A stretch of DNA of 64,000 nucleotides from Bacillus sp. ISL-45. GTDB lineage: Bacteria > Bacillota > Bacilli > Bacillales > Cytobacillaceae. How positions within the stretch are numbered: position 1 is the first letter of the stretch; each line of letters begins with the position of its first letter. The notes beneath the pieces are model-generated. The model made no database searches. It had not been told where the DNA came from and saw only the letters and a program-made list of their open reading frames with translations. Below, one piece after another: positions 1 to 64,000 of this stretch. Made by a program: the position numbers and the translations under genes. Location of the stretch: the NCBI RefSeq assembly GCF_018613195.1, contig NZ_JAGGQQ010000004.1:211375-275374 (forward strand), read 5' to 3'.

Positions 1-166
1 AGATTTGCGTTAACAGATCCTTTTTGACACCAAAAACGATCTTTTCAGCTTCTAAAATATCCAATAATTCCTCTACGGAAAAAGCCAATTCTTTATTTTC
101 GGTATCCAGAATCAATTCAGCAGTAAGCCTGTCCTGGGATAACCTTACCTTATACTCAGTCGCCAA
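1..166 (-). CDS. DUF342/FapA-type protein, N-terminal fragment (cut by window edge)
   Basis: An open frame starts at a TTG at 166, six bases after an AGGAG site and 20 bases downstream of the sigD stop, and runs off the left edge. It translates to about 55 residues beginning ATEYKVRLSQDRLTAELILD and ending with IVFGVKKDLLTQI. An extended beta segment followed by a helix and a '(I/V).(F/Y)G(I/V)...' motif is what I know from the N-terminal domain of DUF342 (FapA) proteins. This is pattern recall, not a search. In B. subtilis the gene after sigD is swrB, which this does not resemble. The function of the DUF342 family is poorly defined; its place in the fla/che operon suggests co-expression with motility genes. 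Confidence 0.6.
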   Translation of the reverse strand, partial: MATEYKVRLSQDRLTAELILDTENKELAFSVEELLDILEAEKIVFGVKKDLLTQI

Positions 167-185
167 GTTGATCTCCTGCCTTCTG

Positions 186-947
186 TTAAGCTGTCTCTAG
201 CCATTTTCTCAGTTTAAAGATCGCTTTTGAATGAATCTGCGAGATCCTTGAGGTTGAAAGATTCATGACTTGTCCAATCTCTGTCAGCGTTAATTCTTCT
301 TTGTAAAACAAACTCAACACGAGTTGTTCTTTGTCATTTAATTTTGAGACTTTTTCAGCTATCTCTTCCAGCATTTCAGACTTTAAAAGTTTATCTTCAG
401 GGATTTCAGCTTTTTCATCCTTGATTACGAATGATTGGTTGTCCCGTTCATCATTTTCAATTGGATGCTCATCTATCGATAGAACATTCGCAAAAAAATG
501 TTCATTTATTGTGGTGTAAATCTCGGTCTCATCCATGTTCAGTTCACTGGCAATTTCTTCGATGGTCGCATTGCGCATATATCGCTGCTCCAGTCTCTCA
601 ATGGCTGCATCAATCTTTTTTGCTTTTTCCCTGGTACTTCTCGGCAGCCAGTCTTCCTTTCTTAATCCATCCAATATTGCTCCGCGAATCCGGAAAGAAG
701 AATATGTATCAAATTTCAAATCCCTGTTCGGATCGAATTTTTCCAGAGCATCATATAAACCAATCATGCCAAGGCTTTTTAAATCATCTCTAGACACACT
801 TTTCGGAAGACTCACTGAGATTCTTTGCACATGGTAGGAAACAAGTGGCATATATTTTTTTATCAGTAAATTACCTGCATCCGGATCACGGAACTGTACC
901 CATTTATCCCATGTTACCTGTTCTTCCGACGTGGATCCTCGTACCAT
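186..947 (-). CDS. sigD: RNA polymerase sigma factor SigD (motility, FliA/WhiG family)
   Basis: This sigma-28-type factor directs RNA polymerase to late flagellar, chemotaxis and autolysin promoters. Region 2 is visible in LVSYHVQRISVSLP and FDTYSSFRIRGAILDGLR, and region 4 in LTLTEIGQVMNLSTSRISQIHSKA, a helix-turn-helix that contacts the -35 element. The open frame could start further upstream, but the ATG at 947 is six bases after GGAGG, giving 253 aa, close to the 254 aa of B. subtilis SigD. It is one of the last genes of the fla/che operon, where distance from the promoter is known in B. subtilis to affect SigD level. Its anti-sigma factor FlgM is not in the window. Confidence 0.97.
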   Translation of the reverse strand: MVRGSTSEEQVTWDKWVQFRDPDAGNLLIKKYMPLVSYHVQRISVSLPKSVSRDDLKSLGMIGLYDALEKFDPNRDLKFDTYSSFRIRGAILDGLRKEDWLPRSTREKAKKIDAAIERLEQRYMRNATIEEIASELNMDETEIYTTINEHFFANVLSIDEHPIENDERDNQSFVIKDEKAEIPEDKLLKSEMLEEIAEKVSKLNDKEQLVLSLFYKEELTLTEIGQVMNLSTSRISQIHSKAIFKLRKWLETA

Positions 948-1012
948 TGTCATCCTCCTCACGCGCATCACGCATTATTCTTGGAAGCTGCTTATAATTC
1001 ATATTCAACGAA

Positions 1013-1510
1013 TTAAATCTCACTATTCCCTTTATTAACAGTCCTGATCTGCATCAAACCGGTTTTTGAATCAAACTCGATTGTCCTTCCGCTATTTCCG
1101 CCTACATCCTGGGCTATAACAGGAACCCTGAGCTCCTTCAATTCCTTTAAAACTGCTTCCACATTTCTTGGTCCAATTCTCATCATGTCACTGCTTCCAG
1201 AAAACTGGAACATTTGTGCCCCTCCAGCAATCTTGGCCTTTATTCCCGGAGGTCTGGCACCTGCTCTCATCAGGCCATCTAAAAGTTCCTTGATGGCAGT
1301 ATTAGCAAATTTTGCTTTATTCAGCGGCTCTGCCCGCGACAAAGCCGAATCTGGCAGCATGATATGCGCCATGCCCGCAACTTCTCTTGCCTGATCATAC
1401 AAAACCACGCCGACACAGGAGCCAAGGCCTGTGGTCCGTATTAAATCGGGAACTTTAACAATGTTCATATCAGCAATACCAACTTTGATGATTTCTGCTG
1501 TTTTATGCAT
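1013..1510 (-). CDS. cheD: Chemoreceptor glutamine deamidase CheD
   Basis: CheD deamidates glutamines on methyl-accepting chemoreceptors and, in Bacillus, is released from them by binding CheC. The family signature TGLGSCVGVVLYD with the catalytic Cys near residue 33 and the AHIMLP histidine are both present. The length (165-166 aa) equals the B. subtilis protein. The start overlaps the cheC stop. Either the ATG at 1510 or the TTG at 1513 fits the AGGAG site, so the start is uncertain by one codon. The overlap implies translational coupling with cheC, its binding partner. Confidence 0.96.
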   Translation of the reverse strand: MHKTAEIIKVGIADMNIVKVPDLIRTTGLGSCVGVVLYDQAREVAGMAHIMLPDSALSRAEPLNKAKFANTAIKELLDGLMRAGARPPGIKAKIAGGAQMFQFSGSSDMMRIGPRNVEAVLKELKELRVPVIAQDVGGNSGRTIEFDSKTGLMQIRTVNKGNSEI

Positions 1511-2144
1511 CAAGCCTTACTCCTAGCGCAGAGAAGATGATATGGAATGAATCAGGGTCCGGGAGCAGGAAGAAATGTCCATTCACACTGTCAGGCATCT
1601 GCGCATCTTCTTCATCCAAAGCTGTATCGATCACGATCGCATAATCGCTCACCTGCGATAATTCCAATAGTCCGAAGCTGATGACTGCTCCTACCATATC
1701 TATGCTTAAAGCCGGAACTGATGGATACAGGCTCAGCTTGGTGAAATCTGATAGTGAGGAAAGATATGAACCTGATAAAATATTCCCTAGTTCCTGGAGA
1801 GCAGACAGTGCCAGCTCATTATCCTGTTCTTCTGTAAAAGAAAATGACTGTTTTTTTATTAGTTGGCCGATATACTTCTCTGCCTGTGGGAGCGGAAGGA
1901 TAAAAAACATGCTTCCCGGGGCATCGCCTTCTATTCGAAGAAATACGCTCGCTACGACATTGTCAGCACCACCGGCTAGTTCCATCACTTCATCAAAGGA
2001 TACGACTCTGACTCTGGGTACCTTCATATCAATTTTTTTATTCAATAATGTTGATAAGGCCGTTGCAGCATGTCCTGCTCCAATATTTCCAACCTCTTTT
2101 AAAATGTCGAGGTGGACGTCCGAAATGCTTTTTAGAAAAGTCAT
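1503..2144 (-). CDS. cheC: CheY-P phosphatase CheC
   Basis: CheC is a weak CheY-phosphate phosphatase and the receptor-competing partner of CheD in the Bacillus-type adaptation system. Two phosphatase signatures of the CheC/CheX/FliY family can be seen: DILKEVGNIGAGHAATALS near the N-terminus and ALQELGNILSGSYLSSLS in the middle, each with the conserved E..N pair. It has 213 aa against about 209 in B. subtilis. It lies between cheW and cheD in the usual order. Confidence 0.96.
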   Translation of the reverse strand: MTFLKSISDVHLDILKEVGNIGAGHAATALSTLLNKKIDMKVPRVRVVSFDEVMELAGGADNVVASVFLRIEGDAPGSMFFILPLPQAEKYIGQLIKKQSFSFTEEQDNELALSALQELGNILSGSYLSSLSDFTKLSLYPSVPALSIDMVGAVISFGLLELSQVSDYAIVIDTALDEEDAQMPDSVNGHFFLLPDPDSFHIIFSALGVRLDA

Positions 2145-2170
2145 AGTTCTATTCCCTTCACTTACAAAGC

Positions 2171-2626
2171 TTATACTTCACGGGATTCAAGGATTTTGTG
2201 CAAATCTATTAAAATCAATAACCTCTTATCCAAGTTGGCCACTCCATCTATATAGCCTTCTGCCTCTAAACCAACGACCTCAGGAGGAGGTTCAATCTTG
2301 CTTGTCGGGATATCTATGACATCATTTGCTCCATCTACAATCAAGCCAACTTCTTTGTCATCTATAGAAACAATAATGACACGAGTGCCTTCTGTGTATG
2401 CTTGTTCTCCCATTCCAAACCTGACTCTCAAATCTAATAGCGGAGTCACTACTCCCCGGAGGTTCATTACCCCTTTTACAAAAGGATTCGTATGAGGCAC
2501 CCTTGTAAAATGCATAATCTTTTCAATCGACTTTACCTGGCTTACAGGAACACCGTATTCTTTATCATTCAGCTGGAACACGATTACTTTTAAGTCAGAT
2601 ACCAAATTTTCAGCCACTTTTATCAC
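2171..2626 (-). CDS. cheW: Chemotaxis coupling protein CheW
   Basis: CheW is a single-domain adaptor that links chemoreceptor tips to the kinase CheA in polar arrays. The SH3-like fold is recognisable from VIVFQLNDKEYGVPVSQVKSI, the FVKGVMNLRGVVTPLLDLR segment and VGLIVDGANDVIDI. The 151 aa length is normal for the family. It follows cheA with about 36 bases between them, containing a ribosome-binding site, inside the fla/che operon. Confidence 0.97.
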   Translation of the reverse strand: MIKVAENLVSDLKVIVFQLNDKEYGVPVSQVKSIEKIMHFTRVPHTNPFVKGVMNLRGVVTPLLDLRVRFGMGEQAYTEGTRVIIVSIDDKEVGLIVDGANDVIDIPTSKIEPPPEVVGLEAEGYIDGVANLDKRLLILIDLHKILESREV

Positions 2627-2662
2627 TCCTAAAATATCATCGTCATTCGATTAACAAGGAAT

Positions 2663-4720
2663 CTATTTAATTAAGGCATTGCAATCTACAATCAATGCTA
2701 CCTGTCCATCTCCAAGAATGGTTGCTCCGGAGATCGCAAAAACATTCGTTAAATAATTTCCTAATGATTTAAGGACTACTTCTTGCTGTCCAATGAATGA
2801 GTCAACAATCAAGCCAGCCATTTTATCTCCTTTTCGAACGATGATGACCGAGTGGAATTGATCTTCACTATGTTCTGACGGTACCTCGAAGATATCCTTT
2901 AAGAACAGTAATGGTACGACCTTGCCTCTAAAATCAATCACCTTTTGATTATGCGCATTCATAATATCAGTTTCTTTGATTATGGCTGTCTCAATGATTG
3001 ATGACAAAGGAATCGCGAATTTTTCTTTCTGGATTTCAACTAACATCACAGATATGATTGATAATGTCAAAGGAAGCTGGATGGAGAAAATTGTTCCCTC
3101 ATTTTCCTTAGAATCGATTGAGATTGAACCTCCCAAAGACTCTATCGTATTTTTGACCACATCCAACCCTACGCCTCGTCCTGAAATATCTGAAATCTTC
3201 TCAGCAGTCGAGAAGCCCGATGAAAGGATTAGTTCATATGCTTGTTTATCAGTAAACCCAGCCGCAGATTGTTCGGTAATGATTCCCTTGCTGATTGCCT
3301 TCTGTAAAACTTTATCCCTGTTGATTCCAGCACCATCATCCTCAATTTCAATGAATACATGATTGCCGCTGTGGAAAGCGCGAAGCACCACCGTACCCTC
3401 TTCGTTCTTGCCCTTTGCCCTGCGTACTTCAGGAGATTCAATTCCATGGTCGACTGAATTTCTCAACAGATGCACCAACGGATCACCAATTTCATCTATT
3501 ACTGTGCGATCCAATTCTGTTTCAGCACCTACGATTTCGAGGTTGATCTTTTTATTTAAGTCTCTCGCTAACTGGCGAATCATTCTCGGGAAGCGGTTGA
3601 ATACTGTTTCTACCTGAACCATCCTCATATTAAGGATAATATTTTGCAAGTCACCGGATATCCTGGACATCCTTTCGACCGTTTCAGTAAGTTCACCATT
3701 ATCCAGATCTTTGGAGATTTGCTCCAATCGGCCACGGTCGATTACAAGCTCTTCAAATAAATTCATCAGGATATCAAGTCTTTCAATATTCACCCTTATG
3801 GTTTTGCTGCTGCTCACCGGCTGTTTGGCACTGCCCTTTTTCTCATTGGCCGGCACCACTTCAGAGCCAATGGATTGAGTCTGCTCAGAAGAAGTTGGAA
3901 CCGCTGCTTCAGGGACATTTTCAATTGCCAAAACTTCATCTTTTGAGTCATTACTATCTTCATCAAAGTCTAATGATCTGAGATCGGTTTTTACAACTTC
4001 AGAAACCTTCATGATTTTGGCTTTTATATCCTCTGGATCCTCTTTGGAGACAATAGTAATCGAAAATTCATGGTCAAATTGTTCTTCCTCCAGCTGCTCT
4101 ACTGAAGGGTTTGCTTTGATTACTTCACCAATTTTCTCCAAAACCTCAAAAACCATATAGACTCGTGCAGCTTTCAGTAAGCAATCTTCCCGTAAAGCGA
4201 TCCCAATTTCATAAACACCGAACCCTTGTTCTTTGGACTGTTTTAAAACAGTCAGTTCGAATTCATCATAGTGAGATTGCTGCTTGGCTTCTAAAACGGC
4301 TGCAGCGGCAACTTCCTTATTAGCGGGACCTGACAGCGGTTCCCCTTTTTCAATCAGTTTCAACTTTTCAACTGTTTCAGTGACGTCCTTTTTACCATCG
4401 CCTCCAGCCGCTATTGCCTGGACCATGTCCTCAAGGTGATCAACAGCCATGAAAATAACATCAATTATTTCAGGTGTTGTTGTCAGTCTGTTATTCCTTA
4501 TCGCATCAAGTACATTTTCCATTTGATGTGTAAGACTTGCCAGATCCTCGTAACCCATTGTCGCTGACATCCCTTTAAGAGTATGAGCTGACCTGAAAAT
4601 TTCATTAATGATTGATAAGTCCTGGGGATTTTTCTCTAATTCCAATACTTGTTCATTACAGGCCTGTAAATGTTCTTTACTTTCTTCGATAAAGACTTCA
4701 AGATATTGATTCAATTCCAT
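2663..4720 (-). CDS. cheA: Chemotaxis sensor histidine kinase CheA
   Basis: CheA autophosphorylates in response to receptor state and passes phosphate to CheY and CheB. Domains in order: HPt with the phospho-acceptor His46 in RSAHTLKGMSA; a P2 CheY/CheB-binding region; the dimerisation helices; an ATPase domain with N-box (HLLRNSVDHGIE), G1 (IEDDGAGIN) and G2 (GRGVGLDVV) motifs; and a C-terminal CheW-like domain. The open frame begins at a GTG, but the ATG at 4720 is eight bases after GGAGGTG and is preferred, giving 685 aa (B. subtilis about 672). Confidence 0.97.
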   Translation of the reverse strand: MELNQYLEVFIEESKEHLQACNEQVLELEKNPQDLSIINEIFRSAHTLKGMSATMGYEDLASLTHQMENVLDAIRNNRLTTTPEIIDVIFMAVDHLEDMVQAIAAGGDGKKDVTETVEKLKLIEKGEPLSGPANKEVAAAAVLEAKQQSHYDEFELTVLKQSKEQGFGVYEIGIALREDCLLKAARVYMVFEVLEKIGEVIKANPSVEQLEEEQFDHEFSITIVSKEDPEDIKAKIMKVSEVVKTDLRSLDFDEDSNDSKDEVLAIENVPEAAVPTSSEQTQSIGSEVVPANEKKGSAKQPVSSSKTIRVNIERLDILMNLFEELVIDRGRLEQISKDLDNGELTETVERMSRISGDLQNIILNMRMVQVETVFNRFPRMIRQLARDLNKKINLEIVGAETELDRTVIDEIGDPLVHLLRNSVDHGIESPEVRRAKGKNEEGTVVLRAFHSGNHVFIEIEDDGAGINRDKVLQKAISKGIITEQSAAGFTDKQAYELILSSGFSTAEKISDISGRGVGLDVVKNTIESLGGSISIDSKENEGTIFSIQLPLTLSIISVMLVEIQKEKFAIPLSSIIETAIIKETDIMNAHNQKVIDFRGKVVPLLFLKDIFEVPSEHSEDQFHSVIIVRKGDKMAGLIVDSFIGQQEVVLKSLGNYLTNVFAISGATILGDGQVALIVDCNALIK

Positions 4721-4739
4721 GTGCACAGCACCTCCGGCC

Positions 4740-5825
4740 TCATATATAATTCATGATCGATTGCGCGATGTTTTCTACATTCGCTACCTCATCAACCATA
4801 TTCGTTGCTATTGCTGCTTTTGGCATTCCGAAGACAATTGACGTATCCTGGGATTCGGCGATCGCTTTTACAATGCCGTTCTTTTTCATTTCAACCAGTC
4901 CCTTGGACCCATCTGCCCCCATTCCTGTCATGATGACAGCAATTTTAGAATAGTTCTTGATGGTACTGACAGACTCGAACATCACATCAACGGAAGGACG
5001 ATGTCCATTTCGAGGCGGTGATTGGCTAAGACTGATTGCCAGCGATGAACCTAAACTCTTAACCTTTAAGTGAAAGCCGCCTGGAGCAATGTATGCAGTC
5101 CCTTTTTGTAAAAGCTCGCCATCTTCCGCTTCCTTGACTCTAATCTGGCTTAAGGAGTCCAGTCGATTGGCAAGGGACTTGGTAAAACCGGGCGGCATGT
5201 GCTGGACGATAAGGATTGGTACCTCCAAGCCTATTGGCAATGAAGTTATAACTTGTTGTAATGCTCTTGGCCCCCCGGTAGAAGTTCCAATGCAGACAAT
5301 CTTTTTGGATTGGTTAAATCCCCTGGTTGTTACGTTGCTCGCTGGCTTTATCTCTGAATCTATGGAACTCTGCAATTTCTTTCCAACAGTATATGAATCT
5401 TCCAGGAAGTTTATTTTTGCTATATTAGCTTTGCTTGCCGATAACACCTTTTGGACTAACTCTGTTTTGACTTTATGTAAATCTATTGAAATGGATCCCG
5501 ACGGCTTGGCCACAAAATCCACAGCACCCGCCTGAATCGCCTGCAGCGTCGTATCCGCGCCTTCTTTCGTGGTGCTAGAAAGCATAACAACCGGCAGAGG
5601 GTGCTCCTTCATTATCAGCTTCAATACTTCCAAACCGTTTAGTTTCGGCATTTCGACGTCAAGTGTAATGACATCAGGTCGGAATTCCCGGCATTTCTTA
5701 ATGGCATCCTCCCCATTACGAGCCATGCCAATAACCTCAATCTCCGGGTGTTCTGATAGAAAGTCGTTGATCAGCTTTCGCATGAAAGCTGAATCATCTA
5801 CGATGAGAACTCTGGTTTTTGCCAC
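4740..5825 (-). CDS. cheB: Protein-glutamate methylesterase/deamidase CheB
   Basis: CheB removes methyl groups from chemoreceptors for adaptation and is activated by CheA. The N-terminal receiver domain has the acidic pair VDDS and the phospho-acceptor Asp56 in VITLDVEMP. The C-terminal esterase domain starts near residue 175 with CIGTSTGGPRALQ (catalytic Ser) and carries VQHMPPGFT (His) and MTGMGADGSKG (Asp). The 361 aa length is full. The gene lies between flhG and cheA as in B. subtilis. Confidence 0.97.
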   Translation of the reverse strand: MAKTRVLIVDDSAFMRKLINDFLSEHPEIEVIGMARNGEDAIKKCREFRPDVITLDVEMPKLNGLEVLKLIMKEHPLPVVMLSSTTKEGADTTLQAIQAGAVDFVAKPSGSISIDLHKVKTELVQKVLSASKANIAKINFLEDSYTVGKKLQSSIDSEIKPASNVTTRGFNQSKKIVCIGTSTGGPRALQQVITSLPIGLEVPILIVQHMPPGFTKSLANRLDSLSQIRVKEAEDGELLQKGTAYIAPGGFHLKVKSLGSSLAISLSQSPPRNGHRPSVDVMFESVSTIKNYSKIAVIMTGMGADGSKGLVEMKKNGIVKAIAESQDTSIVFGMPKAAIATNMVDEVANVENIAQSIMNYI

Positions 5826-5832
5826 TCGACCA

Positions 5833-6699
5833 CTACCTTTCGAAAAGGAATTGCTTCAATCTAGCTGTAAAACTCCTGTTATCTCTCTTTTCGGCATTGT
5901 AGCCCGCATTATTGATATATTTTTCGATTATCGCTGCCATTCCTTTAGAAGCTTGTGACCGTTCATTGAACATTGTAAATGGAATCTGGCGTTTTACTGC
6001 TTCCTGGACAGTTTTATCATCCGGCAGCATTCCAAGCTTGATAGGTGTCCTTCCTAAAAATTTCCCAAGGACATCGTCCAGTCTAGCCATCGTATCATTC
6101 CCTTCTTTGACAGAACCAGCCCTGTTGACCACCAAATAGAAAGGCAATTCTGAATCTGAAAGGTGGATGTATTTCATAGTAGCGTATGCATCCATCAGGG
6201 AGGTAGGCTCTGTCGTAGTGATTACGAATATCTCGTTAACAGACAGAAGGATTGATAAAGTCTCCTCGTTCAAGCCGGCTCCCATATCAAAAATAAGATA
6301 ATCATACTTTCTTAGAACTTCACTTAAACTAGAGATGAAGTAATCGACGCCTGCACGGTCCATCCTGACTAATTGGCTTAAGCCTGTCCCGCCCGAGATA
6401 TACTCGACACCGTATGGTCCCTGAAAAATTACCTCCTCCATCGATGATTTTCCTGAAAGAAAATCGGCAATGGAGAGTGAAGAACTTTTCCCCATCAAAA
6501 TCTCGATATTCCCCATACCGATATCCAGATCAAACAGCAAGACCTTATAGCCTTTTTTGGCGAGGGAAATCGAGAAGTTGAGCGAGAAATTCGATTTCCC
6601 GACTCCGCCTTTCCCGCTGACCACTGCGAGTGTTTTCGCTTCCTTGGCGAAAGTGTTCGTTTTAAGTCGGTTTCTTAATTTTTCTGCCTGGTCATTCAT
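5833..6699 (-). CDS. flhG: Flagellar number regulator FlhG (MinD-like ATPase, YlxH)
   Basis: FlhG is a ParA/MinD-family ATPase that works with the GTPase FlhF to set flagellar number and pattern and, in Bacillus, helps C-ring assembly through FliY. The deviant Walker A is KTLAVVSGKGGVGKSN, and the membrane-cycle ATPase motifs FDLDIGMGN and FDMGAGL follow. Of the possible starts, the ATG at 6699 (MNDQAEKLRN) is nine bases after GGAG and overlaps the flhF stop. That gives 288 aa and keeps the N-terminal motif known to stimulate FlhF. Confidence 0.95.
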   Translation of the reverse strand: MNDQAEKLRNRLKTNTFAKEAKTLAVVSGKGGVGKSNFSLNFSISLAKKGYKVLLFDLDIGMGNIEILMGKSSSLSIADFLSGKSSMEEVIFQGPYGVEYISGGTGLSQLVRMDRAGVDYFISSLSEVLRKYDYLIFDMGAGLNEETLSILLSVNEIFVITTTEPTSLMDAYATMKYIHLSDSELPFYLVVNRAGSVKEGNDTMARLDDVLGKFLGRTPIKLGMLPDDKTVQEAVKRQIPFTMFNERSQASKGMAAIIEKYINNAGYNAEKRDNRSFTARLKQFLFER

Positions 6700-7870
6700 A
6701 GGTGCTGACTCCAAGAATAGTATTTGCAATAATATTTGGCTTTGCCTCGATCAGGTCATCTGGCACATCTTGTCCATTGGTCAAATAGGCAATTCCAGTT
6801 GAGAATTTTGACGCCATATTGAGCATTGCACCGTATACCGAAGTTTCATCCATTTTTGTGAAAATGAATTTATCAATATGGATCAGCGAAAATTGCTGCC
6901 GGATTTCTTCCATATCTTTTTGTTTTGCCGTCAATGCCAGGACAAGATAAGTCTCCATATCCCTTCCGAAATCGATGACATCTTTTAAATCGTTGACATA
7001 CTTTTGATTCCTGAAATTACGTCCTGCTGTATCGATGAAGACAAGGTCATAGTCCGCGAATTTATCTGTGGCAGTCTTGAAATCATCCATGTTGTAGCAA
7101 ACTTCTATTGGGACATTGAGAATTTTCGCATATGTTTTCAACTGCTCAATAGCAGCAATCCGATAGGTGTCTGTGGTGATAAAAGCAACTTTCTTCTGGT
7201 GCTTCAATACACAATCAGCAGCGATTTTCGCCAGTGTTGTCGTTTTTCCAACGCCCGTCGGTCCAATGACATTGACAAATTTTCTTTTAAAAGAAATTCC
7301 TTCAAATGGAAGAGGAGAAAGCTTTTGTTCAATTGCCAGCCCACTCCATTCAGTTATTTCTGCTTCACTTGCAGCCGCTCCGCCGAGATACCATTTTTCA
7401 AGAAGAACTGCAGCCAATTCATCAATAATCTCTTGGTTTATATCCATATCCCTCAGGATTTGGATTTGCCTGCTGATTGGTTCGGGCAAAGAGACTCCCT
7501 CGATTTTCCCTGATTCCTTTAGCAATTCCTTCAGCTGGGAAATTTCTTTCAAAAGATCCTTGTCGGCTTTTTGCGGTGTTTCCGTTACAGGTTTCACTCG
7601 AACAGTTGGTGTATCCTTTTTAGGTACTTCTCTCATGATCACAGGGCGAGTAAATTTACCTGGTTGATCCACACTGGCTGCCTTTGAATTTAAGTCAGTG
7701 TCTGGGTCAATGGCAGCAATTACCTCAATGCTATTTTTCTTAAAAAAGCCCATGAATCCTCCTGTCTGGACGACACGGGAATTAAGAATCACTGCCTCAC
7801 TGCCCAGCTCCCCCCTGACGAGTTTCATTGCTTCAGGCATGGATGAAGCTGTATACTTTTTCACTTTCAT
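6692..7870 (-). CDS. flhF: Flagellar biosynthesis SRP-type GTPase FlhF
   Basis: FlhF is the third member of the signal-recognition-particle GTPase family and marks the site of flagellar assembly at the membrane. The N-terminal basic region (MKVKKYTASSMPEAM) and a variable linker precede the NG domain. The latter has P-loop [39 protein letters not shown] and FTKMDET. It has 392 aa, slightly longer than the B. subtilis protein (366), mainly in the linker. It overlaps flhG, its regulator, which suggests coupling. Confidence 0.96.
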   Translation of the reverse strand: MKVKKYTASSMPEAMKLVRGELGSEAVILNSRVVQTGGFMGFFKKNSIEVIAAIDPDTDLNSKAASVDQPGKFTRPVIMREVPKKDTPTVRVKPVTETPQKADKDLLKEISQLKELLKESGKIEGVSLPEPISRQIQILRDMDINQEIIDELAAVLLEKWYLGGAAASEAEITEWSGLAIEQKLSPLPFEGISFKRKFVNVIGPTGVGKTTTLAKIAADCVLKHQKKVAFITTDTYRIAAIEQLKTYAKILNVPIEVCYNMDDFKTATDKFADYDLVFIDTAGRNFRNQKYVNDLKDVIDFGRDMETYLVLALTAKQKDMEEIRQQFSLIHIDKFIFTKMDETSVYGAMLNMASKFSTGIAYLTNGQDVPDDLIEAKPNIIANTILGVSTYE

Positions 7871-9903
7871 TCTACATTCACCACCCCGACACTTTGGACT
7901 TCAACATTTGCTTCAAGTTCGTTATACGACAATACGGGAATTTGTGCGAAATACCTTTCTGTCAGCTGGCGCACATACATCCTTACGGCAGGTGAGCAAA
8001 GTATAATCGGTGTTTGTTCCATTATGCTCAATTGCTCTACCTGGTTTGCCACCGATTCCAATATCCCCTGAGAAACTGCCGGGTCAAGTGACAGGTAGTT
8101 GCCGTGCTCTGTTTGCTGAACACCTTCCGCAATCACCTTCTCTACCCTTCCCGATAGAGTAATCACCTTCAGGGTCTCCCCATTGCGTGAATACTGGTTC
8201 GTGATTTGTCTTGCCAGCGCCTGGCGAACATATTCAGCAAGGATATCCGTATCTGTCGTCACTTTACCGTAATCAGCAAGAGTTTCGAAAATAATCGGCA
8301 AATTTCTGATTGATACATTTTCTCTTAGAAGCTTGCCAAGCACTTTTTGGATTTCCCCGACTGATAAAGGATTCGGCGTCGCTTCCTCAACCAGGATCGG
8401 ATAGCTTTCACGAAGATGATCGATCAGCTGTTTAGTTTCCTGTCTGCCCAGCAGCTCGTGTGCATTAGCCTTGATTACTTCTGTAATGTGGGTCGAAACA
8501 ACTGAAGGCGGATCGACTACTGTGTAGCCAAAGATTTCTGCCTGCTCCTTCATTTCTTCCGTGATCCATTTAGCAGGCAACCCGAAACTTGGTTCGATTG
8601 TATCGATGCCTTCAATAGAATCATCATCTATTCCTGGACTCATTGCCAGATAATGATCGAGAAGCAATTCTCCCCTGGCCATTTCGTTCCCTTTGATTTT
8701 CAGTCTGTATTCATTCGGCTGAAGCTGGATATTGTCCCGGATTCTGACTACTGGAATGACCAGTCCCAGCTCAATGGCCAGCTGCCTTCTGATCATGACA
8801 ATCCGGTCCAGGAGATCTCCTCCCTGGTTAGCGTCAGCCAGAGGTATCAAACCATATCCGAACTCAAACTCAATCGGATCAACATTCAATAGATTAACCA
8901 CACTCTCAGGACTCTTCATTTCGTCCATCTGTATGTCTTCTTCCATTTCCTGCAGCTGCTGCTTATCTGGCTCAGGAACACGGGAGAAGGAGTAGCCGCC
9001 GAATGCCATCAATGCCGCAATCGGAATTGTCAGCAAATCGTGGATGGGCGTAAACAGCCCAAGCAGGAAAATCGTTCCTGCACCGACATACAGCATTTTA
9101 GGATAAGCCAGCAGCTGTGAAGTAATGTCAATTCCAAGGTTCCCATCAGATGCAGCTCGAGTGACCACGATACCCGTCGCTGTCGAAATCAGAAGTGCCG
9201 GGATTTGACTGACAATCCCATCTCCAACTGTCAATAGTGAGAATTTTTCAGCTGATTCACCAACGCTTAACCCTAATTGAGTCATGCCGATGACAATCCC
9301 GAAGATCAAGTTGATCAGAACGATGATGATTCCAGCTATCGCATCTCCTTTTACGAATTTACTCGCACCGTCCATTGCGCCGTAAAAGTCTGCTTCACGG
9401 CTTACCTTTTCACGTCGCTCACGTGCCTGCTGTTCAGAAATCATCCCGGCATTCAAATCAGCATCAATACTCATTTGCTTACCAGGCATCGCGTCAAGGG
9501 TAAACCTTGCTGCAACCTCTGATACACGCTCGGAACCTTTCGTGATGACTATGAACTGGATGATGATCAAGATCAGGAACACTACCATCCCGACAACAAC
9601 ATTCCCCCCAACAACGAATGTGCCGAAGGTCTCAACCACCCCTCCAGCTTCACCTTTTGAAAGGATGGAACGTGTTGTCGAAACATTCAAACCAAGCCTG
9701 AATAATGTTAACAACAGCAGCAGTGAAGGAAAAACAGAAAACTGGAGCGGTTCAGTCATATTCATTGTGTTCAACAGCACCAGAAGTGCAATTGAGATGT
9801 TTACCATGATTAGGACACTTAACAGCCATGGCGGAAAAGGAATGATCAACATGGCTACGATTAAGATGACACTAAGCAGGACGGACAGGTCTCTTGCTGA
9901 CAT
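7867..9903 (-). CDS. flhA: Flagellar export gate protein FlhA
   Basis: FlhA forms the nonameric ring of the flagellar type III export gate. The N-terminal half holds about eight membrane segments with the FHIPEP-family region around DADLNAGMISEQQARERREK. The C-terminal half is the cytoplasmic chaperone/substrate-docking domain. Its 678 aa match the family. Its 3' end overlaps the flhF start, and it follows flhB after about 35 bases. Confidence 0.98.
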   Translation of the reverse strand: MSARDLSVLLSVILIVAMLIIPFPPWLLSVLIMVNISIALLVLLNTMNMTEPLQFSVFPSLLLLLTLFRLGLNVSTTRSILSKGEAGGVVETFGTFVVGGNVVVGMVVFLILIIIQFIVITKGSERVSEVAARFTLDAMPGKQMSIDADLNAGMISEQQARERREKVSREADFYGAMDGASKFVKGDAIAGIIIVLINLIFGIVIGMTQLGLSVGESAEKFSLLTVGDGIVSQIPALLISTATGIVVTRAASDGNLGIDITSQLLAYPKMLYVGAGTIFLLGLFTPIHDLLTIPIAALMAFGGYSFSRVPEPDKQQLQEMEEDIQMDEMKSPESVVNLLNVDPIEFEFGYGLIPLADANQGGDLLDRIVMIRRQLAIELGLVIPVVRIRDNIQLQPNEYRLKIKGNEMARGELLLDHYLAMSPGIDDDSIEGIDTIEPSFGLPAKWITEEMKEQAEIFGYTVVDPPSVVSTHITEVIKANAHELLGRQETKQLIDHLRESYPILVEEATPNPLSVGEIQKVLGKLLRENVSIRNLPIIFETLADYGKVTTDTDILAEYVRQALARQITNQYSRNGETLKVITLSGRVEKVIAEGVQQTEHGNYLSLDPAVSQGILESVANQVEQLSIMEQTPIILCSPAVRMYVRQLTERYFAQIPVLSYNELEANVEVQSVGVVNVE

Positions 9904-9938
9904 ACTACTTCTCTCCTAAACACTGCATACCTGAAGAA

Positions 9939-11024
9939 TTACAGCACTTTATTTTTTGTTTGATACACATAGGCCAGGATTTCAGCCACCGCTTTGAAAA
10001 ACTCCTCAGGGATGGCATCACCGATCTCAGCCTGGCTGTATAACGCCCTCGCCAACGGACGGTTCTCGACAGACATAATCTCATTTTCCTTGGCAATCAA
10101 TTTAATCTTCTGTGCGACAAAGTCGACACCCTTCGCCACAACGATCGGAGCATCAGCCTTCTGGTCGTCATACTTTAATGCAATCGCGAAGTGTGTCGGG
10201 TTCGTAATGACCACATCCGCTTTTGGAACTTCTTGCATCATCCGCCGCATTGCCATCTCTCTTTGCTTCTGCTTAATCTTAGACTTGATAAGAGGGTCAC
10301 CTTCGATGTTTTTATATTCATCTTTCAAGTCTTGTTTTGACATGCGGATACTTTTCTCATAATCATATTTTTGGTACAGATAATCCAATAATGATAAAAA
10401 TAGCAATGCTCCGGAAGCAAAAAGGCCCATTTGCAGCGTCAGCCCGGCAATGGTTGCCAATGCAGCACCAACACTCTTATTAGCGAGGAGAAGTACCTCG
10501 TCCAATCGCAGCCAAAGGACTGAGAAAGCGATCACGCCTACGAAGGTGATTTTTAGGATCGATTTTAGCAATTCAACGATTGCCCTCATTGAAAAAATCC
10601 TCTTGAAGCCGCTGATTGGATTGATTTTCTCAAGTTTCATTTGGATTGCTTCAGTAGAAAACATATAACCGACTTGGATGTAGTTGGCAGCAACCCCTGC
10701 GATCAAAGCAACGATCATGACAGGACCCAGGAAGAAGACCAATTCAGCCAATATTTCAATCACAATAGATTCGATATTATTCGCAGTCAAATCCATAAAC
10801 ATATAGTTTTGCAAGGAATGGCGAAGGACCCCGATAAGTCTCTCCATCATCACACTGCCAAAAAACATCAAAAACAAAAACACAGCAAGAAGGACAATGG
10901 CAGTATTGACATCCTGGCTTTTGGCAACCTGTCCTTTTTTCCGCGCGTCCTGTCTCTTTTTGGGAGTCGCTTTTTCTGTTTTTTCACCAGCAAAATACTG
11001 CAGGTCTAACCTTAAAAAATCCAT
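9939..11024 (-). CDS. flhB: Flagellar export switch protein FlhB
   Basis: FlhB is the export-gate subunit that changes specificity from rod/hook to filament substrates after autocleavage. It has four membrane helices after the basic start (GEKTEKATPKKRQDARKKGQ) and a cytoplasmic domain with the autocleavage motif NPTH near residue 270 (VVITNPTHFAIALKY). The 361 aa length is normal. The start codon directly follows the fliR stop (TAA ATG). A second protein resembling only its C-terminal domain lies at 39736-40020. Confidence 0.98.
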   Translation of the reverse strand: MDFLRLDLQYFAGEKTEKATPKKRQDARKKGQVAKSQDVNTAIVLLAVFLFLMFFGSVMMERLIGVLRHSLQNYMFMDLTANNIESIVIEILAELVFFLGPVMIVALIAGVAANYIQVGYMFSTEAIQMKLEKINPISGFKRIFSMRAIVELLKSILKITFVGVIAFSVLWLRLDEVLLLANKSVGAALATIAGLTLQMGLFASGALLFLSLLDYLYQKYDYEKSIRMSKQDLKDEYKNIEGDPLIKSKIKQKQREMAMRRMMQEVPKADVVITNPTHFAIALKYDDQKADAPIVVAKGVDFVAQKIKLIAKENEIMSVENRPLARALYSQAEIGDAIPEEFFKAVAEILAYVYQTKNKVL

Positions 11025-11801
11025 TTAAGCTCCTCCGATCAATTCCATCAAACCCCTCATGGTCAAAAGGGTAGTGGAAAACAGATCTGTTATAACCATG
11101 ATCAGCACGCCCATAACCGCAATAAGTACGAGGAAGCTGACACCGATTTTAACTGGCAGCCCGACAACGAAAATATTCAATTGCGGGACGGTCCTTGCTA
11201 CAATCCCAAGGGCAACATCAACCAGGAACAAGCTGCCGACCACCGGCAAGGACATCTGGAAGGCGATTATGAACATTTTATTGAAAGAGAGGATGATGAA
11301 TTCCGCAATATTTTCATTCCCAAACGGTATGGTCACCTGATCGATGGGGATAAAATCATAACTGTAAAATATACCATCCATCAAAAGGTGATGGCCGTTT
11401 ACTGTCAGTAAAAACAAAAGAGCAATCGTATATAAATACTGTCCCATCAGCGGACTCTGTGCCCCCGTCTGGGGATCGATGACATTCGCAATCGCAAAAC
11501 CCATCTGAAAATCAATAAATCCCCCGGCAATCTGGATGGCTGCCATCATCAATGCTGCAATGAAGCCTATGAATAAACCAACCATTGCCTCCTTGATGAC
11601 CAGCAGGAAGTACGTGCTGTCTATGGCGATTTCAGGGGCTCCTATTGCTGTAAACATTATGATAGAAAGCATGAATCCAAGCCCTACTTTATGAGACGCG
11701 GGAATCGTCCGATATGAAAATAAAGGCATCATCAAGAAAAAGGATGTCACCCTTACAAAAATCAGCAGGAATGCCGGAAACGCTGGGATGAACTCTAACA
11801 T
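11025..11801 (-). CDS. fliR: Flagellar export gate protein FliR
   Basis: FliR is an inner-membrane component of the FliPQR export channel. It is very hydrophobic, with about six predicted membrane segments. Family features include FPAFLLIFVRVTSFFLMMP at the start and GGFIDFQMGFAIANVIDPQTG in the middle. It has 258 aa against 259 in B. subtilis. It lies between fliQ and flhB in the conserved order. Confidence 0.97.
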   Translation of the reverse strand: MLEFIPAFPAFLLIFVRVTSFFLMMPLFSYRTIPASHKVGLGFMLSIIMFTAIGAPEIAIDSTYFLLVIKEAMVGLFIGFIAALMMAAIQIAGGFIDFQMGFAIANVIDPQTGAQSPLMGQYLYTIALLFLLTVNGHHLLMDGIFYSYDFIPIDQVTIPFGNENIAEFIILSFNKMFIIAFQMSLPVVGSLFLVDVALGIVARTVPQLNIFVVGLPVKIGVSFLVLIAVMGVLIMVITDLFSTTLLTMRGLMELIGGA

Positions 11802-11805
11802 TTCA

Positions 11806-12075
11806 TCAGCCTACAAACCTAGTAAGATTCGAAAAAATCTCCGTCGCATAGCTCAGCATATAACTTAGCATCCATGGACCAAAGAAAACGACTCCGACCA
11901 GCACCGCCACAATCTTTGGCACGAAAGCCAGAGTCTGTTCCTGGATTTGCGTAGTTGCCTGGAAAATACTGACGATCAAACCAACTACCAGTGCTAAAAT
12001 CAACAGTGGCCCTGAAATCATTAAAACTGTATAAATTCCTCGTTCTGCTATCGAGATAACCGCTTCTGATGTCAT
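11806..12075 (-). CDS. fliQ: Flagellar export gate protein FliQ
   Basis: FliQ is a small two-helix subunit of the FliPQR export gate. The segment GLIVSIFQATTQIQEQTLAFVPK is diagnostic. Two in-frame ATGs exist. The second (12075) has a seven-base spacing from AGGTG, whereas the first almost touches it. The second also gives 89 aa, the B. subtilis length. An overlapping frame is a shadow. Confidence 0.96.
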   Translation of the reverse strand: MTSEAVISIAERGIYTVLMISGPLLILALVVGLIVSIFQATTQIQEQTLAFVPKIVAVLVGVVFFGPWMLSYMLSYATEIFSNLTRFVG

Positions 12076-12089
12076 TTTCATTCACCTGC

Positions 12090-12755
12090 TTAAAAACTTT
12101 GTAATAATGATTTCACGACTAAATACCATCCATCTACCATGACAAAAAGTAAAATCTTAAATGGAAGGGAAATCATAACGGGCGGAAGCATCATCATACC
12201 CATGGACATAAGGACACTAGCCACTACCATATCGATCACCAGAAAAGGGATGAAAATCATAAATCCAATCTGGAAAGCTGTTTTGATTTCACTGATGGCA
12301 AATGCAGGTACGAGGGCAGTCAAAGGGATATCCTGAATAGATTCAGGAGTTTCAGCCTTTGAATACTCCAGAAATAACGCCAAATCCTTCTGCCTCGTAT
12401 GCGCGCTCATGAATTCCTTGAAGGGAACTGACGCCCGCTCATAGGCTTGCTCCAAATTGATTTCTTCATTAAATAAAGGCGTCAGAGCTTGTTCATTCAC
12501 TTCATGGAAAGTAGGTGCCATGATAAAGAATGACAGGAACATCGCAAGCCCGACCAACACTTGGTTAGGCGGCATTTGCTGTGTTGCAAGCGCCGTTCTG
12601 ACAAAGGAAAGAACGATGATGATCCTTGTAAAACTTGTCATTAAAATCAAGATGCCTGGCGCAATCGAAAGTACAGTCAGCAGGAGCATCAGCTTTACGG
12701 ATGTTGATACACTCTCAGGAGTACTGCTGTTGAAAAACTCCATAAACTCATTCAT
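12090..12755 (-). CDS. fliP: Flagellar export gate protein FliP
   Basis: FliP forms the pentameric core of the export channel with FliR. The hallmarks SFTRIIIVLSFVRTALATQQMPPNQVLVG and DMVVASVLMSMGMMMLPP are split across the middle and C-terminal hydrophobic regions. The open frame extends upstream into fliO, but the ATG at 12755 (MNEFMEF) gives 221 aa, equal to the B. subtilis protein. The start overlaps the 3' end of fliO by a few codons. The ribosome-binding site is weak (AAAGGG), which fits coupling. Confidence 0.95.
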   Translation of the reverse strand: MNEFMEFFNSSTPESVSTSVKLMLLLTVLSIAPGILILMTSFTRIIIVLSFVRTALATQQMPPNQVLVGLAMFLSFFIMAPTFHEVNEQALTPLFNEEINLEQAYERASVPFKEFMSAHTRQKDLALFLEYSKAETPESIQDIPLTALVPAFAISEIKTAFQIGFMIFIPFLVIDMVVASVLMSMGMMMLPPVMISLPFKILLFVMVDGWYLVVKSLLQSF

Positions 12756-13404
12756 TTTTTTCTGACCCTTTCTTCTGTATCTCCTCAAGCATTTTCTTTC
12801 TTCCGCTTGCCATATCATTCAGCTGGTCCTTCAGCAATGCGGAAAATTCGGAACGCTGATTGCCGCCATCTCTTTTCGCTCTTTTAAGCAACTTTGTCAC
12901 AATATCGCTTGGCTGTACAAGCTGCTCCATTTTATTGTTATAGTCCTGGATGACTTGGCTGTACTCCTCCGGGTCGTCAATTTCTTTTAAAAGCTGTATA
13001 TTTTCTCCCACACCAACAATAAGCAGCTTATTACCCGCTTTGACGATCTGTACCGACCTGTTGGCACCAAGGCTTGTGCCTCCAAGATTCTCAACAAGCT
13101 GCGAGCTTTTATAGGTCATGCTTTTCTTATTGATGAATTTGAGGAGGAAGTAGATTAATGCTGCCACAAAGGCGGTAGCAAGAATCATCCTGACGAAATC
13201 CAGGAAACTGACCCCTACCTGGGATTTTTCATCGTCTGATTGGTTTGTTGTATTATCTGCCTGTCCATCATCACAGGACTCAGGATTTTTCAAACAATCC
13301 TTCACACTTTTATTTAGCTGCTCTGCGCTCGCCAAGCCAATTGGACTGAACAGAGCAGCTAATAAGAAAAGAATTGTCGAGGCAGTTCGGATTAATCTTA
13401 ACAA
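12748..13404 (-). CDS. fliO: Flagellar biosynthesis protein FliO (FliZ in Bacillus nomenclature)
   Basis: FliO helps FliP assemble into the export gate. An N-terminal signal-like segment (STILFLLAALFSPIGLASA) is followed by a short polar loop with two cysteines, one membrane helix (MILATAFVAALIYFLLKFI) and a cytoplasmic domain beginning LGANRSVQIVKAGNKLLIVGVG, the conserved FliO core. It has 218 aa against 219 in B. subtilis. The extracytoplasmic signal peptide is typical of the Bacillus form. Confidence 0.93.
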   Translation of the reverse strand: MLRLIRTASTILFLLAALFSPIGLASAEQLNKSVKDCLKNPESCDDGQADNTTNQSDDEKSQVGVSFLDFVRMILATAFVAALIYFLLKFINKKSMTYKSSQLVENLGGTSLGANRSVQIVKAGNKLLIVGVGENIQLLKEIDDPEEYSQVIQDYNNKMEQLVQPSDIVTKLLKRAKRDGGNQRSEFSALLKDQLNDMASGRKKMLEEIQKKGSEKNE

Positions 13405-13435
13405 TTTGCCGCACCCTCTAAATGATAAAAGTTCA

Positions 13436-13798
13436 CTAGCTTAGTGTTTTGGAAATAGCTTCAATAACACGGTCTGCCTGGAATGGTTTTACGATGAAAT
13501 CTTTAGCTCCTGCCTGGATTGCATCAATGACCATCGCTTGCTGGCCCATTGCTGAACACATGATGACCTTTGCGTTCGGATTGATTTTTTTGATTTCCTT
13601 TAATGAAGTGATACCATCCATTTCCGGCATGGTAATATCCATTGTGACAAGGTCAGGCTGGAATTCTTTATATTTTTCAAGTGCCTGTGCACCGTCTGCT
13701 GCTTCTGCGATAACCTCAAAGCCGTTTTTTGTCAAAATGTCCTTAATCATCATTCTCATGAAAGCCGCATCGTCTACGACTAAAATCTTGTTCGCCAT
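13436..13798 (-). CDS. cheY: Chemotaxis response regulator CheY
   Basis: CheY is a single receiver domain of 120 aa. The acidic pair is at residues 9-10 (VVDDA), the phospho-acceptor is Asp54 (LVTMDITMPEMDG), and the switch residues are in KVIMCSAMGQQ and DFIVKPFQ (Lys). Phospho-CheY binds FliM and FliY, the two genes immediately upstream in the transcript. In Bacillus this promotes counter-clockwise rotation (smooth swimming). Confidence 0.98.
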   Translation of the reverse strand: MANKILVVDDAAFMRMMIKDILTKNGFEVIAEAADGAQALEKYKEFQPDLVTMDITMPEMDGITSLKEIKKINPNAKVIMCSAMGQQAMVIDAIQAGAKDFIVKPFQADRVIEAISKTLS

Positions 13799-13816
13799 TG
13801 AAATTCCCCCTGAAGA

Positions 13817-15082
13817 TTATTTTAATTTTTTAATGCGATCGCTCTGGCTGATTATATCAGTAACACGGACACCAAAATTCTCATCAATCACTACTACTTC
13901 TCCCTGGGCAATCAATCGATTGTTAACCAGGATATCGACTGGTTCTCCAGCGAGCTTGTCCAGTTCGATAATTGAACCTGATCCGAGCTCAAGGATGTCT
14001 CTTACTGAGCGCTTCGTCCTGCCCAGTTCAACTGTCACCTGCAGCGGGATATCAAGCAGCATATCCAGGTTCTTTGTTTCCGCCGGCTGCGGCTGTGATG
14101 ATTCAAAGCTGGAAAACACTGCTGGCTGAACCGTAGGCTGTGCGCCAGTCATCACATTGCCAAAGTGCTGTGGTCCCGCAGGCATCGGCTGAGAATAGCC
14201 TTGTTGTTGCGGAACGTTTTGATAGGCTGGCTGCTGATAATAAGCCGGCTCCTGATGTCCTTGATATTCCGGCTGTTGCACTGGCTGATAATGGGCATTA
14301 TTTTGGTTTTCCTGGATAGGATTAACTTTGCTTTGTTCAACCGGATGACTTTGCGGGATAGCTGGTGCCGGTTTTTCCGGTACTGCCTCCTGGGCTGCTC
14401 CTGGATTCAAGAGTTCGTCAACCAGACTTTTAGCGAATGTGACTGGCAAAAGCTGCATAATATTTGAATCTATTAAATTGCCGATTTTTAACGAGAAAGA
14501 TACCTTCACCAAAATATCATCCTCAGGAATCGATTCAGTGCCTTCACCTTCAATGACATTCAACAGATTGATATTGGGAGGTGAAATATCCACTCTTTTG
14601 CTAAAGACTGTCGACATGGAGGTAGCCGCAGATCCCATCATCTGGTTCATTGCCTCTTGTACGGCACTCAGCTGGATTTCGTCCAGTAAATCCCTTGGGT
14701 TTAATCCATCACCGCCCAGCATTAAATCTGCTATGATTGCCGCGTCATTCTGCTGGATGACAAGCATATTGCTGCCGGTAAAACCTTCTGTGTAATGAAC
14801 CTGTACGGCCACATAAGGATCTGGAAATGCATCTTCCAATTTTGATTTATGCACCAATGAAACCGTAGGAGTATTAATTTCCACCTTCTGGTTCAATAAA
14901 GTTGATAGTGCAGTGGCTGAACTGCCGAATGATATATTGCCTATTTCTCCTAACGCATCTCTTTCCATGAAAGAAAAATAGTCATCCACGTTTATTGCAC
15001 TTTCTGTTTCTTCTGCTTCCTCAGAGGTTCCTCTTAGAAGCGCATCAATTTCATCTTGAGATAACATGTCATCGCTCACCAT
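13817..15082 (-). CDS. fliY: Flagellar C-ring phosphatase FliY (CheC domain plus FliN domain)
   Basis: FliY is the Bacillus C-ring protein that also dephosphorylates CheY. It begins with the CheY-binding motif LSQDEIDALL. A CheC-like phosphatase domain follows, with two E..N signatures (DALGEIGNISFGSSATAL and AVQEAMNQMMGSAAT). Next is a Gln/Pro/Tyr-rich linker of roughly 100 residues, and then the FliN/SpoA domain (LDIPLQVTVELGRTKRSVRDILELG). The ATG at 15082 is six bases after GGAG. At 421 aa it is longer than B. subtilis FliY (378), with the excess in the linker. Confidence 0.95.
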   Translation of the reverse strand: MVSDDMLSQDEIDALLRGTSEEAEETESAINVDDYFSFMERDALGEIGNISFGSSATALSTLLNQKVEINTPTVSLVHKSKLEDAFPDPYVAVQVHYTEGFTGSNMLVIQQNDAAIIADLMLGGDGLNPRDLLDEIQLSAVQEAMNQMMGSAATSMSTVFSKRVDISPPNINLLNVIEGEGTESIPEDDILVKVSFSLKIGNLIDSNIMQLLPVTFAKSLVDELLNPGAAQEAVPEKPAPAIPQSHPVEQSKVNPIQENQNNAHYQPVQQPEYQGHQEPAYYQQPAYQNVPQQQGYSQPMPAGPQHFGNVMTGAQPTVQPAVFSSFESSQPQPAETKNLDMLLDIPLQVTVELGRTKRSVRDILELGSGSIIELDKLAGEPVDILVNNRLIAQGEVVVIDENFGVRVTDIISQSDRIKKLK

Positions 15083-16070
15083 CATCGTCTCCCCCCTTGA
15101 ATGTATCAAACACTTGAATGGCTAACTTTTTGTTCAATTTCCCTGGCTGTCCAACAAATTTAGGGATCTCTCCGACTTTTATCAGTAAAGGCTGGTCTAT
15201 TTGCTGATTCAGTTCAATTACATCGCCGATATCAAGCATCAGGAAGTCCTGGATCGAGATTTCAGACGAGCCCATTTCCGCTGTAATTGAAACATCAGCC
15301 TTTTGGATTTCACTCTGCAGTACTGAATTTTCGATTGGCAAGCTTTGTTTCTTATCGGACTGCATCCAATATTTCACTGACAATTTAGGAATAATCGGCT
15401 CCAGTACTACATGCGGTATGCATATATTAATCATTCCGCTTGCTTCTCCGATCGTAGTGTTCAAAGAAATCACCACGACGGTTTCATTTGGCGAAACTAT
15501 CTGCAAAAATTGCGGATTGATTTCAAATTCCGAAAGCTGCGGATCGATATCGGAAATCGAACCCCATGCTTCCTGGAAATTTTCAAATGCTTTCTCAAAC
15601 ATATTGGACATGATCCTGGTTTCGATTTCTGTCAAGCTATCGACTTTATTATGGCTTGCCCCTTTTCCTCCAAGCAGCCTGTCCATCATAGCGTATGCAA
15701 TGTTAGGGTTGACCTCCATCAGGATCCTGCCCTCCAGTGGTTCTACATCAAATACATTCAATATCGTCATCTTGGGAATGGACCGGATGAATTCCTCATA
15801 GGGGATCTGGTCAGCAGACGCGACACTGATGTTTACATATGTCCTTAACTGGGCGGAGAAAAAAGTAGTCAATAACCTGGCAAAGTTTTCATGGATTCGG
15901 GTAAGGCTGCGGATTTGATCTTTCGAGAAACGTAAAGCTCTTCTAAAATCATAAACTTTAACCCTTTTTTCTACTTGTTCTTTCTTTAATTCATCCGCAT
16001 CCATTTCTCCTGTTGATAATGCTGATAACAAAGCATCAATTTCGCTTTGCGACAATACATCTCCCGACAT
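15069..16070 (-). CDS. fliM: Flagellar motor switch protein FliM
   Basis: FliM is a C-ring subunit that receives phospho-CheY and links FliG to FliY. The N-terminal CheY-binding peptide LSQSEIDALLSAL, the middle CheC-like domain (FARLLTTFFSAQLRTYVNI) and the C-terminal SpoA domain (IQDFLMLDIGDVIELNQ) are all present. The ATG at 16070 sits six bases after GGAGGTG. It has 333 aa (B. subtilis 332). Its 3' end overlaps the fliY start. Confidence 0.97.
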   Translation of the reverse strand: MSGDVLSQSEIDALLSALSTGEMDADELKKEQVEKRVKVYDFRRALRFSKDQIRSLTRIHENFARLLTTFFSAQLRTYVNISVASADQIPYEEFIRSIPKMTILNVFDVEPLEGRILMEVNPNIAYAMMDRLLGGKGASHNKVDSLTEIETRIMSNMFEKAFENFQEAWGSISDIDPQLSEFEINPQFLQIVSPNETVVVISLNTTIGEASGMINICIPHVVLEPIIPKLSVKYWMQSDKKQSLPIENSVLQSEIQKADVSITAEMGSSEISIQDFLMLDIGDVIELNQQIDQPLLIKVGEIPKFVGQPGKLNKKLAIQVFDTFKGGDDDGER

Positions 16071-16112
16071 GCTCCTCACCTCCATATAGTTACGGTAATT
16101 TAATTCAATCTG

Positions 16113-16541
16113 TTATTGGAGGAGAGAACCTGTTATGTAGACCTTTTTGACCTTTCCGTCAAGCATCAGGTCATTTATCTTCGTTTTCAGGACTTCTTCA
16201 AGGTTCATCTTGCCTTCCTTGCCTTGCAGCTCTTCTGCCTTTTTCTCGGATAGTTCATAAATAATCAGGTTTTTCACCTGAAAATCTCTCTTTTCCAGCT
16301 CTTCCTTCGCCTTTTTGCCGTCTGTTTCAATTTTAAAAGAAATCTTTATAAAATCATTTGATGCAAGGTTCGTCGTTACCTCGGGAATGTCTACGGAAGC
16401 CTCCAGCACCTCATCGATGCTTGGCTCTTTTTCACCATCTTCAGCTGTAAGCTTCATAACCGCTACAACTGCGATCGTCCCTACAAGCAATATGGCTACC
16501 AGCATGACCGACATAATCATTACCAGTTTATTATTCTTCAT
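16113..16541 (-). CDS. fliL: Flagellar basal body-associated protein FliL
   Basis: FliL is a single-pass membrane protein that surrounds the stators and supports torque. One N-terminal membrane helix (VMIMSVMLVAILLVGTIAVV) is followed by an extracytoplasmic stomatin-like domain ending LDGKVKKVYITGSLLQ. It has 142 aa (B. subtilis 140). The start overlaps the end of the FlbD-type gene. Confidence 0.93.
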   Translation of the reverse strand: MKNNKLVMIMSVMLVAILLVGTIAVVAVMKLTAEDGEKEPSIDEVLEASVDIPEVTTNLASNDFIKISFKIETDGKKAKEELEKRDFQVKNLIIYELSEKKAEELQGKEGKMNLEEVLKTKINDLMLDGKVKKVYITGSLLQ

Positions 16542-16752
16542 GATTCAGTTCCTCCAACATTCGCCCTCCAAGAAGGCCGACACTCTGATAAAATTCCTGG
16601 ATCAATTTGCTCACTTCGTCTTCACTTTCCCTTACGACATACTTTCGTCCATTGGTTAAGGTAATCGTTGTGTCCGGAAAAGCTTCTACTACTTCGATAA
16701 ATAATGAATTAATCCTAAATGATTTACCGTTTAATTTCGTTACTTTAATCAC
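16531..16752 (-). CDS. swrD: FlbD/SwrD family small flagellar protein
   Basis: This 73-aa protein has the family signature MIKVTKLNGKSFRINSLFIE followed by TTITLTNGRKYVV. In B. subtilis the equivalent small gene between flgE and fliL (swrD, formerly ylzI) increases motor power for swarming. The name is assigned from position and sequence pattern. It overlaps fliL by eleven bases. Confidence 0.9.
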   Translation of the reverse strand: MIKVTKLNGKSFRINSLFIEVVEAFPDTTITLTNGRKYVVRESEDEVSKLIQEFYQSVGLLGGRMLEELNHEE

Positions 16753-16806
16753 AATAATTCACAGGGGCTAAAAGGATCTCCCTTTCAGCCCTGCTCCTCT
16801 CCTAGT

Positions 16807-18021
16807 CTATCGTTTTAGGTTAATCAATTCTTGAAGAATTTCATCCGAGGTTGTAATAATTCTAGTATTTGCCTGGAAACCACGCTGAGCCGTGATCATT
16901 TCGGTAAACTCCTCAGAAAGGTCTACATTGGACATCTCAAGCGCACCTGCCGCAATGGATCCTCTTCCTTCACCAGGGACATTGATATTGGGTGTACCCG
17001 AGTTGACTGATTCCTGGAATGTGTTATTCCCTATCTTGGAAAGCCCTGATGGATTACTGAATTTAGCGAGTGCCAATTGGCCAAGCGTAAGGACTAATCC
17101 GTTTGAAAAGACACCATTTATCTCACCAGTTGAGCCAATGTTAAAGCTTTCGAGCGCGCCCTGGGTATTACCGTCAGGGTAGGCGTTTGCGTCCATGCTG
17201 CCTCCGTCGGCAGTTAAGTCTTCAATTGGTAAAGCAACATTAAATGGTACCGGTGTACCTGACCCATTATTAAGTTGCAAAGTAATATTTTGTGGTGTAT
17301 TTGTCGGTATCTGGATGTTGACCGTCGTAATATTTGGATTTGGCTGGGTGGGATCAGCTACCGGGATGGATTTATCCACAAAAGATACAGTCCAGTTACC
17401 ATTTGCTGCTCCAGTTGCACCATTCGGCTTGATCGTCATATCAATTACATGTTCTATCCCGTTTCCATCTACAACTTTTAATTGCTGAAGCAATTCAGAA
17501 GAGCCCTTTGCATCTTTCGGAAGATTTCCTTTCATCACTAATTGGTTCGTCTGTTTTGCTGGCAATAGAGAATTAACGTTAACAGTAATGTCCTCAAGAA
17601 TTCCATTATTGAGTGATTGCACCTTCAATCCCTCACCAGTAACGAGTGTCCCGTTATCATCCAAATAGAAGTTTCCGGCACGGGTATACATTTGGGATTG
17701 CCCTTGTTTTACAACGAAGTAGCCATCTCCTGAAATGGCGAGGTCAAGAGCGCGTCCTGTTGTCTGCAGGCTTGATTGTGTATCGATCAAGTCAATGCTG
17801 GCGATTGTGGAACCTAAACCTACCTGCATCGGATTTTTGCCGCCCTTATTCTCTGTAGCAGCACTAGCACCGGAAATGGTTTGATTCATTGTGTCCTTAA
17901 AAGTAACACGGCCCTTTTTGAAACCGTAGGTATTTACATTGGCAATATTGTTGCCGATTACGTCGAGTTTTGTTTGGAAGTTTTTCATTCCACTGATTCC
18001 TGAGTACATTGAACGAAGCAT
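16807..18021 (-). CDS. flgE: Flagellar hook protein FlgE
   Basis: The hook subunit is recognised by the N-terminal D0 segment (MLRSMYSGISGMKNFQTKLDVIGNNIANVNTYGFKK) and the C-terminal D0 (MSNVDLSEEFTEMITAQRGFQANTRIITTSDEILQELINLKR). The central part has the FlgE D2-like region with GDGYFVVKQG. It has 404 aa, much longer than the 264-aa B. subtilis FlgE; the excess lies between residues about 130 and 330. It follows flgD and the TIGR02530-type gene in the hook-cap order. Confidence 0.94.
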   Translation of the reverse strand: MLRSMYSGISGMKNFQTKLDVIGNNIANVNTYGFKKGRVTFKDTMNQTISGASAATENKGGKNPMQVGLGSTIASIDLIDTQSSLQTTGRALDLAISGDGYFVVKQGQSQMYTRAGNFYLDDNGTLVTGEGLKVQSLNNGILEDITVNVNSLLPAKQTNQLVMKGNLPKDAKGSSELLQQLKVVDGNGIEHVIDMTIKPNGATGAANGNWTVSFVDKSIPVADPTQPNPNITTVNIQIPTNTPQNITLQLNNGSGTPVPFNVALPIEDLTADGGSMDANAYPDGNTQGALESFNIGSTGEINGVFSNGLVLTLGQLALAKFSNPSGLSKIGNNTFQESVNSGTPNINVPGEGRGSIAAGALEMSNVDLSEEFTEMITAQRGFQANTRIITTSDEILQELINLKR

Positions 18022-18101
18022 TATTTAAAACTCCTTTCGATTTGGGGGCTGCTTCAATCGGTCCACAGCCCAGGCCTCCGTAAAGGTCCAGCCTATTTAT
18101 T

Positions 18102-18491
18102 TTAATTTTCCATGACGATCGTTCCATTTATATTGGTGAATATTTGTTCTGCTGCTTCCTGCCTGCCCATAGCTGTAATGACCGTGTTGTTTTTCGCGCT
18201 GACAATCAGCGCCGCGTCTTTCAGCAGAACAAGTGAATCACTCACGCCTTTGGCTTTAGCCTGACTAACTTTTTCCTCAATCCTGTTCCAGCGCTCCTGG
18301 GATATGTTAATTCCTCGCTGCTCCAAACGTTCAGTTGCATGCTTGCTTATGGTCAGTCCATTCTTTGATTCGATGGCACTCTGCAATTGCAAGGAAAAAG
18401 GTGTTTGTGTTAACTTGTTAGCATTCGCTGGTTTTTGGTGATTCCTGTTAACAGGCAGTGAATGAATTGGACGGAATTGCGTTTTATCCAT
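18102..18491 (-). CDS. TIGR02530-type flagellar operon protein
   Basis: This 129-aa soluble protein lies between flgD and flgE. The C-terminal two thirds (HATERLEQRGINISQERW...KNNTVITAMGR) match what I know of the flagellar operon family TIGR02530, found at this place in many Firmicutes and without a firm function. The N-terminal 40 residues are Asn/Gln-rich. Its position next to the hook cap and hook genes suggests a hook-assembly role, but this is inference. Confidence 0.85.
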   Translation of the reverse strand: MDKTQFRPIHSLPVNRNHQKPANANKLTQTPFSLQLQSAIESKNGLTISKHATERLEQRGINISQERWNRIEEKVSQAKAKGVSDSLVLLKDAALIVSAKNNTVITAMGRQEAAEQIFTNINGTIVMEN

Positions 18492-18508
18492 TACATCACT
18501 TCCTTATG

Positions 18509-19138
18509 TTATTGAATTTTTGTAATCTGTGAAGAAATGATGCTTGTGTTTTTCTCATCATCCAGCAAATAAGATGTCTTTCCATTTTTAAATGAAACAG
18601 ACAGGACATTAGCAGATTTCTCTTGGTTATTTTCATCAAGATAGGTAATGGTCTTTCCAATCAACATGCTCGCCTGCAGCATATGATTTTCGCTTGATAA
18701 CTCATTGATCTGCGAAATATTCGCTGGTTCCAGCGTCGTGCCGTCCTCAAGTACAAAAGAAACGGTATCTTCCTTGAACTGGACCGAGGCAACCTTTCCA
18801 TTCCCTTGTTTAACGGTTTCCTCACCATTTGCACTTTCAATCCTGTGCCAGGTAATATCCTTGCCCACAAACTGGCTATAGGAAATCATTTTGTTTTGCT
18901 GTTCAGCCTGCACAAAACGGTCGATTGATTTTCCCATATTCGTGATTTGCTCAAGTGTCGAAAATGTTGCCATTTGTGCTATGAAATCTTTATCCTGCAT
19001 CGGATTCAAAGGATCCTGATTCTGCAGCTGGGTCATCAGGATTTTCAAAAAATCATCTTTCCCGAGAATATCTGAACCAGCTTTCCTGTCCTTTTGAAGA
19101 TTGGACAGTAGATAAGTAGAATTGATTGTATTCACCAT
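18509..19138 (-). CDS. flgD: Flagellar hook assembly scaffold protein FlgD
   Basis: FlgD forms the cap on which hook subunits polymerise. The N-terminal signature GKDDFLKILMTQLQNQDPLNPMQDKDFIAQMATFSTLEQ is unmistakable. At 209 aa it is longer than B. subtilis FlgD (about 140 aa), carrying a C-terminal extension with two SYLL/TVSFVL beta repeats (VASVQFKEDTVSFVLEDG, ANVLSVSFKNGKTSYLLDD). It follows fliK, which determines hook length. Confidence 0.95.
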   Translation of the reverse strand: MVNTINSTYLLSNLQKDRKAGSDILGKDDFLKILMTQLQNQDPLNPMQDKDFIAQMATFSTLEQITNMGKSIDRFVQAEQQNKMISYSQFVGKDITWHRIESANGEETVKQGNGKVASVQFKEDTVSFVLEDGTTLEPANISQINELSSENHMLQASMLIGKTITYLDENNQEKSANVLSVSFKNGKTSYLLDDEKNTSIISSQITKIQ

Positions 19139-19148
19139 TGTCTATCTC

Positions 19149-20387
19149 CTAAGCTTCAGTATTTAGCAGTGCCTCTTCAAAAGAGAGATTAAAATCCCCC
19201 TTTTCGTCTTTCTTTTCTTGCTGCCCTCTGTCTGAATGTCTTTCCTGCTGCTCGGAATCCTTGTTTAGGAATCGTTCTTGCTGAGCCTGCTGCTGAGTCA
19301 CTTCAATCCTGTCAACCGAAAGGTTCTGTGCAGCAAAAGCTTGTTTCAATCCATTGATTTGCGATTCGAGCGTTTCCTTTGCTGTACCAGAGGTGGTTAT
19401 GATTCTTGCCATCATCGTTTGGTCCCTCTGGAAAAGTTCAATCCGAATGCTGCCCAGGTGCTCAGGGAATAACTTAATGAATAATTTTTGTGTTCCACCA
19501 CTATTCATAAAATGCGATTTTGAAAGGATCGATTCAAACTGCTTCATTAATTGATCAGCTGAAACTGGCCTTTCTGGGCTGTTCATCGTTAACACCAGCT
19601 GTTCAGCCTTGGTCATTTGCGGCAGGAAACCAAGTGTTCCTGTTGGACCGTCCGTCTTTAAAACTGAGCTATGGTCAACTAAACTATTACCCTCCGAAAA
19701 GATTTTTTTCGAACCAAGGTTTAGGTCGCCAGCTAACTGGGTAAATCGTTTTTGTAAATAATCGGTAGTTGAATTGGTGTTATTTGTTCCCAAAAGGTTC
19801 TTTAATGCTTCACCGAGACTTTTCAAAGATTCCTTTATAGAATCAGAGTTTTTAAAACCTTGACCATCAGCATATCTGGACATTAATTCATATAGCTTCA
19901 GTGCCTTTAAGGCTTGTACATCACTTTGGTCTAACTTCACCAATAGTTCATCAGCAGGCTGATTGGCAATCCCTGTTAATAACACCGCTATGGAAGCCAG
20001 CAGCTCTTCATCAGAGGCATTCGCCAATTTCTCTCCATCAGCACCGGACCACTTTTGGATAAAAAGTTTTAATTCTTCATTATTGATCCCAAGTTGTGAC
20101 AGCGCCTTGTTTAATAGACTTCCAGAATCTGAATTCAGCATATCCAGAAGCTTCATCCCATCTTCTCGCTCTAAAAGGTCCGATACGTTAATTAGTTCTG
20201 CCAGCGAACTTAGTTTCCCGAGCTTTTCTCCATCTTTATCTGCTCCAGTTGCTGCGGCTGGATTAGTTTTCCCTGATAAAACTGTTGACATTAACCCGGC
20301 AAAAGTTCCTCCCGTTTCTCTTTTTTCTGCCACATTCTGCTTTCCCGACGGGATGGCATTAAAGGATCCCAGTCCTCCAATTTCCAT
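19149..20387 (-). CDS. fliK: Flagellar hook-length control protein FliK
   Basis: FliK is the secreted molecular ruler that triggers the FlhB specificity switch. The long low-complexity N-terminal region is followed near residue 300 by the conserved hook-length domain (KLFIKLFPEHLGSIRIELFQRDQTMMARI) and a Gln/Glu-rich tail. The ATG at 20387 is seven bases after AGGAGGTG; the GTG that opens the frame lies within the ribosome-binding site and is rejected. It has 412 aa. A second protein with a related C-terminal domain lies at 40017-41873. Confidence 0.92.
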   Translation of the reverse strand: MEIGGLGSFNAIPSGKQNVAEKRETGGTFAGLMSTVLSGKTNPAAATGADKDGEKLGKLSSLAELINVSDLLEREDGMKLLDMLNSDSGSLLNKALSQLGINNEELKLFIQKWSGADGEKLANASDEELLASIAVLLTGIANQPADELLVKLDQSDVQALKALKLYELMSRYADGQGFKNSDSIKESLKSLGEALKNLLGTNNTNSTTDYLQKRFTQLAGDLNLGSKKIFSEGNSLVDHSSVLKTDGPTGTLGFLPQMTKAEQLVLTMNSPERPVSADQLMKQFESILSKSHFMNSGGTQKLFIKLFPEHLGSIRIELFQRDQTMMARIITTSGTAKETLESQINGLKQAFAAQNLSVDRIEVTQQQAQQERFLNKDSEQQERHSDRGQQEKKDEKGDFNLSFEEALLNTEA

Positions 20388-20421
20388 TTTTTTCACCTCC
20401 TCTCAAGTTTCGTGGAATTAA

Positions 20422-21021
20422 CTAATTTCCGTTCGTTTCATTCGTCAGTAATTCTGTATACTTAGCTGCTTCTTCGGCTGGGAGTTTTTCCATAATGGCA
20501 GCTAGTGATTCCGGCTTGATATTTGTCAGAATCTTAACTGCTTCGTCCGTGTCCATATTGGAGATAATCGGTGCCGCACTCTTTGCTGACATCGTTTCAT
20601 ACGTTTTGACGATTTCCCGGAATGCTCGCTTGTTTTCTTCCTGGATCGCAGTCAATTCCTCTATTTGTGCCTGTAGCTGTGCTTTTTCCAGTTCCATACG
20701 TTTCAGCTGTGTATCCTTGCTGTCGATTTTCGACTCCAGTTGTTCCATTTTTGCTTCCCGGTCTTTAATTTCCGCTTCAAGGCTGATGATATTCTTTTCA
20801 AATTCCTCGGTGGACGGCTGGTTCTCTTCACTCACATACTGAGAAATGAATGGTACTTTTCCGCCAATGTCCTTCGCAGTTTCAAAAATATTGATCCCCA
20901 GTATCGAAAGAGCAACCAGAGCAATAACAACTGCAAACATGCTTGGGATGGCAACCACCATCAAAAACCAATGGAACTTATTTTCTTCCTGACTTTCCTT
21001 TTCCTCCACTTTCTGCGCCAT
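20422..21021 (-). CDS. ylxF: MotE/YlxF-type membrane protein of the fla/che operon
   Basis: An N-terminal membrane helix (FLMVVAIPSMFAVVIALVALSIL) is followed by a long coiled coil (residues about 75-135, NIISLEAEIKDREAKMEQLE onward) and a C-terminal MgtE-N-like domain (AAPIISNMDTDEAVKILTNIKPESLAAIMEKL). This layout matches B. subtilis YlxF and rhizobial MotE. It lies between fliJ and fliK. A role in motor or export-gate function is likely but unproven in Bacillus. Confidence 0.88.
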   Translation of the reverse strand: MAQKVEEKESQEENKFHWFLMVVAIPSMFAVVIALVALSILGINIFETAKDIGGKVPFISQYVSEENQPSTEEFEKNIISLEAEIKDREAKMEQLESKIDSKDTQLKRMELEKAQLQAQIEELTAIQEENKRAFREIVKTYETMSAKSAAPIISNMDTDEAVKILTNIKPESLAAIMEKLPAEEAAKYTELLTNETNGN

Positions 21022-21025
21022 TCGA

Positions 21026-21472
21026 TCACCTAATTTCCCGGTTCATGTATTGCTGAATCGAGACTTCGTCCATCATCCTGCTCTCTGCATATTTTTCAGC
21101 TGCAAGAAATTGAAGATGGTCTTTCTCTTTGATTTTTTCGTACTTTTTTACTTCTTGATTTTTTTCCATCAGCTTCACTTGTTGATAGTTCATGATATTT
21201 CTAGCGTTCATCACGACTTTTTGATAGTGAGCAATCGATTTTTCCAGATTTCCGATAAATTGTTGATGGTGTCGTATTTCCTGGACTGGCAAACCATCCA
21301 GCAGCCGGTCTGATTGGAAACACTCAATGTCCTCTTTTTTCTTCAGCAGATGATAGAGTCGGTCAGCAGCCTCTTCGAATTTTTTGACTGAATCCTGGTA
21401 AACGACTTGAGCTTCGTCCACTTCTCTCGTTTTGAGTGAAAGGATCTTATCAAACTTGAATTGATATCTCAT
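21026..21472 (-). CDS. fliJ: Flagellar export chaperone FliJ
   Basis: FliJ is the central stalk of the FliI ATPase ring and escorts chaperones. The protein is almost wholly coiled coil, as expected, beginning MRYQFKFDKILSLKTREVDEAQ. It has 148 aa (B. subtilis 147). It follows fliI with seven bases between them. Confidence 0.94.
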   Translation of the reverse strand: MRYQFKFDKILSLKTREVDEAQVVYQDSVKKFEEAADRLYHLLKKKEDIECFQSDRLLDGLPVQEIRHHQQFIGNLEKSIAHYQKVVMNARNIMNYQQVKLMEKNQEVKKYEKIKEKDHLQFLAAEKYAESRMMDEVSIQQYMNREIR

Positions 21473-21479
21473 TGAACCA

Positions 21480-22796
21480 TCAACCTTTCCTTACCAGTTG
21501 CAATAGAGCCTGGACACTCTCATTTATTGAAACTTTTTCATTGGTTCCTTGTTTTAAGAAATTAAGGATTTGTGGATATCTCATAATTGCTTCGTCTATT
21601 TCCACAGATGTGCCTTTTTTATATGCGCCGATATTAATCAGATCCTCAGCATTGATATAGGTACTTAATAATTCCCTCAATCTTTCTGCTGCTTTGACAT
21701 GGTCATCGGAGACAATATTATTCATGATTCGGCTTATGCTTTTTAACACGTTCACTGCCGGGTATTGGCCTTTATTGGCTAAGTCCCTGTCCAATACAAA
21801 GTGGCCATCAAGAATTCCCCGCACCGTGTCGGCGATCGGCTCATTCATGTCATCACCATCTACAAGCACAGTATAAAAGCCTGTTATTGATCCAAATTCA
21901 TTTGTCCCTGTCCTTTCGAGGAGCCTCGAAAGGATGGCGAAGACGGAAGGAGTATAGCCTTTCGTGGTAGGTGGTTCGCCAACTGCCAGTCCTACTTCCC
22001 GCTGGGCCATCGCTACCCGTGTAACAGAATCCATCATCAGCATGACATTCAAACCTTTGTCGCGAAAATACTCTGCGATGGCTGTTGCCGTATAGGCACC
22101 TTTAATCCGCATCAATGCAGGCTGGTCAGAAGTTGCGACAACCACAATTGAACGTTTTAACCCTTCCGGCCCCAAATCACGTTCTATGAATTCCCTGACT
22201 TCCCGTCCACGCTCACCAATAAGTCCAATAACATTCAGGTCTGCGTTAGTATTTCTCGCAATCATTCCCAGCAACGTACTCTTCCCGACACCACTTCCGG
22301 CAAAGATCCCAACACGCTGGCCGCTGCCGACTGTGAGCAGGCTGTCAATCATCCGGACTCCAACTTCGATTGGTTCTGAGATTGGCGGCCTGCTCAAAGG
22401 GTTGGGCGGATCTTGTTCTGTTGGAACGGATGCCAATCCTTTTGGCAGGCTTGATTGGTCGAGCGGAACCCCCAGAGAATCCACTACTTTCCCGATCAAA
22501 CCAGGCCCAGCTTTGATTTCAAGCGGTTTCATTGTCGTTTCAACCAGACTTCCAGGTGATATATCATGAATGGATGTATACGGCATCAAAATGACATTTT
22601 CATCTTGAAAGCCGACAACCTCAGCCTGTATTTTCCGCTTTTTCTTAGTGCCAACATGGATAAAGCACACATCACCTATTGAACTTTCAGGACCCTGGGA
22701 TTCAATCATCAAGCCGATAACTCTTTTTACACGTCCGTAACGTTTAAAACTATCCACAAAGTCGACATGTTCCAATAAATCCTCGGCCTTCATCAT
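21480..22796 (-). CDS. fliI: Flagellum-specific export ATPase FliI
   Basis: FliI is a hexameric F1-type ATPase that energises substrate unfolding at the export gate. Walker A is GIFAGSGVGKSTLLG near residue 165, with GERGREVREF, Walker B LMMDSVTRVAMAQRE and the family segment PPTTKGYTPSVFA downstream. It has 438 aa (B. subtilis 440). Its start ATG overlaps the fliH stop. Confidence 0.98.
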   Translation of the reverse strand: MMKAEDLLEHVDFVDSFKRYGRVKRVIGLMIESQGPESSIGDVCFIHVGTKKKRKIQAEVVGFQDENVILMPYTSIHDISPGSLVETTMKPLEIKAGPGLIGKVVDSLGVPLDQSSLPKGLASVPTEQDPPNPLSRPPISEPIEVGVRMIDSLLTVGSGQRVGIFAGSGVGKSTLLGMIARNTNADLNVIGLIGERGREVREFIERDLGPEGLKRSIVVVATSDQPALMRIKGAYTATAIAEYFRDKGLNVMLMMDSVTRVAMAQREVGLAVGEPPTTKGYTPSVFAILSRLLERTGTNEFGSITGFYTVLVDGDDMNEPIADTVRGILDGHFVLDRDLANKGQYPAVNVLKSISRIMNNIVSDDHVKAAERLRELLSTYINAEDLINIGAYKKGTSVEIDEAIMRYPQILNFLKQGTNEKVSINESVQALLQLVRKG

Positions 22797-23563
22797 TGTT
22801 CACTCTCCAGCATTTCAAACAGCTTAATTTTGATTTCCTCCAATTGGCTGTCTACACTTGCGTCAATCCTGCCATTTTCTGATTCTATGATGCACGAAGT
22901 CTCCTCAAGCTCATCATCCGGGTAGATATAAAAATCAATATCCTTTGGAAAGATGGCAATCAGTTCTTCTTTTTGAGAAAGCAGGTCCTGGTAATGTTTT
23001 GGATGTACATGCAACTGAATATCCTTATAATCTCTGGAATTTTTTAATGCTCTTTTTACCAGGGTAAGGAAACCTTCAGCTGCTGCTAGTTTTTCACCAA
23101 GTATCTTCCCTGCAATTTTCACTCCGAGATCAAGAATGACCTTTTCTGCTGATTCAATATGATTCTGGTAATCCCGTTTCGCCGCTTCAACTGTTTCCTG
23201 AGCAAACAGGATTGTTTGACGATATTCTGCATAACCCTGGTTTTTGCCTTCTTGATAGCCTTGCTCAAAACCAAGCTGCCTGGATTCTTCGGCTAAGAGG
23301 GAACTTTGCTGCTCCCATTCTTGCTTCTCCAGGTAGATTTGCTGACGGATCTGCTCTGCTTCTTCAATGGCCCTGGACACAATGTTATCTGCTGCTGCTG
23401 CCGCATTATCCAGGATCCTCCTTCTTTCATCTTCTGTATGAGTGAATACCTGTGGATCCTCATGTTGATTTGATGCTTCCAACATCCGGATGGAAATGAC
23501 CTTTTTTTCTGCAGGCAAGGTACTGGTGTATTGAGATTTGATGAGCCTAGACAATAATATCAT
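22793..23563 (-). CDS. fliH: Flagellar assembly protein FliH
   Basis: FliH is the peripheral stalk and negative regulator of FliI. The glutamate/glutamine-rich coiled coil (residues about 40-110, with the GFEQGYQEGKNQGYAEYRQ motif) precedes a C-terminal domain similar to the F1 delta subunit. The frame opens further upstream inside fliG. ATG 23563 (MILLSRLIKSQ) abuts the GGGGGAG site, so the TTG at 23554, nine bases from it, is an equally plausible start. Confidence 0.9.
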   Translation of the reverse strand: MILLSRLIKSQYTSTLPAEKKVISIRMLEASNQHEDPQVFTHTEDERRRILDNAAAAADNIVSRAIEEAEQIRQQIYLEKQEWEQQSSLLAEESRQLGFEQGYQEGKNQGYAEYRQTILFAQETVEAAKRDYQNHIESAEKVILDLGVKIAGKILGEKLAAAEGFLTLVKRALKNSRDYKDIQLHVHPKHYQDLLSQKEELIAIFPKDIDFYIYPDDELEETSCIIESENGRIDASVDSQLEEIKIKLFEMLESEQ

Positions 23564-24563
23564 CTCCCCCGCCACGGGCAATGACGATTTCACCGGCTTC
23601 TTCCAGACGTCGAATAATTGCTACAATCCTGGACTGGGCTTCTTCGACATCCCGCAGTCTTACAGGACCCATGAATTCCATTTCATCCTGGAAGGTTTCA
23701 ACCATCCGCTTAGACATATTTTTAAAGACAATTTCTTTCACTTCATCACTTGATACTTTAAGAGCAAGCATGAGATCTTCATTTTCACAGTCTCTGATAA
23801 CACGCTGGATTGCCCGGTTATCAAGTGTGACAATATCTTCGAACACGAACATCCGCTTCTTGATTTCCTCTGCAAGCTCTGGATCCTGGATTTCCAGGGC
23901 ATCAAGAATCGTCCGCTCGGTTGCACGGTCCACTCCATTCAATACATCAACAACAGCCTCAATACCGCCAGTTTGCGTATAGTCCTGAGTAACAGTTGCA
24001 GAGAGCTTCCTTTCAAGAATCTGCTCCACTTCATTGATGATTTCTGGTGATGTGCTGTCCATCACGGCTATGCGCCTGGCGATATCAGCCTGGACATCCT
24101 GTGGCAGTTCAGATAAAATCTGGCCTGCTTGTGCCGAGTCTAAATAAGAAAGTATAAGAGCAATTGTTTGCGGATGCTCATTTTGAATGAAATTGAGAAT
24201 TTGTCCGGCATCCGCTTTTCGCGCAAAATCAAATGGCCTCACTTGCAGTGATGAGGTCAATCTATTGATGATCACTGCGGCCTGATCAGTTCCCAGTGCT
24301 TTTTCCAATACCGTTTTAGCGTAGCCAATTCCACCTTGTGTGATATAATCCTGTGCCAGCGCGATACTGTGGAACTCTTCCAGAATTTCTTCCTTTGCCA
24401 TCGAGTCAACCTTCTTCACACCAGAGATTTCAAGTGTAAGTTTCTCGATTTCTTCTTCACTTAAATGCTTATAAACTGAAGCCGAAACATCTGGCCCTAG
24501 CGAGATCAGGAGGATTGCAGCCTTCTGTTTTCCTGTTAATTCTTTTTGGTCTTTCCTCACCAT
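23547..24563 (-). CDS. fliG: Flagellar motor switch protein FliG
   Basis: FliG is the C-ring subunit that contacts FliF and the stators. The N-terminal FliF-binding domain (LTGKQKAAILLISLGPDVSASVYKHL), the middle domain with the EHPQTIALILSYL motif, and the C-terminal torque-generating helix with charged residues (LDNRAIQRVIRDCENEDLMLALK) are all present. It has 338 aa, identical in length to B. subtilis FliG. Confidence 0.98.
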   Translation of the reverse strand: MVRKDQKELTGKQKAAILLISLGPDVSASVYKHLSEEEIEKLTLEISGVKKVDSMAKEEILEEFHSIALAQDYITQGGIGYAKTVLEKALGTDQAAVIINRLTSSLQVRPFDFARKADAGQILNFIQNEHPQTIALILSYLDSAQAGQILSELPQDVQADIARRIAVMDSTSPEIINEVEQILERKLSATVTQDYTQTGGIEAVVDVLNGVDRATERTILDALEIQDPELAEEIKKRMFVFEDIVTLDNRAIQRVIRDCENEDLMLALKVSSDEVKEIVFKNMSKRMVETFQDEMEFMGPVRLRDVEEAQSRIVAIIRRLEEAGEIVIARGGGDDIIV

Positions 24564-24574
24564 TGGTCCTCCTC

Positions 24575-26170
24575 CTAATCCTCAGAAATCCATGTTCGCA
24601 ATAATTTCGCGAAATCCTCTGGCTTTTCTTTCGCCATTTTTTCCAGCTGCTTTTTCTTCATTGTCCCCTCTGTCTCAAATTCCTTGTTCACATCAGGAAC
24701 ACGGATTTGCTCATACTTTTCTTCCATTACATATTCTTCTTCTTCAACTGCATTCTTCCTGGATCTCATGAATAGAAGCAGCAGGATTACGATTGCGGCG
24801 AGCAACAAACCTCCTACAAGATATATCCACCAAGGCAGTTTTTCTACAACGTTATTCTCGAATGTAACCTTTCCATTGAACGGCTGCACAGATACAACGA
24901 CCTTGTCTTCTATTAACTCATCGGTCAGCTCCGTTCCAAGAGCATCCTTATCAATCGTTGTCCTGACAATCGTGCCAAGGATTCTTGTAATATCTTCGAC
25001 TCTTTCCTGCGGCAGTGAACTTTCGTCATCCGGTGTCGGCGGTTCTACCATGACTTGGATGCCGAGGTCTCTCACCTTGTATGGGCTTTCGGTAATTTCC
25101 TTGCGGATCCGGCTGACTTCATTATTTATTGTTTCTTCGACTCTTTCATAATCGCCATTACCATTTGCACCCTCCAAGTATTGGGATCCGGTCGTTTCAC
25201 CGGGATTGCCTCCCTCAGGAATCCCACCGGCCTGGTCGGCGTTCCCTGTGAAAGTTTCAGTAATCCGCTGGGCGCTGATTGCGATTCCTTCCATATTTTC
25301 TTGATCAACAGGCTCTACGATGTTTTCTTCTCTGTTTTCCTGGGTAAAGTCTATATCGGCAGTTACTGAAACGACTACCTTGTCGTGACCCATAAGGGTT
25401 CCCAGCATATTTTGCACTTGTCTTTGGACATCTCTTTCAATCTGCTGTTTAATCTGATGCTGGGACGCAAAAGATGCCCCACTGGAATTATTTTCATTTT
25501 TTAGATCAAAGTACTCAAAAAACTGATTCATGATGACGATATTATCTGTAGGAAGGTTCGGTACACTTTTAGCCACTAAGTGATACAGTGCGCTTATTTG
25601 GTCTTCCTTGAATTGATAGCCTGGGCTTGTATTTAGTACGATGGAAGCCGATGCAGGCTGCTCATTATCGCTAACAAAAATCCCTTTTTCAGGAAGGTTA
25701 ATCATTACCTTAGCATCGTTTACTCCATCGATCCCCTTCATCAAATTCGCCAATTCAGTCTGCATTGCTTCAAGCTTCAGAACAAAGAACTCATTGTCTG
25801 TCATACCCATTCCAGCATTTTGGCTAAAAAAGGTATAATCGATGCTGCCCGACTTAGGAATCCCTTCAGCCGCAAGCTCGACTTTTAAGCTGTCAACTGA
25901 CTCTGCCGGTACCAGGATCGTTTTCCCGCCATCGGCAATCTCGGATGGTATGCCTCTGGCATCAAGGCTCTCTTTGATGCTCCCTGTCTCAGCAGGTGAC
26001 AGATTGCTGTAAAGTGGCTCAAGAGATGTCCTGGTAGTGAAATAAGCTGTAAGGACGGCAACTATTAGAACAAAGAAAATAGACGCACCAAGACCGATTT
26101 TTTGCTTTCTGGTGCGCCCTTGCCAGAAATCCTTCATTGTATGTATATACTTTTGAACGGTTTCTTTCAT
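24575..26170 (-). CDS. fliF: Flagellar MS-ring protein FliF
   Basis: FliF builds the membrane ring on which the basal body assembles. Two membrane helices are visible (IFFVLIVAVLTAYFTT near the start and WWIYLVGGLLLAAIVILLLLF near residue 445). They flank the periplasmic ring-building motifs (SLEPLYSNLSPAETGSIKESL; GVNDAKVMINLPE). The C-terminal FliG-binding tail ends LEKMAKEKPEDFAKLLRTWISED. It has 531 aa against about 536 in B. subtilis. Confidence 0.98.
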   Translation of the reverse strand: MKETVQKYIHTMKDFWQGRTRKQKIGLGASIFFVLIVAVLTAYFTTRTSLEPLYSNLSPAETGSIKESLDARGIPSEIADGGKTILVPAESVDSLKVELAAEGIPKSGSIDYTFFSQNAGMGMTDNEFFVLKLEAMQTELANLMKGIDGVNDAKVMINLPEKGIFVSDNEQPASASIVLNTSPGYQFKEDQISALYHLVAKSVPNLPTDNIVIMNQFFEYFDLKNENNSSGASFASQHQIKQQIERDVQRQVQNMLGTLMGHDKVVVSVTADIDFTQENREENIVEPVDQENMEGIAISAQRITETFTGNADQAGGIPEGGNPGETTGSQYLEGANGNGDYERVEETINNEVSRIRKEITESPYKVRDLGIQVMVEPPTPDDESSLPQERVEDITRILGTIVRTTIDKDALGTELTDELIEDKVVVSVQPFNGKVTFENNVVEKLPWWIYLVGGLLLAAIVILLLLFMRSRKNAVEEEEYVMEEKYEQIRVPDVNKEFETEGTMKKKQLEKMAKEKPEDFAKLLRTWISED

Positions 26171-26245
26171 TTCAATCCCCCGGTTATTAAGTCTCTTCTT
26201 TTTATACAGCTAATAACCGATCTAATCTTAGTTTTTAGCTAATTA

Positions 26246-26557
26246 TTAAACTTGCATTCTCATCATTTCCTGATATGCTTCAACCACTTTATTCCTGACT
26301 TCCATTGTAGCCTGCAGTGTAATGCTCGCCTTTTGGCTTGCAATCATTACCTGATGAAGGTCAACATTTTCCCCACGAGCCAATTTATTTGTCATCGCAT
26401 CTGACTGAAGCTGTGTGTTATTTAAATTTTCAACAGACTTCTTAAGTACGGACGAAAAACTTTTTTGTGCTTCGTATGGTGTAGGTGTGGGAGTAGACAC
26501 TTTTGTTTGAAATGGTTGGACCATTTGGCTGACAGAATTAATCCCAGCTGAGTTCAT
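26246..26557 (-). CDS. fliE: Flagellar hook-basal body protein FliE
   Basis: FliE joins the MS ring to the rod. The C-terminal half is typical: NKLARGENVDLHQVMIASQKASITLQATMEVRNKVVEAYQEMMRMQV. It has 103 aa (B. subtilis 106). An AAGGAG site lies before the ATG. It lies between flgC and fliF. Confidence 0.96.
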   Translation of the reverse strand: MNSAGINSVSQMVQPFQTKVSTPTPTPYEAQKSFSSVLKKSVENLNNTQLQSDAMTNKLARGENVDLHQVMIASQKASITLQATMEVRNKVVEAYQEMMRMQV

Positions 26558-26569
26558 TTAGTTATCTCC

Positions 26570-27019
26570 TTATTTACCGATCTCAAGGGCTTTCATCATC
26601 ATACCCTTGGAAGCGTTAAAAACTGTGACATTGGCTTCATAAGAACGAGTAGCGCTTATCAAATCCACCATTTCCCTTAAAGGATCTACATTCGGGTAAG
26701 CAACGTATCCTTCTTGATCAGCATCAGGGTGTTCAGGATCATATACCATCTTAAGCGGATTTTCTCTGTCCTCTACAATTCTTGATACTTTAACCCCATT
26801 TCCTGCCCCGGCTCCTTCTGTTTTCCCCATTGCTCTATTAAGGAATGAAGAAAAGTTTCCTTCTTTAGGTTCAAGGACAACCATTTTCCTCCGGTATGGC
26901 TCTCCATTTACCCCTCTTGTCGAATCGACGTTCGCCATATTCGAAGAGATGACATCCATCCTGAGGCGCTGGGCAGTCAACGCAGAAGATGTTGTGTTCA
27001 TGCTATGAAACATGCTCAT
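26570..27019 (-). CDS. flgC: Flagellar proximal rod protein FlgC
   Basis: The rod subunit is recognised by MSMFHSMNTTSSALTAQRLRMDVISSNMANVDSTR and the C-terminal EMVDLISATRSYEANVTVFNASKGMMMKALEIGK. It has 149 aa (B. subtilis 150). A GGGGAGG site lies nine bases before the ATG. It follows flgB by two bases. Confidence 0.97.
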   Translation of the reverse strand: MSMFHSMNTTSSALTAQRLRMDVISSNMANVDSTRGVNGEPYRRKMVVLEPKEGNFSSFLNRAMGKTEGAGAGNGVKVSRIVEDRENPLKMVYDPEHPDADQEGYVAYPNVDPLREMVDLISATRSYEANVTVFNASKGMMMKALEIGK

Positions 27020-27021
27020 TC

Positions 27022-27417
27022 TTACTTACCTCCCCTAATGACTGTTTGAAGAGAGTTGAATTTCCCATTAATCCTCTCAGTCAGCGCATTATAGTAAATT
27101 TGGTTCGTAGCCAGGTCGGCCATTTCTTTATCCAAATCAACACTGTTCCCATTTTCGTTATAATTCACATACGGATTATTAACGACTCCAGGCAAACGGC
27201 TCGCCCTGCTGCTGAATTCATAATGCCGGGCGTCAGATCTATTTGCTTGAAAGGATTGCCCCATAACATCCTGGAACACAGCCTTAAAGGAGACATCCTT
27301 CGCTTTATAATTCGGTGTATCAACATTCGCGATATTCTGCGAAATGACTTTCTGCTTCGACGAAGAATAGTTCAACGCATGTTCGAGGGTTGATACTGTA
27401 TTTGAAAACAACTTCAA
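27022..27417 (-). CDS. flgB: Flagellar proximal rod protein FlgB, first gene of the fla/che operon
   Basis: FlgB is the first gene of the operon. The rod motif KVISQNIANVDTPNYKAKDVSFK and the C-terminal NGNSVDLDKEMADLATNQIYYNALTERINGKFN are present. The start is probably the TTG at 27417, six bases after GAGGTG; this gives MKLFSNTVSTLEHAL, matching the MKLFSG start I know for B. subtilis FlgB, and 131 aa. The GTG at 27426 that opens the frame lies inside the ribosome-binding site. A TTG start on the first operon gene may limit its translation. Confidence 0.93.
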   Translation of the reverse strand: MKLFSNTVSTLEHALNYSSSKQKVISQNIANVDTPNYKAKDVSFKAVFQDVMGQSFQANRSDARHYEFSSRASRLPGVVNNPYVNYNENGNSVDLDKEMADLATNQIYYNALTERINGKFNSLQTVIRGGK

Positions 27418-27486
27418 TTTTTGCACCTCGCAATTGCCACACTGGATTATTTTGCTGGATTTTGTAATTCTTTGCTGAATTTCGTC

Positions 27487-27515
27487 ATTATATTCCTAAT
27501 TGTAAAGAATCTGAA
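27487..27515 (-). promoter_or_regulatory. Candidate SigA promoter of the fla/che operon
   Basis: Read on the minus strand there is TTCAGA (27515-27510), a 17-base spacer and a perfect TATAAT (27492-27487), about 70 bases before the flgB start. The -35 has four of six consensus bases. No extended -10 is seen. Placement matches the known fla/che SigA promoter of B. subtilis, but no start site is proven here. Confidence 0.55.
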
Positions 27516-27587
27516 ATAATCTGTCTATGTACTTTCGGTTAATTTTTATCATGCATAATGCTCATTTTTCAAAATAGGCTAAAAGAC

Positions 27588-27616
27588 CTATCGGTTTACT
27601 ATTTTTTATATTTTTA
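27588..27616 (-). promoter_or_regulatory. Weak SigD-type promoter candidate upstream of flgB
   Basis: On the minus strand, ACCGATAG resembles the SigD -10 GCCGATAT, and TAAA lies 17 bases upstream (optimum about 15). Five or six of eight -10 bases agree. It is reported because B. subtilis has a SigD promoter at the same locus. The long spacer makes it doubtful. Confidence 0.25.
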
Positions 27617-27876
27617 TTAATTCACACCAGATTTTTGTAAAGTTTTAAAAAAAAGATGGGAATAACGATGTAAAAATTGGTTGGTTTCTAAATTGCTTAA
27701 GGGTTAAAATACCTAGATTTCTTTATCCTTTTTCCATTATTTTCTTTATCGAAATCATTAGTTCTCGTGTGCTAAAAGGAGGGGAGTAAAAGAATCGCAA
27801 TAATTTTGTAACATTGTGCTGTTGACTCCTTTTGCTTCTGGTTGTTTATTACGTGTATCCAGATGGTCTTTAACAT

Positions 27877-27911
27877 AAAAAAAATCCGCTGAAGATCAGC
27901 GGATTTTTTTA
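27877..27911 (-). terminator. Terminator of codY
   Basis: A perfect inverted repeat (CCGCTGA / TCAGCGG at 27886-27902, loop of three) is flanked by an A-run on one side and a T-run on the other, so it can terminate in both directions. On the minus strand it begins about 10 bases after the codY stop. It separates codY from the fla/che operon. Confidence 0.9.
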
Positions 27912-27919
27912 TTCTTTAT

Positions 27920-28699
27920 TTAGTTGCTCTTAAGCTTTTCAAGTTCAAACAGGAACTTGTCATTTAAAACCTTGATATAAGTTCCTTTCATTCCAAGGGA
28001 ACGGGACTCGATAACGCCTGCGCTTTCCAGCTTGCGCAGTGCGTTGACGATTACAGAACGAGTGATGCCGACTCTGTCAGCGATTTTTGAAGCTACAAGC
28101 AAGCCTTCTTTTCCGTTCAGTTCTTCGAAGATGTGCTCAATCGCTTCAAGTTCACTATAGGATAGAGAACTGATTGCCATTTGTACTACAGCTTTGCTGC
28201 GAGCCTCATCTTCAATCTCTTCAGCCTTTTCACGAAGGATTTCCATCCCTACCACGGTTGCGCCATATTCTGCAAGAATAAGGTCATCATCGTGGAATTG
28301 TTCCTCAAGACGGGCAAGTATCAGTGTACCCAGGCGCTCACCGCCGCCGATGATCGGCACGATCGTTGTTAACCCGTTTTTGAAAAGTTCTTTGTTTTCA
28401 ACAGGGAATGCTGTATATTCACTGTCCACATCCAGGTTAGGTGATGTCTCCTGGATATTGAAAAGATTCTTTGTGTATTCTTCAGGGAATTGGCGGTCTT
28501 CAAGCATTTTTACCATGCGCTCGTTTTCAATCTGCTGATTGATTCCTACGCCTAAAAGTTTCCCTCTGCGGCTGACAACAAAGATATTCGCTTCGATGAC
28601 TTCGCTTAGCGTCTCTGACATTTCTTTAAAGTTTACCGGTTTGCCGGCAGCTTTTTGGAGCAGGGCATTAATTTTTCTAGTTTTTGATAGTAAGTCCAT
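27920..28699 (-). CDS. codY: Global transcriptional repressor CodY
   Basis: CodY is the GTP- and branched-chain-amino-acid-sensing repressor of low-GC Gram-positives. The N-terminal GAF domain (residues 1-155) starts [28 protein letters not shown]. The C-terminal winged helix has [36 protein letters not shown]. It has 259 aa, identical in length to B. subtilis CodY. It closes the xerC-hslV-hslU-codY cluster and immediately precedes the fla/che operon, which CodY represses in B. subtilis. Confidence 0.99.
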
Positions 28700-28826
28700 T
28701 GATTCTTCCTCCTATTTGCGTCAAACAATATTACATTTATTTTAATTTCTGGCTAGTTTCAATACTTCAGCACAATAGGCAGCCTTTATTTGTCTACCCT
28801 ATTGAGTATGCATTAAAACGATACCA

Positions 28827-30233
28827 TTATAATATGAACTGGCTTAAATCTTTGTTTCTTGAGATAGCGCCTAGTTTTTCTTCTACATATTGCGGAGTGA
28901 TCGCTACCTTCTCCAGATTGATGTCTGGAGCTTCAAAGCTGAGGTCTTCCAGCAGCTTCTCAAGGATCGTCTGCAGCCTTCTGGCTCCGATATTATCCGT
29001 ATTCTGGTTTACATCATAAGCGACTTCTGCTATCTTACGAATAGCATCGTCAGAAAATTCAATTTGTATACCTTCAGTTTCCAATAAAGCTTCGTATTGC
29101 TTTGTAAGCGCGTTATCAGGCTCAACAAGAATCCTGTAAAAGTCTTCAACTGTCAGCTTAGTCAGCTCTACCCTGATTGGGAAACGCCCCTGCAATTCAG
29201 GTATCAGATCAGAAGGCTTTGCCATATGGAATGCACCAGCAGCGACGAATAAGATATGGTCTGTTTTTACAGGACCGTATTTCGTGTTAACAGTCGACCC
29301 TTCCACAACAGGCAGTATGTCCCTCTGAACACCTTCACGCGAAACATCAGCACTGGATCCTCCAGAATTCTTGCTGGCAATCTTGTCAATCTCATCAATG
29401 AATATAATGCCTGCCTGCTCTGCACGAAATGTAGCTTCCTGAGTTACCTCATCCATATCAATCAGCTTTTGGGCCTCTTCATTGATTAATACCTTCCTCG
29501 CTTCACGAACAGGAAGCTTTCGTTTCTTGAGCTTCTTCGGTACTAAGCCACTTAAAGCATCCTGCATGTTCATTCCCATCTGTTCCATTCCCGAGCCCTG
29601 GAGCATGTCAAACATGGAAGGTGCTTGTTCCTCGACTTCGACCGTTATCAGCTCATCCTCAAGCTCACCTTGATCGAGCTTTTGCTTGATAATTTTACGC
29701 TTTTCAAATAACCCTAAGTCTTCTGATTGAGTAGACTCTTGTTCGGGCTGCTGCTGGCTGCCACCGAATAACATTTCTAGCGGATTTTTGTAATTGACGG
29801 ATTTTTTCGCTGAAGGGACCAGCAGTTCAACAAGACGGCGATTTGCGTTTTCTTCTGCCGGTTCCTTTACACGCTCCATTTTTTCCTCTTTCACTAGCCT
29901 GATTGAGGTTTCAACAAGATCTCTTACCATTGACTCGACATCACGGCCAACATAGCCGACTTCAGTGAACTTTGTCGCTTCGACCTTGACGAAAGGAGCG
30001 CCTACCAACTTAGCCATTCTTCTGGCAATCTCTGTTTTACCTACACCAGTCGGACCAATCATCAGGATATTTTTCGGGATGATTTCATCACGGATATTTT
30101 CAGCGAGCAAGCCGCGGCGATATCTATTTCTGAGAGCAACTGCAACAGCTTTTTTAGCATCCTTTTGGCCGATAATATACTGATCCAGCTTTTCCACGAT
30201 CTGCCTTGGAGTTAAACTTGTCGTTTGTTTCAC
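28827..30233 (-). CDS. hslU: HslU (ClpY) ATPase subunit of the HslVU protease
   Basis: HslU is a AAA+ unfoldase that feeds HslV. Walker A is [17 protein letters not shown], Walker [12 protein letters not shown], and the sensor and pore regions ([15 protein letters not shown]) are present, with the variable I-domain in between. The open frame extends 25 codons upstream into the hslV gap, but the GTG at 30233 is eight bases after AAGGAG and gives 468 aa (B. subtilis 467). It is 20 bases after hslV. Confidence 0.97.
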
Positions 30234-30252
30234 ACTCAACACTCCTTTTCCG

Positions 30253-30795
30253 TTACAGTTCTTCCACGATAATATTGTGGTTTGTGTAAACACAAATGTC
30301 AGCAGCAATTTCCAATGAAGACTTCGCGATTTCTTTCGCTGTTAAATGTTCCCCAGCATATTGTTTTAATGCACGGCCTGCAGACAAAGCATAATTCCCT
30401 CCAGAACCAATCGCAAGAATGCCATCATCAGGCTCAATGACTTCCCCTGTTCCGGAAATAAGAAGCATATCAGTTTCATTCAATACAATCAACATTGCTT
30501 CAAGCGTCCTGAGGACTTTATCACTTCTCCATTGCTTAGCTAGTTCGACTGCAGCTCTTTGGAGATTTCCGTTGTATTCCTCGAGCTTGCCTTCAAACAT
30601 TTCAAACAGGGTGAATGCATCTGCAACTGAACCGGCAAATCCTGCAATTACTTTACCATTAAACAACTTTCGAACCTTCTTAGCTGTGTGTTTCATCACT
30701 ACAGCATTCCCAAAGGTCACCTGGCCATCGCCTGACATTGCGCATTGGCCCTTATGTTGAACAGCAAATATCGTTGTGGCATGGAACTCTGACAT
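30253..30795 (-). CDS. hslV: HslV (ClpQ/CodW) protease subunit
   Basis: HslV is a proteasome-like peptidase. The core [25 protein letters not shown] and the [14 protein letters not shown] segment are conserved. Like B. subtilis ClpQ it has a short N-terminal extension ([11 protein letters not shown]) before the TTI position, and Ser2 would become the N-terminal nucleophile, as reported for the B. subtilis enzyme, in place of the usual Thr. It has 180 aa (B. subtilis 181). Confidence 0.97.
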
Positions 30796-30815
30796 TCCTT
30801 CGTCCTCCTTTTGGC

Positions 30816-31718
30816 TTACGCCCTCGGATGATGTGACATATAAATATTGCGCAAGTGCTCTTTCGTAACATGGGTATATACTTGCGTTGAAGACAGGAAT
30901 GCATGACCCATTAGTTCCTGTACTGTCCTCATGTCTGCTCCATTGCTCATCATATGTGTAGCGAAAGAATGGCGCAGTTTATGGGGATGGATTTTCCCTG
31001 TCAGGGCAGACTTTTCAATAAGTTTATTCAAAATTTCCCTGATTCCTCTGTCCGTAAGAGGGCCGCCACGGAAATTTACAAATAAATGGCCATGATCGTC
31101 CTTATCCTTCAGAAGGTCTGGTCTTCCATTTTTTATGTAGTCTTCAATCGCATCCTGAGCAAAACTTCCGAAAGGCACATATCTATCCTTTTTCCTTTTT
31201 CCATGAATTAAAACTGTAGAAAGAGATAAATCTATATCCTTCAGAATGATTTTACAGCACTCACCTACACGGATTCCTGTAGCGTAAAGCAGTTCCAAAA
31301 GGGCTTTGTTCCTCTTTCCAATCGCGGTTTCGGTTTCACAAGCTTTAAATAGCTGGGAAAGTTCCTCTTCATAAAAAAAGTCTGGCAGCCGTTTTTCCAG
31401 TTTCGGGATGGATACGAGGGAAAATGGGTTATCCCCGGCTATTTTTTCACGAAGCAAGAACTTGTAAAAGCTGCGCATACACGAAATCCTTCGGGCGACT
31501 GACTTCCTGGAAAGCTGCTGGTCAAATAATTTTGTCAGGTAAATCCTTGTATCAGCATACTCAACTTCATCCAGGCTGGTCAGGCCTTGTTCAGACATGA
31601 ACAAAAAAAATTCCCTAATATCATGTTGATAATGTTCAATTGTATATTGTGAGTAATTTTTTTCAATTTGTAAATATTCAATAAATAAGTTTAAAGAATT
31701 GTTCACATTTGCTTCCAT
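30816..31718 (-). CDS. xerC: Tyrosine recombinase XerC (CodV)
   Basis: XerC resolves chromosome dimers with XerD at dif. The SAM-like N-terminal domain ([21 protein letters not shown]) is followed by the catalytic domain with Arg in [13 protein letters not shown], the [11 protein letters not shown] box and [16 protein letters not shown], whose Tyr is the nucleophile near residue 280. It has 300 aa. No dif-like sequence is expected or seen here. Confidence 0.96.
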
Positions 31719-31778
31719 CTTGTCACCTCACAAGGGCTACTAAATAGTATCATATTTATATAGCCCTAGCAATAGAAA

Positions 31779-33086
31779 TTACAAATTTTTCACAAATTTC
31801 TGAATTGTTTCCAATGCTCTGGAAGCATGCTTCTCATTGCGTTCCTGCTTAGCCTTGATTCTTTCGGGAAGATCAGGGAAAAGCCCGAAGTTTGCATTCA
31901 TAGGCTGGAAGTTTTTCGCGTTAGTCGTTGTTATATACCTGGCCATGCTGCCCATTGCTGTTTCATGAGGGAATTCCACTGGCTCATCACCATTTACAAG
32001 ACGGGCAGCATTAATTCCAGCAATCAGTCCGCTTGCCGCTGATTCAACATAACCTTCAACACCTGTCATTTGTCCCGCAAAGAATAAGTCTTCTCTATTC
32101 CTGAATTGATATGTTGCTTTTAATACCTTAGGTGAGTTGATAAAGGTATTACGATGCATGACACCATAACGGACGATTTCAGCGTTTTCCAGTCCTGGAA
32201 TCAGTTGAATTACTTCCTTTTGTGGTCCCCATTTCAAATGAGTCTGGAAGCCCACAATATTATAAAGTGTTCCAGCTGCATCATCCTGGCGGAGCTGTAC
32301 GACTGCATAAGGGCGTTTTCCAGTTCTAGGGTCCTCGAGCCCAACCGGCTTCATCGGTCCGAAAAGCATTGTCTTTCTTCCTCTTTGACCCATGACCTCT
32401 ATTGGCATACAACCCTCAAAAAAGATCTCTTTTTCAAATTCCTTAAGAGGAACTGTTTCAGCAGAAATCAACGCTTCATAAAAACGGTCAAATTCCTCCT
32501 CTGTCATCGGACAATTTAGATAAGCTGCTTCGCCTTTGTCATATCGGGATTTAAGATAGACCTTGTCCATGTCGATGCTGTCTTTCTCGATAATTGGGGC
32601 TGCCGCGTCATAAAAATATAGATATTCTTCCCCTGTCAACTCCTTAAGCTGCTGGGAAAGCGCCTGGCTTGTCAGTGGCCCCGTCGCAATAATGGTTGGA
32701 CCTTGGGGAATTTCAGTGATTTCTTCATTAAATACTGTAACATTGGGATGTTCCTTCACGCGGCTGGTTACATGCGCAGCGAACTCGTGCCGGTCTACTG
32801 CCAAAGCTCCCCCTGCCGGAACAGCACATGCGTCCGCTGCTGAGATGATGACAGAATTCATGTTCCTCATTTCTTCCTTTAGAACACCAACAGCGTTAGT
32901 TAAAGTATTAGCTCTCAAAGAGTTGCTGCAAACCAGCTCAGCGAATTTATCAGTATGGTGTGCCGGGGTCTGTTTAACCGGTCTCATCTCGTATAAGTTC
33001 ACCTTGATGCCTCTTTCAGCAAGCTGCCATGCAGCTTCACTTCCGGCCAAACCGGCACCAACGACATTTACAGTAGCTTCAGTCAT
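31779..33086 (-). CDS. trmFO: Folate/FAD-dependent tRNA uridine-54 methyltransferase TrmFO
   Basis: TrmFO makes ribothymidine at position 54 of tRNA using methylene-tetrahydrofolate and FADH2. The FAD dinucleotide-binding motif [21 protein letters not shown] is near residues 6-26, and [13 protein letters not shown] and [20 protein letters not shown] are family hallmarks. It has 435 aa (B. subtilis 435). The gene is preceded by about 900 bases containing its promoter and a large repeat array. Confidence 0.97.
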
Positions 33087-33197
33087 TTCAATTTCCTCCA
33101 GTAGCTATTAGAAATATTGTTTGTTGAAAATCCAATTGCCTTGTCTGATCCATATCTAAACAGGCAAAGTAAAAGCATCAGCCTTTTCAAAATAATT

Positions 33198-33206
33198 ATT
33201 ATAACA
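33198..33206 (-). promoter_or_regulatory. Candidate extended -10 promoter of trmFO
   Basis: On the minus strand TGT-TATAAT occurs about 110 bases before the trmFO ATG. The extended TGn and perfect TATAAT compensate for a poor -35 at the expected distance. It lies about 110 bases left of the repeat array, so the array would not be in the trmFO transcript. Confidence 0.5.
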
Positions 33207-33318
33207 CTTGCCTTGACATAAAGCTTCTATTATATACTCAACCTTACTTACTTTACCCTGATACTTGTATCATTTTGCACTTACATTTACGAAAAGAAAA
33301 GAAAAAAGTTTCAAAAAA

Positions 33319-33945
33319 GAAAAGCGGAAGCGCCTTGGTCAGCCCCGACAAGCGCTGGAGGGCCGACCGGCGAAGTCGTTCTTTGACTTCATCGGGCGGA
33401 CCGAAGCGACTCGAGGGGCTAGGCGCTGGAGCTGGACAAAGAAAAGCGGAAGCGCCTTGGTCAGCCCCGACAAGCGCTGGAGGGCCGACCGGTGAAGTCG
33501 TTCTTTGACTTCATCGGGCGGACCGAAGCGACTCGAGGGGCTAGGCGCTGGAGCTGGACAAAGAAAAGCGGAAGCGCCTTGGTCAGCCCCGACAAGCGCT
33601 GCCCGCCTAAAACGCCACTTCGTGTGGCTGGCGGGTCTAGCACCTCGTGTGCCTCAGAGGGCCGACCGGTGAAGTCGTTCTTTGACTTCATCGGGCGGAC
33701 CGAAGCGACTCGAGGGGCTAGGCGCTGGAGCTGGACAAAGAAAAGCGGAAGCGCCTTGGCCAGCCCCGACAAGCGCTGCCCGCCTAAAACGCCACTTCGT
33801 GTGGCTGGCGGGGCTAGCACCTCGTGTGCCTCAGAGGACCGACCGGTGAAGTCGTTCTTTGACTTCATTGGGCGGACCGAAGCGACTCGAGCTGCTAGGC
33901 GCTGGAGCTGGACAAAGAAAAGCGGAAGCGCCTTGGTCAGCCCCG
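33319..33945. repeat. GC-rich tandem array of structured repeat units (four full plus one partial)
   Basis: Units begin GAAAAGCGGAAGCGCC and end GGAGCTGGACAAA. Unit 1 is 33319-33440 and unit 2 is 33441-33562 (both 122 bp, differing by a single base). Units 3 (33563-33739) and 4 (33740-33916) are 177 bp because of a 55-bp internal module. A 29-bp partial unit 5 spans 33917-33945. Each unit folds back on itself: GCGCCT and AGCCCC near the start are complementary to GGGGCT and AGGCGC near the end, and TGAAGTC/GACTTCA forms an inner hairpin. The array is much richer in GC than its surroundings. Open frames across it are by-products of repetition. I recall similar elements scattered between genes in Bacillaceae genomes but cannot verify a family name. 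Confidence 0.97.
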
Positions 33946-33966
33946 GTAACACCTTTACAAAGATAA

Positions 33967-33990
33967 AGAGTGAGCCATTGGCTCACTCTA
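33967..33990 (-). terminator. Terminator overlapping the topA stop codon
   Basis: A perfect 10-bp stem (AGAGTGAGCC / GGCTCACTCT, 33967-33989) with a three-base loop includes two bases of the topA TAG stop. On the minus strand it is followed by a T-rich run (TTTATCTTT). It should end topA transcription before the repeat array. Confidence 0.8.
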
Positions 33991-36063
33991 GCTTTGTGGT
34001 TCCTCTTTATAGTCGCATTCCGTACACTGAACCTGAACACCCTTTTTGAGCTTCTTTTCAACTAGCATATTTTCGCATTTAGGGCATTTCCTTGCAAGTG
34101 GTTTATCCCATGATAGGAAATCGCACTCCGGGAAACGGTCGCAGCCGTAAAAAATCCGGCGTTTTTTGCTCTTGCGCTCAATGATATTGCCTTCTTCACA
34201 TTTGGGGCATTTAACCCCGATTTCCTTAACGATCGCCTTCGTATTCCTGCATTCCGGGAAATTACTGCAGGCCATGAACTTGCCGTACCGGCCCATTTTA
34301 AATACCATAGCGGAACCGCATTGATCACAATCTTCTCCAGCGGGTTCATCTTTAATTTCGATTTCCTGCATTTCCTTTTCTGCTACTTGGAGATGCTTTT
34401 CAAAATCACGGTAAAATTCGTCAATGACGTTGACCCAATGGATTTTTCCATCTTCAATATTATCGAGGTTCTGCTCCATTTTGGCGGTGAACTCGAGATC
34501 TAGGATTTCCGGGAAGAATTCCAGCATCAGCTCATGGATTACTTCACCAAGCTCAGTCGGCACGAACCGTTTATTATCAAGTGATACATAGCCTCTCTTC
34601 TGGATTGTATCCAATGTTGGCGCATATGTTGATGGCCGGCCAATCCCCATTTCCTCAAGCGTCCTGACAAGCCTTGCTTCTGTATATCTTGGAGGAGGCT
34701 GTGTAAAGTGCTGTTTCGGTTCGATCTCTTTCTTCGTGACCTCGTCACCTTCCCTCAGGTCAGGAAGGAACTTATCCTTTTCTTCCACCTGGTCATCCGA
34801 ACCTTCTACATAAACCTTCATGAACCCCGGGAATTTGACCTTTGAGCCTGTCGCGCGGAAAGTAACCTCTCCATTCTTCAAATCAACGCTCATCGTATCC
34901 ATGATCGCAGGAGCCATCTGGCTTGCGACGAACCGTTCCCAAATAAGTTTATAAAGCCTGTACTGATCCCTTGAGAGGAATTCCTTTATCTTCTCAGGAA
35001 CCTTCATTGTGCTGGTTGGCCGGATTGCTTCGTGAGCATCTTGAGCATTGGATTGCTTCTTCTCTTTCCTGGCCTCTGTCTGTATGAAATTTTCTCCATA
35101 CTCACTTGTGATATATTCCCTTGCTTCTCCTTGTGCAACTTCAGAAATTCGCGTGGAGTCCGTTCTCATATACGTAATCAAACCGACTGTTCCTTCTTTT
35201 CCGAGATCGATTCCTTCATAAAGCTGCTGGGCAAGCATCATTGTCTTTTTGGCTCTGAAGTTGAGCTTTCGGGCTGCCTCCTGCTGCAATGAAGAAGTGA
35301 TGAAAGGCGGTGCAGGATTACGCTTTCGTTCTTTCTTCGTCACCGACTCAACAGTGAATTTATTCCCCTTCACTTGCTTAAGGATATTTTTGACATCTTC
35401 TTCAGATTTCAACTCAGCTTTTACTTTGCCAATTCCATAAAAAGAAGCTTCAAATGAATTTTTGCCTTTCAGGAATTCAGCACCGATTGTCCAATATTCT
35501 TCTGGAACAAACGCAGCGATTTCCTTCTCACGGTCAATGATCATCCTTAAAGCAACTGATTGCACTCGCCCTGCACTCAGTCCCTTCTTGACCTTCTTCC
35601 AAAGCAGCGGGCTGATATTATATCCTACTAGTCTGTCCAGAGCTCGGCGTGCCTGCTGGGCATCTACGAGGTCCATATTGATTGCCCGTGGATGTTTAAA
35701 AGATTCCTTGATGGCATCCTTTGTAATTTCATTGAATACAACCCTGCAGTCCGAATGGACATCCACGTCGAGACTGTTGGCCAAATGCCAGGCAATCGCT
35801 TCCCCTTCTCTGTCGGGGTCAGCCGCGAGGTAGACTTTCTTTGCCTTTTTAGCGGCAGTTTTCAATTCCTTCAGTACGGGCCCCTTGCCTCTGATCGTAA
35901 TGTACTTAGGATTATAATTATTTTCTGTATCGATTCCCATCTGGCTCTTAGGCAAATCTATCAAATGCCCCATAGAGGCTTTCACTTTATATTTTTTTCC
36001 CAGGTAACGCTCAATCGTCTTTGCCTTTGCAGGCGATTCAACGATGACTAAAAAATCCGACAT
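33988..36063 (-). CDS. topA: DNA topoisomerase I TopA
   Basis: TopA is a type IA enzyme that relaxes negative supercoils. The Toprim domain starts at residue 3 ([19 protein letters not shown]) and has the acidic cluster [14 protein letters not shown]. The catalytic tyrosine is in [14 protein letters not shown] near residue 300. The C-terminus has three zinc-ribbon modules ([68 protein letters not shown]...CTEC). It has 691 aa. The coding sequence ends inside its own terminator. Confidence 0.98.
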
Positions 36064-36432
36064 CCAATTGTCCTCCTTAGAGGTATAAAATTACATTAAT
36101 TATTATCAAGTTATCCTAAAGTTGTCAAATCAACCATTGTAAGTAAACGGTTTCATCTCTTTTAGAAATTTTAAAATACCTGATGCAAAATGTATACTAG
36201 ATTGAAAATTATTTCAACCTTTTTGATGTAAAATTTCATTCAAATATAAAAATAACTTGCTGAAATTGTATATTTCCGAAACTTTTTCTTACTTTTTCTA
36301 TCATATCCATCCTTTACAATTATTGCTGCAGCCTAGCACTATATCATTCTTTGTCCGTCTCTCTCTTTGATAAACCTCATACTTAAAAAATTTAAAATTG
36401 GCTTTTTTTGCATTTTATACGATTATCCCCCA
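36064..36432 (-). promoter_or_regulatory. dprA-topA intergenic region
   Basis: This stretch of about 370 AT-rich bases holds no convincing gene. The topA ribosome-binding site (GGAGGAC) and a promoter candidate (36099-36128) lie at the low-coordinate end. No clear terminator for dprA is visible at the high-coordinate end. Confidence 0.7.
36099..36128 (-). promoter_or_regulatory. Candidate SigA promoter of topA
   Basis: On the minus strand there is a perfect TTGACA (36128-36123), an 18-base spacer and AATAAT (36104-36099), about 35 bases before the topA ATG. The consensus -35 and the location make this a good candidate. Confidence 0.55.
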
Positions 36433-37287
36433 TTACATACCAAGTTCCTCTAAAATATCCTCAGAACATTTGACCAGTTTAGCTCCTTGCTGGATTAAAT
36501 AATGGACTCCATCGGAATCAGGAGTCAAAATACTTCCAGGGACAGCAAAAACATCCCTGCCCTCATTCAATGCAAAATCCGCTGTAATCAGTGAGCCGCT
36601 CTTTTTTCTTGCTTCAATAACAAGTGTCCCTCCTGAAAGACCGCTGATAATCCTGTTTCGCATCGGAAATTGCCATTTCGCCGGGATTGTTGCTGGTGGA
36701 TATTCGGACAGTACGAGTTGTTTTTCCATCATGTACTCTGCCAATTTAACATTTTCCTTAGGATAAAGATTGTTAAATCCTCCAGCTATGACACCTATTG
36801 TTTTCCCGCCCAGTTTTATGGCTGCTTTATGAGCATGGGCATCGATCCCCCTTGCAAGACCACTTACAATCTGTATGTTCTTCTCTATTAATGAGGGAAA
36901 TAAATAATCGATCGCTTCTATGCCATATGATGAGGCGTTCCTTGAACCAACAACAGCAAGGCTCATCGGGTTCTTTAACAAAGATAAATCTCCCCTGGCA
37001 AAGAGAATCCAGGGTGGCTGATAGATTGTCTTAAGCTTAATAGGATATTCGGGGTCAAAAATAGTGATCAGGTGAATTTTCTTTGAGGTGTAGTCATTGA
37101 GCAGTTTATCGATGGAAATAAATTGATGGTCTCTGTTGACTTGTTGCGCTTGAGGATTGATAGAGGAATACATTGAAGTATTATAATCAGCTAGTACAGT
37201 ATTTGCTTTAAGTGCAGAATAAATAGTTTTCCAACTCGCATTTCTGCTATGGACAAGACGGATTAGTTTCATTTTCAATTCATCCAT
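36433..37287 (-). CDS. dprA: DNA processing protein DprA
   Basis: DprA loads RecA onto incoming single-stranded DNA during transformation. The Rossmann-like core has SLAVVGSRNASSYG, IVSGLARGIDAHAHKAAIK and GFNNLYPKEN, and the C-terminal part has RDVFAVPGSI. The frame opens upstream inside the sucD terminator. The ATG at 37287, five bases after GGGGGA, is preferred and gives 284 aa (B. subtilis 297). Confidence 0.95.
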   Translation of the reverse strand: MDELKMKLIRLVHSRNASWKTIYSALKANTVLADYNTSMYSSINPQAQQVNRDHQFISIDKLLNDYTSKKIHLITIFDPEYPIKLKTIYQPPWILFARGDLSLLKNPMSLAVVGSRNASSYGIEAIDYLFPSLIEKNIQIVSGLARGIDAHAHKAAIKLGGKTIGVIAGGFNNLYPKENVKLAEYMMEKQLVLSEYPPATIPAKWQFPMRNRIISGLSGGTLVIEARKKSGSLITADFALNEGRDVFAVPGSILTPDSDGVHYLIQQGAKLVKCSEDILEELGM

Positions 37288-37310
37288 TTGCTTCCCCCTG
37301 GGATTAATAA

Positions 37311-37336
37311 ACAGCCCCTCTGTAGGGAGGGACTGT
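37311..37336 (-). terminator. Terminator of sucCD
   Basis: A 10-bp stem with one G-U pair (ACAGTCCCTC / GAGGGGCTGT) and a six-base loop lies 14 bases after the sucD stop on the minus strand, followed by TTTATTAAT. It precedes the dprA ribosome-binding site, so dprA depends on readthrough or an unseen promoter. Confidence 0.75.
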
Positions 37337-37349
37337 CTGGTTTTATATT

Positions 37350-38252
37350 CTAGTGTGTTTTGCACTGATCGTAAAGGTCTTGTTCCTTCAAAACCTTGAT
37401 CAGAGTTTCACCCATTACGGATGGCGTTTCAGCAACCTGGATGCCGCACTCGTTCATTACACGGATCTTTTCGTCTGCTGTACCCTTTCCGCCTGAAATG
37501 ATCGCACCAGCATGGCCCATGCGCTTTCCAGGAGGTGCAGTTCTTCCGCCGATGAAGCCGACAACAGGCTTAGTCATGTTTGCCTTGACCCATTCAGCTG
37601 CTTCTTCTTCAGCTGTACCGCCGATTTCACCGATCATGATAACCGCATATGTGTCCGGATCTTCATTGAATGCCTTCAGGACATCGATGAAGTTTGTTCC
37701 GTTAACTGGGTCTCCGCCGATACCTACAGCTGTAGACTGTCCGATTCCAGCTTGTGTTAATTGGTGTACTGCTTCGTAAGTCAACGTTCCAGAACGTGAT
37801 ACAACGCCGACATGGCCTTTTGTATGGATATATCCAGGCATGATTCCAATCTTGCACTCATCAGGAGTGATGACACCCGGGCAGTTAGGTCCTACAAGGC
37901 GAGTCTTCTTGCCTTCCATGTAACGCTTCACCTTTACCATATCCAATACCGGAATATGCTCAGTGATACAGATTGCCAAATCAAGCTCGGCATCAACAGC
38001 TTCAACGATCGCATCCGCAGCAAATGGAGCCGGAACATAGATTACAGACGCATTAGCACCTGTTGCATCAACAGCTTCTTGTACAGTATTGAATACAGGC
38101 ACGCCTTCAACTTCTGTACCGCCCTTGCCTGGAGATGTTCCTCCAACAATTTTTGTACCATATTCAAGCATTTGTTTTGTATGGAAAAGGGCAGTAGAAC
38201 CCGTAATCCCTTGAACAATGACCTTTGTATCTTTATTAATGAATACGCTCAC
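37350..38252 (-). CDS. sucD: Succinyl-CoA ligase alpha subunit SucD
   Basis: SucD is the CoA-binding subunit that carries the phosphohistidine intermediate of the TCA-cycle enzyme. The N-terminal Rossmann domain begins [17 protein letters not shown]. The catalytic region has [24 protein letters not shown] and the phospho-histidine in [13 protein letters not shown]. It has 300 aa, matching B. subtilis. It follows sucC by 22 bases. Confidence 0.98.
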
Positions 38253-38274
38253 GTCAAATTCTCTCCTTTCGATC

Positions 38275-39435
38275 CTACTTAACTAATGAAACGATTTTTT
38301 CAGCGCCGTCTGCCATTGATTCAGCAGCAATGATATTCAAGCCAGACTCATTAAGAATCTGTTTTCCAAGATCAACGTTCGTACCTTCAAGGCGAACGAC
38401 AAGCGGAACCTCAAGTCCAACCTGCTTGGCAGCTTCCACGACACCAGTAGCGATTACATCACACTTCATGATGCCGCCGAAGATATTAACAAAGATTCCT
38501 TTTACGTTAGGATCTGAAAGGATGATTTTGAATGCTTCCGTTACTTTCTCAGCAGTAGCGCCGCCCCCAACATCAAGGAAGTTTGCAGGGTCTCCGCCAT
38601 AATGCTTCACGATATCCATCGTTGCCATCGCAAGACCGGCACCGTTAACCATGCAGCCAATGTTTCCATCTAAAGAAATATAGCTCAGGTCATACTTCGA
38701 TGCTTCGATTTCTTTTGGATCTTCTTCTTCAAGGTCGCGGTACTCAAGGACATCCTTCTGGCGGTATAGCGCGTTTGAATCAAAGTTCAACTTAGCGTCA
38801 AGTGCCATTACCTGTCCGTCACCAGTCACAACCAATGGGTTGATTTCAGCGATTGAGCAATCCTTTTCGACATAAGCGTTATATAAGCCCATCATGAACT
38901 TTACAGCCTGGCTGACTAGTTCTTTAGGGATGTTGATGTTGAAAGCGATACGGCGAGCCTGGTATGGCATAAGGCCTAATACAGGATCGATTTCTTCTTT
39001 GAAGATTTTTTCAGGAGTTGCTTCAGCAACCTCTTCGATCTCCGTTCCGCCTTCTTCAGAAGCCATCAGGACAACACGTGAAGTAGCACGGTCAAGCACA
39101 AGGCCTATATAGTACTCCTTCTTGATGTCACAGCCTTCCTCAATCAACAGGCGTTTTACTTCCTTGCCTTCCGGACCAGTCTGGTGAGTAACCAGCGTCT
39201 TGCCCAGAATCTCAGATGCATATGTACGTACTTCATCAAGGTTCTTTGCAACCTTGACACCGCCGGCTTTACCCCTTCCGCCAGCATGGATTTGGGCTTT
39301 TACGACAACTACTGATGACCCAAGCTCTTTAGCTGCTTCAACAGCTTCATCGACTGTAAAAGCAACCTTTCCATTCGGTACTTTTACCCCATATTTTCTG
39401 AGGATTTCTTTTCCTTGATACTCATGGACATTCAT
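38275..39435 (-). CDS. sucC: Succinyl-CoA ligase beta subunit SucC
   Basis: SucC is the nucleotide-binding subunit that makes ATP or GTP. The ATP-grasp domain begins [22 protein letters not shown] and has [18 protein letters not shown]. The C-terminal domain carries [17 protein letters not shown]. It has 386 aa, close to the 385 aa of B. subtilis. It is first in its operon behind a good promoter. Confidence 0.98.
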
Positions 39436-39548
39436 TTCCCATCCTCCTATCTATTAGGAAAACTCAATATTTCCAGAAACCTGAAAATACAATTTCCTAA
39501 GTAGAAAATATAATTCATTTAAATTTTTAAAAAATAGACTGCGCTTTC

Positions 39549-39577
39549 ATTTTATATAATGAAATATTGATTGTCTA
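39549..39577 (-). promoter_or_regulatory. Candidate SigA promoter of sucCD
   Basis: On the minus strand TAGACA (five of six), a 17-base spacer and TAAAAT (five of six) are followed by a leader of about 110 bases to the sucC ATG. The long leader may hold control sites, but no known operator was recognised. Confidence 0.6.
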
Positions 39578-39647
39578 CCATTATGATTTAAATATTTCCC
39601 CGTTATAAATATTGCAAAAAAACATCCGGGCAAATACCTGCCCAGAC

Positions 39648-39680
39648 AAAAAGCCGGAAAGACTGTATTTCCCGGCTTTT
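39648..39680 (-). terminator. Terminator after the rnhB-ylqG-ylqH genes
   Basis: The AAAGCCGG / CCGGCTTT stem with a mostly AT loop has T-runs on both sides and lies about 55 bases after the ylqH stop on the minus strand. It can act in both directions. Confidence 0.75.
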
Positions 39681-39735
39681 GCTATGAAAAAACACGCTAA
39701 AAAAACTATACTGGATATTCTGGTTTGTGATATTA

Positions 39736-40020
39736 TTATTTTTGTTTTCCTGCTTGTTTATCCAAATGATAGACAAAGGAAAATACTTCGGCTACTGCTT
39801 GATATAGCTCCTCTGGTATCCGCTCATTTAATTCAAGCTGACTCAACACTTCAACTAGTGATGGATCTTCCTGGATGGGAATATCATGGTCCTTCGCCTT
39901 TTCTATGATTTGTTCAGCCAGGATTCCTTTCCCCTTCGCCATCACTTTGGGTGCGTCCATACTTCCAGCATTATATCCCAGGGCAACTGCTGATTTCCTT
40001 GTATGCTTTGGTGGTTTCAT
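39736..40020 (-). CDS. ylqH: Stand-alone FlhB/EscU C-terminal domain protein (YlqH-type)
   Basis: This 94-aa protein aligns by eye with the C-terminal cytoplasmic domain of FlhB: SAVALGYNAGSMDAPKVMAKG against FAIALKYDDQKADAPIVVAKG, and ELNERIPEELYQAVAEVFSFVYHLDK against EIGDAIPEEFFKAVAEILAYVYQTKN. The membrane part is absent, and the NPTH autocleavage motif is replaced (KPPKHTRK), so it cannot self-cleave. It overlaps the FliK-like gene upstream by four bases. In B. subtilis YlqH holds the same place; its function is unknown to me. Confidence 0.9.
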   Translation of the reverse strand: MKPPKHTRKSAVALGYNAGSMDAPKVMAKGKGILAEQIIEKAKDHDIPIQEDPSLVEVLSQLELNERIPEELYQAVAEVFSFVYHLDKQAGKQK

Positions 40021-41873
40021 ATTTTAATATCCACTCCGCTATATTCTTTTTGGCTGTAAAAGTCGGACAGACTGCGCTGGTTTTTCCCTGACTGTGATTT
40101 TCCAGGGACATGGAAATGAACCGAGGACAAATGATAATTAATTTCCGCTAATTTTGATTTCAACACCGGCATCATTTGTTCTGACATTTTTTTCAGTGCT
40201 GCATTTTCGTTGAAAATCTGGACACTCATGACGCGATTCTGCACTTGCATATCAACAATTAGATCATTTAGATTTTCAAGCTTTAGGTAAAAGAGTACAC
40301 GGCAAAAATCAGCGTCTATTTTTCCATCGCTGGTTTTTTTTCCGCTCCATTGCATTGTAAGCTCTGTCATTTTTTCACCTAATACAAAGGGGATTTGCAC
40401 GACAAGCTGCTGGATCGGTCCAGCTTCCTGCGAAAGCAGCTGGAACCCTGTTAGTTTGTTCAAAAGCAGCTCTGAAGCCTCTTTGACAGCAGGTGGGGGA
40501 TTCTCGTTCAATAGGCGAAGCACCAGGGATTTAAGTGTCTCCGATACTTGTGCCCTGCCAGTCTCTCCATCTTTTAAAACTTCGCCAAGCTGGTATTCGT
40601 AAGACAGGCCAAGTGATGACAGGAATTTTTTTATCTTCGTATCAGCGAGCAGCGCCGTGCCTGCTTCCTGCAGTGGCGGTGGCTGTTCTGCCTTGCTGAT
40701 TGCTTCTGAAAGCAGCTGTGCATGCAAGCCTGTTAAATTGCCAGATTGAGGCTGGCCCGCGGCCTTAAGCATGTCCATTCCAGCTTGTCTCCACCCATCC
40801 TTTCCTCCCAGCAGGATGGACAGAGATTCTCCATCACTCACCATCGACAATATCTGTTTGAAAGCCTGGAGTCCTTGCTGAAACTCTGATTCTTTTCCCG
40901 GCGCTCGGTAGAATAGCATTTTAAGTGATTCTACAAGCTCATTGACAGAAAGGTTTTTTTCAGGAATCAAGCTTGAAATCATTTGTATGGCTAAGGACCT
41001 TTCTCCATTGTTAATATGGGTAATGATATTTTTAACATAATTCAGCCCTTCTGGAAGTTCATCTCCGGATGTGCCATAGCTTTGAAGCTTCGCAAGCATC
41101 TGTTGCAAAACAAGGCTTTCACTGCCTCTTGAACTAATCGCCCCAAGCTGTTTTAGCAGTTCGAGAGCACCTTGACTCTCCTTGCCGTCCTGTTTAAGCC
41201 AGATTGCTGCTAAATTATTCAGGGCTGCTTCAGAAGTCAGTATTTTATTGGACGGAAGCATTTCATTCAGTAGTTTTTTGAGACTTGCACCTGCATCTGA
41301 ATTCAACGCTGGATCTAAGGCCTTTTCAAGCTTGTCCATCAAGAGGACAAGTGATTGTTCTTTTGTGGTGGTATACACGGCCTCAAACGCCGCCTGTGTA
41401 ACTGGAATGCCCCTCGTCAGGATCAACTTCATGGCATCCTGGCCGGCACTGCGTGAATCCACCGAACTTAACCACTCTGATGCCTGCTTTAAAAGTTCAC
41501 GGTTTACCGGTAGCTGCTCCTTAATAAAAAAGCGTACCAGCTCAATGTTTTCCTTTGTCGGCTGGATTGAAAATTCTCCAAGGATCTTTGCCAGGCTTCC
41601 CGGCTGGCCCTTATCCTCAGTACCTGAACCAATCACCTTTAAATGGACCTTCCCATCTCCAGGCTGTACCTGGAACCAATAACGTTGATTTGCTGACAAT
41701 GGCGCTTCTAATTGGGCAATCATTTTTTGGTTCCCGATCTGCACTTCAGCTACCTGCTCAGGGTACAGCTTCAGGATTTTTCCATTGATAATTTGTCCGG
41801 GCCGGAATTCAGCTGTTGTTATTTGTTGTGTTGTTTTCTGGTTAAATAGGCCTTGAAGCGCTCCAGTTTCCAT
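40017..41873 (-). CDS. ylqG: FliK-like large protein (YlqG-type)
   Basis: This 618-aa protein is soluble and rich in helices. Its C-terminal 150 residues (IQQLVVQIPFVLGEKMTELTMQW...SVHFHVPGKSQ) resemble the hook-length-control domain of FliK. The N-terminal part (GQIINGKILKLYPEQVAEVQIGNQKM) looks like a small beta domain. There is no signal peptide. The ATG at 41873 follows AGGTGG. It overlaps ylqH, so a FliK-like and an FlhB-C-like protein are coupled, mirroring the flagellar ruler and switch pair. Function is not known. Confidence 0.75.
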   Translation of the reverse strand: METGALQGLFNQKTTQQITTAEFRPGQIINGKILKLYPEQVAEVQIGNQKMIAQLEAPLSANQRYWFQVQPGDGKVHLKVIGSGTEDKGQPGSLAKILGEFSIQPTKENIELVRFFIKEQLPVNRELLKQASEWLSSVDSRSAGQDAMKLILTRGIPVTQAAFEAVYTTTKEQSLVLLMDKLEKALDPALNSDAGASLKKLLNEMLPSNKILTSEAALNNLAAIWLKQDGKESQGALELLKQLGAISSRGSESLVLQQMLAKLQSYGTSGDELPEGLNYVKNIITHINNGERSLAIQMISSLIPEKNLSVNELVESLKMLFYRAPGKESEFQQGLQAFKQILSMVSDGESLSILLGGKDGWRQAGMDMLKAAGQPQSGNLTGLHAQLLSEAISKAEQPPPLQEAGTALLADTKIKKFLSSLGLSYEYQLGEVLKDGETGRAQVSETLKSLVLRLLNENPPPAVKEASELLLNKLTGFQLLSQEAGPIQQLVVQIPFVLGEKMTELTMQWSGKKTSDGKIDADFCRVLFYLKLENLNDLIVDMQVQNRVMSVQIFNENAALKKMSEQMMPVLKSKLAEINYHLSSVHFHVPGKSQSGKNQRSLSDFYSQKEYSGVDIKI

Positions 41874-41894
41874 GGTCCACCTGCTTTGCAAGTT

Positions 41895-42665
41895 TTACTG
41901 AATGCACTCTCTTACAGGAGCGAAAGTCTTCCTGTGGTGCTCCGTCACACCATACTCTCTGAGGGCATTCAAGTGTTCAGCGGTTCCATACCCCATATTT
42001 GCCCCGAATCCATATTGGGGATAATCCAAACTTAGTTCTTTCATCAGCCTGTCCCTTGTTACTTTGGCAATAATGGAAGCTGCCGCGATGGATATGCTTC
42101 TGGAATCACCTTTAATCAATGCTTCATACGGATAAGGTGTGTCCAGCTTTACGGCATCTATCAATAAATAATCGGGAGTGACCCCTAATTGGTTGACAGC
42201 AGTAAGCATCGCTTTTTTGCTGGCCTGGAGAATATTGATTTCATCTATCTCCCCGGCACTGATTATTCCGACTCCGACAGCAAGAGCTTCAGCCATGATG
42301 ACCTCAAAATATTCATCCCTTTTTGATTCTGACAGTTTTTTAGAATCATTGAGACCTGGAAGATAAAAACTCTCCGGCAGGATGACGGCACCTGCAACGA
42401 CTGGCCCGGCTAACGGTCCCCGTCCGGCCTCATCGATTCCAGCAATATTCCGGAAACCTTCGGATCGGTATTTCCTTTCAAAGGAAGTCATGTTGATGAA
42501 TTGCTCATGGACTTGCTTCTTCAACTCTTCCTGTTTTTCCCATTTTAAGACAAGTTTTTGCACGCCTTTGCGGCTGTCTTTTTTTAAGCTTTTCAGGAAT
42601 TCCTTGTTTATTTCCTCTTCCCCGAATAGCTGATGTTCAATTTCACCAATTGTATATTTCTCCAT
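41895..42665 (-). CDS. rnhB: Ribonuclease HII RnhB
   Basis: RnhB cleaves RNA in RNA-DNA hybrids and at single ribonucleotides. The catalytic core begins near residue 75 with IAGIDEAGRGPLAGPVVAGAVIL (Asp, Glu) and continues with LLIDAVKLD, KGDSRSISIAAASIIAKVTRD and YGFGANMGYGTAEH. An N-terminal extension of about 70 residues precedes it, as in B. subtilis. It has 256 aa (B. subtilis 255). Confidence 0.97.
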   Translation of the reverse strand: MEKYTIGEIEHQLFGEEEINKEFLKSLKKDSRKGVQKLVLKWEKQEELKKQVHEQFINMTSFERKYRSEGFRNIAGIDEAGRGPLAGPVVAGAVILPESFYLPGLNDSKKLSESKRDEYFEVIMAEALAVGVGIISAGEIDEINILQASKKAMLTAVNQLGVTPDYLLIDAVKLDTPYPYEALIKGDSRSISIAAASIIAKVTRDRLMKELSLDYPQYGFGANMGYGTAEHLNALREYGVTEHHRKTFAPVRECIQ

Positions 42666-42715
42666 GAAAATTTTCTCCTAAAATACTTCTTTATTATGTA
42701 TCGGCAGTTTAAACC

Positions 42716-42751
42716 AAAAATAAAGGCCCTGAGCTCAGGACCTTTATTTTT
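42716..42751 (-). terminator. Terminator after rbgA (bidirectional)
   Basis: An almost perfect inverted repeat (AAAAATAAAGG...CCTTTATTTTT around CCTGAGCTCAGG) begins six bases after the rbgA stop on the minus strand and precedes rnhB. Its A and T runs allow termination in either direction. Confidence 0.85.
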
Positions 42752-42756
42752 GGGGT

Positions 42757-43641
42757 TTAACTTTCTATCTCATCCACAGAGTTTAAATCCTCAGGTCGTT
42801 CAAAGGATAGCGGACCTAGTTTTTCTGTTCGTATTTCCCTGATCACAAGCTCTGCGACTTTGTCATAATCAACGTATCCCCCGGGCATCCTGCAGCCGCG
42901 GAAATCGCCAATCTGATCAAAGAGCTCCACAATCTCCTCGGGGAGCTCGGAAAGCTTATATCTCTCCTGGAGGCGTTCTGGATAATGCTTTTCCAGGAAT
43001 CTTAAAGCATATACGGCCAAATCCTGAAGATTAAGGATTGTATCCTTGATTGCTCCTGTTACTGCAAGCTTTGCACCTACTTCCTGGTCCTCAAACTTCG
43101 GCCAAAGAATTCCCGGAGTATCGAGCAGTTCCAGCTCCTTGCCCACTTTGATCCATTGCTGTGATTTTGTGACGCCAGGCCTGTTACCGGTCTGGGCAAT
43201 ATTTTTTCCGGCAAGCCTGTTGATCAGCGTCGATTTCCCAGCGTTAGGGATTCCGACAATCATCGCCCGAATTGCCCTCGGATTGACCCCTTTTGACTTC
43301 AGGCGGTCAAACTTGTCCTTCAGGAGGACCTTGGACTCCTGGACGATTTGCTTAAGCCCAGTACCGGCCTGAGAGTTGATCGCAAGAGCCGTGATACCTT
43401 TTTTACGGTAATACCGCAGCCATTGTTCTGTAACAGCTTTATCGGCCATATCCGCTTTATTCAGTAAAACGATTCTTGGTTTGTGCTGTATGATTTCATC
43501 AATCATAGGATTTCTGGACGAATACGGGATCCGCGCATCCACCAATTCATAAATGACATCCACGAGCTTTAATTTTTCCGTGACCTCTCTGCGAGCCTTC
43601 GCCATATGGCCTGGAAACCATTGGATCGTCAAAGCAGTCAC
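42757..43641 (-). CDS. rbgA: Ribosome biogenesis GTPase RbgA (YlqF)
   Basis: RbgA is a circularly permuted GTPase needed for late 50S assembly. The G4 motif LLNKADMAD near residue 60 precedes the P-loop [17 protein letters not shown] near residue 125 and the G3 DTPG, the order diagnostic of the YlqF/YawG family. A C-terminal ANTAR-like helical region follows. It has 294 aa (B. subtilis 282). Confidence 0.97.
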
Positions 43642-43692
43642 CTCCCATCTATTATGTAAACTTTCGTATGCCTTTTGGAGTGCTATTATTCC

Positions 43693-44247
43693 CTAGTCTA
43701 TCGTACGTATATCCTCAATTGGCCAGTAGATGATGCTAGTCTTGCCCAGCACCTCATCAAATGGTACAGTGCCAATGTGGCGGCTATCCTTGCTGAAACG
43801 GCGATTATCGCCCATGACGAAAAGATGGCCTTCAGGAACAGTCTCCCTGCCGATCTTCTCTTCCAGTGTGAATGGATCTGTCAGCGGTCCATCAATCACT
43901 TGTTCTTTATATTCTTCCAAGTATGGTTCTTCGTATGCTTTCCCATTCACATACAGCGTATCATTTTTATATTCTACTTTATCGCCTGGAAGGCCGATTA
44001 CTCTTTTTATGTAATCTTTGTTCTCGGGTGCATGAAAGACGATGATATCGAATCTTTCTGGCTCCCCAATTTTATAGCTGAGCTTGTTAACGATCATCCG
44101 GTCCTGGTCATGGAGCGTAGGCATCATGGATAATCCGTCTACCACTATTGGAGCAAATAAAAAGTATCGAATAACTGCTGCCAGCACGACAGCAATCAGG
44201 AGTGCCTTCGTCCATTCCCATAGTTCATTCTTCTTTTTCTCGGCCAT
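43693..44247 (-). CDS. sipS: Signal peptidase I (Sip type)
   Basis: This enzyme cleaves secretory signal peptides outside the membrane. One N-terminal helix (ALLIAVVLAAVIRYFLFAPIVV) is followed by the catalytic Ser40 in GLSMMPTLHDQD, the catalytic Lys in YIKRVIGLPGDKVE, and box E GDNRRFSKDSRHIG. It has 184 aa (B. subtilis SipS 184). Bacillus species carry several paralogues, so the exact symbol is by position and length. Confidence 0.9.
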   Translation of the reverse strand: MAEKKKNELWEWTKALLIAVVLAAVIRYFLFAPIVVDGLSMMPTLHDQDRMIVNKLSYKIGEPERFDIIVFHAPENKDYIKRVIGLPGDKVEYKNDTLYVNGKAYEEPYLEEYKEQVIDGPLTDPFTLEEKIGRETVPEGHLFVMGDNRRFSKDSRHIGTVPFDEVLGKTSIIYWPIEDIRTID

Positions 44248-44395
44248 TCTTTTCCCACCATTCCGATATAAATGTTGTTTGAGTACATAACTTTATTTTA
44301 CATAAGTCAGACAAGATAAACACGATGGGCGATAATTTTTTAAAATAAATTTAATAAAGCTCTTTTTCGAAAACTTTGTTCTAGGTACGACCAAA

Positions 44396-44420
44396 GTAAA
44401 AACCGGCACCTGGTTTTTAC
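44396..44420. other. Perfect hairpin without a T-run (unknown)
   Basis: A nine-base perfect stem (GTAAAAACC / GGTTTTTAC) closes a seven-base loop. There is no run of T after it in either direction, so it is not a standard terminator. It lies 150 bases upstream of sipS. Confidence 0.5.
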
Positions 44421-44514
44421 GAGTATGTATGCCACACTAATTTAAGCGCTCCTTGAAAAGAGCCCATATGCGGTTTCATTTTATTAGCATTTCGCCAGGA
44501 AAAGAAACTGAATG

Positions 44515-44546
44515 AAAAAGGAGCTTGGCTAGGCAAGCTCCTTTTT
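44515..44546 (-). terminator. Terminator of rplS
   Basis: The AAAAAGGAGCTTG / CAAGCTCCTTTTT inverted repeat with a six-base loop lies about 12 bases after the rplS stop and ends in a T-run on the minus strand. Confidence 0.92.
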
Positions 44547-44557
44547 GACATTCATTC

Positions 44558-44902
44558 TTATCGAATTTCTTTGATACGAGCTTTCTTACCACGCAGGTTA
44601 CGCAGGTAGTAAAGTTTCGCACGGCGGACTTTACCGCGGCGGATAACTTCAAGCTTCGCAATTTTTGGTGTGTGAACAGGGAAAGTACGCTCTACGCCTA
44701 CTCCGTAAGAAACTTTACGTACTGTAAAAGTTTCGCTGATTCCACCGCCACGACGCTTAATCACTACACCTTCAAACAACTGGATACGTTCGCGAGTTCC
44801 TTCAACAACCTTAACGTGTACACGTACAGTGTCACCAGGACGGAAAGATGGAAGATCAGTGCGAAGTTGTGCTTTTGTGATTTCTTCGATTAATTGTTGC
44901 AT
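44558..44902 (-). CDS. rplS: Large ribosomal subunit protein bL19
   Basis: bL19 lies at the 30S-50S interface. The sequence [79 protein letters not shown] is complete. The ATG at 44902 gives 114 aa; the open frame upstream is untranslated leader. A structured leader and promoter of its own precede it. Confidence 0.98.
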
Positions 44903-44916
44903 CGTATTCAACTCCT

Positions 44917-44995
44917 CCCACGAATGCTCTTGCACACTTTCATTGCAGCGGAACATTGTTATAAGTGGCATTCAGCACGTTTGCTTTTAGCCACA
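44917..44995 (-). ncRNA. L19-leader-like structured RNA upstream of rplS
   Basis: The rplS transcript would start near 44995. Just downstream it has GTGGC / GCCAC enclosing AGCA / TGCT. The sequence GAATGC in the 3' part of this helix is also complementary to GCATTC about 30 bases further on, next to the ribosome-binding site, so two mutually exclusive folds or a pseudoknot are possible. Gram-positive rplS leaders (Rfam L19_leader) are known autoregulatory sites; the match is by location and pairing pattern, not by a search. Confidence 0.6.
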
Positions 44996-45001
44996 AGAAG
45001 T

Positions 45002-45030
45002 ATCTTAACATAAACAGGGCCTGACTGCAA
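45002..45030 (-). promoter_or_regulatory. Candidate promoter of rplS
   Basis: On the minus strand TTGCAG (45030-45025), a 17-base spacer and extended -10 TGT-TAAGAT (45007-45002) are seen between trmD and rplS. The individual elements are moderate, but the extended -10 and the leader RNA immediately downstream support it. Confidence 0.55.
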
Positions 45031-45032
45031 TA

Positions 45033-45773
45033 TTATTCATTCATTTTTATCAGTTCATCAAGCCATTTTTTTTGCTGTTCTGTCAGCTCTGCCTCATCAA
45101 AAAGATCTGGCCTGCGCTGCAGGGTTCTTCTTAAGCTCTCCTTTGTCCGCCACTCATCGATCAACTTATGGTTGCCAGAGACCAGAACATCCGGCACCTT
45201 CAATCCGCGGAAGTCTGCCGGTCTTGTATAATGGGGGTGCTCAAGCAGACCAGTGCTGAAAGAATCCTGGATATGGGACTCTTCGCTGCCAAGTACACCT
45301 GGAAGCAGGCGCACGACACTGTCGATGACAACCATCGCGCCAAGCTCCCCACCGGTCAGGACATAATCTCCGATTGAAATCTCGTCAGTGATGACATGTT
45401 CCCGAATTCGCTCATCATACCCCTCATAATGGCCGCAAATAAAAATCAAATGATCTTCCTTTGCCAGCTCTTCCGCTTTCCTCTGCGTATACCGTTCACC
45501 CTGAGGGCACATAAGGATTACCCTTGGAGAAGTGCTTTTTGCGCGCTCCTTTAAATTGGATACGGCATCGAAAATCGGCTGAGGCTTTAACACCATGCCA
45601 GCACCGCCGCCATATGGATAGTCATCCACTGTCTGGTGCTTGTTATCGGCAAAGTCACGGAAATTGACGACATTGTACCCGGCAGCTCCTTTTTCAGCAG
45701 CCTTTTTCAAGATTGAAGAGCCAAACACACCCTCAAACATTTCTGGAAAAATAGACAGGACATCGATGTTCAT
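45033..45773 (-). CDS. trmD: tRNA (guanine-N1)-methyltransferase TrmD
   Basis: TrmD methylates G37 of tRNAs with a trefoil-knot SPOUT fold. Key segments are [57 protein letters not shown] and [16 protein letters not shown]. The second of two tandem ATGs (45773) matches the family start (M-x-ID); the first overlaps the rimM stop. It has 246 aa. Confidence 0.97.
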
Positions 45774-46291
45774 CATGAAAGCAGCCCTTCCATTGGCTCA
45801 ATTTCAATAATCTTTTCCTTGATGTCTACCTTTTTCACGATGTCCTCGATATATGGAATCAGGAGTTCCTTGCCATTTGCTCCCTTAACAACCCAGACAT
45901 CATTTGCACCCGGAGTGAGGATTTCAATTACCTTGCCAAGTTCTTCACCGTCAGTCGTTACCATGTTGCAGCCAATAATATCCTGGAAATAAAATTCGCC
46001 TTCCGCAAGGATGCCGCGCTGTGTCTCTGGAACCTTAAGGATGCCGCCCTTCATTTTCTCTACCTGATTGACATTGTCGAAGCCTTCAAATGTCAGCAGG
46101 TTGAAATTCTTATGGGTCCTATGGCTTTTCACTACCAATTCCTCCGGCTCCTTTGAACCGGGCATGAATAAGAATAGAGTATTCCCTATCTTATACCGTT
46201 CCTCTGGAAAGTCAGTCCTTGATATCACTCTAACTTCCCCGCGGATGCCATGTGTATTAACAATCTTTCCGACATTAAAATACTTTTCCAT
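45773..46291 (-). CDS. rimM: 16S rRNA processing protein RimM
   Basis: RimM helps assemble the 30S head with S19. The N-terminal domain ([33 protein letters not shown]) and a C-terminal PRC barrel ([32 protein letters not shown]) are present. The ATG at 46291 lies after GAGAGGTG, giving 172 aa. It overlaps the trmD start. Confidence 0.97.
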
Positions 46292-46298
46292 TTTCCAA

Positions 46299-46691
46299 TC
46301 ACCTCTCGCGTATTTCGGCCACGATACCATCTTTCACAATAATAGTCTTTCCTGAAAGAAACTCATCCCATTGGTCGCCAACACCAACCTCGACAATCCC
46401 TTGCAGCTCCGTTTCTTTAATTTCACTCCCAAGCGGAAGAATATGTAGTTGTTCTATTTGAAAATCCAGGAGCTTGATTTTTTCTTTATGGACTTTAATT
46501 TCTTGCTCAAAATGCTTCTTCAATGTTTCAGGCGGAAACTTCCTGGATTTTTCGAGCTTCTTCAATTCAAATCTCAATTGATCGCATTCCTTCTGCAGCT
46601 GGAGCTTTCTGGAGTGATATTTTTGGTGGATTCTTTCCTTGCTCTCTTCTGTCAGTACCTGTTTGACAACGATTGTTTGCAGTACCTTCAA
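46299..46691 (-). CDS. ylqD: YlqD family protein
   Basis: This 130-aa protein has a central coiled coil ([37 protein letters not shown] and onward) and an SH3-like tail ([30 protein letters not shown]). B. subtilis YlqD (128 aa) has the same layout and place, seven bases before rimM. Its function is unknown. Confidence 0.9.
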
Positions 46692-46877
46692 AGCATTTCC
46701 TCCTTAAAGCAAAGCTGGCAAAACATTCTTTATGGCTGCACCAATGCTTTTATACTTATGACTTGTTCCGGACACTCTGTTTATTAAGAAACATGAAATT
46801 ATTGGGGCACCATTTTTCCAACCAGTCATTTCGTTCTTCTTAGAACGGTTATTTTGGTTTCGTGTTCATACAGGCTT

Positions 46878-47150
46878 TATTGAGACACTTTTTTCGACCA
46901 GCCATTTGGTTTCGTGTTCTAATAACCCGTATTAAGACACTTTTTTCAAACGGACATCTAGTTTCGTGTTCCAATTACCTGTATTGAGACACTTTTTTCG
47001 ACCAGCCATTTGATTTTGTGTTCTAATAACCCGTATTGAGACACTTTTTTCAAACGGTCATCTAGTTTCGTGTTCCAATTACCTGTATTAAGGACACTTT
47101 TTTCGACCAGCCATTTGATTTTGTGTTCCAATAACCCGTATTGAGACACA
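46878..47150. repeat. 52-bp AT-rich minisatellite with two alternating unit types
   Basis: Units start TATTGAGACAC or TATTAAGACAC at 46878, 46930, 46982, 47034, 47086 and 47139, giving spacings of 52, 52, 52, 52 and 53. Units of type A (46878, 46982, 47086) contain CGACCAGCCATTTG; those of type B (46930, 47034) contain CAAACGGACATCTAG or its variant. The higher-order period is thus about 104 bp. The last unit at 47139 is partial, and a degraded copy precedes 46878. The flanks of each unit (GACACTTTTTTC and GTGTTC) are invariant. Confidence 0.95.
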
Positions 47151-47282
47151 TTTTCTATCCTAGTATTCTCTTTCATTGAATCACTCACTCTAATGAATAA
47201 GTCGTTAACTAAAACTGCCAGAACACCAATATAACTCTGTGCTCTACGGTAATTCATTATACCTTAATTCTCTGGAAATAGA

Positions 47283-47312
47283 AAAAAGGAGGGTTACCCC
47301 TCCCTTTTTAGT
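47283..47312 (-). terminator. Terminator after rpsP-khpA
   Basis: The GGAGGG / CCCTCC stem with a GTAA loop and flanking A and T runs lies about 50 bases after the khpA stop on the minus strand. It separates rpsP-khpA from ylqD, so ylqD-rimM-trmD need another promoter or readthrough. Confidence 0.82.
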
Positions 47313-47358
47313 ACAATCAACTATAGAATTTTCTATACCCTGCTTGCGCAGATGATTG

Positions 47359-47589
47359 TTATTCGACGATTTCCAAGAAAATCTTCTTTTGCTGTGATGA
47401 GCCTGCTGCATAGACTACTGTTCGAATCGCCTTTGCAACGCGTCCCTGCTTACCAATTACTTTGCCCATATCACTTTTGTTAACGGAAAGCTTATAGGTC
47501 ACGCGCTGATCCTCTTCATGTTCATTTACATGGACATCTTCAGGAAAATCAACAAGTGGCTTCACGATCGTCTCGATTAATTCTTTCAT
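47359..47589 (-). CDS. khpA: KH-domain RNA-binding protein KhpA (YlqC)
   Basis: This small KH protein partners KhpB in cell-division and RNA control. The KH motif is GKVIGKQGRVAKAIRTVVYAA. Three in-frame starts exist (GTG 47601, ATG 47595, ATG 47589) and none has a clear ribosome-binding site; the last gives MKELIETIVKPLVD, the usual family start, and 76 aa. It follows rpsP within 15 bases, so coupling is likely. Confidence 0.93.
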   Translation of the reverse strand: MKELIETIVKPLVDFPEDVHVNEHEEDQRVTYKLSVNKSDMGKVIGKQGRVAKAIRTVVYAAGSSQQKKIFLEIVE

Positions 47590-47603
47590 GGGCATGTCCA
47601 CAA

Positions 47604-47876
47604 TTACTTGCTAAGCTTTGAGTTGTGGAATTTTTCCATGATACCTTGCTTAGAGAACAAGTTACGCACTGTATCAGATGGTTTTGCACCGTCGTTCAAC
47701 CACTTAAGAACCAACTCTTCGTTAAGTTCAACCTTTGCTGGTTGTGCAACCGGGTTGTAAGTTCCTACAGACTCGATGAAACGGCCGTCACGTGGTGAAC
47801 GTGAATCAGCTACTACGATACGATAGAAAGGAGACTTTTTAGCTCCCATACGCTTTAAACGAATTTTTACTGCCAT
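47604..47876 (-). CDS. rpsP: Small ribosomal subunit protein bS16
   Basis: The complete 90-aa bS16 begins [35 protein letters not shown]. The ATG at 47876 follows GGAGGTG. The frame upstream of it is leader. It heads the rpsP-khpA transcript under a strong promoter. Confidence 0.98.
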
Positions 47877-47915
47877 TTTAAATAAGCACCTCCGAATAGT
47901 TTCACACAAGATAGA

Positions 47916-47944
47916 ATAATACCAAATTGAAAACAGCTTGTAAA
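47916..47944 (-). promoter_or_regulatory. SigA promoter of rpsP
   Basis: On the minus strand TTTACA (47944-47939), a 17-base spacer and TATTAT (47921-47916) each match consensus at five of six bases, about 40 bases before the rpsP start. The -35 lies in the right arm of a small inverted repeat (TGTAAAG / CTTTACA, 47939-47960) just beyond the ffh stop. Confidence 0.7.
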
Positions 47945-47985
47945 GGGTTTTTTCTTTACAGACTGAAAATACCTGAAATTACAAG

Positions 47986-49338
47986 TTAAAAAGGGTTGAA
48001 CGGCATCTTGAAACCGCCCTTTTTCTTGCCTTTTTGCTGCATGTTCGTCATCTGCTTCATCATCTTTTTCATGTCTTCGAATTGCTTGAGCAGACGGTTA
48101 ACTTCCTGGATGGATGTACCGCTTCCCTTCGCGATCCGTTTCCGCCTGTTGGCGTTGATGATTTCCGGATGAGTCTTTTCGTTGGCTGTCATTGACTGAA
48201 TGATCGCCTCAACATGCGAGATTTGCTTCTCATCGATTTGAAGATTGTTCATGCCCTTGATCTTATTCGCACCCGGCATCATTTTCAGGATTTCATCCAA
48301 TGGCCCCATCTTCTTCACCTGACCAAGCTGGTCCAGGAAGTCATCAAGGGTAAATGATGCTGTGCGCATTTTTTTCTCGAGCTCTTTCGCTTTTTCTTCA
48401 TCGACGTTTGCCTGAGCTTTTTCAATCAGCGTCAGGACGTCACCCATGCCCAGGATCCTTGAAGCCATCCTTTCTGGGTGGAATGCTTCGAGAGCATCAA
48501 GCTTTTCACCAAGACCAACAAACTTGATAGGAGTATTGGTAACAGCGCGGATTGACAGCGCGGCACCACCTCGTGTATCACCGTCAAGCTTTGTCAGGAC
48601 GACACCAGTCAAGCCTAGCTGTTCATTGAAGCTCTGGGCAACATTGACGGCATCCTGACCTGTCATCGCATCGACGACAAGGAAGATTTCATCAGGCTTT
48701 GAAAGCTCTTTGATCTGCTTAAGCTCATCCATCAAGTTTTCGTCCACATGAAGACGGCCCGCAGTATCGATCAGGACATAATCATTGTGGTCTTCCTTCG
48801 CCTTGGCAATTGCCTGCTTAGCAATTTCAACTGGGCTGACCTGGTCTCCAAGTGAGAAAACCGGCATGCTCAATTGCTTGCCAAGCGTTTCCAGCTGCTT
48901 GATGGCAGCAGGACGATAGATATCCGCCGCTACAAGCAAAGGCTTTCGGTTATATTTTTTGCGCAGAAGATTGGCAAGCTTTCCAGTAGTAGTTGTCTTA
49001 CCTGCACCTTGAAGTCCGACCATCATGATGACTGTCGGCGGTCGATTGGAGGCAGCGATCTTGCTTTGCTCTCCGCCCATCAGCTCGGTAAGTTCTTCTT
49101 TAACAACCTTAATGACCTGCTGTCCTGGAGTCAGACTCTTAACAACTTCTTGGCCGATTGCCCTTTCAGTGACTTTTTTGACAAAGTCTTTAACAACTTT
49201 AAAGTTAACGTCAGCCTCTAGAAGAGCCAGACGGACCTCTCGCATCATTTCTTTTACATCCGCTTCGGAGACCTTGCCTTTTCCGCGAATCTTTTGCATC
49301 GTATTTTGCAGTCGGTCGGCCAATCCTTCAAATGCCAT
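47986..49338 (-). CDS. ffh: Signal recognition particle protein Ffh
   Basis: Ffh binds 4.5S/scRNA and nascent signal sequences. The NG domain has MVGLQGAGKTTTTGKLA, DTAGRLHVDENLM and LTKLDGDTRGGAALS. The methionine-rich M domain ends MKQMTNMQQKGKKKGG. It has 450 aa (B. subtilis 446). It follows ylxM by 13 bases. Confidence 0.98.
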   Translation of the reverse strand: MAFEGLADRLQNTMQKIRGKGKVSEADVKEMMREVRLALLEADVNFKVVKDFVKKVTERAIGQEVVKSLTPGQQVIKVVKEELTELMGGEQSKIAASNRPPTVIMMVGLQGAGKTTTTGKLANLLRKKYNRKPLLVAADIYRPAAIKQLETLGKQLSMPVFSLGDQVSPVEIAKQAIAKAKEDHNDYVLIDTAGRLHVDENLMDELKQIKELSKPDEIFLVVDAMTGQDAVNVAQSFNEQLGLTGVVLTKLDGDTRGGAALSIRAVTNTPIKFVGLGEKLDALEAFHPERMASRILGMGDVLTLIEKAQANVDEEKAKELEKKMRTASFTLDDFLDQLGQVKKMGPLDEILKMMPGANKIKGMNNLQIDEKQISHVEAIIQSMTANEKTHPEIINANRRKRIAKGSGTSIQEVNRLLKQFEDMKKMMKQMTNMQQKGKKKGGFKMPFNPF

Positions 49339-49351
49339 ATCATGTGCCTCC

Positions 49352-49681
49352 CTAGTCTAATTTCTCAAGCTCGGCTATCATTTCAATTAAAGTACGGCTG
49401 TTCTCTTCATTGCCCGCAAGCTCTTTCATTTTAGAAATCAGCTCGATTCTTCTCTGGAATTTATCGAACAACAACAGCTTCTCTTCATACTCCTCGAGCA
49501 TCGCTTCCGTACGTTTGATGTTGTCGTATACAGCCTGCCGGCTAACATCATACTCTTCAGCAATCTCCCCGAGGGAATAGTCATCAAGATAGTATAAAGC
49601 CATATAACTGCTTTGTTTTGGAGTCAGCAATGCCTGATAAAAGTCATACAAATAATTCATGCGGTTCGTTTTCTCAAGCAT
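49352..49681 (-). CDS. ylxM: YlxM, SRP-associated helix-turn-helix protein
   Basis: This 109-aa protein of the YlxM/p13 family is encoded with ffh in many Firmicutes. Its sigma-region-4-like helix-turn-helix is [29 protein letters not shown]. It may modulate SRP GTPase activity, as shown for the streptococcal protein. A perfect TTGACA promoter precedes it. Confidence 0.95.
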
Positions 49682-49721
49682 TTCGATTCCCCCATGTTAA
49701 GTGAAATACCTTTACATTAAG

Positions 49722-49750
49722 AGTTTACACACGATCATCTTCCCTGTCAA
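49722..49750 (-). promoter_or_regulatory. SigA promoter of ylxM-ffh
   Basis: On the minus strand a perfect TTGACA (49750-49745), a 17-base spacer and TAAACT (49727-49722) lie between ftsY and ylxM, about 40 bases before the ylxM start. The location and spacing are good, though the -10 is only four of six. Confidence 0.65.
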
Positions 49751-49781
49751 GAAAAGTTCTTTACACCAATTTGCTGGTATA

Positions 49782-50786
49782 TCAAGATTCTTCCGCAGCT
49801 TCCTCTTCCTCGATCAGGTCAGCAAACAGTCCATAAACATACCTTTCAGCGTCAAATTCCTGAAGGTCATCCATTTTTTCTCCCAGCCCTACAAATTTTA
49901 CCGGAATGTTCAGCTCATTGCGGATTGCAAGTACAATTCCGCCCTTAGCCGTTCCATCAAGTTTTGTAAGGACAATACCGCTTACGTCAGTTGCTTCTTT
50001 GAATGTTTTAGCCTGGATCAACGCGTTCTGTCCAGTAGTGGCATCAAGCACTAGAAGTACTTCATGAGGAGCTCCCGGCACCTCACGTTCTATGACACGC
50101 TTTACCTTTTCAAGCTCTTTCATTAGGTTTACCTTGTTTTGCAATCTGCCGGCTGTATCACAGATCAGGATATCAGCCTTTCTTGACTTCGCAGACTGGA
50201 CGGCATCATACATGACAGCTGCCGGATCAGACCCTTCAGCCTGCTTGATGACATCGACACCAACGCGCTCACCCCAGACTTCAAGCTGCTCGATTGCACC
50301 TGCACGGAATGTATCTCCTGCAGCAAGCAGGACATTCTTCCCTTCATTCTTGAATTTATGGGCTAATTTGCCGATGGTTGTAGTTTTGCCGACACCATTG
50401 ACACCTACGAACAAAATGACTGTCAACTCGTCTTCCTGAATGTTGAGCTGGAAAGAGTCATCATCAGACCCGTTCTCATAGATCTCAACGAGCTTCTCGG
50501 AGATAACCCCCTGGACTTCTTTTGTGTCCTGGATGTTTCGGCGCTTGACCTCTTTTTTCAGCTCCTCGATTAATTCCATTACTGTTTCAAAGCCAACGTC
50601 TGCCTGAATCAAAATTTCTTCAAGCTCTTCGAAAAATTCCTCATCTACTTTACGATAGCGCGAAACAAGGTCATTTACTTTATTGGAGAAGTTATCCCTT
50701 GTTTTGGTCAAGCCATCTTTAAATTTCTCTGTGACAGTCTCAGTCTGTGTCGTGAACTTTTCTTTTAATTTCTTAAAAAAACTCAT
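49782..50786 (-). CDS. ftsY: SRP receptor FtsY
   Basis: FtsY is the membrane-associated GTPase that docks SRP. A charged N-terminal region (FTTQTETVTEKFKDGLTKTRDNF) leads to the NG domain with FVGVNGVGKTTTIGKLA, DTAGRLQNKVNLM and LTKLDGTAKGG. It has 334 aa (B. subtilis 329). It follows smc by about 110 bases without a clear terminator. Confidence 0.97.
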   Translation of the reverse strand: MSFFKKLKEKFTTQTETVTEKFKDGLTKTRDNFSNKVNDLVSRYRKVDEEFFEELEEILIQADVGFETVMELIEELKKEVKRRNIQDTKEVQGVISEKLVEIYENGSDDDSFQLNIQEDELTVILFVGVNGVGKTTTIGKLAHKFKNEGKNVLLAAGDTFRAGAIEQLEVWGERVGVDVIKQAEGSDPAAVMYDAVQSAKSRKADILICDTAGRLQNKVNLMKELEKVKRVIEREVPGAPHEVLLVLDATTGQNALIQAKTFKEATDVSGIVLTKLDGTAKGGIVLAIRNELNIPVKFVGLGEKMDDLQEFDAERYVYGLFADLIEEEEAAEES

Positions 50787-50894
50787 GGTTCCATCGCCTT
50801 CCTGCTTTATTTCAATTAAAACCCTGCTCCGCTACGAGAATTTACCAGATGCAGCCTCTATCTCCTCGAGCCCGGAACAAGGTGCTTGCAATTT

Positions 50895-53800
50895 TTAACT
50901 TTTCACTAGTTCTTTCGAATCTTCAAGCCTTACGGATACCAGCTTGGAGACTCCTGACTCCTGCATGGTTACACCATAAAGGACATCCGCTTCCTCCATG
51001 GTACCTTTACGGTGAGTAATGACGATAAATTGAGTTTCTTCACGGTATTTCTTCAGGTATTGAGCGAAACGGTATACATTGGCTTCATCCAATGCAGCTT
51101 CCACCTCATCCAGAATACAGAATGGTACTGGACGAACCTTCAAAATGGAGAACAGCAGGGCAATCGCGGTCAACGCCCGCTCACCGCCAGATAATAATCC
51201 AAGGTTTTGCAGCTTCTTTCCAGGTGGCTGGGCAACTATTTCAACCCCGGTGTTCAACAGGTCATCTGGCTGTGTCAGCCGCAGGTCCGCTCGGCCGCCC
51301 CCGAATAAAGCCTGGAACACAGACTCGAAGTGTGAGCGGATCGCAGTGAAAGTCTGTTCAAAGCGCTTTTTCATTTCATGGTCCATTTCCCCGATGACAA
51401 GGAATAATGTGTCCTTTGCTTCCTGGAGATCATTCTTCTGCTCCAGAAGGAATTCATAACGCTCTGAGACACGGTCGTATTCTTCAATTGCGCCAAGGTT
51501 CACCGTTCCCAGTTCCTCAATCGCCATTTTGATCAGCTTTACTTTTCTCCTTGCCTCATCGGCCGGGATTGTCAGCGGATATTGTTCCTTCGCCGCTTCA
51601 TATGAAAGCAGATATTCCTCTCTTAGATGAGCAAGCTTATTATCCAGTTCGACATCAAGCCTGTTCAGTTTTACCTCCTCATCCTTAAGCACTTCGTTAA
51701 TGCCCTTGAGAAGTCTCCTTAGCTCCTTTGACTCCAACTCCTGGTCCTCTAGCTTATTTTGAAGCTCAAGGCGCTCATTCCTGCGTGAAGAAATCAGCTT
51801 AAGCGTTTCATTTTTGTCCTGCAGCTTTCTTTTTGCCGCTTCTTCCAGTTGGGTTTCCCCGGATGAACTATCGGTCATTTCGGAGGAAAGAAGAGATAGA
51901 TCTTCTTTCAGGATATCCAATTTTCTGGATTGCTCATCTGACTGTAAAACTGCAGAACCCAGCTTTTCCTTTACATGGGAGAGCTGTTCTTTCTTGGATG
52001 CCAGGTTGATTTTCAGATCACTGATTTCAGAAATCAGCGTATCCTTGGAAGTAGAGTTAGAGTTCTTCAGCTTCGTCAGGCGTTCTATTTCTTTATCGAA
52101 TTGAACAAGATCCTGATGGAACTTAGCCAATAAACCATCGAGTTCAACTAATCTGGATTCTAGCTTTTCCTTGTCTGAGTCGAGCTGGGTCTTTTCAGAA
52201 TCGTATACCGATAAACGTTCATTGATATTTTTCTGCTCCAGCTCCACTTCCCGCAGGTCACCCTTCAAGCTCTGCTGCTTAAAGCGAAGCTCTTCCCCTG
52301 CTTTCCGCAGTGCCTCCAGCCTTATTTCACTGTTTTGTGTTTCAGCCTTCAATGATTTCACTTTCGATTCAAGCAGGCTTGTCTTTTCTTCCATTTCTGC
52401 TAGCTTATTTGTTAAATCCTCTAATTCGCCCTTACGGCTGAGCAATGAACTCGATTTCTGTTTTACTGCTCCCCCAGTCATCGACCCACCGGTGTTCACC
52501 ACATCCCCATCAAGTGTGACGATTCGGCTGCGGTATTGAAGCAGTTTGGCAATTTCATTTGCCCCTTTTAAATCCCTGGCAATCACTACATTGCCAAGCA
52601 AGCTTTTTACGACTTCAGCATACTTTTGATCATATTGAATCAGATCGGCAGCAGTGCCAATATATGCACTGTTATCCGCAAGAAGTGCGAGCTGTGAAGA
52701 AGCCAGATATTTCCCTTTGATGATGCTTAGCGGGAGGAATGTAGCCCTGCCGAATGATTTTTGCTTCAGGAACTGGATTGCAGCTCTCGCATTCTCTTCA
52801 TTCTGGACAACAATATGCTGCATCGCCCCGCCAAGAGCTGTTTCAATCGCCGTTTCATATTGTTTAGGAACATGGATTAATTCAGCAATCGCACCTTCTA
52901 TACCATGAAGACGGGTATCCCTGGCCTTCAGCACTTCCTTTACGCCTTGGAAAAAGCCCGAATAATCCTCTTCCATTTCTTCAAGCATTTCTTTTTTTGA
53001 TTTAGCTTGCTGCAGGTACTGATATGCCTGATACAGTGTTTTCTCTTGCTTCTCGTAGTTATTCCTTAAGGATTCAAGCTTCTTCTGTTCTTCAAAAAAG
53101 ATTCTAGCCTGCTCCTCCAACTCCTGCTGTGAAGACGCAACCTTTTTCTCTATTTCCGCTTTTCTCTCATTGATTTCATCTCGAATTGAGACAAAGCGAT
53201 CATTGTCATTGTCCAGCCTCGAACCTTTGGCTGCTTGCTGCTGCAGCTGTTGCTCAATATAAATCTTCTCATTTTTGGCGCCGGCCTGTTCGTTCAGCAC
53301 CTCGATGTAGTCACTTTTTATTGAATCGATTTTATGCTCGACATCTTCGCTGTAAAGCTTTAACTGCTCCTGCTTCTGTTGAAGCTCTTTCTGGAGAGCA
53401 GAAGCTTCTGCCGCCAATACAGAAACAGATTCTTCATACTCGGCCTTCTGGTTTTCCAGCAGTGCAACAGAAGAGGTCAGCTCCTCAATATTCTTTTCGA
53501 GCTGCCCTTTGTTTTGCGATGCATTCTTTTTTCGTTCCTTGAGAACCTCTCTTCTGCCTTCCAGCTTTTCAAGCTCCTCGCTGGCATGCAGGAGCACGTT
53601 CTGCAAATCGCTGACCGATTCATCCAGCGCGGCAAGCTGGTCCCTCATTTTTTCTATTTCCGCTTCTTTTTTCTGAAGGACGGCAGATTGTTTGATTTCA
53701 TCTTCTTTATGCTGTTCAAGCTGCCTGGACAGCTGCTCCCATCGGCCATGGAAATCTTCAATCTCAAAAGCAGTCAGCGCTACTTCTATCTGTTCTAGCT

Positions 53801-54461
53801 CTTCTTTTTGCTGTAGATAATCCTTTGCAATCGAAGCCTGGATTTTCAGCGGCTCTACCTGACCTTCTAGTTCATGGATGATGTCCGTTACCCGATTTAA
53901 ATTCTCCTGCGTTTCAAAAAGCTTGCTTTCCGCTTTCTTCTTGCGGGATTTATATTTAAGAACACCCGCAGCTTCCTCAAATATCGTCCTGCGGTCCTCA
54001 GGCTTGCTGTTGAGGATTTCCTCAACCCTGCCCTGGCTGATAATGGAGAAAGCTTCACGGCCAAGGCCGGAATCCATGAACAAATCAACAATATCCTTAA
54101 GTCGGCAATTCTGTTTGTTGATTAAATATTCACTGTCACCTGAACGGTAGACACGACGGGTTACGCTCACTTCATTGTAATCCAGCGGCAAGGATTGATC
54201 TTCGTTATCGAGGGTTAATGTTACTTCTGCAAAATTCAGCGGCTTCCGCGAATCACTTCCGGCAAAGATGATATCTTCCATTTTTGCCCCGCGGAGCGAC
54301 TTGGCTGATTGTTCCCCCAGAACCCAGCGGATGGAATCAGTTATATTGCTTTTCCCACTTCCATTGGGCCCTACCACAGCAGTCACACCTGGAACGAATT
54401 CTACTGAAATCCTCTCGGCAAACGATTTAAATCCGACCACATCTAATCGTTTTAAAAACAA
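50895..54461 (-). CDS. smc: Chromosome condensation ATPase Smc
   Basis: Smc organises the origin region with ScpA/ScpB. Walker A is VVGPNGSGKSNI (residues 30-40), the hinge lies near residues 510-640 (HVPKQYETAIETALGGAMQHIVV to GDVVNTGGSMTGGAV), and the C-terminal ATPase half has LLSGGERALTAIALLFS and FCILDEVEAALDEANV. Two long coiled-coil arms link them. It has 1188 aa (B. subtilis 1186). Confidence 0.98.
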   Translation of the reverse strand: MFLKRLDVVGFKSFAERISVEFVPGVTAVVGPNGSGKSNITDSIRWVLGEQSAKSLRGAKMEDIIFAGSDSRKPLNFAEVTLTLDNEDQSLPLDYNEVSVTRRVYRSGDSEYLINKQNCRLKDIVDLFMDSGLGREAFSIISQGRVEEILNSKPEDRRTIFEEAAGVLKYKSRKKKAESKLFETQENLNRVTDIIHELEGQVEPLKIQASIAKDYLQQKEELEQIEVALTAFEIEDFHGRWEQLSRQLEQHKEDEIKQSAVLQKKEAEIEKMRDQLAALDESVSDLQNVLLHASEELEKLEGRREVLKERKKNASQNKGQLEKNIEELTSSVALLENQKAEYEESVSVLAAEASALQKELQQKQEQLKLYSEDVEHKIDSIKSDYIEVLNEQAGAKNEKIYIEQQLQQQAAKGSRLDNDNDRFVSIRDEINERKAEIEKKVASSQQELEEQARIFFEEQKKLESLRNNYEKQEKTLYQAYQYLQQAKSKKEMLEEMEEDYSGFFQGVKEVLKARDTRLHGIEGAIAELIHVPKQYETAIETALGGAMQHIVVQNEENARAAIQFLKQKSFGRATFLPLSIIKGKYLASSQLALLADNSAYIGTAADLIQYDQKYAEVVKSLLGNVVIARDLKGANEIAKLLQYRSRIVTLDGDVVNTGGSMTGGAVKQKSSSLLSRKGELEDLTNKLAEMEEKTSLLESKVKSLKAETQNSEIRLEALRKAGEELRFKQQSLKGDLREVELEQKNINERLSVYDSEKTQLDSDKEKLESRLVELDGLLAKFHQDLVQFDKEIERLTKLKNSNSTSKDTLISEISDLKINLASKKEQLSHVKEKLGSAVLQSDEQSRKLDILKEDLSLLSSEMTDSSSGETQLEEAAKRKLQDKNETLKLISSRRNERLELQNKLEDQELESKELRRLLKGINEVLKDEEVKLNRLDVELDNKLAHLREEYLLSYEAAKEQYPLTIPADEARRKVKLIKMAIEELGTVNLGAIEEYDRVSERYEFLLEQKNDLQEAKDTLFLVIGEMDHEMKKRFEQTFTAIRSHFESVFQALFGGGRADLRLTQPDDLLNTGVEIVAQPPGKKLQNLGLLSGGERALTAIALLFSILKVRPVPFCILDEVEAALDEANVYRFAQYLKKYREETQFIVITHRKGTMEEADVLYGVTMQESGVSKLVSVRLEDSKELVKS

Positions 54462-54523
54462 TATGGCTCTCCCTTTCCAGTTAAACTATTTCTCTAAGAT
54501 GACTGTTTATATTGCTCTTTACC

Positions 54524-55297
54524 TTATTGCTTTTTATCGTCCGTTTCCAAATTGGCTTCCATATGGGACTTCAATTTTTCCAGTGCCATCTGGGCAGCAT
54601 GCTGCTCTGCTTCCTTCTTCGAGCGTCCTGTTCCTGTCCCTAATTCTTGCCCATTAAGGTAGACACGTGACTCGAATTCCCGGCTGTGTGCAGGACCAAT
54701 CTCTTTCATAATCCGGTATTCAAGCGAGCCGACACCGTCCCGCTGTACGAGTTCTTGAAGCTGGCTTTTAAAATCCATCACATGAGAAAAAGCACCGGTA
54801 TTGATTTTTGGAAACACAATTTCTTCTAGGAATGTAGTGACTGTTTCAATTCCTTTATCAAGATATAAGGCACCGATGAAAGCCTCGAATACATCTGCCA
54901 AAAGGGCAGGCCTTGTTCTTCCGCCTGTCATTTCTTCTCCCTTGCCAAGCAAAACAAGTTCACCAAAGGATAGCTCATTCGCAAAGGCCACAAGCGATGG
55001 CTCACAAACTACAGCCGCGCGCAGCTTAGTAAGCTCTCCCTCGCTCATCATCGGATACTTCTTATATAAGAATTGGGATACAGTCAGTTCCAAAACAGCG
55101 TCACCAAGAAACTCCAGCCTCTCATTATCTTCATGAGGCTTTCTGCGATGCTCATTCACATAGGATGAATGTGTAAATGCCTGTTTTAACAGTTTATCAC
55201 TATCAAATTGAATCCCAATTTTGTCCTGGAATTCTTTGAATTTCTGCTCCTTTGCGCGGATATTCTTTTTGTCTCTTTCTCTTCCATTGTTGCGCAT
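54524..55297 (-). CDS. rnc: Ribonuclease III
   Basis: RNase III processes rRNA precursors and double-stranded RNA. The catalytic signature is [18 protein letters not shown] with the second acidic site in [17 protein letters not shown]. The C-terminal dsRBD has [14 protein letters not shown] and [21 protein letters not shown]. It has 257 aa (B. subtilis 249). The ATG follows AAGGTGG. Confidence 0.98.
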
Positions 55298-55540
55298 GAT
55301 TTATTCCACCTTGCTCATAATTTAAAGCTGTTATTAAATGATTCGCAGGCATTATTGCTCGTGCCGTTTGCAAATCAATACAGACTACTAACAGTTTACA
55401 AAAAATAACGCCAATAAAGCAAAAAAACTTGGCCAATTCCAGCAGATTACTTTTTAGGATTACTATCCTAAAGCTTAAATAACTTTTCAAGAGCCTAATT
55501 TACACCGGTATAAATTGAACAAGACCTTTTTTACAGAAGA

Positions 55541-55566
55541 AAGCCCCGTTTATAAAAACGGAGCTT
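55541..55566 (-). terminator. Terminator of acpP
   Basis: An 11-bp stem with one G-U pair (AAGCTCCGTTT / AAACGGGGCTT) and a four-base AT loop lies about 17 bases after the acpP stop on the minus strand. The T-run after it is short (TTTCTTCTG). Confidence 0.6.
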
Positions 55567-55583
55567 CTCAGTAAATCGAACAA

Positions 55584-55817
55584 TTACTTTTGGCTATTTA
55601 TGTAGTTAACAGCGTCACCAACTGTACCGATTTTTTCAGCATCATCATCAGAAATTTCCATGTCGAACTCATCTTCTAATTCCATTACCAATTCAACAAC
55701 ATCAAGGGAATCAGCACCAAGATCATCTTTAAAAGATGCTTCTAAAGTTACTTGAGATTCATCTACTCCCAAACGGTCAACAATAATTTTTGTTACGCGT
55801 TCTAAAACGTCTGCCAT
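55584..55817 (-). CDS. acpP: Acyl carrier protein
   Basis: This is the 77-aa phosphopantetheine carrier of fatty-acid synthesis. The attachment serine is in [20 protein letters not shown]. It is complete and separate from fabG by 170 bases with its own promoter, as in B. subtilis. Confidence 0.98.
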
Positions 55818-55915
55818 GCTTGTTCACCTCCCCTCAAGCCATTATAGTTGATTTTAATTAATTAATAAATGGCTGTAATCATTTTTTAATCTTAGACCCT
55901 CTTATATTGGACTTG

Positions 55916-55944
55916 ATTATAACAGAGCCTGTTTTTCAGGGCAA
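55916..55944 (-). promoter_or_regulatory. SigA promoter of acpP
   Basis: On the minus strand TTGCCC (55944-55939), a 17-base spacer and an extended -10 TGT-TATAAT (55921-55916) lie about 100 bases before the acpP start. The -10 is perfect and extended, and -35 has four of six bases. Confidence 0.7.
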
Positions 55945-55988
55945 AATTGTAGAATCCTATTGGATTGGAATTCCCTGAAAACTTAATC

Positions 55989-56732
55989 CTACATCACCAT
56001 ACCGCCGTCTATGTGTAGGGTTTGCCCTGTCATATAGGCGCTGTCTTCGGATGCGAGGAAGACGACGGTTCTTGCAATATCTTTTGGCTCACCGAAACGT
56101 GCCAGCGGTATCTGCTTGAGCATTTCTGTTTTCACATCCTCGTTCAGCTTATCCGTCATGTCTGTCGTGATAAAGCCCGGTGCCACAGCGTTCACTGTGA
56201 TGCCTCTGGATGATAGCTCCTTCGCCGTTGTTTTGGTCAGCCCGATCACTCCGGATTTTGCAGCAACATAGTTAGCCTGCCCAGGATTTCCGCTGACGCC
56301 TACAATAGAGGAAATATTGATGATTCTTCCGCTTCTCTGCTTCATCATTTGTCGAGCAACTGCTTTTGTACACAGGAAAACGCCTTTTAGGTTGGTGTTG
56401 ATTACATCATCCCATTCAGATTCTTTCATCCTCATCAACAGGTTATCTTTCGTTATTCCCGCATTGTTAACAAGTATGTCAAGCTTGCCGAAACGCTCGA
56501 TCGTTTCTTTGGCCATATCATTTACCGATTCGGAGTTGGATACATCTGCCTGGATGGCAAAAGCACCCTGTCCCATCGCCTTGATTTCATTAACCACTTC
56601 CAGCGCTTTTGCTTCGCTGCCTGCATAATTGACAGCCACTGACGCACCTTCCCTGGCAAGTTCTAAAGCGATTTCTCGCCCAATCCCACGTGAGGCTCCA
56701 GTTACCAGCGCTACCTTACCTTCCAGTCTCAT
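55989..56732 (-). CDS. fabG: 3-oxoacyl-ACP reductase FabG
   Basis: FabG is a short-chain dehydrogenase of fatty-acid elongation. Cofactor motif: [17 protein letters not shown]; catalytic Ser in IINISSIVG and Tyr/Lys in [14 protein letters not shown]. The ATG at 56732 overlaps the fabD stop (ATGA) and gives 247 aa (B. subtilis 246). The longer frame has a Cys/Ser-rich extension not seen in the family. Confidence 0.97.
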
Positions 56733-57676
56733 TCCTTCTCCTCCTTCAGAGCAGCTACAGCAGCTGCACAAGTTTCTGCATCATAAATGGCGAACGTCCT
56801 CGCTGAGCGGTCCACTTTCTTAACGAGTCCTGACAAAACCTTACCCGGTCCAATTTCTATAAAAGTATCGACACCGAGTTCCAGCATTTTTGAGACCGTA
56901 TCCTCCCATAATACTGGAGAATACAGCTGTTCAACTAGTCTTCTTTTGAATTCCGAAGCTTCTGTCATCGGTTCGGCAGTTACATTTCCAATCACCGGTA
57001 CTGCCGCATCCTTAATAGAGATGTTCTCCAGTACGGCTTCAAATCTTCCAGCAGCCGGCTTCATCAGCGAGGAATGGAACGGACCGCTGACATCGAGCGG
57101 AATAACCCGTTTGGCACCAGCTTCCTTTGCTTTCACAGAGGCTTCTTCCACACCAGCTCTAGAACCAGAGATTACGATTTGTCCAGGACAATTCAAGTTG
57201 GCCAGCTGAACAGGATTACCGCCAGCTGATACAGTTTCAGTCACATCCATGAGCTTTTCACGGTCCATGCCGAGAACTGCGGCCATTGTTCCTTCTCCAT
57301 TAGGTACAGCCTCTTCCATGAGCTCTCCACGTTTGCGGACTGCATACACAGCGTCTTCAAACGAAATGGCTTCTGAAGCAACCAAGGCAGAATATTCACC
57401 CAGACTATGGCCGGCAGTAAAATCTGGCTTGATCCCGAACTGGCTGAAATAATTCAAAATCGCAATACTGGTTGTCAAAAGCGCAGGCTGGGCATTTGTC
57501 GTAAGCGTAAGCCTCTCTTGCGGTCCTTCAAAAATCAGTGTGCTTAAGCTTTCACCCAGGACCTCGTCCGCTTTTTTGAAAGTTTCTGAGACTGATTGCT
57601 CTGAATTTGCGAGGGCCTGTCCCATCCCTACTGTCTGCGACCCCTGTCCCGGGAACAAAAACGCGATTTTTCCCAT
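56729..57676 (-). CDS. fabD: Malonyl-CoA:ACP transacylase FabD
   Basis: FabD loads malonyl groups onto [16 protein letters not shown] near the start, the active-site Ser in [15 protein letters not shown] and the His in [14 protein letters not shown] are all present. It has 315 aa. It overlaps fabG, implying coupled translation. Confidence 0.98.
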
Positions 57677-57715
57677 GAAAGATTCCCCTTTAACTCGTTA
57701 TTTTTTGTTCGTTGT

Positions 57716-58696
57716 TCACTTTACTATGGCAGTTTTGATAGTACCGGAAACATCCTTCTCTACCATTTCCCTCGCCTGGCGGATCGAATTAAAAACAGCA
57801 TTCGCGTCAGACGAACCATGAGCTTTGATTACTGGAGCTTTAAGGCCGAAGAGACCGGCACCGCCATATTCCGTGTAATCCATCTTATTTTTGAGTACGG
57901 TGAGGTCTGGCTTTAGAACAGCTGCAGCCATCTTGCTTTTAAAGCTGGAAGTCAAAGCAGTTTTCAGCATTTTAAAAACCGACATTGCTGTACCTTCAAT
58001 GGTTTTCAGAACCATATTTCCGGTAAAACCATCTGCGACTACAACATCCGCGGCTCCCTCAAGCAAGTCCCTTGATTCAACGTTGCCGATGAAGTTGATA
58101 TCTGCTTCCTTCAATAATTCATATGTGTTTCTTACAAGCTCGTTGCCTTTCTTCTCCTCTGTCCCAATATTCAACAAGCCCACACGGGGATTTGTGATTC
58201 CTCTTGCCTTCTCGCTGTATATCGAGCCCATGATGGCATATTGGACAAGGTGTTCAGGTTTTGCATCAGCATTGGCTCCGACATCCAGAAGCAGGAAGCC
58301 TTCTCCGCCAATTGTAGGGAGAGTCGGCGCCAGGGCCGGCCTTTCAATACCGTCTATTCTTCCTACCACAAACAATCCAGCAGCCATCAAAGCTCCTGTA
58401 TTGCCGGCAGAAATACAGGCATCCGCATTTCCGTCAGCAACTTGCTGGGCTGCAAGAACCATTGAAGCTGTTTTTTTGCGGCGCACTGCCCTGACAGGTT
58501 CATCTGTACTAAGGATCACTTCTTCTGTATGCAGGATTTCAATCCTCTCTTCATTTGTGAGGTGCTCCCTTATTCTTTTCTCGTCGCCAACTAGCACGAT
58601 ATGTATGTCACTATATTTTTGAATTGCTTTCATTGCTCCGAGGACGATTTCTCTTGGTGCATTGTCTCCGCCCATCGCATCTACTGCTAGCCTCAT
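57716..58696 (-). CDS. plsX: Phosphate acyltransferase PlsX
   Basis: PlsX makes acyl-phosphate from acyl-ACP for phospholipid synthesis with PlsY. The start [21 protein letters not shown], the [14 protein letters not shown] motif and [17 protein letters not shown] are diagnostic. It has 326 aa (B. subtilis 333). It follows fapR by 13 bases. Confidence 0.97.
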
Positions 58697-58709
58697 CGCT
58701 TTTCATCCC

Positions 58710-59279
58710 TTACTTTTCATTTTTTGACCTGTACATTTCAAACTCGCCTTTAAAAACACTTTCACTGTTCACAAAACTGATCACTTCTACAAGTGTCCGT
58801 CCATTTTCGTTATCGATTTTTTTGACTCTCGCTTTAGCGATAACCCGTTCACCTTCTTTTACCGATCTTGTGAAATGGATATTTGCTTTAGCTGTCAATG
58901 CAAGCTCATCATTTATAACGGCAACGGCCAGTGAGTTAGCCTGGGCAAACAAATGGTGCCCCCTGGCGATTTTATTTCGTTTAAATACATGTTCTCTCTT
59001 TATATCCAGAATAGATATGGCACTATGGTCAAGTTCAATATCAATGATTTCACCAATTACTTCTTCCAGCGGCAAGGAACGGACCTCATCTTCGAATCGT
59101 TTTTCGGCCACGTTCTTAATTCTTTCCCTTAGTTCAGGAATTGATAATTCCAGTCTGTCCAGTCTTATTGTCTGGATGCTGACGGAAAATTTTTCGGCCA
59201 GTTCCTCATCCGTTATGAAAGGATTTTCTTTAATCGTCTCAGTCAACATAGACTGACGTTCTCTTTTGTTGCGTTTCAT
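58710..59279 (-). CDS. fapR: Fatty-acid and phospholipid repressor FapR
   Basis: FapR is the malonyl-CoA-sensing repressor of lipid genes. The N-terminal helix-turn-helix ([30 protein letters not shown]) joins a C-terminal hot-dog effector domain ([25 protein letters not shown]). It has 189 aa (B. subtilis 188). Its own operator lies immediately upstream, so fapR-plsX-fabD-fabG should be autoregulated. Confidence 0.98.
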
Positions 59280-59300
59280 TTACTAAACACCGCCCGAGCT

Positions 59301-59319
59301 ATTAAGACTAGGTACTAAT
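59301..59319 (-). promoter_or_regulatory. FapR operator upstream of fapR
   Basis: The minus-strand sequence ATTAGTACCTAGTCTTAAT is an imperfect inverted repeat that agrees with the FapR consensus I know (ATTAGTACC-N-GTCTTAAT type). It overlaps the expected start site of the fapR promoter, as in B. subtilis. Confidence 0.85.
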
Positions 59320-59322
59320 AGT

Positions 59323-59351
59323 AGTATATATATAATAAAAAAAGATTGCAA
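59323..59351 (-). promoter_or_regulatory. SigA promoter of fapR-plsX-fabD-fabG
   Basis: On the minus strand TTGCAA (59351-59346), a 17-base spacer and TATACT (59328-59323) precede the FapR operator. The -10 has five of six consensus bases. The arrangement puts bound FapR on the start site. Confidence 0.75.
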
Positions 59352-59454
59352 GAAGAAAAATCGAAATGCGCCGGGGACTGAATCAGCCCCAAGTATCGGC
59401 GTCAAGGTATAGATAAACCTTGTGACTTACATGGCTGTAACCCAGTGCATAACA

Positions 59455-59482
59455 AAAGCAGACTCACAACTGAATCTGCTTT
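59455..59482 (-). terminator. Terminator of recG
   Basis: The AAAGCAGA / TCTGCTTT stem with an inner TCA / TGA pairing lies 45 bases after the recG stop on the minus strand and ends in TTTTG. It separates recG from the fapR promoter. Confidence 0.7.
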
Positions 59483-59526
59483 CGTCCATACTATGAATCT
59501 TTTAATCGTTAATAGATTCAATCAGG

Positions 59527-61575
59527 TCAATCCAGTTTCTCATTGGCAAGAGCACCTGTTTCCGCTAGATACTGCCGTAATAATCTATATTTCCCGCTTT
59601 GCCAGAAAGTTTCTGATTGGACTAGCAAGGCTGCGTCATTTCTTGCCGTTTCTAACGCACGATAATCATGGACCATATCTGCTACCTTGAATTCCGGCAG
59701 GCCGCTTTGTTTTTTTCCAAAGAAGTCACCTGGGCCCCTCAACTCTAAATCTTTTTCACTGAGAACAAACCCGTCATTCGTTTCGGACATTATTTTCATT
59801 CGCTCTTTGCCGACTTCACTTTTCGGGTCTGCAAGCAAAATGCAGTACGATTGGTCACTGCCGCGGCCAACCCTGCCTCTTAATTGGTGAAGCTGTGCCA
59901 GGCCAAATCGCTCAGCGTCATAAATCAGCATGACTGTCGCATTCGGGACATTGACCCCAACCTCTACCACAGTGGTCGAAACGAGAACTTGCACCTCGTT
60001 TTCACTGAATGCTTTCATGACCTGGTCTTTCTCATCGGAATGGAGGCGTCCATGCATAAGTCCAACCTTGTAACGGTCTTTAAAATAGAAGCTTAATGTG
60101 CTGTGCACATCGATGGCGTTCTGGACGTCCAGCTTATCAGACTCCTCGATAAGAGGACAAATAACATAGGCTTGTCTTCCTTTCGAAAGCTCTTTCTCCA
60201 TGAAGGCAAGCACTCGCTCAAGCATTTCATGTTTGGCCCAATAGGTTTCGATCGTTTTACGACCAGCTGGCATCTCATCAATGACAGAGACATCCATTTC
60301 ACCAAATACAGTAATGGCAAGAGTTCTTGGTATTGGAGTCGCGGTCATGAACAGCACATCAGGATTTTCCCCTTTTTCCCTAAGCACCCGTCTTTGTTCC
60401 ACGCCAAAACGGTGCTGTTCATCCGTGATCACCAGTCCCAGGTTGTGAAAATCCACTTCATCCTGGATCAAAGCATGTGTTCCAATCAGCACGTCAATTT
60501 CACCAAGCTTAAGCTGTTCAAGCATCTCTCTTCTGCGCTTCCCTTTGACAGAGCTTGTCAACAGAGCCACTGTTATCCCGAATGGCTCAAGCAACTGTGT
60601 CAATGATTGCGAGTGCTGTTCGGCCAGTATTTCGGTCGGCACCATCAATGCTCCTTGATAACCGGCGGTCTTTGCCGAATAAAGGGCGATCGCCGCAACA
60701 ACTGTTTTACCCGAGCCAACATCCCCCTGAAGGAGACGATTCATGCGGTAAGGCGACTTCATGTCCCCAAGGATTTCGTTCACCACTCGTTTCTGTGCTC
60801 CCGTAAGCGGGAAAGGCAATCCCGCGATGAAAGTCTTCAGCTTGTCCAATTCATATGAAATCGCAATTCCAGGACTCTGTTCCCGTTCAAGTTTTCTCAA
60901 TGACTGCATCTTTAGCTGGAACAAAAGAAATTCCTCGTATACAAATCTCCTTCTCGCCTGCTTCATCTCCTCTGAATCTGACGGCAGATGCATGACCCTC
61001 AGAGCATCCCTGCGATTAAGCAGTTTGTATTTCTGCAGAAGTTCTGCTGGCAAAATTTCTCCGATTTCATGACCGAACTGAGAAAATGCCTGCTTGATCA
61101 GCCTTCTGATCGTTTTCACGGTCATTTTTCCTTTTACAGCATAAACAGGTTCAAAATCCTGGCTCTTTCCATGCTCGCCCAACGACATTTGAGTTGCGGT
61201 GATTGTCTGCCTGTGCTGATCCCATTTCCCGGTAACAGAGATGGTTTCCCCGACAGTTATTTTTTGCTTAAGATATGGCTGGTTAAAGAATGTAGCGATG
61301 ATTAAATAACGGCCAACAAGCAGCCTTACTGTCAGCCGGTTCTTTTTGCGGCCATAGTATACAACAGAAGGCTCACTGTGAACTGTCCCTTCCACCGTGA
61401 CTCTCTCGTCATGCTTGACTTCCGCCAAGTCCTTCAAGCGATAATCCTCGTAACGGTACGGGAAGTATTCAAGCAAGTCACCGACAGTCCTGATTTGCAT
61501 ATCTGCCAGAGTCTCCGCCATTTCATTGCCGATTCCTTTAACTGCTGTTACTGGTTGTTTTAATTGTTCATTCAA
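59527..61575 (-). CDS. recG: ATP-dependent DNA helicase RecG
   Basis: RecG remodels stalled forks and Holliday junctions. The wedge/OB domain (MQIRTVGDLLEYFPYRYEDYRLKD) leads to helicase motifs LLQGDVGSGKTVVAAIALY, VITDEQHRFGVEQR, LFMTATPIPRTLAIT and QLHQLRGRVGRGSDQSYC. The open frame begins at a GTG at 61650, but homology starts near the TTG at 61575. That TTG gives 682 aa (B. subtilis 682) and overlaps the stop of an upstream sdaAA remnant. The ribosome-binding site is weak at either start. Confidence 0.94.
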   Translation of the reverse strand: MNEQLKQPVTAVKGIGNEMAETLADMQIRTVGDLLEYFPYRYEDYRLKDLAEVKHDERVTVEGTVHSEPSVVYYGRKKNRLTVRLLVGRYLIIATFFNQPYLKQKITVGETISVTGKWDQHRQTITATQMSLGEHGKSQDFEPVYAVKGKMTVKTIRRLIKQAFSQFGHEIGEILPAELLQKYKLLNRRDALRVMHLPSDSEEMKQARRRFVYEEFLLFQLKMQSLRKLEREQSPGIAISYELDKLKTFIAGLPFPLTGAQKRVVNEILGDMKSPYRMNRLLQGDVGSGKTVVAAIALYSAKTAGYQGALMVPTEILAEQHSQSLTQLLEPFGITVALLTSSVKGKRRREMLEQLKLGEIDVLIGTHALIQDEVDFHNLGLVITDEQHRFGVEQRRVLREKGENPDVLFMTATPIPRTLAITVFGEMDVSVIDEMPAGRKTIETYWAKHEMLERVLAFMEKELSKGRQAYVICPLIEESDKLDVQNAIDVHSTLSFYFKDRYKVGLMHGRLHSDEKDQVMKAFSENEVQVLVSTTVVEVGVNVPNATVMLIYDAERFGLAQLHQLRGRVGRGSDQSYCILLADPKSEVGKERMKIMSETNDGFVLSEKDLELRGPGDFFGKKQSGLPEFKVADMVHDYRALETARNDAALLVQSETFWQSGKYRLLRQYLAETGALANEKLD

Positions 61576-61699
61576 GATTATCAAGCGGTATACCGAAAAT
61601 TCTGACCTCCAGCTCCCGGCCAATCGGTGCTGCCGCTCCCCCCTCCTCACGCTGTTTCTGGAGTTCTGCTTTTACCGTTTTCGACTGCGCTGCTACTTT
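61568..61699 (-). pseudogene. Probable 3' remnant of sdaAA (L-serine dehydratase alpha subunit)
   Basis: In the frame that is not recG, about 43 codons run from 61699 to a TGA at 61568-61570, which overlaps the recG start. The peptide contains EEGGAAAPIGRELEVRIFG near its end. This lines up with the C-terminal block that I recall for SdaAA (GGLAATPTG, about six residues, then IFG). In B. subtilis sdaAB-sdaAA lie exactly here, between yloV and recG. A stop codon precedes the segment and a single-base shift would extend it to about 61722. No start codon or ribosome-binding site is seen. It is inferred from memory of the family. Confidence 0.45.
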
Positions 61700-61781
61700 T
61701 CAGGCAATGCAGCGGCTGTTACGTTTATCTTTTCACATAAAATAATGCAATCAACGATTAAACCTCTTTATATACAAAACG

Positions 61782-61808
61782 AAATAGAAGGGGTGTCCCC
61801 TTCTATTT
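61782..61808 (-). terminator. Terminator of yloU-yloV
   Basis: A perfect 12-bp stem (AAATAGAAGGGG / CCCCTTCTATTT) with a three-base loop lies 60 bases after the yloV stop on the minus strand. Weak T content follows on that side (TTTCGTTTTG). Confidence 0.75.
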
Positions 61809-61867
61809 CTTAGTACCATATTACAATTTTATTTGTCCAGCGGAAGATTCTCCAATCCTGGATGAAT

Positions 61868-63538
61868 TTATTCAATCGCGAAGATGAAGGCGTATAATGG
61901 CTGTTCACCATTGTGGACTTCTACTTCTACATCGCCGTAATTGCTTTCAACAAACTCGAGGATTGAATCGACATCTTCATCGGAAGCATCTTCGCCCTTT
62001 AAGATTGTCAGGATTTCTGAGTCTTCGTCAAGCATCTGATCCAATAGTTCCTTGGCTGCCTTGACTTTGTCCGGATCCTTCAGGACGATCTTTCCATCGG
62101 CAAGGCCCATGAAATCTCCTGTTGAAATTTCAAGGCCGTCTATACTCGTATCACGGACAGCATATGTCAGCTGGCCCGTTTTCACATGCTGCATTGCCTC
62201 AGTCATTGCTTCTTTGTTGTCACCAGGTTCAGCTGATGGGTTAAATGAAAGCAATGCTGTCATACCCTGAGGCACAGTTTTAGAAGGGATGACGACCACC
62301 TCTTCCTCCGCTACCTCTGCAGCCTGCTCAGCGGCCATGATGATGTTTTTATTGTTCGGCAGGATGATGACCTTGCGCGCATTCACTTCTTTGATCGCCT
62401 TAATGATATCCTCTGTACTCGGATTCATTGTCTGGCCGCCTTCGATCACCGCGTTGGCACCAATGCTGCGGAAAAGCTCAGCGATTCCGGAACCCATTGA
62501 GACTGCGACGATTCCGTACTCCCGTCTTTCCTTCTTTGACTCAGCAGCCTGAGTTCGAAGTGGGGTAGATGATTCGCCGACAATATCAGTGTGCTGCTGG
62601 CGCATATTTTCAATTTTCATATTGATGAGGTTTCCGTATCTTTGTCCATACGTCAATACCTCGCCGGGCTGTTCTGAGTGGATATGTACCTTTACAACTT
62701 CGTCATCGGAAATTACCAGAAGTGAATCTCCATAATTACTCAAGTCCTGGCGGAAGTTTTCCTCAGAAAATGCTTCTTTTCCTTCAAGCCTAACCATGAA
62801 TTCAGTACAATAGCCGAATTCGATATCTTCAGTGTTCATGTGGCTCTGGACGCTCTTATGATGCTCAGCGCTGACAAGCTCATTCATATTCGGCATTGCA
62901 GATGGGGAATCTGAAAGCTTTTCACCTTTCAATTCTGCAAGGAAGCCTTCATAAACGAACACAAGACCCTGTCCGCCACTATCTACTACTCCTACTTCCT
63001 TTAGGACGGGAAGTAAATCAGGTGTGCGGTTTAATGATGCCTTCGCTTCTTTCAGCACTTCTTCCATCAAGCCAATAAGGCTTTCATGGTTCTTGGCAAC
63101 AGCTACAGCATGCCTTGCAGCATCCTTTGCTACTGTTAAAATCGTGCCTTCCACAGGTTTCATGACAGCTTTATAAGCTGTTTCAACACCTGCATTCAAC
63201 GCAGCGGCAAACTCTACAGAGTTCACAGTTGGCTTAGTTTCGATTGCTTTTGCAAAACCGCGGAATAACTGGGAAAGGATAACCCCAGAGTTACCTCTCG
63301 CTCCCATAAGCAAGCCTTTGGCAAGCGCAGAACCAACCTTCCCGATATGTTCCTGTACATTGTTCTTAACTTCCTTGGCACCGGAAGTCATGGATAAATT
63401 CATATTCGTTCCCGTATCACCATCAGGAACAGGGAAGACGTTCAGTGCGTCGACATACTTGGCATTCGCCGCCAAATGGTTGGCACCCTGAATCACCATC
63501 TCCGCAAAACGTTTTCCGTCTAGAACATTAATAGACAC
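61868..63538 (-). CDS. yloV: Fatty acid kinase-like DAK2-domain protein (YloV/FakA)
   Basis: FakA-family proteins phosphorylate fatty acids delivered by FakB (DegV) proteins. The N-terminal DAK2-type domain has FPVPDGDTGTNMNLSM, GLLMGARGNSGVILSQLFRGFA and EGTILTVAKDAARHA. The C-terminal DegV-like domain has EYGIVAVSMGSGIAELFRSIGA. It has 556 aa (B. subtilis 553). Confidence 0.95.
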   Translation of the reverse strand: MSINVLDGKRFAEMVIQGANHLAANAKYVDALNVFPVPDGDTGTNMNLSMTSGAKEVKNNVQEHIGKVGSALAKGLLMGARGNSGVILSQLFRGFAKAIETKPTVNSVEFAAALNAGVETAYKAVMKPVEGTILTVAKDAARHAVAVAKNHESLIGLMEEVLKEAKASLNRTPDLLPVLKEVGVVDSGGQGLVFVYEGFLAELKGEKLSDSPSAMPNMNELVSAEHHKSVQSHMNTEDIEFGYCTEFMVRLEGKEAFSEENFRQDLSNYGDSLLVISDDEVVKVHIHSEQPGEVLTYGQRYGNLINMKIENMRQQHTDIVGESSTPLRTQAAESKKERREYGIVAVSMGSGIAELFRSIGANAVIEGGQTMNPSTEDIIKAIKEVNARKVIILPNNKNIIMAAEQAAEVAEEEVVVIPSKTVPQGMTALLSFNPSAEPGDNKEAMTEAMQHVKTGQLTYAVRDTSIDGLEISTGDFMGLADGKIVLKDPDKVKAAKELLDQMLDEDSEILTILKGEDASDEDVDSILEFVESNYGDVEVEVHNGEQPLYAFIFAIE

Positions 63539-63553
63539 AAATCTTTCCTCCTC

Positions 63554-63916
63554 TTACGGGTTCGTTACACGAACTCCCTGAACGTAAATATTCACCGAGT
63601 CAACTGCCAGCCCTACAGTTTTATCAAGAGTGTATTTTACCTTTGACTGGACATTGTGGGCAACCTCGGAAATTTTCGTCCCATAGCTCACAATAATATA
63701 CATATCAATATGTACTTCCTCGTTTTCCTGGCGAACGATTACTCCGCGAGTGAAATTCTCCCTGCGCAAAATATCTGTCAATCCGTCCTTGATCTGGTTC
63801 TTTGAAGCCATCCCGACAATACCATAACAATCGACCGCTGCGCCGCCCGCAATCGTTGCAATGACGTCATTTGATATATCAATTTGTCCGTACTTCGTTT
63901 TTAGCTCGATGGACAT
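63554..63916 (-). CDS. yloU: Asp23/Gls24 family envelope-stress protein YloU
   Basis: This 120-aa protein has the family core ISNDVIATIAGGAAVDCYGIVGMASKNQIKDGL and HIDMYIIVSYGTKISEVAHNVQSKVKYTLDKTVGL. It is partner gene to yloV in Firmicutes. A GGGGG site precedes the ATG. Confidence 0.95.
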   Translation of the reverse strand: MSIELKTKYGQIDISNDVIATIAGGAAVDCYGIVGMASKNQIKDGLTDILRRENFTRGVIVRQENEEVHIDMYIIVSYGTKISEVAHNVQSKVKYTLDKTVGLAVDSVNIYVQGVRVTNP

Positions 63917-63957
63917 GATTCGTTCCCCCTTTGGAAAAATAGCATTATGCTACAGTT

Positions 63958-63986
63958 ATTTTACTATAAGCCAAGCAATTTTTAAA
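63958..63986 (-). promoter_or_regulatory. Candidate SigA promoter of yloU-yloV
   Basis: On the minus strand TTTAAA (63986-63981), a 17-base spacer and TAAAAT (63963-63958) lie about 42 bases before the yloU ATG. A small palindrome (AGCATAATGCT, 63941-63951) sits in the leader. The upstream neighbours (rpmB and spoVM in B. subtilis) are outside the window. Confidence 0.55.
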
Positions 63987-64000
63987 GTTATTCTGCCCTA

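Follow-up and report, generated by a model that had tools for sequence, protein, structure and literature searches.

Group IIC introns target terminators, and the Bacillaceae-1 RNA is known for its RUCCU loops and its rRNA-operon setting. As far as the accessible parts of the published descriptions go, the BOX repeats of Streptococcus pneumoniae are small, modular, hairpin-folding and intergenic, occur in high copy and vary in the number of the inner module (PMC3049150). Target duplications are reported for BOX, and its orientation mirrors the coding bias, with 60.8% leading (PMC3049150). In P. fluorescens SBW25, the REP arrays on one side of the genome are oriented oppositely to those on the other (PMC3116915). 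IS200/IS605 elements have hairpin ends and insert into the lagging-strand template (PMC6006769), and group IIC introns insert beside a DNA stem-loop, with lagging strands being used (PMC10190682). The bcr repeats of the Bacillus cereus group are interspersed and intergenic, some being MITE-like and some structured (PMC3446304). The Bhal-1 repeat is described for B. halodurans (PMC2267715), and Bacillaceae-1 appears in Table 1 of PMC2864571. The Rfam families were compared with the present locus by sequence, while BOX, REP, bcr and Bhal-1 were compared by description. A search of titles and abstracts, with subscription papers and supplements outside its range, found no paper describing the family reported here.

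The window, i.e., the whole 64,000-nucleotide stretch of Bacillus sp. ISL-45 DNA analysed, has a tandem array between trmFO and topA. The features of the locus are as follows; the gene calls are mechanical open frames.

31779..33086, minus strand: trmFO, 435 aa (open reading frame; NCBIfam TIGR00137, 799.1 bits, cut-off 428.65)
33316..33437, plus strand: array unit 1, 122 bp, a core without tail (covariance-model match, G000:C23:244693-244810)
33321..33336, minus strand: terminator-like head of unit 1, a short stem with a T-run (consensus match only)
33438..33559, plus strand: array unit 2, 122 bp (fold z -5.7; covariance-model match)
33443..33458, 33565..33580, 33742..33757 and 33919..33934, minus strand: the same terminator-like head in the later units and the partial copy (consensus match only)
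33560..33736, plus strand: array unit 3, 177 bp, a 122-bp unit with a 55-bp insert
33602..33656, plus strand: 55-bp insert of unit 3 (33591-33653 resembles Bacillaceae-1, scoring 30.4 bits against a cut-off of 35)
33737..33913, plus strand: array unit 4, 177 bp
33779..33833, plus strand: 55-bp insert of unit 4 (33768-33830 resembles Bacillaceae-1, scoring 28 bits against a cut-off of 35)
33914..33945, plus strand: partial copy closing the array, 32 bp, element head only
33967..33989, minus strand: predicted intrinsic terminator of topA, T-run toward the array
33988..36063, minus strand: topA, type I DNA topoisomerase, 691 aa (open reading frame; NCBIfam TIGR01051, 882.9 bits, cut-off 456.4)

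Tandem Repeats Finder delimits the array as 33316-33945: the unit occurs twice at a length of 122 bp and twice at 177 bp, followed by a 32-bp partial copy. A sequence-only reading of this DNA had described the same four unit lengths; its array starts slightly too late, and its final partial copy of 29 bp is corrected to 32 bp. It had also pointed out that the unit ends are complementary and that each unit has an inner hairpin (TGAAGTC/GACTTCA), and both features are present. Units 1 and 2 are 99% identical and units 3 and 4 are 97% identical, the longer units differing from the shorter ones by the 55-bp insert. Unit 2 folds at -64 kcal/mol, and none of 200 shuffles was as low. The topA terminator has the array on its T-run side, and six terminator-like sites were found in 33080-34060, compared with a mean of 1.9 (sd 1.5) in shuffles. 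Nothing matching the array turned up in collections of plasmid and phage records searched at the default limit. A second tandem array at 46853-47154 has a sequence unlike the first and can be read as 5.8 copies of a 52-bp unit (78% matches) or 2.7 copies of a 104-bp unit (95%).

The Rfam search over the window found only the ribosomal protein L19 leader (RF00556; 44921-44959, minus strand, 40.8 bits) at gathering score, with no group II intron family and no ribozyme match. The alignment of the 55-bp insert with Bacillaceae-1 (RF01690) spans the entire model, both in the window and in another locus, L033 (30.0 bits). All three scores are below the cut-off of 35, and, unlike RF01690, the insert is an optional module of a larger element. 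Thus, on the point of a catalogued family raised earlier, the insert resembles RF01690 below its cut-off, while the rest of the unit has no Rfam match at gathering score.

The unit is dispersed in the genome. With one unit as the query, blastn gave at least 61 matches in the own genome (G000), several of which are pieces of one copy and seven of which are from the array. The covariance model gave at least 128 matches there, with 150 of 1296 candidates scored. Each of the 20 congeners searched gave 21 or more matches. Across the order, the model matched at least 121 of 159 sampled genomes and at least 65 of 87 sampled genera, with up to 23 candidates scored per genome. These counts, and those of the two closed genomes (G018 and G015) below, are lower bounds, a part of the candidates having been scored. 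The element is roughly 160-180 bp in size, and relatives have around a hundred copies per chromosome. A 20-base pattern was found in at least 117 stretches of named genomes. The 80 stretches listed are from Mesobacillus, Neobacillus, Metabacillus, Cytobacillus, Planococcus, Planomicrobium, Lysinibacillus and Bacillus sp., and also include a record labelled Chryseobacterium. The sequence-only reading had spoken of single copies of similar elements in Bacillaceae; copies elsewhere do exist, and the spread goes well beyond that. One copy (L022, 1501-1621) is located between tRNA-Glu (1416-1491) and tRNA-Met (1623-1697), both on the minus strand.

A full element consists of a head (AAGAAAAGCG...), a GC-rich hairpin core and an AT-rich tail. 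The core is about 118 bp and folds as one long hairpin; in the aligned copies, the head reads GAAAAGCG, the outer arms are CAGCCCC and GGGGCTAGGCGC, and there is a central hairpin. The tail of the dispersed copies is 38-57 nt in length and is missing from the array units. At least two kinds of tails exist, ACACTAATCTAAGTGTAAAAGTTTATACTTTC and TTAAGA..TTATCCACA..TTTATAATTTCCTA. One tail class (for example, L010, about 1462-1500, and L340) carries a AGTTATCCACAACT-like sequence, which is close to the DnaA-box consensus TTATCCACA. Possible terminal inverted repeats, of the sort that a DDE-transposon MITE would have, are seen as TAAGAAAAG and CTTTCTTA at some copies (A171, L023) and are not evident in the class ending with TTTCCTA. 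A CsrC match at 1384-1573 of L023 (30.6 bits, cut-off 61) spans an element end and the adjoining terminator and was taken as chance.

The element is a mosaic. Many copies have extra pieces at fixed points, either the Bacillaceae-1-like insert or nested elements of sister subfamilies after CCGAA. The nested copies have no tail and sit where there is no T-run. One composite is common to several loci, and composites seem to spread as units. The core shows covariation: 18 of its 25 pairs change on both sides, and none of 500 shuffles (mean 6.2) reached 18. With the partners slid, 7-10 pairs did so. In the alignment, 95.9% of cells pair over 63 sequences, which are those left of 69 candidate cores after four duplicates, and two cores lacking a recognised end, had been dropped; one alignment end (L019) was moved 6 bases by hand. 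The wobble counts (30 G-T versus 17 A-C cells, P 0.08) favour neither strand.

How does the topA locus look in relatives? In 20 genomes (the own one and 19 congeners), the topA-trmFO gap has the element or a piece of it in 15 and none in five (G002, G004, G005, G007 and G011). The number of full cores per gap ranges from none to four, which supports the recent amplification suggested from the near-identity of the units. G018 has a head piece alone, while G019, G012 and G003 have one full core and a head piece each. The own genome has two plain units, two insert-bearing units and a head piece, and G015 has four full cores and one interrupted core. A head piece of similar length ends the array in eight of the 19 congeners. 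In the topA array, a dispersed, hairpin-forming mobile element seems to have expanded locally in tandem, without its tail. Recombination between the 32-bp heads is the probable cause of this growth; since the heads are shared by the units, unequal recombination is the simplest route. It is highly improbable that the array is a simple tandem duplication beside topA with no mobility involved. The copy-number differences would fit recombination between heads in that case too, but the dispersed copies and the filled and empty sites described below would be left unexplained. The proposed link to topoisomerase I and supercoiling was dropped, as the element is found at about 120 places, topA being one of these, and the feature common to them is a nearby terminator hairpin.

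For the statistics of insertion sites, 161 of 167 full cores were used, those with short or repeated flanks being left out. Of these 161 copies, 77 have a terminator-like hairpin on the tail side and 11 on the head side, no more than 90 nt from the core; for random intergenic points, the number is 159 of 1000. At an offset of 30-65, the numbers are 57 of 161 on the tail side, 5 of 161 on the head side and 59 of 1000 at random. Among the 77 tail-side hairpins, 64 have an A-run before and 46 have a T-run after the stem. Under the definition used, 84 of the 161 copies have no terminator-like hairpin. The preference of the element for a hairpin on its tail side is a statistical one.

Nine pairs of filled and empty sites were obtained by comparing G000 and G019 over 400 kb each, where the syntenic blocks are mostly 88-96% identical. 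Five of the nine empty sites (B257, B105, B214, A183 and A363) have a strong hairpin at the junction, from -16 to -22 kcal/mol, and two have a weaker one (A171, -10.7; A76, -9.9 kcal/mol). No clear hairpin was found in the other two (A311 and B135). For random stretches, the 5% and 25% quantiles of the fold are -12 and -8 kcal/mol. In the older pairs, small differences in the flanks blur the junction.

The sites turn over. Nine of the 15 sites that can be paired between G000 and G019 differ, and two more sites are unpaired. At the B257 place, only G019 has a copy among the 21 genomes, judged from about 1.5 kb on each side (less for G009), with the junction itself diverged in several distant congeners. 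Compared with G017, whose left flank is 97.8% identical, the inserted segment measures 179 bp and is flanked by CCAATGAA and TAAAAAAATGGCACCC. AA at most is shared at the junction, and there is no target duplication beyond 2 nt. This is a precise and recent insertion. At the A363 place, 15 of 20 genomes are empty, while G000 and G018 have the same kind of copy and G012 has another kind with a different tail; a deleted form is present in G015, and G003 has a short one located at a contig edge. To my reading, at least two insertions took place here, both in the gap that separates a stop codon from its terminator. In the G012 copy, compared with G004, 1 nt is shared by my reading. The fixed-length target-site duplication expected of a DDE-transposon MITE was thus found neither at B257 (2 nt at most) nor at A363 (1 nt); the other pairs are too diverged to judge duplication.

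Is the orientation of the element linked to replication? In the two closed genomes, 107 of at least 121 loci in G018 and 105 of at least 117 in G015 agree with the direction of replication (88-90%), 0.75 being assumed as the null for agreement. The prevailing sign is minus on the arm replicated rightward and plus on the other arm, and it switches at dnaA (4462555 in G018 and 4410800 in G015). The origins had been placed from mnmG-like matches and were then confirmed by dnaA, with no locus changing arm. Because genes too are mostly leading (304 leading to 87 lagging in the sampled G018 regions; 668 to 93 in the two stretches of 400 kb), the case has to be made from the types of gaps. In G018, consistent and reversed elements number 47 and 8 between two leading genes, 18 and 3 between convergent genes, 8 and 1 between divergent genes, and 4 and 1 between two lagging genes, the last type having just five loci. 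This test covered 90 G018 loci (77 consistent and 13 reversed), including all 14 exceptions and a part of the consistent loci; with the terminus at 2.2 Mb instead of origin plus half, one exception becomes consistent. Since 30 elements are consistent and 5 reversed outside the both-leading gaps (P 2e-5), the orientation tracks replication independently of the genes, at least in part. The excess of consistent elements over the gene bias is modest (P 0.009), gene direction and replication direction being partly confounded. In the two genomes, 17 of the 26 reversed loci lie between two genes pointing the element's way.

An enzyme was searched for in the genus. A Y1 domain was found in 18 of 21 genomes, with no match in G005, G014 and G015, all of which carry the element. 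The Y1 (RAYT-like) genes of the genus are of two or more kinds (L139-L158), that of G000, in L141, being a fragment. The flanks of 20 of the 47 listed Y1 matches, with IS200-sized copies left out of the check, contained no credible copy, giving only three nhmmer matches at E 4.1-6.4. A Y1 fragment of G013 (G013:C6) lies about 2.2 kb from an element copy. For reverse transcriptases (RVT_1), six genomes were searched: G019 has six matches, G000 and G014 have one each, a single weak or partial match was obtained for each of G005 and G015, and G018 has none. The six matches of G019 are all on contig C1, compared with none or one in the five other genomes. Thus, no candidate enzyme present wherever the element is was found. 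The RAYT partner suggested from the sequence is plausible in kind, but it is not supported, Y1 being missing in three of the 21 genomes and no credible copy lying beside the 20 Y1 loci. A reverse transcriptase partner is not supported either, as G018 has no RVT_1 match.

Like BOX, going by the accessible description of the latter, the element is a modular, hairpin-folding intergenic repeat; unlike BOX, its cleanest site shares no more than 2 nt, and 88-90% of its loci agree with replication. It resembles the REP/REPIN repeats and their RAYT (TnpA-REP) partners in being a dispersed palindromic repeat that forms tandem arrays. In contrast, it is longer (a core of about 118 bp plus a tail), is associated with terminators, and does not lie beside the Y1 genes examined. 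Its orientation fits insertion into the lagging-strand template as in IS200/IS605, a bias that is seen here in the orientation only, while no transposase is present inside the element. Unlike the situation for group IIC introns, no intron or ribozyme match was found in the window. It can also be likened to bcr1-bcr18 as an interspersed intergenic repeat, within what the accessible description of these offers.

The reading I favour, with a probability of roughly 0.6, is that of a non-autonomous hairpin element that inserts next to hairpins where the lagging-strand template is single-stranded, in the manner of IS200/IS605, REP or group IIC elements. The element would tend to insert at the foot of an intrinsic-terminator hairpin with its tail toward the hairpin, on the lagging-strand template just 3′ of the DNA hairpin. 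One prevailing orientation relative to replication is what would be expected of such an insertion. An enzyme would be supplied in trans, and the core could take up extra hairpin modules or whole nested elements. The head, when read on the lagging-strand template, resembles a terminator (a stem and a T-run), and hence it could be a target for further copies. A broader form of this reading is possible but tentative: that the family is an order-wide, terminator-mimicking mobile DNA that folds on the lagging-strand template with a T-run, inserts behind such hairpins including its own, and multiplies, nests and tandems terminators via a not-yet-described enzyme or replication process. As to the agent, a Y1 (HUH) transposase of the IS200/RAYT kind moving a long REP-like element is rather doubtful. 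The lagging-strand orientation, the hairpin structure and the absent target duplication fit its chemistry as given in the accessible part of PMC6006769, and the domain is present in most genomes of the genus, but the three element-carrying genomes that have no Y1 match and the Y1 flanks devoid of credible copies speak against it. A group IIC-like retromobility, in which a reverse transcriptase would insert an RNA copy 3′ of a stem-loop, is quite unlikely, weaker still than the Y1 case. The geometry is the same, with a 5′ stem-loop beside the insertion site and lagging strands used (PMC10190682, in its accessible part), and the genome with the fresh B257 insertion is the one with six RVT_1 matches. 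However, G018 has no RVT_1, the matches of G005 and G015 are weak or partial, and no group II intron family reaches gathering score in the window.

Could the copies instead be a conserved functional RNA? They might be hairpins of 3′ untranslated or inter-operon regions, serving as an mRNA stabiliser or a second terminator, with position and orientation under selection at the RNA level. The strong covariation would be explained, as would the terminator-like head on the minus strand. The head lies within 10 nt of the end of the upstream gene in 29 of the 56 copies with a co-directional upstream gene (148 of the 161 copies were kept for this count). According to the accessible text on the bcr repeats of B. 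cereus, 84 of 165 and 62 of 155 are within mRNA, and bcr3 goes with a longer half-life (PMC3446304). On the other hand, a functional RNA accounts poorly for the turnover of sites, with B257 filled in one of 21 genomes and nine of the 15 paired sites differing. The replication-linked orientation holds even between convergent genes (18 to 3), and the wobble counts single out neither strand as the one selected. I therefore regard the functional RNA as unlikely.

Should a hairpin element indeed insert into the lagging-strand template, each chromosome would have about a hundred elements, related to those of at least 65 of the 87 genera sampled in the order, that use intrinsic terminators as landing pads and keep a record of the direction of replication. 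Bacillaceae-1-like hairpins would then be placed inside a mobile element. The family would provide a testable case of hairpin-directed single-strand insertion, and it would become possible to ask how the extra terminators affect the neighbouring genes.
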